Below, one piece after another: positions 1 through 22,379 of a stretch of DNA of 22,379 bases. The translations under genes and the position numbers were made by a program. The notes beneath the pieces were generated by a model. That model was given only the letters and a program-made list of their open reading frames with translations. It was not told the origin of the DNA and did not search any database. Location of the stretch: positions 1 through 22,379 of IMG/VR virus record IMGVR_UViG_3300011013_000109. The stretch is one strand, 5' to 3'. Position 1 is the first letter of the stretch. Every line of letters starts with the position of its first letter. The DNA comes from a virus.

Positions 1-100
1 CTCTTATACTTTACCCCCTTACTCAACATTAACGCTAACGCCCCCATAAGCCCTCATACGGTCACCTAATCCGCAGCCTATCATATGTCACGATTCGATA

Positions 101-142
101 GCGTCGATTTTGGGCGATTCTATGCCGGTCTGCGTCGATTTT
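101..142. repeat. Direct repeats upstream of the sigma-like gene
   Basis: GCGTCGATTTT occurs at 101-111 and again at 132-142, 31 bases apart. A second short repeat, CGATTCGATAG, occurs at 91-101 and 214-224; its second copy lies inside the spacer of the predicted promoter at 204-232. Iterated short motifs ahead of a regulator gene are often protein-binding sites; that role is an inference here. Apart from these repeats and the promoter and operator listed separately, nothing else is visible in 1-282. Confidence 0.5.
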
Positions 143-203
143 TTGATTAGTCCAAAACGCACAAAATAACCACAAAATAGTCGGAATTAGTGGTCAAACA
201 CTG

Positions 204-232
204 TTTACATAGTCGATTCGATAGTATCTAAT
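204..232 (+). promoter_or_regulatory. Sigma70-like promoter of the sigma-like gene
   Basis: TTTACA at 204-209 and TCTAAT at 227-232 are separated by exactly 17 bases. Each box matches the sigma70 consensus at five of six positions. Transcription would start near 239-241, about 45-50 bases before the gene's start codon and just before the inverted repeat at 242-261. The promoter would allow the host polymerase to transcribe this gene early. Confidence 0.6.
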
Positions 233-241
233 CAGACGCAT

Positions 242-261
242 CACTACCGATAACGGTAGTG
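242..261. promoter_or_regulatory. Inverted-repeat operator candidate
   Basis: Perfect 8-base arms CACTACCG and CGGTAGTG flank the 4-base spacer ATAA. The site sits at the predicted transcription start of the downstream regulator gene, the usual position for a repressor operator. It could also form a small hairpin in the mRNA leader. A closely related site (TACCG-TTAG-CGGTA) lies inside the promoter at 11599-11627. Confidence 0.5.
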
Positions 262-288
262 CTTAACCTTTAATTTGGAGATATGACA

Positions 289-1185
289 ATGACAATCTAT
301 AGAACTGCTAAATACAAATTTACTATCGACGCACCCGCTGACCGTACGCGCGAGGGATTCGATATCATCGTTGATTCTATTGCGTCCGATACACACGGTC
401 ACCGCATAGGACGGGTACGCGTCGCTAATCGTACCGATGAGAATGATGCATTACATGCTGCACTTGCTGATCGCGCACTGTACAAGCTACGATATCGCAT
501 CGCGTTGGGCTACACATCCAGCGCACAACCTGAACTAATAGCGGACGTTGTGCAGTGGATAGCTAGCAACTATAACAAGTCCGTACGCATCGTGCGTAAC
601 GCCATCGAATCTTCGCGCCTAGCTAACAATACGGTGCCACTGGACGGACGACAATCTGACTGGATACGCACGCTGGACGAATTGTCTAGTGATGGATTGC
701 AACACCTAATTACGCTGTTGTATGACGACGAAGCGCACCCATTCACGCACCAAAACGGCGCACCAATGGACGTTGAAACAATAGCGGTTAAGTACCTAGC
801 AAACCGCGCGCGCCATCGGTTTATCGCCCATGCGTACTATGGGCAACAATCCAGTGAGTACGGTTACACCGGTACGGATATTTCGCTGGATACACCGGTA
901 GAATGGACGGAAATAAATGATATCGAATTCAGCGAGTTACTCGAAGAATTAACCGACGAATTGACCAACGAACAAGTCGAGATTCTAAACCAACTAATAG
1001 CGGGAGAATCCATGCGTACCGTAGCGGGTGGCGCAGGAAAAAACCACGGTACACTGTCTCGACTAGTCGCACGAGTGCGCGCCAAATACGTAAGCATAGA
1101 TGGCGTCACAATGCCGCGTACGTTGTCGCGATGCGATGGAGAGATAACACCCGCCGCTAACGACTATAGCGTATATATCAAATAG
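289..1185 (+). CDS. Sigma-factor-like DNA-binding protein (putative)
   Basis: A protein of 298 residues. The C-terminal part (about 215-265) reads as a helix-turn-helix of the sigma region 4 type: acidic helix ELTDELTNEQVEIL, then a turn and a recognition-helix candidate around HGTLSRLVARVRAKY. Before it is a polar linker containing SLDTPVEW, reminiscent of the segment between sigma regions 2 and 4. The N-terminal half is not recognised. An ATG also exists at 283, but the GGAG at 277-280 is only two bases from it and eight from the ATG at 289, so 289 is preferred. The gene is isolated, with its own promoter, operator candidate and terminator. It is rich in GCGC and CGCG, unlike the rest of the window. 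An unrelated HTH regulator is the main alternative. Confidence 0.5.
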   Translation: MTIYRTAKYKFTIDAPADRTREGFDIIVDSIASDTHGHRIGRVRVANRTDENDALHAALADRALYKLRYRIALGYTSSAQPELIADVVQWIASNYNKSVRIVRNAIESSRLANNTVPLDGRQSDWIRTLDELSSDGLQHLITLLYDDEAHPFTHQNGAPMDVETIAVKYLANRARHRFIAHAYYGQQSSEYGYTGTDISLDTPVEWTEINDIEFSELLEELTDELTNEQVEILNQLIAGESMRTVAGGAGKNHGTLSRLVARVRAKYVSIDGVTMPRTLSRCDGEITPAANDYSVYIK

Positions 1186-1202
1186 CACGCACGCCACAAC
1201 TC

Positions 1203-1238
1203 ACACCCGTTAGGATTGTGCCTAACGGGTGTTTTTTT
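1203..1238 (+). terminator. Intrinsic terminator of the sigma-like gene
   Basis: Eleven-base arms CACCCGTTAGG and CCTAACGGGTG surround a 6-base loop and are followed directly by seven T residues. It starts 18 bases after the stop codon of the upstream gene. This is a textbook Rho-independent terminator and separates the regulator gene from everything downstream. Confidence 0.93.
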
Positions 1239-1375
1239 ATGCGCGAACATATCAACATATACTTATGTGTTGATGTATTAAAATGATACACTTCTGTTAG
1301 CTTCTCACGTCCACTCTAACGCACGCCAATAGTCGATAGGTAGTAAACCCCATTAACTGCATCGCATCGCGTTAC

Positions 1376-1435
1376 AACGTATGCTAGGCACCTTAAAACG
1401 TATGCTAGCAATACACTATATGCGCACCTAGCATA
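1376..1435. repeat. TATGCTAG repeats, two direct and one inverted
   Basis: AACGTATGCTAG occurs at 1376-1387 and 1397-1408, a 21-base period that puts both copies on the same face of the helix. The inverted core CTAGCATA occurs at 1428-1435. The phased spacing suggests cooperative protein binding (inference). Confidence 0.55.
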
Positions 1436-1476
1436 TATAACTTCTATATATAGTCGAGTGTTTTTAAATATTTTTG

Positions 1477-1524
1477 TTTTTAGCGCACCGCTTTATAACC
1501 TACACGGTTATAGAGTGTAAGCGA
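1477..1524. repeat. 48-base element, copy 1
   Basis: First copy of an element repeated at 1608-1655 with 45 of 48 positions identical. It begins with a T run, continues with AGCGCACC, and contains an inverted repeat ATAACC-TACAC-GGTTAT, ending in GTGTAAGCGA. The two copies start 131 bases apart. Candidate roles are tandem phage promoters, origin iterons or binding sites for a phage regulator. Confidence 0.75.
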
Positions 1525-1607
1525 CACACAACACACAACGCACAACGCAACACAATACAACGTTGTTTGTTATGTGTTTTTGTTTCGCATACAAAAAAGT
1601 TTTTTAA

Positions 1608-1655
1608 TTTTTAGCGCACCACTTTATAACCTACACGGTTATTAAGTGTAAGCGA
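1608..1655. repeat. 48-base element, copy 2
   Basis: Second copy of the element at 1477-1524, ending about 40 bases before the first gene of the downstream operon (1695). The three differences lie outside the central inverted repeat ATAACC-TACAC-GGTTAT, which is unchanged. In this copy the pairing can extend outward (CACTT with AAGTG), giving a longer potential hairpin. The position favours a role in expression of the operon beginning at 1695. Confidence 0.75.
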
Positions 1656-1694
1656 TGCAGCAATGCACGCACAACAATTGAACGAGGGGAAACA

Positions 1695-1826
1695 ATGAGT
1701 TTATTCCTTATATGCGGGTCAATCTTATTCTTAGATAGGGTTGGCAAGTTTCTTGAAAAAGCTGAAGCTACTGACTGGTTCACATGTCGTGACCGGCGGG
1801 CTGATGGCTGGAAAGTGAGACGATAA
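1695..1826 (+). CDS. Small protein with hydrophobic N-terminus
   Basis: A 43-residue protein of unknown function, starting MSLFLICGSILFLDRVGKF and ending in a basic tail (DGWKVRR). The first 14 residues are strongly hydrophobic and could be a membrane anchor, though they are short for a full transmembrane helix. GAGGGG precedes the ATG at good spacing. It is the first gene of the downstream operon, directly after the 48-base repeats. Support is the ribosome-binding site and tight fit with the next gene; no family is recognised. Confidence 0.55.
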   Translation: MSLFLICGSILFLDRVGKFLEKAEATDWFTCRDRRADGWKVRR

Positions 1827-1845
1827 TTGGAAGGGGACTGGCTGA

Positions 1846-2040
1846 ATGTTTACCGACGAACAACTACTGGCGATTGTCTTTCGCTTCACCGTGTGTCAGG
1901 ACGATACATCCTTCACCACATGGGAGACTGCCATCGAAGAACTGAAGCGGCGTACTGGAAGGACGAACAGCGACTTAATCCAAGATGCTGTTCGACAAGA
2001 GAAGGATTTTCGTGCAAGGTTTAAAGCAAAGGGGAAATGA
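1846..2040 (+). CDS. Small hypothetical protein
   Basis: A 64-residue hydrophilic protein, largely helical in appearance, with a basic C-terminus (DFRARFKAKGK). An AGGGG-containing ribosome-binding site lies about nine bases upstream of the ATG, and the stop codon is one base before the start of the next gene, the spacing expected for translational coupling. The pattern of TWETAIEELKRRTG followed by another helix could be a small DNA-binding or adaptor fold, but no family is recognised. An overlapping frame starting at 1827 lacks a suitable ribosome-binding site and was not chosen. Confidence 0.6.
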   Translation: MFTDEQLLAIVFRFTVCQDDTSFTTWETAIEELKRRTGRTNSDLIQDAVRQEKDFRARFKAKGK

Positions 2041-2041
2041 A

Positions 2042-2590
2042 ATGGAAAAGCTGGCAACACCAAGACAACTGTGGGCTTTGTTCTGCGGAACAAAGTGTAA
2101 GACAAAGGGGCTGAGTATCAGCAAGGACAAAGCGTCTGACCTGATTGATGCCATGAATAATGGTGAGGCTGCACGTGTACGTGCCGTGCTGATTGATGAG
2201 TACGGCTGCGATACTGCGGGTAACTTGCCGGTATCCAAAGCTGAGCGTGAAGCAAAGCACCAAACGGTGTGGGATAATGCTTGGGCTGCGGGTGTCAAGG
2301 CTGCGGAGGCTGCAACACCTGCACCGATGCACATCCCCGGGTATGCTCCCATCACTGAGGGTGTATGTGGATTCGCATGGGTAGAGATTCACCCTGCTAC
2401 GTCTAGCTTTGCCAAGTGGGTAAAGGCTCAGGACTTAGGCAGGACTAGCAGCTATGCCGGTGGTGTTCACGTTTGGATTGGTGACTACGACCAATCCATG
2501 ACACGGAAGAAGGCACATGCTATTGCTATGGGCAGGGTCATCCGTGAGGAATTGGACATCAACGCATACGGTGCAAGCCGTATCGACTAG
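2042..2590 (+). CDS. Conserved phage-type hypothetical protein
   Basis: A 182-residue protein. Its start, with ATPRQLWALFCGTKCK and then ISKDKASDLIDAMNNG, resembles a short helical segment seen at the start of many phage and plasmid proteins, where a residue-pattern of TPRQLWAL is followed by an ASxLI helix. The C-terminal half contains AHAIAMGRVIREELDINAYG and several aromatic residues; it is not recognised. GGGGAAATGA precedes the ATG at 2042. An upstream in-frame start at 1985 lies inside the preceding gene and has no ribosome-binding site. Function unknown. Confidence 0.7.
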   Translation: MEKLATPRQLWALFCGTKCKTKGLSISKDKASDLIDAMNNGEAARVRAVLIDEYGCDTAGNLPVSKAEREAKHQTVWDNAWAAGVKAAEAATPAPMHIPGYAPITEGVCGFAWVEIHPATSSFAKWVKAQDLGRTSSYAGGVHVWIGDYDQSMTRKKAHAIAMGRVIREELDINAYGASRID

Positions 2591-2640
2591 CACAGTTATT
2601 ATTCTACCCTGTCGCCATGCTCCGAAGGCGCGGAACTACA

Positions 2641-2770
2641 GCCGCTGGCGGCAGGGGTTTTAAGCAATCGGCGGTGGGTGTACTAAGTCCGAGCCAGACA
2701 GGCAGGCGTACTAAGTCCGAAGCCGCCGGTTATATTTCCCCGTGGGGTAGCGGTGTGTTGCCGCTGCCCC
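2641..2770 (+). promoter_or_regulatory. GC-rich structured leader before the GP88-like gene
   Basis: This 209-base gap between genes is much more GC-rich than its surroundings and can fold extensively. GCCGC/GCGGC pair at 2641-2652. AATCGGCGG (2666-2674) pairs with CCGCCGGTT (2723-2731) with one wobble pair. GGGGTAGCGG (2744-2753) pairs with CCGCTGCCCC (2761-2770) around a 7-base loop, with one G-U pair. Inside the second stem GTACTAAGTCCGA occurs twice (2680-2692 and 2708-2720). The last hairpin ends 30 bases before the start codon. There is no T run, so it is not a simple terminator. A regulatory leader or a small structured RNA is likely. Confidence 0.5.
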
Positions 2771-2799
2771 TCATGGGGAGAAACACAAGGGGAACTAAC

Positions 2800-3639
2800 A
2801 TGGTAACTGCTATTGAAAAGTTTCTTAGTGGCAAGCAACTGGAAGGTAAGCCAGTGCGGGTAGCTGATACTCGCCTGAGATACTCACCTGCCAACAGCAA
2901 GCTGGCTAAGATGTACGATGACCCTGAGATTATGGAGTTCTTGGGGAATAGAAAAATCTACTCACTGGATTTGCTAAGCGGACACACCTGCCCGTTTGCT
3001 AAGGACTGCCATAGCAAGGTAGTCAAGCATCGGGACGGGAGCAAGTCCATCAAGGATGGTAAGCACACACAGTTCAGGTGCTACTCAGCATCACTCGAAC
3101 TGGCACGGGATAATGTGTATCAGTTACGCAAACGTAACACCGATGCGATTACATCGTGCAAGGGTGTTGATGATGAGGTAGCCGCTGAGATTGCGTTCAA
3201 CCTGATGAACAACTCGCTGCCAAGTGATGCCGGTATTGTACGGGCACACACTGGGGGCGGGATGAAGTGGCGATGGTACTTCATGGCATGGATGAAACTA
3301 GCACGGGCAAATCCTGACATGTTGTTCTATGCCTACCTCAAAGCACTGCCCTACTGGGTAGAGTTTATCAATGAGATACCACGGAACTTTGTACTCACTG
3401 CATCACGGGGCGGCACGGCTGACCACCTGATAGATGAGTACGGATTACGTGAGGCACAGGTTGTATTCGATGAGGACAAGGCTGCCGAACTGGGGCTGGA
3501 GATTGACCACGATGATAGCCATGCTTGCAAACCGTGGCGTAGGGAGCAATCGTTTGCTCTATTGATTCACGGGGTACAGCCTGCTGGTTCGGATGCTAGC
3601 AAGGCACTGTCTAAACTGCGGAAGCGAGGTGCCAAGTGA
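2800..3639 (+). CDS. GP88-like phage protein
   Basis: A 279-residue protein resembling the phage 'gene product 88' group. It has an N-terminal NSKLAKM segment, then SLDLLSGHTCPFAKDC with cysteines at 64 and 70, and a third cysteine at 94 in RCYSASLE. These three cysteines could bind a metal. Later come EIPRNFVLTASRGGTADHLIDE and a histidine/aspartate-rich DHDDSHACK. The biochemical activity of the family is not known to me. The start at 2800 has GGGG nine bases upstream. A longer reading from 2617 would translate through the GC-rich structured leader and is unlikely. The gene leads the small-gene cluster that follows. Confidence 0.6.
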   Translation: MVTAIEKFLSGKQLEGKPVRVADTRLRYSPANSKLAKMYDDPEIMEFLGNRKIYSLDLLSGHTCPFAKDCHSKVVKHRDGSKSIKDGKHTQFRCYSASLELARDNVYQLRKRNTDAITSCKGVDDEVAAEIAFNLMNNSLPSDAGIVRAHTGGGMKWRWYFMAWMKLARANPDMLFYAYLKALPYWVEFINEIPRNFVLTASRGGTADHLIDEYGLREAQVVFDEDKAAELGLEIDHDDSHACKPWRREQSFALLIHGVQPAGSDASKALSKLRKRGAK

Positions 3640-3719
3640 CAGTTGATGACCTAATTGAAATGTTTGGCTTAGAGTGGGGCGATTACGTGGAGTATCTTGA
3701 GGAGGTTGAAGATGAGTAA
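3636..3719 (+). CDS. Very small acidic protein (GTG start)
   Basis: A 27-residue reading frame with a GTG start that overlaps the previous stop codon as GTGA. The product, MTVDDLIEMFGLEWGDYVEY followed by LEEVEDE, is strongly acidic. GAGGT lies eight bases before the start. Its last codons carry the ribosome-binding site for the next gene, and the same arrangement recurs at the following junctions. The 4-base coupling on one side and the shared module on the other support translation, but it is too short for family assignment. Confidence 0.45.
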   Translation: MTVDDLIEMFGLEWGDYVEYLEEVEDE

Positions 3720-3867
3720 AAGCATTTCACTTGGTGAATTTGATATGCACGACCAAGGGGTTCTTGCACCTATGATTCAAATGTATCTCGAAGAAAAGGG
3801 GATTTTCGCAAACACTTTCTCTTACAGTATTGAAGTTGACTATACGGAGGAGATTGAAGATGAGTAA
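3712..3867 (+). CDS. Small acidic hypothetical protein
   Basis: A 51-residue protein starting MSKSISLGEFDMHDQGVLAP and ending EEIEDE. GAGGAGG lies eight bases upstream of the ATG, inside the previous gene. The final codons GAG-GAG-ATT-GAA-GAT-GAG both encode its acidic tail and form the ribosome-binding site of the next gene. No family is recognised. The ending is nearly the same as that of the preceding 27-residue product (EEVEDE), suggesting duplication of the junction. Confidence 0.6.
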   Translation: MSKSISLGEFDMHDQGVLAPMIQMYLEEKGIFANTFSYSIEVDYTEEIEDE

Positions 3868-3970
3868 AGTTGCAACATATCACATTTCGTCGGTACTTAT
3901 GAATATCTACCGACACTTCCTTTGGCGTTGCTGGCAGGAGGAGATTGAAGATGCCAAGATTAACAACTAA
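3860..3970 (+). CDS. Very small basic/aromatic protein
   Basis: A 36-residue frame starting MSKVATYHISSVLMNIYRHF, with an amphipathic and aromatic-rich middle (HFLWRCW) and an EEIED tail. GGAGGAG precedes the start by seven bases. It overlaps both neighbours, by 8 bases upstream and 20 downstream, in the same style as the genes around it. It might be an amphipathic membrane-associated peptide, but this is speculative. Support is the ribosome-binding module rather than homology. Confidence 0.4.
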   Translation: MSKVATYHISSVLMNIYRHFLWRCWQEEIEDAKINN

Positions 3971-4217
3971 GCAGAAACAGAAGATCGAGTCAGCACTCTA
4001 TACGCTGTGCGATTACCGACAAGTGGCCAACCAGTGGGGCTGGGGAGATCGAGTCGGTCTGATCCTTAAGGAATTAGAAGTGGCACTGCGTGAAGATGCT
4101 GCAATTCCTGATAGATACGATGACATGCTGACTGATGAGGGTGACCTGACATACAAGTCTTTGAACCCCCTGCCAACAGAGGAGGATGAAGATGAGTTAC
4201 AATCCGGCCAGTCATAA
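3951..4217 (+). CDS. Small hypothetical protein
   Basis: An 88-residue protein with a basic helical N-terminus (MPRLTTKQKQKIESALYTL) and an acidic C-terminus (TEEDEDELQSGQS). The ATG at 3951 lies seven bases after GGAGGAG; an in-frame TTG at 3945 sits inside the ribosome-binding region and is not preferred. The central WGWGDRVGLILKELEVAL looks helical. No family is recognised. It overlaps the next gene by 26 bases, and its codons for EEDEDE again supply the next ribosome-binding site. Confidence 0.65.
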   Translation: MPRLTTKQKQKIESALYTLCDYRQVANQWGWGDRVGLILKELEVALREDAAIPDRYDDMLTDEGDLTYKSLNPLPTEEDEDELQSGQS

Positions 4218-4383
4218 GGTAAAGAGGGCAGACAAAGAAGAAGCGTTAGCACGCATAGACTTAATCATCAGAGACTGTGTGAACTGGGAGGACTGGGACA
4301 CAAGAGACGAGCATAACTGGTGGGCACTTGAGACTCTTGCAAATCGGGTTAAGGAATTTATTAAGGGGGTGAGTGATGAGTGA
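4192..4383 (+). CDS. Small hypothetical protein
   Basis: A 63-residue protein starting MSYNPASHKVKRADKEEALA, rich in tryptophan in the middle (VNWEDWDTRDEHNWWALE) and charged throughout. GAGGAGG lies about seven bases before the ATG at 4192; the ATG at 4186 falls within that ribosome-binding site, so it was rejected. The stop overlaps the next start. Likely a soluble helical protein of unknown role. Confidence 0.6.
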   Translation: MSYNPASHKVKRADKEEALARIDLIIRDCVNWEDWDTRDEHNWWALETLANRVKEFIKGVSDE

Positions 4384-4915
4384 ATTCAAATCGTTTAATC
4401 ATACTGCGGAACACTACACACAGCATGATGTGCAATTGGTAGGCGGCACTGAGACTATCTCGGTACGCACACCTAACGGGAGGCAGATTACCTTTGCCTT
4501 CCTGCCATATGAGCGGGGCATAGGGGTCGAGCCTCAGTGTGTGGACATTGTGTACCATCACAACGGGGACACCATTGGTACAGGCTTTGACAATCAGACA
4601 CCAGTGCAGGCACCCATCGTGTTTGGTAAAGGGACAACACCCTACAAGTACGACGGCAATGCTGCACACAAGCCATCCATCGTGACTGTCCTGATGGAAG
4701 AGGAAATCAGGATGCTGTCAGACTGTGATGCTGATGAGCGTAAGCACTGGAAGTTAGAGTACTCTCTTGAGGTGGGCGATGAGACACAGCGTCGAGAATG
4801 GATGACGTATTACTCAACGAAAGATCGTGCTCGTGAGTGGTTTGAAGCACGCAAGGATTTGTTTGCGGGTCAAGATCCGCAGTTAGTGGAGGTCAAAGAT
4901 GAGGAAGGTGAATGA
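4376..4915 (+). CDS. Hypothetical phage protein
   Basis: A 179-residue soluble protein of unknown function. The N-terminal half contains a beta-rich segment (VQLVGGTETISVRTPNGRQI) and GIGVEPQCVDIVYHHNGDTIG. The C-terminal 60 residues are charged and helical, ending EVKDEEGE. AAGGGGG lies about six bases before the ATG at 4376; an adjacent GTG at 4373 is the alternative start. The gene overlaps its upstream neighbour by 8 bases and its downstream neighbour by 17. No domain is recognised. Confidence 0.65.
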   Translation: MSEFKSFNHTAEHYTQHDVQLVGGTETISVRTPNGRQITFAFLPYERGIGVEPQCVDIVYHHNGDTIGTGFDNQTPVQAPIVFGKGTTPYKYDGNAAHKPSIVTVLMEEEIRMLSDCDADERKHWKLEYSLEVGDETQRREWMTYYSTKDRAREWFEARKDLFAGQDPQLVEVKDEEGE

Positions 4916-5171
4916 CAATCATGGACGGGAACACACTGTCCATGCATGGTACATCTTAGTTAATGGATGGGAGTACTATCAGACAGAGCCAGCGGACGAA
5001 GAGAATATAGCCTATGGTTTTGTGCATGGGCTTGAGGATGAGTGGGGATCTTTCTCCACTGATGAGATGGGTGAGTACATCTTGGCACACGCTAAGGGTG
5101 ATGAACTCAATGAGATTCGCCCACCAATTGGTTGGTCATGGAAGGAGGAAGTATGTACATCGTCAGCGTGA
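4899..5171 (+). CDS. Small hypothetical protein
   Basis: A 90-residue protein with an aromatic N-terminal half (VHAWYILVNGWEYYQTE) and an acidic middle. GTGGAGG lies about six bases upstream of the ATG, inside the end of the previous gene. The 3' end overlaps the next gene by 19 bases, and the codons for WKEEV supply its GGAGGAA. No family is recognised. The pattern of beta strand, aspartate/glutamate-rich helix and proline-rich turn gives no functional hint. Confidence 0.65.
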   Translation: MRKVNDNHGREHTVHAWYILVNGWEYYQTEPADEENIAYGFVHGLEDEWGSFSTDEMGEYILAHAKGDELNEIRPPIGWSWKEEVCTSSA

Positions 5172-5428
5172 GTTACGACTACGATCAGGTGAAGGTTGGC
5201 GATGCAATACAGTACCGTCCTTCATGGGGTGATGATCCACCTCGACTAGCAGCTGTTGTGCGAATGTCTTTGGTTAATAACCCGGGAGATAAAGAGGATG
5301 GGCAAGACATTGAATCAGCTGCACGTGAATTAGTGGATGCACAAAGAGTGGTATTTGATTTAGACAATGGACACTGGTGCTACTCAAAGCAGGTGGACGG
5401 TGTCGCAGTAAGGGAGAACGTAGAATGA
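5153..5428 (+). CDS. Small hypothetical protein
   Basis: A 91-residue protein starting MYIVSVSYDYDQVKVGDAIQ. GGAGGAA lies five bases before the ATG at 5153; an upstream in-frame ATG at 5138 lacks a ribosome-binding site. The segment VKVGDAIQYRPSWGDDPPRLAAVVR could be a small beta barrel, and the C-terminal half is helical and acidic. Its stop overlaps the next start as ATGA. Function unknown. Confidence 0.65.
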   Translation: MYIVSVSYDYDQVKVGDAIQYRPSWGDDPPRLAAVVRMSLVNNPGDKEDGQDIESAARELVDAQRVVFDLDNGHWCYSKQVDGVAVRENVE

Positions 5429-5757
5429 CAGAGCAAGAATATCTTAATGACGCTATAGAAAACTGTTTGAACAATCGCAATGGGCGGTTGCACTGGACGC
5501 TTGAACGAGGGCAAGGACAGACATATAACTCTGGCCTGCCTACACTCTACGCTCATGATAACTATCCACGCTATAGCGTGCTGTATGGTAAACAGCGTAG
5601 GCAATACGTCCACGAATTTGATAGCGTCGAACAGGCGATGGAGATGCTATCTGGACACCGCATCATGCGGTATCTAAACAACATGATGCAAGGTGGGACA
5701 ACACACATTGATGTGGATATTGTAACCTCCCACCTGCCAGATACACCGGACTGGTAA
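5425..5757 (+). CDS. Small hypothetical protein
   Basis: A 110-residue protein starting MTEQEYLNDAIENCLNNRNG, followed by an aromatic, histidine-containing middle (LYAHDNYPRYSVLYGKQRRQ) and a hydrophilic end. AGGGAG is placed eight bases before the ATG at 5425. It closes the compact gene run that started at 2800 and is followed by about 390 bases of non-coding, highly foldable sequence. No family is recognised. Confidence 0.65.
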   Translation: MTEQEYLNDAIENCLNNRNGRLHWTLERGQGQTYNSGLPTLYAHDNYPRYSVLYGKQRRQYVHEFDSVEQAMEMLSGHRIMRYLNNMMQGGTTHIDVDIVTSHLPDTPDW

Positions 5758-5777
5758 TCATAACAATACAACATCAG

Positions 5778-6055
5778 ATGTGGCAAGGAGCCACTGCCTC
5801 TGTCCCTTTGGACATGTCTTGGTGACAGGCACGCTTTCCTCTGCCTCTATCTGTGTATCGGGTTGATGTCCCGATCAGCTGTACCCTCTATGCATAAGAG
5901 GGCGTGAGGCTGTGTGCTGAAACCGTATGGCCACGGCAACAGTAGCATTAGGCTAGGTGAGACTACAGTGTTTGGTTGTAGTCCAAGACCGGAAACCAAG
6001 TGGTGGGTATTAGCATACCCTACTACGCCAAGTCGGTAAGCCTAGCTGCCTTTTT
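5778..6055 (+). ncRNA. Structured RNA of unknown class (predicted)
   Basis: No plausible gene lies between 5758 and 6150, but many compatible helices do. Simple hairpins: GTGGC/GCCAC (5780-5784/5790-5794, loop AAGGA); TGCC/GGCA plus TGTC/GACA (5795-5804/5824-5831); CCGT/ACGG (5923-5926/5933-5936). First junction: GCCTC/GAGGC (5843-5847/5906-5910) encloses ATCGGG/CCCGAT (5857-5862/5870-5875) and CCCTCT/AGAGGG (5884-5889/5897-5902). Second junction: GGCTAGG/CCTAGCT (5951-5957/6041-6047) encloses GACTACA/TGTAGTC (5961-5967/5977-5983), ACCG/CGGT (5988-5991/6034-6037) and GTGGTGGGTA pairing with TACCC and ACTAC (6000-6009/6016-6026). TTTTT at 6051-6055 may mark the 3' end. Bases 6056-6150 contain only the leader of the next gene. 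Confidence 0.55.
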
Positions 6056-6150
6056 AATCCGGCGGTGGTAACCCATCGCTCCCGATTGTTAGGGACAAAA
6101 GCATTAGCACAAAAGGATTTTCTTTTTACTTTAACACTGGGAGAAACGGC

Positions 6151-6696
6151 ATGGCTAGCATAACACAGTATGTTAATTGGGATGCGTATGGAGCGGACCA
6201 ACTGATTGCATTCGTCAAGGGTCTAGATGGGCACACCATCTTCAGCCAGCAAATGCTAGAGGAACACGGCATCTCTGAGCCTGACCAAGAGTTGCTACTA
6301 GAGTATACATACTCTACAGGATTCGCATGGAACGATGAGTATGATGGACGCAGGTACATGCGTGTGGATCAGGATGTCTACGAGGCAGTGCGTGACCTCG
6401 TCGCTGGATCGACAACAATAAACGAAGTCGATGTTATATTGCTAGGCTTTGTCAAAGACTATGACCAAGTCAATAAGAAAACATTCACGCTGGATGATTA
6501 CAAGAGCACGCTGTTCAGTGACGGCAAGCCTGTGGGAATGTTGAGTGGTGTGTATGGATTAGATGTACTGCGTAGCATCGTGCGGTACTACAAGCTAGAG
6601 GCACCAGTCAAGATGGGGCGTGGCTTCCAAGCACGGGAGTACCAGTCAGCAATCATCGAGCATATAGAAACTAACTTAACAATTACGGAGGAGTAG
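6151..6696 (+). CDS. Hypothetical phage protein
   Basis: A 181-residue soluble protein starting MASITQYVNWDAYGADQLIA. It looks mainly helical with acidic patches and tyrosine-rich segments. GGGAGAAA lies about eight bases before the ATG. It is the first gene after the structured RNA region and could be controlled by it. The segment DQELLLEYTYSTGFAWNDE and the C-terminal AREYQSAIIEHIETNL do not match a family I recognise. It is followed after seven bases by the next gene. Confidence 0.65.
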   Translation: MASITQYVNWDAYGADQLIAFVKGLDGHTIFSQQMLEEHGISEPDQELLLEYTYSTGFAWNDEYDGRRYMRVDQDVYEAVRDLVAGSTTINEVDVILLGFVKDYDQVNKKTFTLDDYKSTLFSDGKPVGMLSGVYGLDVLRSIVRYYKLEAPVKMGRGFQAREYQSAIIEHIETNLTITEE

Positions 6697-6703
6697 AAAG
6701 AGT

Positions 6704-6979
6704 ATGGATTTTTTAAGACAAGCCCAAGCAAAGGGAAACATGTTTAACTTTATCATGTCAGTAGCGGAGGCGGGATGTGGATATGATGGAGAGAATCGAG
6801 TACCAGTTGATACGATTCTTGAGCAGATTGATGGAACACTGGGCAACCTAGAAGGCATGCAAATGTTCGGTTTGCTTCGTCTCGAAGATGGTCATGTTCA
6901 GATCACAGGTGAAGGAGTAAGCCTGTTGAAATCTACTTATGGCGTTGCATCACCAGAAGGATGGACTGATGGCGATTGA
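6704..6979 (+). CDS. Putative winged-helix protein
   Basis: A 91-residue protein. The C-terminal half, LEGMQMFGLLRLEDGHVQIT followed by GEGVSLLK, has the residue pattern of the last helix and wing of a winged helix-turn-helix domain (a helix ending in LL, a turn, a strand, then T-x-x-G and a short helix). The N-terminal half, with EQIDGTLGNLEG, could supply the other helices. It may bind DNA or be a protein-interaction domain only. CGGAGGAG lies upstream in the end of the previous gene. Fold prediction by eye, moderate at best. Confidence 0.55.
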   Translation: MDFLRQAQAKGNMFNFIMSVAEAGCGYDGENRVPVDTILEQIDGTLGNLEGMQMFGLLRLEDGHVQITGEGVSLLKSTYGVASPEGWTDGD

Positions 6980-7076
6980 AGTTACAGTCTGGACATTCAT
7001 TGGAATCCTGATAGGATTGCATTTACTAAACGAGTGGCTCCACTCGACAAGCTGTTGCGATCAACAGCAGGGGTAG
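6969..7076 (+). CDS. Small single-pass membrane protein
   Basis: A 35-residue frame overlapping the end of the previous gene by 11 bases. Residues 5-24 (VTVWTFIGILIGLHLLNEWL) form one hydrophobic helix, followed by a short tail with a CC pair. GAAGGA lies about seven bases before the ATG. Too short for family assignment; support is the ribosome-binding site, the overlap style and the clear membrane helix. The 107 bases after its stop contain only the stem-loop at 7133-7162. Confidence 0.5.
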   Translation: MAIEVTVWTFIGILIGLHLLNEWLHSTSCCDQQQG

Positions 7077-7132
7077 CCCATTAGCTGGTGGCTTTGTAAC
7101 AGCTATCAAGTTGTCATAGTGACACTCCAAAA

Positions 7133-7162
7133 AGGGTGGGTGGCTGTCATACCACCCACCCT
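7133..7162. terminator. Strong GC-rich stem-loop (terminator candidate)
   Basis: Perfect 11-base arms AGGGTGGGTGG and CCACCCACCCT surround an 8-base loop, 21 bases ahead of the next start codon. On the plus strand the following bases are ACTTT, a poor U tract. On the minus strand the stem is followed directly by TTTT, giving a canonical intrinsic terminator. It may stop antisense transcription, act in both directions or stabilise a processed mRNA end. Confidence 0.6.
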
Positions 7163-7183
7163 ACTTTACACGAGGGGACAGTA

Positions 7184-7363
7184 ATGATACGTGTGGCACT
7201 CGCCTATTTCTTGGGCACCGTCATGGGGATAGCCGGATGGCTGACTAGCAACAGGGATACCATGATCTGGTCCGCCAGCTTCTTAGGTTATGGATTGATA
7301 CTAGACTTGGCGATTGATTGCAAGCGGAGGAAAGCAAATGAAATACAAGAAGACAAAGATTAA
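7184..7363 (+). CDS. Small membrane protein, two predicted helices
   Basis: A 59-residue protein with two hydrophobic stretches: about residues 3-18 (VALAYFLGTVMGIAGW) and 25-41 (MIWSASFLGYGLILDLA), separated by a short polar turn. A basic, charged tail follows. This layout suits a small inner-membrane protein; holin-like or host-membrane-targeting roles are possible but not shown. GAGGGG lies about six bases upstream of the ATG at 7184. A longer in-frame reading from 7136 would run through the stem-loop and is not supported. Confidence 0.6.
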   Translation: MIRVALAYFLGTVMGIAGWLTSNRDTMIWSASFLGYGLILDLAIDCKRRKANEIQEDKD

Positions 7364-7595
7364 AGAGACGATGATCTCTGTGAGGACATCGTGGTTCACG
7401 GAAGATGGGATGTATCAATTAGTTCAGACTGCCATGAAAGGTAGAGACCGTAAGAGATACCACGTATTAACACGCACCCATGATGGAGACTGGGTGGATC
7501 TAAATGATACGCAGTACAGTACGATGCTGGCTGCGGAAGGTGCTATCGAAGAGCATAGGGAGAACTTGAAAGATGAAACGTACCATACAACTTAA
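7338..7595 (+). CDS. Small hypothetical protein
   Basis: An 85-residue basic protein starting MKYKKTKIKETMISVRTSWF. CGGAGGAA lies seven bases before the ATG at 7338, within the previous gene; a longer in-frame reading from 7314 has no such site. The predicted strands around YQLVQTAMKGRDRKRYHVLT and a terminal helix (AAEGAIEEHRENL) suggest a small alpha/beta fold. No family is recognised. It overlaps the downstream ribbon-helix-helix gene by 23 bases. Confidence 0.6.
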   Translation: MKYKKTKIKETMISVRTSWFTEDGMYQLVQTAMKGRDRKRYHVLTRTHDGDWVDLNDTQYSTMLAAEGAIEEHRENLKDETYHTT

Positions 7596-7776
7596 CGCTA
7601 CCCTGATGGACAGGGCTAAGATTGTGGCGGCACACAAGGGGATGCCACTCAATGCGTACCTGACTCAGTTGATTGAACTGAATCTACCCATCGTAAAGGT
7701 GGAACTAATTGAACCGGATGATGAACGGGAGATGGAGTTCGCTATGTCCATGCAGGACAACGAGCCACCATTCTAA
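7573..7776 (+). CDS. Ribbon-helix-helix (Arc/CopG-like) DNA-binding protein
   Basis: A 67-residue protein with the layout of the Arc/CopG fold: strand MKRTIQLNA, helix TLMDRAKIVAAHKG, a short turn with MPLNAYL, and a second helix TQLIELNL. Such proteins dimerise through the strand, which contacts the DNA major groove, and usually repress nearby promoters. An acidic tail follows (EPDDEREMEF). It overlaps the previous gene by 23 bases with GAAAG ahead of the start. Likely a phage transcriptional regulator; its operator is unknown, though the 16-base palindrome at 8243-8258 is a candidate. Confidence 0.65.
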   Translation: MKRTIQLNATLMDRAKIVAAHKGMPLNAYLTQLIELNLPIVKVELIEPDDEREMEFAMSMQDNEPPF

Positions 7777-7793
7777 ACGCAAAGGAGACACGG

Positions 7794-8126
7794 ATGTTTC
7801 GCAAGCCCGATGACCAATGGGAGATACGACGAATGAATATTGAATCAATTCCTTATGACACACTGCCTGAACACACACAGCATACGATGCGTGAATACAT
7901 TGAGAAGGGGATACCGACAGGTGGCTTCTTTAAGGCGGTGCTTACCAATGACCTGAGAGGTGCATGCAACAAGGCAGACTCGCAGAACAAAGAACATATC
8001 TTTGACTACGTGTACTTCCTGTATAACTACGCACCCGCATCTTGCTGGGGTAACCCGGAGAGGTATAAGCAGTGGGTCGAGGGTAAAGGATACGCCGGGC
8101 TATACGCTGAGACGGCAACCGCATAG
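7794..8126 (+). CDS. Conserved phage hypothetical protein
   Basis: A 110-residue protein. The central part, YIEKGIPTGGFFKAVLTNDL, then RGACNKADSQN and YVYFLYNYAPASCWGNPERY, follows a pattern seen in a widespread group of small phage proteins: 'GGF-x-x-AVL-x-NDL-x-x-A-x-x-x-AD-x-x-N', ending in a 'P-x-x-CWG' stretch. Their function is unknown to me. The protein is soluble and mostly helical. AAAGGAG is placed about seven bases before the ATG. Confidence 0.7.
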   Translation: MFRKPDDQWEIRRMNIESIPYDTLPEHTQHTMREYIEKGIPTGGFFKAVLTNDLRGACNKADSQNKEHIFDYVYFLYNYAPASCWGNPERYKQWVEGKGYAGLYAETATA

Positions 8127-8135
8127 TAGAGTGAG

Positions 8136-8211
8136 GACCCCATCACCGGAAAGTCTTGTTGACCACTCCGACTTTCCTGCCTTTTGTTTCATGGGTGCCG
8201 GTGGTGGGGTC
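8136..8211 (+). promoter_or_regulatory. Nested hairpin in the ssb leader
   Basis: GACCCCATCACCGG (8136-8149) pairs with CCGGTGGTGGGGTC (8198-8211) over 14 base pairs with a single G-U. A second stem, GGAAAGTC (8148-8155) with GACTTTCC (8170-8177), lies inside and competes with the outer stem only for two bases. The structure ends 77 bases before the ssb start codon. No T run follows, so termination alone does not explain it; RNA processing, stability or control of ssb expression are possible. Confidence 0.55.
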
Positions 8212-8227
8212 AGGCTACTATTTACAA

Positions 8228-8258
8228 AACAGCAAAACGCTGTTACCTTTAAAGGTAA
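8228..8258. promoter_or_regulatory. Hairpin and 16-base palindrome upstream of ssb
   Basis: AACAGC (8228-8233) pairs with GCTGTT (8239-8244), and it runs into a perfect 16-base palindrome TTACCTTTAAAGGTAA at 8243-8258. TTTACA at 8221-8226 resembles a -35 box; a -10 box at the expected distance would fall in the palindrome (TACCTT), only a weak match. The palindrome is a good operator candidate for a dimeric repressor controlling ssb. Confidence 0.5.
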
Positions 8259-8288
8259 TACTGATATCGTTAGTTTAAGGAGAGATTG

Positions 8289-8663
8289 ATGGCTGACATC
8301 AATAGTGTATCTGTAACTGGGAGGCTTACCCATCCGCCGGAAGCACGGCAAGCGGGTGAGTCACAGGTTGTGAACTTCTCTATCGCTAGTAATGACTGGC
8401 GAGGGAAGCGAGGTGAGGTGGCTAACTTCTTCCGATGTGAAGCATGGGGAGCACAGGGTCAGGTGATACATGACTACTGTGATAAGGGTAGTCGGGTTGG
8501 TATATCCGGCAAGCTACAGTACGACAAGTGGGAGAAGGATGGAGAGACTAAGACATCCATCATTATCCGTGTCGATAACGTGGCACTACTTGATACCAAG
8601 GGTAGTAACCAGCAAGAGACAACGGCCAGTAGTCAGCCGCAAGAGGCGACTGACCCGTTTTAA
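8289..8663 (+). CDS. ssb: Single-stranded DNA-binding protein
   Basis: A 124-residue OB-fold protein that coats single-stranded DNA during replication and recombination. It opens with NSVSVTGRLTHPPEAR, continues with VVNFSIASNDWRGKRGEVAN and FFRCEAWGAQG (the usual F-x-x-C/V-x-x-W-G pattern), then KGSRVGISGKLQYDKWEKDG. A polar linker of glutamine, threonine and serine leads to the acidic tip ATDPF, close to the DDIPF ending through which bacterial SSB recruits partner proteins. AAGGAGAG precedes the ATG at 8289; a TTG one codon earlier is not preferred. The upstream hairpins and palindrome suggest its own regulation. It works with the recombination genes at 12617-17806. Confidence 0.93.
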   Translation: MADINSVSVTGRLTHPPEARQAGESQVVNFSIASNDWRGKRGEVANFFRCEAWGAQGQVIHDYCDKGSRVGISGKLQYDKWEKDGETKTSIIIRVDNVALLDTKGSNQQETTASSQPQEATDPF

Positions 8664-8688
8664 AACCTTCAAGAACAGGGAGAGCGAC

Positions 8689-8901
8689 ATGGGCGTTTTT
8701 ATTATTGTTAAGAACTGGATGGCAGACACGATTGATGAGACCATTGGACCCTTCGATACCCGAATCGAAGCCAAGCAGTACATCGAACGTCTCAAGGGAA
8801 CTGGGTTTAATATGGACGGCGTGCAGTTCAGCATGCAACTCGCCACTCCACCAGCGGCTCACTGGACAGCATGCCAGCTAGACATGATGTTAGGAGAGTG
8901 A
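8689..8901 (+). CDS. Small hypothetical protein
   Basis: A 70-residue protein starting MGVFIIVKNWMADTIDETIG. The order strand, polar turn with GPFDTRIEAKQYIERLKG and helix, followed by NMDGVQFSMQLATPPAAHW, suggests a small alpha/beta fold of the kind found in short phage accessory proteins. AGGGAGAG lies a few bases before the ATG. It begins 25 bases after ssb and so is probably cotranscribed. No family is recognised. Confidence 0.6.
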   Translation: MGVFIIVKNWMADTIDETIGPFDTRIEAKQYIERLKGTGFNMDGVQFSMQLATPPAAHWTACQLDMMLGE

Positions 8902-8902
8902 G

Positions 8903-9163
8903 TTGAACTACAAAGTTACCAAGCACCCACGACACAAGGTGGGTGAAAAGATTATCTGTTACTGGGAACACACGAAAGATGATGTTGCGAAAGCAAAGGA
9001 AGCATTTAAGATGGGTGTGTCTGAGGATGCACTGAGTCTATTGCATGAAGTCTTTTGTGTGGGAACACTTGTTCGCAGGAATGATGCTACCATCACCCTG
9101 AAGAATGATGAAGGCGAACACACTTTACCTGTGGAAAATATTCTGTGTGTGCAACACGAATAA
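8903..9163 (+). CDS. Small hypothetical protein (TTG start)
   Basis: An 86-residue protein with a TTG start. AGGAGAG lies four to five bases upstream and no ATG occurs before residue 37, so the TTG is well supported. The C-terminal part (VFCVGTLVRRNDATITLKND, then EHTLPVENILCV) looks like a small beta barrel, and the preceding segment like a helix rich in lysine and alanine. Function unknown. It begins one base after the previous stop codon and overlaps the next gene by 19 bases. Confidence 0.65.
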   Translation: MNYKVTKHPRHKVGEKIICYWEHTKDDVAKAKEAFKMGVSEDALSLLHEVFCVGTLVRRNDATITLKNDEGEHTLPVENILCVQHE

Positions 9164-9708
9164 AATTAACCGCTGCTCAGTGTGACTACGCTGACTCAGC
9201 AGGCAAGAGACGCCACGAGTTTAATCGTGACATCGGTGCCAAGGATGCCTACGGTTTTCATGGTGACGGACTCAAGATAAACCTTGAGGGTACACGAGCA
9301 GAACTTGCGGTGGCTGTTGCTCTGCAAGTAGAGTGGATTGATTTTAGTGAAGACTATCACAGCATCGTGGCTGATGTCGGTAGCTGCTATCAGGTACGCA
9401 GCACCACACATCAGCATGGCAATCTTATCCTGCACCCCAAGGACAGGGATGACCAAGTGTTTATCCTTGTTCGGTCCCATAGATATCCTGACATGGAAAT
9501 CGGTGGGTGGGTGTATGGGCGGGATGCCAAGCAAAAGAAATACTGGGTGGATGGCAAGTACCATCCATCCTTTTCAGGGAGGGAGTGCTATCTGTACCCT
9601 GCCTCTGAATTAAAACCCATGAAAACTTTGCCCCGAGAGGTGAACGATGACGGAAGAGAAAGCTGTAGCGACAGCAGAGAAGCCAACACGTCGCAAGCGA
9701 ATTACTAA
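9145..9708 (+). CDS. Putative PD-(D/E)XK-like phage protein (GTG start)
   Basis: A 187-residue protein. The segment NLEGTRAELAVAVAL (E53 in a conserved helix), then ADVGSCYQVRSTTHQHGNLI (D77, and Q83-V-R85 in the place of the usual E-x-K) and later VFILVRSHRYPDMEIGGWVYG, follows a phage family that looks like a restriction-endonuclease fold. Having Q-V-R rather than E-V-K may mean altered or absent catalysis. It starts with GTG inside the previous gene, without a strong ribosome-binding site, so translational coupling is likely. Its last 62 bases overlap the next gene; the C-terminal tail there (RESCSDSREANTSQ) is low in complexity. Confidence 0.55.
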   Translation: MCATRIKLTAAQCDYADSAGKRRHEFNRDIGAKDAYGFHGDGLKINLEGTRAELAVAVALQVEWIDFSEDYHSIVADVGSCYQVRSTTHQHGNLILHPKDRDDQVFILVRSHRYPDMEIGGWVYGRDAKQKKYWVDGKYHPSFSGRECYLYPASELKPMKTLPREVNDDGRESCSDSREANTSQANY

Positions 9709-9961
9709 CAAGGAACTAGAGCAACGTCTGGATGCTCTAGACGAGCGTGTCTCAGCAGATCTGGAGACAGCGATGAACCTTGCACGCAACACCTCTGAGC
9801 AAATAGAGCAGGTGCAGCAGGCTCTGATAAGGGTGACTGGTCAGTGGGATGCCGAGTTAAATACCACACGTCAGGCTATTATGGAAATCGCCGGACGATT
9901 AGAGATGATAGCTACTGCTATCGGGACCGTAGTACCGCCATCGCCCCCGACCGCTGAGTGA
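9647..9961 (+). CDS. Coiled-coil protein
   Basis: A 104-residue protein. A basic start (EKPTRRKRITNKELEQRLDA) leads into a long helix with heptad-like spacing of leucine, isoleucine and alanine from about residue 20 to 95, then a proline-rich end (PPSPPTAE). Such small coiled coils in phages often act as oligomerising or scaffold-like accessory proteins, but the role here is unknown. GAGAGG lies about seven bases before the ATG. The overlap with the upstream gene is unusually long at 62 bases. Confidence 0.65.
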   Translation: MTEEKAVATAEKPTRRKRITNKELEQRLDALDERVSADLETAMNLARNTSEQIEQVQQALIRVTGQWDAELNTTRQAIMEIAGRLEMIATAIGTVVPPSPPTAE

Positions 9962-9970
9962 TGTGTGTGT

Positions 9971-10019
9971 GGGTGCCCTTGATTTGAGGTAAGTCCTTCC
10001 TTCCTTATCGGGGGCACCC
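9971..10019 (+). terminator. Weak terminator candidate
   Basis: GGGTGCCC (9971-9978) can pair with GGGCACCC (10012-10019) around a long 33-base loop, directly after the stop codon of the upstream gene. The following bases, TTCTTCATT, are T-rich but interrupted. It probably weakly terminates or attenuates the upstream transcript; the strength is uncertain. Confidence 0.4.
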
Positions 10020-10061
10020 TTCTTCATTGTAGGTCACGCCAATTATTGAAACGAGGACAAT

Positions 10062-10805
10062 ATGCTTTACGGGTATGCAACTATATTTAAGGGGCAGTTG
10101 ATTAGCGAGAAAGAGTTACAGGTTATTGAGGTAGCCGAGTTGCTCGATGAAAGTTTCGGTGGCCTGTACACAGATTCGTTCAGGGATCACACACCCCCGT
10201 GGAGTGAGCGGCCAGCAGGTGCTGTGCTCATGTCCCGACTTACTCGTGGAGACATGGTCATTGTCCCGGAGTGGAAGGATATGTTCCGGGATGCTGATGA
10301 GGTAGGCAAGGGTGCCATACGATTCAAGGAACTAGGCATAGACCTGCACTGCTTACAGATAGATGCAGCACCACGATCACCTGAGTATCAAGAGAAGGTG
10401 GAAGCGTTAGAACAGATGGCCACTATTCGCAGCCATTATGGCGGCCTGATGCGTAGACTATCTGTTGAGGAAGCAAGGCGAACGGGTGGTATCATCTCGG
10501 CACACCCACCATTGGGATGGATGCATAAGGATGGTAAGTGTTTACCATGCCGTGAAGAGATCAAGCAGTGCAATGAGATATATGAACACATCAACAAAGA
10601 GGGCCTGACTATTCAGGCAGCGTACCGTATTGCAGTAGCAGAGCAGTGGACACGTAAGTCTAATGGACGCAAGATAGGCAAGAAGACAATACCACGTATC
10701 ATTAAGGCAGTGGAGGAAGGGTTTCCTGATCGGTCAGGACGCAAGCCTGAAGGCTTTAATGTCGTCAACCGTACACGACAACACGACTCGTTTATGAACA
10801 CGTAA
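10062..10805 (+). CDS. Serine-recombinase-like protein lacking the catalytic serine
   Basis: A 247-residue protein with a resolvase-like N-terminal domain (about 1-105) and a part resembling the 'recombinase' DNA-binding domain (about 135-225). Family landmarks kept are GY at 4-5, RPAG at 50-53, L-x-x-GD-M-V-I-V at 60-68, FRDADE at 75-80, and PPLGW at 149-153. In active enzymes the first strand reads Y-x-R-V-S; here it reads YGYATIF, so the catalytic serine position holds F9 and the nearby arginine is T7. Inactive or repurposed function is therefore likely, perhaps a DNA-binding protein. ACGAGGAC precedes the ATG. It is followed by three small membrane-protein genes. Confidence 0.55.
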   Translation: MLYGYATIFKGQLISEKELQVIEVAELLDESFGGLYTDSFRDHTPPWSERPAGAVLMSRLTRGDMVIVPEWKDMFRDADEVGKGAIRFKELGIDLHCLQIDAAPRSPEYQEKVEALEQMATIRSHYGGLMRRLSVEEARRTGGIISAHPPLGWMHKDGKCLPCREEIKQCNEIYEHINKEGLTIQAAYRIAVAEQWTRKSNGRKIGKKTIPRIIKAVEEGFPDRSGRKPEGFNVVNRTRQHDSFMNT

Positions 10806-10820
10806 CTGAGGTACAATAAA

Positions 10821-11084
10821 ATGGGACGTTTAAAGAGACAGCGTCGTGAGCAGGACGCTAGTCAACCGACCGAAGCACCCTCGCCTAAAGAGAATCAGCA
10901 AGAGAACAAGCAAGAGGTTAGAGTAGAGAAGAAGTCGAGCCGATATTCCTTTAAGGTTGACCATACCAATGCTAAGGCTATGCTTCAGCAGGCGAAGGCC
11001 AACAAATGGAAGTGGCTTAGCATACTTATTGGCGCCGCTATCGCAGCATACATGGCATTCAAGTCCAAGATCTTCGGAGGTTAA
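10821..11084 (+). CDS. Small tail-anchored membrane protein
   Basis: An 87-residue protein. The first 45 residues are highly charged and low in complexity (QRREQDASQPTEAPSPKENQ, then QENKQEVRVEKK). A single hydrophobic helix lies near the C-terminus at about 65-80 (WLSILIGAAIAAYMAF) and ends with a basic cap, so the protein is probably anchored in the inner membrane with its charged part in the cytoplasm. It is followed after one base by another membrane-protein gene. A holin-associated role is possible but unproven. Only a weak GAGG lies upstream of the ATG. Confidence 0.6.
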   Translation: MGRLKRQRREQDASQPTEAPSPKENQQENKQEVRVEKKSSRYSFKVDHTNAKAMLQQAKANKWKWLSILIGAAIAAYMAFKSKIFGG

Positions 11085-11085
11085 G

Positions 11086-11304
11086 ATGGAATACTTAAAA
11101 AGTTTACTCGGTGATTTCCTGAACGCACTCAAGTCTAAGCGTGTGGTTACTACCATCGCAGGTGGGGTGCTCACAATACTTGCAGCCAAGTATGAATGGA
11201 TTCCTGCTGACAGGATTGACGACATTGCCACATTCATTGCCGCACTAGTGGTGGGAGACTCGCTACGGGCAACGAATCCAGATAAGATAACACAGGACGA
11301 ATAA
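11086..11304 (+). CDS. Small holin-like membrane protein (putative)
   Basis: A 72-residue protein starting MEYLKSLLGDFLNALKSKRV. A hydrophobic segment VVTTIAGGVLTILAA (about 20-34) is followed by YEWIPADRIDDIATFIAALV, which has a second hydrophobic stretch, and by VVGDSLRATN. The order (amphipathic N-terminal helix, hydrophobic helix, DDIATFIAALVVGDSL) is common in small phage membrane proteins encoded near lysis genes. No endolysin is visible in this window. CGGAGG lies seven bases before the ATG; the stop overlaps the next start as TAATG. Confidence 0.55.
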   Translation: MEYLKSLLGDFLNALKSKRVVTTIAGGVLTILAAKYEWIPADRIDDIATFIAALVVGDSLRATNPDKITQDE

Positions 11305-11609
11305 TGAAATCGCTTCTGGTGGCAATGGCTCCATCCCTATTCGCTGCGTCTGACGCAATAACGAACTTTGACTGGGGAACCGTGTCGGCCACTGGCCTGC
11401 TTGGCTGGTACTTATGGTACACAACTAAGGTGGTCATGCCGAAACACCAAGAGCAAATCACCACAATGCAGGACAAGTGTGCCGGTGAGTTACGTTCACA
11501 GCGTGACCACTACGAAACGCTGCTGGAAGAGCAGCAGAGTCAGCACGCTACACGGCACAAGGAAATACTCGATGCCCTCAAGCGTATTGCCGAACCACTT
11601 GACACATAG
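11304..11609 (+). CDS. Membrane-anchored coiled-coil protein
   Basis: A 101-residue protein. A hydrophobic start (MKSLLVAMAPSLFAAS) resembles a signal sequence, a second hydrophobic segment follows at about 27-42 (VSATGLLGWYLWYTT), and the remaining 60 residues form a charged helix with coiled-coil character (KCAGELRSQRDHYETLLEEQ). The layout recalls spanin or holin-partner proteins, but no lipobox or firm family match is seen. Its start shares one base with the previous stop (TAATG), so the two are translationally coupled. Its last codons contain the -35 box of the promoter at 11599-11627. Confidence 0.55.
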   Translation: MKSLLVAMAPSLFAASDAITNFDWGTVSATGLLGWYLWYTTKVVMPKHQEQITTMQDKCAGELRSQRDHYETLLEEQQSQHATRHKEILDALKRIAEPLDT

Positions 11610-11627
11610 TACCGTTAGCGGTAACAT
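11599..11627 (+). promoter_or_regulatory. Sigma70-like promoter with embedded operator
   Basis: TTGACA at 11599-11604 is a perfect -35 box. TAACAT at 11622-11627 matches the -10 consensus at four of six positions, and the spacer is exactly 17 bases. The inverted repeat TACCG-TTAG-CGGTA (11610-11623) fills the spacer and touches the -10 box, so a bound protein would block the polymerase. Transcription would begin about 11633-11635, at or next to the ATG of the HTH gene. The operator shares ACCG-N-TA-N-CGGT with the site at 242-261. Confidence 0.6.
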
Positions 11628-11634
11628 TGCAGAT

Positions 11635-11862
11635 ATGACAAAGAGAACACTTGAAGACCTGATGACAGTGCAGGAAGCCGCTGATGCATTAGGCTTGACC
11701 GTTGGACGGATCAGGCAAATGCTGAGAGCAGAAGTCATCAGGGGATTTAAGATGGGTCCACGTATGTGGGTTATACCAAAAGAAGAGGTTATTAATGCAC
11801 CATCTCGACGCAGAGGAAGGCTACGAGAGGAATCGAATGCTAGTCCTGACAAGGAAGGTTAA
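11635..11862 (+). CDS. Helix-turn-helix DNA-binding protein (MerR/excisionase-like)
   Basis: A 75-residue protein. Residues 9-55 carry the winged-helix pattern of the MerR/excisionase group: [20 protein letters not shown] forms the helix-turn-helix, and [19 protein letters not shown] gives the strand, wing and final helix. A basic tail ([10 protein letters not shown]) follows. Such proteins bind DNA as small regulators or recombination directionality factors. No ribosome-binding site precedes the ATG, and the predicted transcript start coincides with it, so a leaderless mRNA is likely. The operator in its own promoter suggests autoregulation. The gene overlaps csrA by 26 bases. Confidence 0.75.
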
Positions 11863-12025
11863 CGAAACTGTCATCATTGGAGATGACATACAGATTACCA
11901 TAGCGCAGATCCTACCTGACAGGGTACGGATCGGGATTCACGCACCGGAGAACGTAGCCGTTCATCGCAAAGAGGTGGCAGAAAAGATTGCATCTCAATT
12001 AGATGATGATGAGCATACTACGTAG
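11837..12025 (+). CDS. csrA: Phage-encoded CsrA carbon storage regulator
   Basis: A 62-residue CsrA/RsmA family protein, the usual family length. It starts [20 protein letters not shown], continues with [20 protein letters not shown], and ends in a short acidic tail. Residues central for RNA binding, L4, R6 and R44, are present. CsrA dimers bind GGA motifs in hairpin loops of mRNA leaders, usually blocking translation or changing RNA stability. GAGAGGAA precedes the ATG at 11837. Encoded by a phage, it may redirect host metabolism or control phage mRNAs. It overlaps the upstream HTH gene and the downstream alpha-CTD-like gene by 26 and 23 bases. Confidence 0.95.
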
Positions 12026-12362
12026 TGAATTCTCGATAGACCCTATCGAGGCGGAGAAAGCAGGCAAGCGTATAGCTGCTATGCTGATGCGTGGCAACTT
12101 CGAGGCAGCACATAGAATAATTTCTATGGTAGAGTTTACTGTACAGGACAAGGCAAACAGTCAGCTGTTTGACGTGCCGCTGGCACAGTCAGAACTGCCA
12201 ATAAGAACATTGAACCTGCTTGAAAGGCATGGAGTCATAACCTTTGGTGACCTGTCGGATAAGGGAGAGGAATGGATTCTCTCTTTAACTAACGCCGGTG
12301 AGGGAACGCTCGAATCAATCAGGGATGTTCTACATTACGAGTTGATGCGGCGCAAGAAGTAA
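12003..12362 (+). CDS. Protein with RNA polymerase alpha-CTD-like domain
   Basis: A 119-residue protein. Residues 58-112 resemble the C-terminal domain of the bacterial RNA polymerase alpha subunit: [20 protein letters not shown], then [20 protein letters not shown] and [13 protein letters not shown]. Set beside the E. coli domain, R68, N71, N97 and G99 fall at the places of R265, N268, N294 and G296, which contact the DNA minor groove. K298 is replaced by G101. The alpha N-terminal domain is absent; the first 55 residues form an unrelated helical part. It could bind UP-element-like DNA or sigma/activator surfaces. Three ATG codons in a row begin at 12003; the exact start is uncertain. Confidence 0.7.
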
Positions 12363-12393
12363 TGGGCACATGGACCAGTCGCAGCGAGGTCCT

Positions 12394-12645
12394 ATGCGTT
12401 ATTTCTTTGAATACTACGATTCGTTTGACGACAACGGAGACTACGTCCACCGGATTGTCACTTACTTTAAGCAAGGGGAACATTACGCATATGTGTTCAC
12501 GCCGGACACAGCATTTGCATGCATGACGCAGATCTTTTCGCATGCCATGGACAAGGACCTTAACCTGACGGTTAAAGAGGCCGAGGCAATATCAATTGTT
12601 ATGGAGGAATTAATAGATGACGAAGACTTTATTGGTGGATTGTGA
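12394..12645 (+). CDS. Small hypothetical protein
   Basis: An 83-residue acidic protein starting MRYFFEYYDSFDDNGDYVHR, with an aromatic-rich beta segment and a helical acidic C-terminus (VMEELIDDEDFIGGL). GCGAGG lies about five bases before the ATG at 12394; an in-frame ATG at 12370 has no ribosome-binding site and is the alternative. The 3' end overlaps the nuclease gene by 29 bases, and the codons for MEEL give that gene its GGAGGAA. Function unknown. Confidence 0.6.
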   Translation: MRYFFEYYDSFDDNGDYVHRIVTYFKQGEHYAYVFTPDTAFACMTQIFSHAMDKDLNLTVKEAEAISIVMEELIDDEDFIGGL

Positions 12646-13438
12646 CAGCCCCACCTACTTTGAGATGCCAGAGGTATCTAACAGCGCCATGAATACCTTT
12701 CGGGGTGAGGGGTCATGGTCTTACTACCACAAGCATGTGCTGCGTGATGTGGATTCCGGCATCAGTTCTGATGCACTACGCAAAGGCTCAGCCTTTCATG
12801 CGTACATGGAGTTCTTCCATACCGCAGATGATGACAGTGACATCGACCACTTCATCACAGTGATACCTGAAGAGATAGATGGTGAGCCTCTCAACATGAG
12901 AAAGAAGGCACACCGAGAGTATGTGGCTACCTATAAAGAACAGCCACAACCATGGGTGACACATGAGGAATTTATGGGGCTGGGCCAGATGGTCGCAGCA
13001 ATTCATGACAACCCACTAGCCTTTGGCTTGCTTGCCAAGAGGGGACAGTCCGAAATAGTAGCAACTAATAGCATCGCAGGGGTAGACTGCAAAGCTAAGG
13101 CAGACCTGTACTACCCTGACGATGGTGTCATCATTGACTTCAAGACTACCCGCGTCCATGACCCTGAGCAGTTTGCAAGGGAGTCGGTATACAAGTATGG
13201 GTATCACCATCAGGCAGCACACTACCTCGATGTGTTTGAGGCACAGAAGTTTTATATCATTGCAACTAGAAACAGTGAGCCGTTCGAGGCTCAGGTGTTT
13301 GAATTCAGTAAGGAGGTGCTCAACACAGCACGACACGAGAACGTATCAGTCCTTAAGAAGATTGCTACGTGCAATACATTTGAAAGCTGGCACACCACAG
13401 GGTGGGACAGCGTAACCTTAATCAGCACTGGAGCATAG
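12617..13438 (+). CDS. RecE-type PD-(D/E)XK exonuclease
   Basis: A 273-residue nuclease of the phage exonuclease VIII-like group. Visible motifs are GSAFHAYME (57-65), E146 in SEIVAT, CKAKADLYY with D163, and the catalytic core GVIIDFKTT with D174 and K176, followed by YGYHHQAAHYLD (194-205), the Q-x-x-x-Y motif of RecB/RecE-type enzymes. It would degrade duplex DNA from ends and leave single strands for the annealing protein encoded 10 bases downstream. ATGGAGGAA precedes the ATG. The full active site is present, so it is probably functional. Confidence 0.85.
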   Translation: MTKTLLVDCDSPTYFEMPEVSNSAMNTFRGEGSWSYYHKHVLRDVDSGISSDALRKGSAFHAYMEFFHTADDDSDIDHFITVIPEEIDGEPLNMRKKAHREYVATYKEQPQPWVTHEEFMGLGQMVAAIHDNPLAFGLLAKRGQSEIVATNSIAGVDCKAKADLYYPDDGVIIDFKTTRVHDPEQFARESVYKYGYHHQAAHYLDVFEAQKFYIIATRNSEPFEAQVFEFSKEVLNTARHENVSVLKKIATCNTFESWHTTGWDSVTLISTGA

Positions 13439-13448
13439 GGAGAACCAC

Positions 13449-14093
13449 ATGCCCACCAAATTACCTGAGGCAGGAAGCAATGCTTACAAAGACCCGATGA
13501 GTCTTTGGGAATCTGTATGCACAACCGATCCTGCCATAACTAAGCGTGTGAATCAGCGTGGTGGATTCACAGCGATTGATGCACAGGCTCAACTCAAGGA
13601 TGCCACTAAGATCTTCGGACCTTATGGTGTGCAGTGGGGCCTGCGTGAACTTAACTTTGAGTACATAACAGATGGTGAAGGCGGTATCGTAGAGGTGGCA
13701 TTGGCAGCTACATTCTTCTACCCCTATGGTTTCTTCGAGATGAGTAACGACATGCGTTACCGAGCAGGTGATGAATGCCGAAAGAAACTTATCACTGATC
13801 TCAGAAGTAAATGCCTATCAACATTAGGATTTAACTCCGATGTCTTTGAAGGTAAGTTTGATGACAATCGGTATGTTCAGAAGGCTACCAAGCAGGCAAC
13901 ACAGAAGTCTGAACTTGATGATAAGTTTGAGCGTGCATCCACTGCCATCCAAGAGGCCACGGATGATGAGCGATTAGCACAGATCATGCAGGGTGTCGAG
14001 GCGATTGCATTCGCGGACGAACAGTTGACTGTACTCAAGTCATTGTATAACAAGGCAATGGAGCGAGTGATCGGTGCAACAACAACTGTTTAA
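13449..14093 (+). CDS. Single-strand DNA annealing protein (phage recombinase)
   Basis: A 214-residue protein. Landmarks are SLWESVCTTDPAITKRVNQR (18-37), GGFTAIDAQAQLKDATKIFG (38-57), YGVQWGLRE, a beta-rich middle, KKLITDLRSKCLSTLGFNSD (112-131) and VFEGKFDDNRYV. This set marks the phage ssDNA-annealing proteins that resemble Rad52-type annealases. It would pair complementary single strands made by the upstream exonuclease. AGGGAGAA lies before the ATG. The last codons overlap the helicase gene by 20 bases, so expression is coupled. I cannot place it in an exact subfamily (Sak, RedB, RecT or Erf) by eye. Confidence 0.75.
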   Translation: MPTKLPEAGSNAYKDPMSLWESVCTTDPAITKRVNQRGGFTAIDAQAQLKDATKIFGPYGVQWGLRELNFEYITDGEGGIVEVALAATFFYPYGFFEMSNDMRYRAGDECRKKLITDLRSKCLSTLGFNSDVFEGKFDDNRYVQKATKQATQKSELDDKFERASTAIQEATDDERLAQIMQGVEAIAFADEQLTVLKSLYNKAMERVIGATTTV

Positions 14094-15699
14094 TTTTAAC
14101 ACACAGACTAAGCAGCAAGTTCCAGCAGTAGTAAGTCACACCACTCCGTCTGGATTTGTCGAGCGTCCCTACCAACAAGACGCTCGGATTGCTGTGCAGT
14201 CTGCTTTTGAAACTGTGGACTCAACCATTATCGAGATGGCTACTGGTCTGGGTAAGACGGAGATCTTTACCCAGCTAATGAACCAATGGGAACACGGAAG
14301 GTGCCTCGTCATTGCACCACAAATAACCCTTGTATCTCAAGCGGCGAAGAAGATACAGAAGCGAACCGGTATTCTCCCCGGGATTGAGCAGGCCCATAAC
14401 TGGTCTGATGAAACTCCATGGGGGCGTAGTAAGTTTGTCGTGGCCAGTAAGGACACACTCTCACGTGGACGCTACGAACGTATTCGGGACGTTGGGTTAG
14501 TTGTGGTGGACGAGTGCCACCTCTCCATTACACGTACTTGGCAGAAGATGCTAAGTCATTTCCTTGCCGATGGTGCTAAGGTGCTGGGTGTTACTGCTAC
14601 AGCCAAGCGACACGACAAGAGAAGTATGCAGAATCTATACCAAGGATGTGCTTTTCAGTACGGCATACGCCATGGTGTAGATGACGGCTGGCTCGTCCCC
14701 GCCGAGACTAGTTGCATACAACTTGAGTCGCTTGACTTGTCCCGTGTAAGTACAGTCGGCACCACCATGGGCAGGGATTTTAATCTAAAGGAACTCAACA
14801 CCCTGCTTGAACGGTACGATACTATCTATGAGATAGCTGACGTGACTGCCAAGGAGACACGGGGGTTGAAGACAGCGATCTATTGTTCCAGTGTTGAAGA
14901 GGCTCGGATGGTGTCAGAGCGGCTGAGTGACAGCTATGGGATTCATTCAGCATGGATCTGCTCCGATACATCAAGGCTACCTGTGGAAGAAAGACATGCG
15001 GCACTCAAGTCGTTCACGGAAGACCCGAACGGTGTCACACATCTGTGCAATGTGGGAATCCTAACAACCGGATGGGACTTCCCTGAACTACAAGCCATTG
15101 TCATGGCACGTCCCACTAAGAGCCGTTCCCTGTACACCCAGATCTTTGGACGAGGCACACGTCCACTAGAGGGTGTCGTAGACTTTGCGGGTAGCTGTGC
15201 CGAGTCTCGTAAGCAGTCCATCAAGGACAGCAAGAAGCCTCGCTTCAAGATGATTGACCTTGTAGACGGTGCGTTATCACACAAGATAATGACTTCACCA
15301 AATGTTATGGAGGGTCACTTCGATATAGATGTGATCGAACGTGCTAAAGAGATCCTTGAGGATCAGACCGAGGACCTTGATGAAGCACTGGCGGAAGCTG
15401 GGAGACAGGTTCGTGAAGAGCAGATGCAGAAGGATCGGGAGGAGCAGGCACGCATAAGGGCTGAGGCACAGTACCGCAAGATGTCTGTCGACCCGTATTC
15501 TAAGGGCTTGTTCGACCCTAAGCCGAACAAGAAGAAGCGAGGAGCACGCTTCCCCTTTGGACGCTACAAGGGAACCCTCATCCGTGAAACACCTGACTGG
15601 TACTTAATAGGCTGCATGAGTGACAAGCCTAAGGTAACAACGCCTTGGCTCAAGCAAGCCATCCGCAAAGAATTAACAAGGAGAAATCATGACTTCTGA
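14074..15699 (+). CDS. Superfamily 2 helicase with C-terminal DUF3820-like domain
   Basis: A 541-residue protein starting at GTG. Helicase motifs are YQQDARIAV (motif Ia region), Walker A ATGLGKT (56-62, K61), DECH (146-149), TAT (174-176) and QIFGRGTRP (356-364, motif VI). ATP hydrolysis would drive unwinding or branch migration, as in UvsW/RadD-like enzymes. A glutamate/arginine-rich linker (about 425-470) leads to residues 493-541, starting FPFGRYKG and continuing RETPDWYL. This resembles the small DUF3820 family, usually a stand-alone protein, so this appears to be a fusion. The GTG start lies inside the annealing-protein gene, with GGAGCGAG upstream. Confidence 0.88.
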   Translation: MQQQLFNFNTQTKQQVPAVVSHTTPSGFVERPYQQDARIAVQSAFETVDSTIIEMATGLGKTEIFTQLMNQWEHGRCLVIAPQITLVSQAAKKIQKRTGILPGIEQAHNWSDETPWGRSKFVVASKDTLSRGRYERIRDVGLVVVDECHLSITRTWQKMLSHFLADGAKVLGVTATAKRHDKRSMQNLYQGCAFQYGIRHGVDDGWLVPAETSCIQLESLDLSRVSTVGTTMGRDFNLKELNTLLERYDTIYEIADVTAKETRGLKTAIYCSSVEEARMVSERLSDSYGIHSAWICSDTSRLPVEERHAALKSFTEDPNGVTHLCNVGILTTGWDFPELQAIVMARPTKSRSLYTQIFGRGTRPLEGVVDFAGSCAESRKQSIKDSKKPRFKMIDLVDGALSHKIMTSPNVMEGHFDIDVIERAKEILEDQTEDLDEALAEAGRQVREEQMQKDREEQARIRAEAQYRKMSVDPYSKGLFDPKPNKKKRGARFPFGRYKGTLIRETPDWYLIGCMSDKPKVTTPWLKQAIRKELTRRNHDF

Positions 15700-16081
15700 T
15701 ACAGAACAAGAAATCTGGTTCATGCTACTTGGGGCAGCACTAGCCAGCAAGGATGCACGTGAACGCATCTTCAAGTCACTAGAACCACACGATGCCCCTA
15801 GCCCACCAATGCAGAATGTATTTGCCTGCCTACAGCATGATGACCACGACAAGATACACGAATGCTTTCTGGATCTTGGATTCCGCACCTCGCCCAGAGG
15901 TTCTATCCTCGGGCAGCTAGTAGACCGACTAAGAGATCACATCTTCCAATCAAGCGTTAAGAAGAAAATGTTCCTTCTGTCCCATTCCACAGGAATCGAC
16001 AAGAGGCACATGAAAGAAACTCTAAAGAAAATACTTGACGATTTGGAGGATTCAGAGGATGATGATGCAGAGGGTAACTGA
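15689..16081 (+). CDS. Putative DnaB N-terminal-like domain protein
   Basis: A 130-residue protein. The first 65 residues, including EQEIWFMLLGAALASKDARE and later FKSLEPHDAPSPPMQNVFAC, follow the pattern of the N-terminal helical domain of replicative DnaB helicase (E-x-x-x-LLGA..., a proline before a short helix, then a conserved F near a histidine or proline). No ATPase domain follows. The C-terminal half is basic then acidic (KKKMFLL and DLEDSEDDDAEGN). It might compete for or recruit host primase or helicase. CAAGGAG lies about seven bases upstream; it overlaps the helicase gene by 11 bases. Domain call is by eye and modest. Confidence 0.45.
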   Translation: MTSDTEQEIWFMLLGAALASKDARERIFKSLEPHDAPSPPMQNVFACLQHDDHDKIHECFLDLGFRTSPRGSILGQLVDRLRDHIFQSSVKKKMFLLSHSTGIDKRHMKETLKKILDDLEDSEDDDAEGN

Positions 16082-16229
16082 CGATAACGGTAATTCTCAC
16101 TGGTTATTCTTTGGGGATAACATGGATGTTCCGCTGATGATGGTCAGCAATCAACAGATGGCACGATTAATGGAGGCTGTGCTAGAGGATGAGGACCTAC
16201 AAGAAGACGAGACTGAGGAGGATAGTTGA
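16059..16229 (+). CDS. Small acidic hypothetical protein
   Basis: A 56-residue protein starting MMMQRVTDDNGNSHWLFFGD and ending in a very acidic tail (EDEDLQEDETEEDS). TTGGAGG lies about nine bases before the first of three consecutive in-frame ATG codons (16059, 16062, 16065). It overlaps the previous gene by 23 bases and the nuclease gene by 41. The acidic end could mimic nucleic acid, but no family is recognised. Long overlaps on both sides reduce certainty. Confidence 0.5.
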   Translation: MMMQRVTDDNGNSHWLFFGDNMDVPLMMVSNQQMARLMEAVLEDEDLQEDETEEDS

Positions 16230-16503
16230 TGGCGACACGATAGATGTCGTTGTCGATCTAGGCTTCAGGGTTACTACGGAAGTGCGTGTACGCCTGATAG
16301 GTGTTGATACCCCTGAGCGTGGAGAAGATGGATACCATGATGCGATTGGTATCCTGCATGACCTGATGTTCAAGATATGCGACGAGGATGGTTGCTTCGT
16401 AATGTCCACTGCCAAGACTGGTAAATACGGACGATGGCTTGCCCACATCGACGGAGTGACAGATGAACTGGGTGAGAGATGGCCATACCCCAAGGAGAAG
16501 TAA
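16189..16503 (+). CDS. Staphylococcal nuclease-like protein
   Basis: A 104-residue protein of the thermonuclease (SNase-like) OB-fold group. It has RRIVDGDTIDVVVDLGF (10-26) with D16 at the place of the calcium ligand, VRVRLIGVDTPE (32-43) with R35, D40, T41 and E43, and KYGRWLAHI (79-87) with R82 corresponding to the second catalytic arginine. All catalytic residues known for the family are present, so it is probably an active, calcium-dependent nuclease. No signal peptide is seen; it would act in the cytoplasm. The C-terminal helices of the secreted enzyme are missing, as is common in short phage versions. Confidence 0.82.
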   Translation: MRTYKKTRLRRIVDGDTIDVVVDLGFRVTTEVRVRLIGVDTPERGEDGYHDAIGILHDLMFKICDEDGCFVMSTAKTGKYGRWLAHIDGVTDELGERWPYPKEK

Positions 16504-16763
16504 TGCCGGAAGAACGCAACAAGGGGTGCAACCACTACCAGAAGAATGCTATTCAACCATGGGATATCATAGACGCATACCAATTAGACTTCTACGCAGG
16601 CAATGTAATCAAGTACCTGCTTCGCAATGCACCCGGAAACAATGCACCCAAGCACCGGGTTGATGAGTACATCCTTGAAGACCTACAGAAAGCACAGCAC
16701 TATCTTGCTAAAATGATAGAAGACAGAGCAGGGTCTCAAGGAGGGTGCGATGAAGAAGTTTAA
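16503..16763 (+). CDS. DUF3310 protein
   Basis: An 86-residue protein. NHYQKNAIQPWDIIDAYQLD (10-29), FYAGNVIKYLLR (30-41) and LEDLQKAQHYLAKMI (58-72) match the conserved phage family DUF3310, often annotated as a nucleotide kinase-like or nucleotide-metabolism protein without firm proof. It starts at ATG sharing a base with the previous stop (TAATG), with GGAGAAG directly upstream; a longer in-frame reading from 16479 lies inside the nuclease gene. It is found in many phages beside replication and recombination genes, as here. Confidence 0.85.
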   Translation: MPEERNKGCNHYQKNAIQPWDIIDAYQLDFYAGNVIKYLLRNAPGNNAPKHRVDEYILEDLQKAQHYLAKMIEDRAGSQGGCDEEV

Positions 16764-16941
16764 GATGCAGGCAAAGAAATGTCCGCGATGCAAAGATGAC
16801 CTTACCTTCATTGATTGTATCGACGGGTTACTTGTAGATGGATCAAGGAGGAGATACTCTCGGTTTAAATGCCAGTGTTCCCCATCCCTAGCCATTAGTG
16901 TGGAACGAATTCTAGTGCAGCCCAGAAAGAAACATGAGTAA
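16750..16941 (+). CDS. Small zinc-ribbon-like protein
   Basis: A 63-residue basic protein. CPRC at residues 11-14 and CQC at 41-43, with further cysteine at 23, form a plausible zinc-binding site for a small ribbon fold. The N-terminus (MKKFKMQAKK) and C-terminus (QPRKKHE) are basic, fitting nucleic-acid binding. GGAGGGTGCG precedes the ATG. It overlaps the previous gene by 14 bases and the next, also cysteine-rich, by eight. Function unknown. Confidence 0.6.
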   Translation: MKKFKMQAKKCPRCKDDLTFIDCIDGLLVDGSRRRYSRFKCQCSPSLAISVERILVQPRKKHE

Positions 16942-17140
16942 GAATTGTAGCATCTGCCAATATCCAATACAGATGGAATCAGATGAAGAATATATTCTAG
17001 GGAATTTCGGAATCATTCCCGTCCTGTTCTGTCGTGACTGTTATGTTTCGATGGAAGACATGGTGCATAAGATATGCCCGTGTCCACACTGTGAAAGATA
17101 TGCTGACGAAGAAGATGCAGAGGAATCTATGGGCGAGTGA
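16934..17140 (+). CDS. Cysteine-rich small protein (zinc-binding candidate)
   Basis: A 68-residue acidic protein with CSIC (5-8), CRDC (33-36) and CPCPHC (48-53), giving enough cysteines for two zinc sites or one cross-braced fold. The tail is acidic (DEEDAEESMGE). It lies between the zinc-ribbon gene and the HNH gene. The ATG overlaps the previous coding region by eight bases; the ribosome-binding site (AGAAAG) is weak. Could be a rubredoxin-like or zinc-finger adaptor; no family is recognised. Confidence 0.6.
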   Translation: MSKNCSICQYPIQMESDEEYILGNFGIIPVLFCRDCYVSMEDMVHKICPCPHCERYADEEDAEESMGE

Positions 17141-17453
17141 GTTCGAGTTCTGCTGGGTATGCGGTGGCAAAGACTATCAAGGGTGGCCACTTGAAACCCA
17201 TGAGATAGAACGCAGAAGTCATGCCCCTAAAACATGTATGCATGAGTGTAATTATTTTCGCACCTGTAAGAAATGCCACATGGATGACCTCGCTGCCATG
17301 CCACATGCACAACAATTAGCGTACAAGAAGGAGTATGACCCGGAGCGTTTTGATCTGGAGCAATGGTTGCGACTGCGTGACCCGGAACTAAGAGCACCCA
17401 ACCGGGTGACCACGGAGGAGGTAGACGAATGGAGTCGAAAGCTATTTCCATAA
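17115..17453 (+). CDS. HNH endonuclease-like protein
   Basis: About 112 residues from the ATG at 17115 (an in-frame ATG at 17100 is the alternative; neither has a strong ribosome-binding site). CWVC (13-16), then LETHEIERRSHA with H29-E30-I31, C41, C45 and CKKCHMDD (51-58) give the zinc-bound HNH layout: cysteine pair, histidine-containing strand, second cysteine pair and C-H. The remainder is basic and helical (WLRLRDPELRAPNRV). Phage HNH proteins act in packaging, homing or DNA degradation. A position within the recombination module and away from visible terminase genes leaves the role open. Confidence 0.75.
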   Translation: MQRNLWASEFEFCWVCGGKDYQGWPLETHEIERRSHAPKTCMHECNYFRTCKKCHMDDLAAMPHAQQLAYKKEYDPERFDLEQWLRLRDPELRAPNRVTTEEVDEWSRKLFP

Positions 17454-17806
17454 CACTCAAGTATCCACCGAGTGTTAATACTTACTGGCGAAGCATAGGG
17501 CGTGGACGTGTTATCATCTCCCGTAAGGGTAGAGAGTACAGATTGCGTGTCATTGAAGATGTCTTAGCTGAAGGAACGCCTACCCTTAGCGGTAGGTTAA
17601 AGGTTAAAATAGAGGCTTACATGCCTGACAAGCGCAGGCGGGACCTCGACAATATAACTAAGGCATTGCTGGACGCACTGTCCCATGCCAACATGTTTGA
17701 GGATGACGAGCAGATAGATGACCTGCACCTGATACGGATGGGTGTAGAGAAGCCCGGTCGTGTGGAAGTTACCGTAGAGGAAATCGAAGATGGAGATACT
17801 GATTAA
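17429..17806 (+). CDS. rusA: RusA-type Holliday junction resolvase
   Basis: A 125-residue protein of the usual RusA length. YPPSVNTYWR (12-21), an N-terminal strand and loop, is followed by YMPDKRRRDLDNITKALLDA with D72 and D74, K78, and MFEDDEQIDDLHL with D92-D93. These aspartates correspond to the three metal-binding residues of E. coli RusA, and the conserved lysine is also present. The enzyme would cut four-way DNA junctions made by the exonuclease, annealase and helicase encoded just upstream. CGGAGGAGG precedes the ATG, inside the HNH gene. It overlaps the next gene by 17 bases. Confidence 0.92.
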   Translation: MESKAISITLKYPPSVNTYWRSIGRGRVIISRKGREYRLRVIEDVLAEGTPTLSGRLKVKIEAYMPDKRRRDLDNITKALLDALSHANMFEDDEQIDDLHLIRMGVEKPGRVEVTVEEIEDGDTD

Positions 17807-18566
17807 GGTTGGTGACTCGGGGTCACCCACTGGATATAAAGATGGCGATATCGTCGAGGCGTTTAGTACAGATCGTATTCTGAAAGCTAATGCTGAAACG
17901 ATATGCTCGTCAACTGAACGCCAGTGGGATGATGTATCGGGACTCAACACAAGCGGCACGATTCACGAAGCCCGTTTGATTATTTCCTCAGAGTATAAGT
18001 TCGTCCGCACTGGTAACAATGTAGAGAGAACTAATCTTATTACCGGAGAGGTTACTGTCCACAACAAGACAACCGATGAACGCATAGATGTAGATGAGTA
18101 CTTAAGACGACGACTCAGATCCGCTAGCCATAATATATTTGGCGGTACAGGTTCAGAGCATTGGTATGGTGGGTCTGTCAATTATGATGCACAAACTCTA
18201 TGGGATGAGATTGAAAGCCTGTCTGACAACCTCAGACTGAATCATAAGCATTGGCCACTCTCGATAGCAGAGCAGACATTTTTCTTGCCCATCTCATGTT
18301 GTGGGCATAATGGTCATGAGGATGATATCTCTAATCCAACCGCTAAACTGCGAACACACTCTGTCGATGAAGATAACGGCACACCTGAACCCATACCAAT
18401 AGCCCGCAGAGAATGGATGGTTCCTTACTGGGACTTGGCATCAGATCTTGGTGTCAATGTTGACGAGGTAAGAAACTCTGGAATGACTGTTGATGCACGC
18501 CTAGATTCTGGCAGTCCGCACCTTGATGACATTGAAGTTAATAAAGTAACAGGTGGTCTAATCTAA
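17790..18566 (+). CDS. Conserved hypothetical protein, probably virion-associated
   Basis: A 258-residue soluble protein. It starts MEILIKVGDSGSPTGYKDGD, followed by IVEAFSTDRILKANAETIC, and has no transmembrane segment. A charged region follows with GSEHWYGGSVNYDAQTLWDE, and a C-terminal part containing REWMVPYWDLASDLG. The context links it to appendage genes: it stands between rusA and a beta-helix-like protein and its stop overlaps the next start as TAATG. It could be a structural, assembly or adaptor protein. Function unknown. Confidence 0.6.
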   Translation: MEILIKVGDSGSPTGYKDGDIVEAFSTDRILKANAETICSSTERQWDDVSGLNTSGTIHEARLIISSEYKFVRTGNNVERTNLITGEVTVHNKTTDERIDVDEYLRRRLRSASHNIFGGTGSEHWYGGSVNYDAQTLWDEIESLSDNLRLNHKHWPLSIAEQTFFLPISCCGHNGHEDDISNPTAKLRTHSVDEDNGTPEPIPIARREWMVPYWDLASDLGVNVDEVRNSGMTVDARLDSGSPHLDDIEVNKVTGGLI

Positions 18567-19858
18567 TGGCAACTGTAACAACTAGTATTGGTACTAATAC
18601 AAGCATCGACACTGAAACACCTAGCAGTGGCTCAGGCTCCAATCCATACACAGTAGCATTTGGCACAGACCCAAGTGGTGTTAGCGTTGGCGACTCCGTG
18701 CATTTCGACAATGGGATGGGCACTGTATATGTATATCTAGTTACGGGCATATCTGGCAGTGACTACACGCTCAAGTGGATATCGGGTGGGATGGGTGCAA
18801 CAAACCCATATGGCATTACAGACATGTCATATAGCCAAGCAGCGGGCGTGTTCAAACGCACTTACAGCACTATCAGTGCATGGGAGAGCGACCTAGATAA
18901 TACGAGTTATTACTCATCAAGCGATCATGCTGTCGGTGAGGCTTACGACGACTCCGTTTTTGATGAATATATAGTCATCGACAGCGGAGGCACGGTTGGC
19001 CTATCGTCAGTCAAATTGACCGTGCCTGAATCTGAGCGACATGATGGTACAGCAGGCACGGGTTCGAGGGTTGCATACACGGGCAGCCAAAGCAGTTCAT
19101 TTAGAATCCGTCGGAGTCAGTGTACCGTGGAATGGATTGAACTGGATCTCACTGGCTGCGGATCAGCGGTTTCGGCTGGCTTAAACCTTGGATCAAATTC
19201 AACCCAAGACGTTTATGCTACAAATAATATCATTCATGGCATAACGACTCAGAGCACCCACATCCATGGGATCTATGTCTGGGGAACAGGTGATTCGTCA
19301 AACACTCGGCATGTGATGAATAATCTGGTCTACAACATAGACAACTCATCCACCTCGAAAGACGCTTCGGGCATAACCATAGCGTCCGGAAACTGGGGCG
19401 TATATCTGTACAACAATACGGTCTACAACGTAATAGTAGACGGAGGCGATACAGCCCACGGTATCTCAGTTAACGATACAGACTCGTTCCTTAAAAATAA
19501 CATATCAGCTAGAGCGTCAGATGACTGCTTTGGAGAATCTGAATTTTCTGGATCTACCCATGACTACAACCTCAGCACCGACGCGACTGCAACCGGAACA
19601 AACTCTGTCACTGGAGAAGCATACGGAGACCTGTTCGTTAATGATACGGCAGGTAGTGAAGACCTTCACTTGAAGGCAGGTGCCGATGCCATCGGGGCCG
19701 GAACAGACTTAGGAACATCGCCAACTAATGTTAATATAGATATTGACGGACGTGATCGTGATTCATCTGGTGACACGTGGGACATTGGAGCCGATCAAAC
19801 AGCGTCAGCCTCAGTGAGCGTACCGATAGCCATCTTTTTCACAGGAATGAGTACATAA
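18566..19858 (+). CDS. Putative right-handed beta-helix tail/appendage protein
   Basis: A 430-residue protein, low in cysteine and very rich in serine, threonine, glycine and aspartate. Residues about 175-345 consist of short repeated strands with N-N, G-I and hydrophobic ladders (for example TNNIIHGITTQSTHIHGIYV and NNLVYNIDNSS), the pattern of a right-handed parallel beta-helix. The start, VGDSVHFDNGMGTVYVYLVT, looks like a small beta-sandwich. Such proteins form tail fibres or spikes that bind host surface sugars. A short hydrophobic end (VPIAIFFTGMST) is unusual. Transcription and translation are coupled to the flanking genes through TAATG overlaps. Confidence 0.65.
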   Translation: MATVTTSIGTNTSIDTETPSSGSGSNPYTVAFGTDPSGVSVGDSVHFDNGMGTVYVYLVTGISGSDYTLKWISGGMGATNPYGITDMSYSQAAGVFKRTYSTISAWESDLDNTSYYSSSDHAVGEAYDDSVFDEYIVIDSGGTVGLSSVKLTVPESERHDGTAGTGSRVAYTGSQSSSFRIRRSQCTVEWIELDLTGCGSAVSAGLNLGSNSTQDVYATNNIIHGITTQSTHIHGIYVWGTGDSSNTRHVMNNLVYNIDNSSTSKDASGITIASGNWGVYLYNNTVYNVIVDGGDTAHGISVNDTDSFLKNNISARASDDCFGESEFSGSTHDYNLSTDATATGTNSVTGEAYGDLFVNDTAGSEDLHLKAGADAIGAGTDLGTSPTNVNIDIDGRDRDSSGDTWDIGADQTASASVSVPIAIFFTGMST

Positions 19859-21675
19859 TGGCAACTAGAAACGTAGAAATGACAATTACCTATCTCGGAT
19901 GGGATACCTCTGCTAATGCAGGCAAGACCGGGGATGTAGGAAATCATACGCTGCGATGGGTTAAAGATGGTACATCTTCTGCACCCACCAATAGCGCCGC
20001 TGAGGTTGATGCTACAAATGCACCCGGCATATATAAGATCACAATGACAGCCACTGAAACAGACGCCAATATTGGTGTACTGTGTGGCAAAAGCAGCACT
20101 GCCAATATAAGCATTGTTCCAATCACACTACAGTTTGAGAGACTACCCGACGCTGATCCCGCTGCTAATGGTGGACTCCCAACAGTGGATGCCAGTAATC
20201 ATGTGAATGGTGTACAAGATACACTGAGTGTCAATGTTACGACCATTGAAGGTTCTGACGCAACGGATCAAATTAATGCAGCATGTGACACTGCACTTTC
20301 TGATTACGATGCTCCAACCAAAGCAGAACTAGATTCAGCCTTTACGGAAATCAAAGGTGGCACTTGGTCCTCATCTACCGATACGCTAGAAGCTATCAGA
20401 AATAGAGGTGATGCGGCATGGATAACTGCTAGCCCACCAACAGCAGCAGCCATCGCTGATGCCGTATGGGACGAAGCAACTAGTGGTCATACATCATCAG
20501 GAACATTTGGTGAGCAAGTTAAAACAGACATTGATGATATTCTTGCTGACACAGCAGAGATAGGTTCAGCGGGTGCTGGACTTACCGCAGTCCCGTGGAA
20601 TAGTGCATGGGATGCTGAAGTGCAAAGCGAGTGCAATGATGCACTTGTGGCGATAGGGTTAGATCACCTTGTAAGCGCATCGGTAGCAGGGTCTGACGTT
20701 GTGGATGACTCAATCATTGCTAAGCTAGTCAGTAAAGAAAGTACGGCAGACTGGGATGACTTCGCTAACACAACGGACAGCCTGCAAGCTATCAGGGATC
20801 GAGGAGATACATCATGGACAACCGGCGGTGGCGGAGGAAGCTGCCCATCGGCTGCGGATATTGCCGATGCTGTATGGGACGAAGCTACGTCTGGGCATAC
20901 TAGCAGTGGTTCGTATGGTAAGGCATTGTCTGATATCCTTACGGACACAGCTGTTATCGGTGCAGCAGGAGCCGGTCTCACTGCGGTCCCATGGAATAGT
21001 TCGTGGGATGCGGAGGTACAAAGCGAGTGTAATGATGCTTTAGTTGCTCTCGGTCTTGATCACCTTATCAGTGCATCAGTAGCTGGTAGCGATGTGGTTG
21101 ATGACTCAATCATTGCCAAGTTGGTTAGCAAGGAAAGCACAGCTGATTGGGATGACTTTGTAAACACGACTGATAGCCTTCAGGCCCTTAGAGATAGGGG
21201 TGACGCATCATGGATAACCGGCGGAGGTGGAAGTGCTGCTGACATTGCGGATGCAGTCTGGAACGAAGCTGCCGGAGATCACACCAGTTCAGGATCGTTC
21301 GGCAAGTATGTCGCAGACATCCTGACAGATACAGCGGTCATCGGAGCCAATGGTGCTGGCCTGTCAGCGATACCGTGGAACAGTGCTTGGGACACAGAAG
21401 TTGAGAGCGAAGTCAATGACGCACTTGTGGCTTATGATCCCCCGACTAAAGCTGAGATGGATGGCATGTGGACATCAACACAGACAGAGAGTTACGCAGC
21501 GGATGGCGCAGAGGCAACACCTGCACAGCTGCTATACATGATCCTTTGTGCAGTCAGCGAGTTCTCGATATCTGGCACGACGATCACTGGCAAGGAGGTA
21601 GACGGCAGCACGACTGCTATGACTTGGACAATCAATGATGCAACCAGCCCAACCAGTAGAACAAGGGCTACCTAA
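19858..21675 (+). CDS. Repeat-containing virion/appendage protein
   Basis: A 605-residue protein. Residues about 1-95 are beta-rich, with LGWDTSANAGKTGDVGNHTL and APGIYKITMTATETDANIG. From about 198 there are two full copies and one partial copy of a 128-136-residue repeat, beginning with ADAVWDEATSGHTSSG and including AGLTAVPWNSAWDAEVQSE and a glycine linker (GGGGG). The C-terminus returns to beta-rich sequence. The composition and place next to a beta-helix protein fit a fibre, appendage or neck protein. No family is recognised with certainty. Starts at ATG sharing a base with the previous stop. Confidence 0.65.
   Translation: MATRNVEMTITYLGWDTSANAGKTGDVGNHTLRWVKDGTSSAPTNSAAEVDATNAPGIYKITMTATETDANIGVLCGKSSTANISIVPITLQFERLPDADPAANGGLPTVDASNHVNGVQDTLSVNVTTIEGSDATDQINAACDTALSDYDAPTKAELDSAFTEIKGGTWSSSTDTLEAIRNRGDAAWITASPPTAAAIADAVWDEATSGHTSSGTFGEQVKTDIDDILADTAEIGSAGAGLTAVPWNSAWDAEVQSECNDALVAIGLDHLVSASVAGSDVVDDSIIAKLVSKESTADWDDFANTTDSLQAIRDRGDTSWTTGGGGGSCPSAADIADAVWDEATSGHTSSGSYGKALSDILTDTAVIGAAGAGLTAVPWNSSWDAEVQSECNDALVALGLDHLISASVAGSDVVDDSIIAKLVSKESTADWDDFVNTTDSLQALRDRGDASWITGGGGSAADIADAVWNEAAGDHTSSGSFGKYVADILTDTAVIGANGAGLSAIPWNSAWDTEVESEVNDALVAYDPPTKAEMDGMWTSTQTESYAADGAEATPAQLLYMILCAVSEFSISGTTITGKEVDGSTTAMTWTINDATSPTSRTRAT
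20449..21447 (+). repeat. Internal tandem protein-coding repeats
   Basis: Copy A about 20449-20856, copy B about 20857-21240 and partial copy C about 21241-21447. A and B agree at most amino acids, for example DSIIAKLVSKESTADWDDF in both. Over 30 shared residues around SASVAGSDVV I counted 21 differences in 90 bases without any amino acid change. The repeats therefore diverged long ago under strong selection on the protein. Confidence 0.8.
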
Positions 21676-22004
21676 TGGCGATAAAAGATTTAATTGGACC
21701 TAGCTTTGTTGGCACCGAGACTATTGAGTTTATTGTTACTCGTGGACTCGGTGTATCCGATGTATTAGCAACTGACCCAACATATATAGCATCACACCGA
21801 TATGACTTTAGCTACGATCAGTACATCATTACACAGAATGATGAAGGTACATTAAAGCTAAACAAGGGTTATACATACGCCGATCCAGTTACACCGGGTG
21901 CAACCGATGTCATTGGTGGCATGAGCCTAGAGCAAGGGACGACCGATAGCGTCATTCACCAACTCGGAGACGGGTCTCTGAAGGTATCGAAGGGAACCTC
22001 CTGA
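21675..22004 (+). CDS. Small beta-rich virion-associated protein (putative)
   Basis: A 109-residue protein starting MAIKDLIGPSFVGTETIEFI. The middle, YIASHRYDFSYDQYIITQND, and the end, TDSVIHQLGDGSLKVSKGTS, consist of short strands; no transmembrane segment or catalytic motif is seen. It starts at ATG sharing a base with the previous stop codon and is the last plus-strand gene in the window. Its last 78 bases overlap, on the opposite strand, the end of a convergent gene. Probably a small structural protein, by position only. Confidence 0.55.
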   Translation: MAIKDLIGPSFVGTETIEFIVTRGLGVSDVLATDPTYIASHRYDFSYDQYIITQNDEGTLKLNKGYTYADPVTPGATDVIGGMSLEQGTTDSVIHQLGDGSLKVSKGTS

Positions 22005-22379
22005 TGACCGAGGTGACTGAGGAGCCGCCGCTGGTGGAGTTTGAATTCCTTCTTCTTCTTTGGCTCTCTGACGACTGGCCTTAGAGGCTTCACTCTGAAG
22101 CTGTTTATACAGTGCATACAGTGCCTGTTCTTCTTCGCTCATGGTAGCCAATACATCATCTGGAATATAGATATGAGTGAATGAACGGACGTTTGGATTC
22201 TCACGCAACTGCGCCTCAATGGACTCTTGTTGTAGTCGATATTTAATTCTATCCAGATCTACATCTTTGATTCTTATACCTGTTGTGGCTGGCAGTAATC
22301 GTGCAGCTAGATTCAGAAGACTACCCTGCTCTCCTGATATCGGACGGTTCGGATCGGTTAATGTTCTGAGTGTAGAAAC
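21927..22379 (-). CDS. 3' part of a minus-strand gene, cut by the window edge
   Basis: An open frame of 150 residues runs without interruption from the right edge to a TAG stop at 21927-21929. No ATG precedes residue 60 or so, so the start lies outside the window. The readable part contains LLPATTGIRIKDVDLDRIKY, then QLRENPNVRSFTHIYIPDDV and a charged helix with EEEQALYALYKQLQSEASKA, and a proline/serine-rich end (TPPAAAPQSPRSSGG). Amino acid composition is natural for a real protein. It converges with the plus-strand genes, with ends overlapping by 78 bases. It may be a large virion or packaging protein; no family is identified. Confidence 0.65.
   Translation of the reverse strand, partial: VSTLRTLTDPNRPISGEQGSLLNLAARLLPATTGIRIKDVDLDRIKYRLQQESIEAQLRENPNVRSFTHIYIPDDVLATMSEEEQALYALYKQLQSEASKASRQRAKEEEGIQTPPAAAPQSPRSSGGSLRYLQRPVSELVNDAIGRPLL

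Follow-up and report, generated by a model that had tools for sequence, protein, structure and literature searches.

The window analysed here, the whole of positions 1 to 22,379 of IMG/VR record IMGVR_UViG_3300011013_000109, is a 22.4-kb tailed-phage fragment encoding an SSB, a RecE-like exonuclease, a helicase, RusA and a GP88-like protein, with nearly all major genes on the plus strand. Positions 5758-6150 form a gap that holds no credible gene, and ARAGORN detected no tRNA or tmRNA gene in the window. An earlier note on this DNA had proposed a structured RNA of about 280 bases at 5778-6055, built around two multibranch junctions and followed by a T run. The complementary segments of the stems it named are all present in the sequence. 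The proposal stands for its 3' part (5951-6055, plus strand), which is a conserved RNA of about 105 nt, extending from an outer helix (P1) to a U tract, and has relatives in 13 further virus records and on one MAG contig. It does not stand for the 5' half (5778-5940), which lies outside the conserved RNA, and the two-junction architecture as a whole is not retained.

The window can form four helices, P1 to P4, and a pseudoknot, all on the plus strand. P1 pairs its 5' strand GGCTAGGT (5951-5958, conserved core 5953-5958) with its 3' strand GCCTAGCT (6040-6047), and three of the six core pairs change on both sides among the relatives; the closing stem 5951-5957/6041-6047 of the earlier note is conserved as this helix. 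A different outer stem returned by RNAfold for the window (TTAGGCT/AGCCTAG) was dropped, the family alignment placing GGCTAGGT/GCCTAGCT in register with the relatives. P2 pairs GACTACA (5961-5967) with TGTAGTC (5977-5983), and its loop L2 carries TTGGT (5972-5976, family core 5973-5975), the 5' side of a pseudoknot whose 3' side is ACCAA (5995-5999, family core 5996-5998). The joining strand J2/3, CAAGA (5984-5988; CAAAA in most relatives), is unpaired and nearly invariant in the alignment of 12 distinct sequences (A9). P3 is proposed between CCG (5989-5991), invariant in the 12 sequences, and the equally invariant CGG (6034-6036). The P4 hairpin (6000-6026) consists of a base (6000-6004/6022-6026), an upper stem (6005-6010/6015-6020) and a variable tip, and leads into J4/3, GCCAAGT (6027-6033; GT[C]AAGT in relatives), unpaired and conserved in the same alignment. 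The T run of the earlier note is real: a terminator-like U tract, TTTTT, lies at 6051-6055, and every one of the 12 family sequences has T-rich sequence after P1. Across the family the order runs from P1 (6-8 pairs) through a GA joint of two bases to P2 (7 pairs, closing a loop of 7-9 bases), J2/3 and P3, then a short strand whose last bases are ACCGA or ACCAA, P4 (5-6 pairs), J4/3, P3', a short joint, P1' and the T-rich tract. The P4 tip differs greatly in length and sequence between members.

Rfam 15 returned no match at or above the gathering score for the window, and a permissive search of 5700-6160 yielded only chance-level matches, all on the minus strand and none to a self-cleaving ribozyme family; the relatives L091, L097 and L142 had no Rfam match either. 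DNA comparison with annotated phages and plasmids gave nothing above chance, and the neighbouring proteins (5428-5757 and 6151-6696), used as queries, recovered only the two near-identical contigs described next. The exact core is present in only two public viral contigs, L003, which is 99.95% identical to the window across 13.5 kb, and L002, which is about 97% identical nearby. Between the window and L002 there are no substitutions in the flanks 5601-5779 and 6056-6148 and 22 in 5786-6028. Seven differences fall within 5941-6052, all of them in 6005-6028: six sit in the P4 hairpin, where every pair is kept and one G-C is exchanged for A-U, and the seventh (6028) in J4/3. In a pairwise mutation test the signal from energy and broken pairs was weak, and structure identity in the 3' part reached p ~0.02; taken alone, the differences between the two 3' halves are suggestive and statistically thin.

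More distant members were found with covariance models and sequence patterns. A model of the 3' half alone (R1), built from the window and L002, was searched over loci of phages retrieved by means of their GP88-like neighbour gene; it matched L017 and L021 at E 0.014 and, on whole records, G005 (E 1e-6) and G002 (E 6e-6). The core common to these matches can be seen in their sequences. A degenerate DNA pattern of this core led to L094, L096, L097 and L099, and a relaxed pattern to L142 and L149. Other pattern matches (L093, L098, L100, L104, L105 and most of L106-L158) did not survive inspection, and none of those searched with R1 was recovered; of 12 matches in bacterial and archaeal genomes, 11 were unrelated sequence. 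A second model (R2) was then made from seven relatives, with the window and L002 left out and the P4 tips shortened to align the helices. It recovers the window at 5953-6053 (35.7 bits, E 3e-6) and L002 (36.2 bits, E 2-3e-6, as for the window), and scores 85-105 bits on all other members. Searched over 28 records, R2 finds a single copy in 14 (13 virus records and a SAR202 MAG), including a further member in G006. With the window the carriers number 15, namely 14 virus records (the window and one near-identical contig counted) and one SAR202 MAG contig, each record with a match holding one copy. By these searches the family is uncatalogued, with no match in Rfam 15 or in the phage and plasmid collections, and an open-access literature search, based on words rather than sequence, found no description of the RNA.

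The fold is supported by covariation. Standard pairs occupy 98.0% of 299 pair cells, compared with 88.9% in column shuffles, and a custom-written phylogeny-preserving simulation gave means of 60-63% and maxima of 72-75% against the 98% observed. Changes on both sides occur in 10 of 25 pairs (33 cells), compared with at most 3 in slid-partner controls; no shuffle reaches the observed paired fraction or covariation score, and the signal is lost once the partners are slid. Given the structure, four of the 25 pairs are individually significant at E <0.05 under the phylogeny-preserving null. Two lie in P2, with double-sided changes (UA/CG and CG/UA; E ~0.03 each), and two in P4, where double-sided changes affect four of the six base pairs and column pair 52-89 reaches E ~0.0007. 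These values come from 12 sequences that belong partly to the same groups, in records that are mostly fragments and all from uncultured phages, and from an alignment that was fitted to the model and so leans toward the structure; the P2 and P4 exchanges can nonetheless be seen in the raw sequences themselves. A single compensatory change, C-G to U-A, underlies the pseudoknot: the end of the P2 loop reads CGG in most members and TGG in the window and L002, the partner strand before P4 reads CCG, or CCA in the window and L002, and the pairing is accordingly CGG x CCG in relatives and UUGGU x ACCAA in the window. Invariance of the P3 strands is consistent with pairing, not proof of it, and formability supports this helix. 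No reading frame is conserved, because P4 lengths vary and the joints differ by one base; the length differences in P4 and the joining regions are not multiples of three. The existence of a conserved RNA at 5951-6055 can be regarded as nearly certain, and the claim of a new phage-encoded structured RNA outside known classes is borne out for this part by covariation among 12 distinct sequences and the absence of an Rfam match. The earlier note had suggested comparisons with Rfam by Infernal, with homologues for covariation, with shuffled sequences for energy and with conserved reading frames; the first gave no match, the second was strongly positive for the 3' part, the third gave a weak signal and the fourth found no frame.

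Folding energy would have been a poor guide. On the plus strand, 5778-6055 has z = -1.92 (8 of 200 shuffles were as good), which gives no support to the earlier argument that so many nested stems are rare by chance, and the minus strand is oddly lower (z = -3.52). In a scan of the whole window, two 120-base segments within the region reach -3.4 and -2.95 on the plus strand, and others in the contig, coding ones included, reach -5.4. Because lower-scoring segments, some of them coding, occur elsewhere in the contig, energy neither proves nor excludes a structured RNA.

The 5' half of the gap (5758-5950, plus strand) is gene-free and foldable. An nhmmer search with 5758-5947 over all fetched loci gave no homologue beyond L002 and L003. 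L002 is the sole divergent homologue of this half, hence the single comparison for the other closing stem of the earlier note, 5843-5847/5906-5910 (GCCTC/GAGGC), and there two of five pairs are lost (GCCAA). Long gene-free leaders also precede the RNA in L099 and in L142/L149, and are dissimilar to the 5' half of the window. Terminators or chance folding without RNA function remain the default reading for 5778-5940.

The carriers fall into groups that have few or no large proteins in common: the window with L002 and L003; G025/G026; G001/G023/G006/G017; G021/G022 with G024; and G005/G002. G025 has almost nothing of at least 90 aa in common with the others except a large tail-region protein that it shares with the window, and the best terminase (TerL) matches are phrog_979 in G025 and phrog_2 in the G006 group. 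Tail or receptor-region proteins are common to groups that differ in core genes (window-G025, window-G001 and G017-G021), which hints at shared or related hosts. Parts of the large tail-region protein are 78-91% identical between window 19777-21675 and G025 31516-33795 in phages that otherwise share little, and a host-recognition module has likely been exchanged here. A 90-aa gene at 4899-5171 was considered as an RNA-linked partner and rejected, being missing from about half of the carriers. The distribution of the RNA is best read as that of an accessory element apparently exchanged among several marine phage lineages.

One copy lies in a contig binned as SAR202 (L168, VFHP01000013.1), the twelfth of the genome matches, and is the same RNA as in L102. 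Its value as an indication of the host is weak, because the last 17 kb of the contig are 95-98% identical to a viral contig and the remainder includes what we take, from the translated open reading frames, to be phage-type replication genes. No other copy of the RNA was found in 393 genomes of the class to which SAR202 belongs.

A sigma-70 promoter sequence stands directly upstream of the RNA in six relatives, as a perfect TTGACA-16/17-TATAAT in L094, L096, L097, L101 and L103 and as a weaker TTGCAA-17-TATAAT in L179. Given the perfect promoters, transcription should begin at or shortly before P1. In L099 a promoter lies 216 bases upstream of the core motif, and no such site was found in front of the RNA in the window, L002, L142, L149 or L102/L095, so that an own sigma-70 promoter is common in the family rather than a defining feature. 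Throughout its 22 kb the window lacks any sigma-70 promoter matching the consensus at 11 or more of 12 positions, and it encodes a weakly sigma-like protein (phrog_1740); for these reasons its phage may use other promoters. In L101, L102, L180, L181, L183 and L184, consensus TTGACA-TATAAT promoters recur roughly every 1-2 kb in the early regions, and their spacer is often GACGAT-like. At the other end of the RNA, a simple scan found no terminator; with some 80 nt inside its stem, P1 would be unlike the classic terminator with a short hairpin.

The gene that follows differs from carrier to carrier. In most relatives the next start codon falls within a few tens of bases after the U tract, and in L096 a second consensus promoter lies between the RNA and the next gene. 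The window protein encoded at 6151-6696 ends in ETNLTITEE, and a separate 77-aa gene in L002, on the reverse strand 651-884 bases past the RNA, ends in ETNLTVTEE; in the window a deletion seems to have joined two genes into one. A homologue of this 77-aa gene lies directly behind the RNA in L142 and L149. A family of tiny proteins (VVIYLDFERDDIDDIDVYEYLNELMD-like) occurs near the RNA in L101, L095, L102, L096, L099 and L103, directly downstream in L101.

Further gene-free segments of these phages may hold elements of their own. The next gap of the window, 6980-7136, is weakly similar (nhmmer E 5e-4) to L142 7381-7484, the leader directly upstream of the RNA in that record, and the pair is possibly a second conserved RNA. 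In L099 a promoter precedes a stretch of about 155 bases, lying roughly 190 to 35 bases ahead of the core motif, that AGGAAGG/CCTTCCT and a T run close off; this may be another small RNA, arranged in tandem with the present one. Two 59-base copies in the window (1466-1524 and 1597-1655), 88% identical and with the dyad AACCTACACGGTTAT, sit in the gap 1186-1984, which follows a gene weakly resembling sigma factors, and are candidate phage promoters or operators. Window 1201-1320, also gene-free, folds strongly on both strands (z ~-4.9 and -4.0) and is perhaps a bidirectional terminator.

We read window 5951-6055 as an uncatalogued, pseudoknotted small RNA of about 100 nt, an accessory phage gene that would act in trans, and put the probability of this whole statement at about 0.5. 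It is favoured because the core is near-invariant, several carriers have a promoter and a terminator-like end, each record holds one copy and the neighbours differ. The RNA would fold with P1 as outer stem, a P2 hairpin whose loop and the J3/4 strand form the pseudoknot, then P3, and P4 as a hairpin with a variable tip, and P1 together with the U tract would terminate its transcription. In relatives a dedicated sigma-70-type promoter would start the transcript at the edge of P1; for the window phage, operon transcription or an unrecognised promoter would supply it. It would most likely be made early. From gene context and conservation we infer that it acts in trans on a partner, which would be a conserved host component (for example polymerase, ribosome, a nuclease or a defence protein); contact would be made through the near-invariant joining strands, leaving the P4 tip free to vary. 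More tentatively, it might be an exchangeable host-directed RNA effector, passed among unrelated marine phage lineages and made early, that blocks or redirects a host machine or defence through direct RNA-protein contact, a mechanism undescribed for phage RNAs.

Since the next start codon is often close behind the RNA, a cis-acting leader is the chief rival to a trans-acting small RNA. Here the RNA, placed between promoter and early operon, would decide how far transcription reads through its U tract, whether as an antiterminator in the nascent RNA, on the model of HK022 put, or as an attenuator or riboswitch. Promoter, RNA, U tract and next gene start follow in direct succession in L101, L103, L094, L097 and L179, and L099 has its promoter 216 nt ahead of the core motif. 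In HK022, putL lies directly behind its promoter and putR about 270 nt behind (PMC9378689). We nevertheless consider a leader rather unlikely, since the next genes are unrelated across carriers, L096 provides its next gene with a promoter of its own, the element is missing from the other promoters in these phages, inspection found no conserved second strand able to compete with P1, and no promoter stands in front of the RNA in the window, L142 or L149. By contacting RNA polymerase, put suppresses termination further downstream. HK022 put is a phage nascent-RNA antiterminator of two stem-loops and about 70 nt, present in two copies per genome, behind PL and PR (PMC9378689). The new RNA resembles it as a phage RNA of similar size that can adjoin an early promoter and needs no dedicated protein, but is a branched pseudoknot of about 100 nt with a U tract and one copy per record, rather than two stem-loops, and in the window it lies inside an operon without a recognised promoter.

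A riboswitch would be expected in front of identical or functionally related genes, and the downstream genes of the carriers differ; the riboswitch-like leader of the gene at 6151 that the earlier note had suggested is not favoured, the next gene differing between phages and having its own promoter in L096. In topology the RNA can be compared with the SAM-I-type riboswitch, with an outer P1, a P2 whose loop pairs with the J3/4 strand, a P3 and a P4. The outer P1 and the pairing of the P2 loop with J3/4 are alike, whereas P3 of the new RNA encloses the pseudoknot strand and P4, and there is neither a match to an Rfam riboswitch nor a relation among the downstream genes.

A specific form of the trans-acting model, which we regard as quite improbable, is an RNA counter-defence or decoy that mimics a host guide or repeat RNA. 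Racrs are phage RNA anti-CRISPRs that copy a CRISPR repeat, and Racr candidates stand alone, in many cases immediately behind a predicted promoter (PMC10651486). The new element is likewise a small non-coding phage RNA, a solitary unit without an associated protein gene that is exchanged between lineages and has a strong promoter directly upstream in several carriers. Its branched, pseudoknotted fold, however, is larger than a single repeat hairpin, and a repeat-like origin is not demonstrable. HK022 put and the Racrs are the nearest functional comparisons, and membership in neither is supported.

That the region holds mere terminators or chance folding without RNA function would suit the unremarkable energy of the whole, but is very improbable and is contradicted for 5951-6055, where covariation, pseudoknot compensation and near-invariant unpaired strands exceed what a terminator or chance would give. 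A packaging RNA of the phi29 type (pRNA), a small phage RNA whose ends pair and whose loops are complementary in sequence, resembles the new RNA in these respects and in having a junction, and is the least credible reading of all: there is no Rfam match, and the carriers include different terminase families, whereas an RNA needed for packaging would be expected to stay with a single motor. GOLLD, ROOL and other ornate phage RNAs are conserved and structured, several hundred nt long, and their function was long unknown; the new RNA is similarly conserved, structured and carried by phages, but is about 100 nt long and has no Rfam match.

Few structured RNAs of phages are understood, and put, pRNA and Racr each revealed a distinct way of handling transcription, packaging or host defence. 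An energy-based screen would have missed the present RNA, which was found by a covariance search among uncultured phages. With a defined boundary, a covarying pseudoknot fold, promoters in six relatives and carriers in several lineages, the family offers a function that is testable by expressing about 100 nt.

Follow-up and report, generated by a model that had tools for sequence, protein, structure and literature searches.

Is a phage that encodes, in three overlapping genes, a helix-turn-helix (HTH) DNA-binding protein, CsrA and a protein with the C-terminal domain of the RNA polymerase alpha subunit (αCTD) equipped with a cassette that redirects both transcription and translation in its host? 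The question is raised by a locus in the 22,379-base IMG/VR virus record IMGVR_UViG_3300011013_000109 (the window, i.e., the whole stretch of DNA analysed here), for which the initial annotation had proposed such a cassette.

Three overlapping genes are maintained by purifying selection

The coding features of the locus are as follows.

11635..11862, + strand: excisionase-family (HTH_17) helix-turn-helix DNA-binding protein, 75 aa (PF12728, 1.6e-7; TIGR01764, 1.4e-8, both over cut-off)
11837..12025, + strand: CsrA, 62 aa (PF02599, 1.4e-22; NF002469 equivalog, 79.3 bits, cut-off 73)
12003..12362, + strand: lone αCTD-domain protein, 119 aa (PF03118, 5.7e-8; 32.8 bits, cut-off 23.8)
12147..12335, + strand: αCTD domain proper, residues 49-111 (PF03118 match)

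All three genes lie where they had been annotated, and the reported overlaps of 26 bases between the HTH gene and csrA and of 23 bases between csrA and the αCTD gene are both present and kept in two haplotypes of the phage. The second overlap is 20 bases if the αCTD gene starts at 12006; this start, or 12009, is probable because the first ATG (12003) is not kept in a relative. The ATG of csrA is located at 11837, downstream of the beginning of the mechanical ORF (11795), and is preceded by the Shine-Dalgarno sequence GAGAGGA (11825-11831). Its product deserves the name of canonical CsrA that it had been given, with both profile matches listed above, and its translation retains L4, R6, V42 and R44, which we take to be the RNA-contact residues of CsrA. 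Comparison with the diverged haplotype L003 gives dN/dS values of ~0.02 (CsrA), ~0.04 (αCTD protein) and ~0.2 (HTH protein), and these low values indicate that the trio consists of real genes under purifying selection. Over window positions 11837-12645, synonymous divergence from L003 is ~0.9-1.4 in csrA and the αCTD gene and 0.08 in the next gene (12370-12645), a drop that is a sign of recombination between phage haplotypes.

The first protein had been described as MerR/excisionase-like, and it is the second part of this description that stands. The excisionase-family profiles TIGR01764 and HTH_17 score 35.0 bits (cut-off 28.8) and 31.9 bits (cut-off 27), respectively, and the protein also matches a PHROG excisionase, whereas MerR_1 falls below cut-off (E=0.31); the excisionase-like label is thus the better supported by these profiles. 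Taken literally, this label would turn the locus into a module for excision or lysogeny control rather than for lytic takeover, in keeping with the TIGR01764 and PHROG matches and with a weak resolvase/integrase-like match of the protein encoded at 10062-10805 (Pfam 0.0015; PHROG 0.0057), which is the one piece of evidence for an integrase partner around the HTH gene. However, the Pfam match is below cut-off, no attachment site or prophage was seen, and HTH_17 proteins are often general DNA-binding proteins, so that we consider a role in excision highly improbable.

The trio heads a recombination and replication operon

The recognised genes of the window are all on the + strand, and include those for a single-stranded DNA-binding protein (SSB), a RecE-type exonuclease, a recombination-associated protein, a DNA helicase, a nuclease and a RusA resolvase. 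The HTH-CsrA-αCTD trio heads a recombination/replication operon of a tailed phage. Positions 10000-16000 gave no DNA match in the phage DNA collection. One viral contig, 3300009481_002088, is 99.9% identical to the window, and the further near copies (3300020410_000499, 3300020410_000525, 3300037962_000346 and 3300037962_000129) are viral contigs as well. Rfam and tRNA scans detected nothing. Elsewhere in the window, the first long ORF (283-1185) has a weak sigma-factor/HTH match towards its C-terminal end (4.7e-4 for a PHROG sigma factor; HTH_38 stays under its cut-off), and direct repeats of ~310 bp (~75% identical, IADAVWDEATSGHTSSG units) were found at 20526-21431, inside a 632-aa ORF (19777-21675).

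A candidate operator and putative translational coupling

The following putative regulatory elements accompany the genes.

11599..11627, + strand: promoter-like TTGACA-17-TAACAT directly before the HTH gene (10/12 positions)
11610..11623, no strand: palindrome TACCGTTAGCGGTA, candidate operator inside the promoter, kept in L002 and L003
245..258, no strand: second instance of the palindrome, TACCGATAACGGTA (contained in ACTACCGATAACGGTAGT), ahead of the window's first gene (283-1185)
11792..11841, + strand: 50-nt stretch identical in both haplotypes, possible CsrA leader site (longest invariant run in the trio)

The promoter-like sequence is the best of six promoter matches in 9600-13500, where the number of matches is not above that of shuffled sequences, and both of its hexamers are kept in L003 and L002. 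The palindrome TACCGTTAGCGGTA occupies the promoter spacer and extends into the -10 hexamer. The pattern TACCGNNNNCGGTA occurs twice in the window, with 0 occurrences expected from 100 shuffles and no shuffle holding such a pair; the pair is suggestive only, because it was the first copy that had led to the choice of this pattern. Lying before two operons, TACCGNNNNCGGTA may represent a shared operator.

No Shine-Dalgarno sequence of its own was found for the αCTD gene, which overlaps csrA; given that csrA has a clear one, this arrangement fits translational coupling. The invariant stretch holds two AGAGGA motifs (11812-11817 and 11826-11831) before the csrA start, and statistical support for it is borderline (p=0.012; p=0.053 when the overlap is left out). 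A two-GGA csrA leader as a special site of autoregulation was considered and rejected, since pairs of GGA also precede other genes of the same phage.

The gene order was found in one phage type only

All three genes occur in the same order in three other contigs (G001, G002 and G003), all of them close relatives. The initial annotation had looked to relatives for conservation of the gene order; it is indeed kept there, but these contigs are one 99.9% identical copy and two members of a diverged haplotype group of the same phage type, in which 111 of the 728 bases of the trio differ (one contig compared). In bounded searches, the HTH-CsrA-αCTD order was not found in unrelated phages. The αCTD was absent from 9/9 other csrA-bearing viral records and from the vicinity of all 65 genomic csrA loci, and CsrA was absent from 80/80 other αCTD-bearing viral records, in searches based on short peptide patterns in which many of the records were fragments. 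The αCTD protein had no match among plasmids or in a scan of genome contigs. Because the order was found only in close relatives, the trio looks like a lineage-specific juxtaposition and not a shared cassette. The proposed new cassette is thereby narrowed to a single phage lineage.

The same distribution is open to a plainer explanation, in which an HTH regulator, an acquired csrA and an αCTD gene are three ordinary phage genes that became neighbours by chance and have no joint function. Both the limitation of the trio to one phage type and the occurrence of csrA and αCTD genes elsewhere, each without the other, agree with this. Against it stand the two gene overlaps, which are kept in both haplotypes (yet tight overlap is common in phages), the shared promoter, and the reliance of the αCTD gene on a start region without its own Shine-Dalgarno sequence. 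On balance, we regard chance proximity as rather unlikely.

The αCTD protein has a predicted αCTD fold and an altered DNA-contact surface

That the third protein has an RNA polymerase αCTD-like domain agrees with its PF03118 score, and the equivalents of R265, N268, N294 and G296, already noted as retained, are R68, N71, N97 and G99 of the protein. The equivalent of the sigma-contacting E261 is also kept. Five positions are changed (C269->L, K297->E, K298->G, S299->T and E302->S), so that four residues of the DNA-contact set R265/N268/N294/G296/K298/S299/E302 are kept, while S299 is T, K298 is G and E302 is S. Judging from these residues, part of the DNA-contact surface appears to be lost, and with substitutions at K298, E302 and further contact positions, DNA binding may be weak. 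It should be noted that residue conservation within the comparison set of αCTDs is overstated, because the patterns with which this set was found include some of the positions in question.

Structure prediction of the 119-residue protein had been suggested as a check and gives an αCTD fold. The best Foldseek PDB matches of an AlphaFold2 model built on a 51-row alignment are all RNA polymerase alpha chains, and the model superimposes on solved isolated αCTDs with an rmsd of about 0.8-1.4 Å over 54-60 residues; it is not independent of the sequence match, because the alignment consists of other αCTDs. A model from 2 sequences (pLDDT 69) had no PDB match and did not recover the αCTD fold. The protein is not itself an RpoA: it is 119 aa long, has no N-terminal assembly domain and scores 28.6 bits with TIGR02027 (cut-off 227.8).

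The phage αCTD is related to a tandem-αCTD protein of Planctomycetota

The phage αCTD protein has matches at E 1e-3 in 262 of the 294 Planctomycetota genomes; at E 1e-6, neither the Opitutaceae phylum (115 genomes) nor a gammaproteobacterial phylum (200 genomes) gave a match. The best planctomycete matches are mostly in proteins of ~430-600 aa, and those examined consist of TPRs and two αCTDs and are not rpoA. Profile scores on the phage αCTD are 42.3 bits for the first αCTD of this tandem protein (copy 1), 22.7 bits for planctomycete rpoA and 19.1 bits for copy 2. The difference between copy 1 and rpoA is thus +19.6 for the window, compared to a mean of -11.7 for 49 other viral αCTDs (sd 5.2, max 2.8).

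A first tree included divergent αCTDs of Microbacterium phages, and long branches met; the analysis was repeated without these and without the longest other branches. In this careful tree, the phage αCTD and copy 1 form one clade (support 99/94). Nesting of the phage inside copy 1 is not significant, and a clade of copy 1 alone is not rejected (p-AU 0.30). An RpoA origin of the phage αCTD is disfavoured, since both profiles and tree favour copy 1. Based on these comparisons, which rest on a short domain, a long phage branch and three sampled phyla, the phage αCTD appears to descend from the TPR/tandem-αCTD protein of Planctomycetota and not from RNA polymerase itself. The TPR region and the second αCTD are absent from the phage protein, which has one αCTD only. 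The idea that its N-terminal hairpin is a leftover of the host TPR is unsupported, as 667/1000 shuffles score as high.

These results bear on the mimicry of RNA polymerase alpha that the initial annotation had implied. In its full form, the αCTD protein would replace or compete with the host αCTD at UP elements or activators, and would constitute, together with CsrA, a dedicated takeover cassette. Such mimicry is compatible with the predicted fold and the five retained residue equivalents (R265, N268, N294, G296 and E261), and phages attack the αCTD elsewhere (T4 Alt/ModA, PMC2988021; Rac, PMC7552054). Nevertheless, the domain scores ~20 bits higher with the planctomycete tandem protein than with rpoA of the same phylum, K298 and E302 are lost, and the gene order was seen in one phage type only, which makes this explanation improbable.

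Given the kinship of the αCTD with the Planctomycetota tandem protein, a planctomycete host is likely. A search of 392 planctomycete genomes for the phage helicase gave no close relative (best 31% identity). CsrA was also considered as a host marker and is not diagnostic, with identities reaching 64% in Planctomycetota, likewise in a Spirochaete, and 61% in Riflebacteria.

The TPR and tandem-αCTD protein is distinct from rpoA and has a wide distribution in Planctomycetota (L206-L225 and others; e.g., L207:1240-2547 and L211:1174-2703), and most genomes of a loose sample of this phylum had both rpoA and the tandem protein. We found no publication on this protein, nor any name for it. Other short planctomycete αCTD proteins exist besides these two, some with an N-terminal HTH-like part (L199, L200 and L202-L204).

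Proposed function of the trio

We favour, with a little less than even confidence, a control module that regulates itself and in which the αCTD protein binds, or else blocks, partners of the tandem-αCTD protein of the host. The trio would be the promoter-proximal control module of the recombination/replication operon, in a phage whose host is probably a planctomycete. The HTH protein would time expression, most likely by binding to the palindrome that lies in the promoter of its own gene and perhaps to the copy at 245-258 as well. CsrA would behave like any ordinary CsrA, acting on host mRNAs and on leaders with GGA, of which its own is probably one; in this way, it could set the translation of csrA and, via coupling, that of the αCTD protein. 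The latter, which has one αCTD akin to copy 1 of the host tandem protein and no TPR part, would most likely occupy the target of the host domain, whether promoter DNA, sigma region 4 or an activator, and may either work as an adaptor at the promoters of the phage or compete with the host protein and so block it. The domain can be tied to transcription control because other phages fuse an αCTD to HTH_17, XRE or sigma region 4.

αCTD proteins in other viruses

Two 8-residue peptide patterns retrieved 97 viral αCTD relatives in IMG/VR. These are either lone proteins of short length or fusions, to sigma70 region 4 or to an XRE-type HTH plus sigma region 4; in the fecal phage contig L021 (4395-5393), the αCTD is fused with HTH_17 and sigma region 4. 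Viral contigs L099-L178 carry αCTD proteins (e.g., L136:1423-1875, L101:3566-4201 and L103:3260-4189), and among cultured phages, a few encode lone αCTD proteins, namely Goe8, Akonivirus Microbacterium phages and Zenteno07. The lone viral αCTD proteins tested against PHROG matched no family, and we found no publication on a phage αCTD protein. As αCTD regulators are frequent in viral contigs and the lone ones tested are without a PHROG family, phage annotation may be overlooking a class of potential regulators of host polymerase.

A broader scenario, which we put forward tentatively and hold to be possible but doubtful, has two parts. In the first, a Planctomycetota phage would have acquired a single αCTD from a TPR/tandem-αCTD transcription protein that is present throughout the phylum, and would combine it with CsrA and an HTH protein that binds the operator into one switch of transcription and translation. 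In the second, regulators with an αCTD, whether this stands alone or is fused to HTH_17, XRE or sigma region 4, would more widely form a type of viral transcription factor that is common but unrecognised. As far as sampled, a viral αCTD has been traced to a widespread planctomycete protein rather than to RNA polymerase. This kinship gives the planctomycete TPR/tandem-αCTD protein its first functional hint, and an uncultured phage a probable host phylum.

Comparison with known systems

The closest relative of the phage αCTD is the first αCTD of the Planctomycetota TPR/tandem-αCTD protein (~430-600 aa), from which the phage protein differs by its single αCTD, the lack of TPRs and an N-terminal part without detectable kinship. 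With the αCTD of RpoA, it has in common the Pfam family, the predicted fold and the equivalents of R265, N268, N294, G296 and E261; it is less similar to RpoA than to the tandem protein, lacks the N-terminal assembly domain and is changed at K298, E302 and other positions.

Phage αCTDs without the RpoA assembly domain are likewise found in Bacillus phage Goe8 (c00050), Microbacterium phage Mazun (gp26) and its kin, Mycobacterium phage Zenteno07 (gp68) and many IMG/VR contigs. None of these lone or fused αCTD proteins of other phages adjoins csrA, and their N-terminal parts differ from that of the window protein. The HTH_17/αCTD fusion of L021 joins two domains that the window phage holds in separate genes.

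Canonical CsrA is likewise encoded by other phages: phage CsrA/RsmA genes have been published for 30 of 2517 phage genomes (PMC7366521), and 79 phage records matched csrA here. Unlike the window phage, the other csrA-bearing viral records examined have no αCTD neighbour.

Phage action on the αCTD branch of host transcription is also known from T4 Alt/ModA, which ADP-ribosylate Arg265 in the host αCTD (PMC2988021), and from Rac, where host alpha is cleaved (PMC7552054). Whereas these are enzymes that modify or cut the host subunit, the window phage carries an αCTD of its own.
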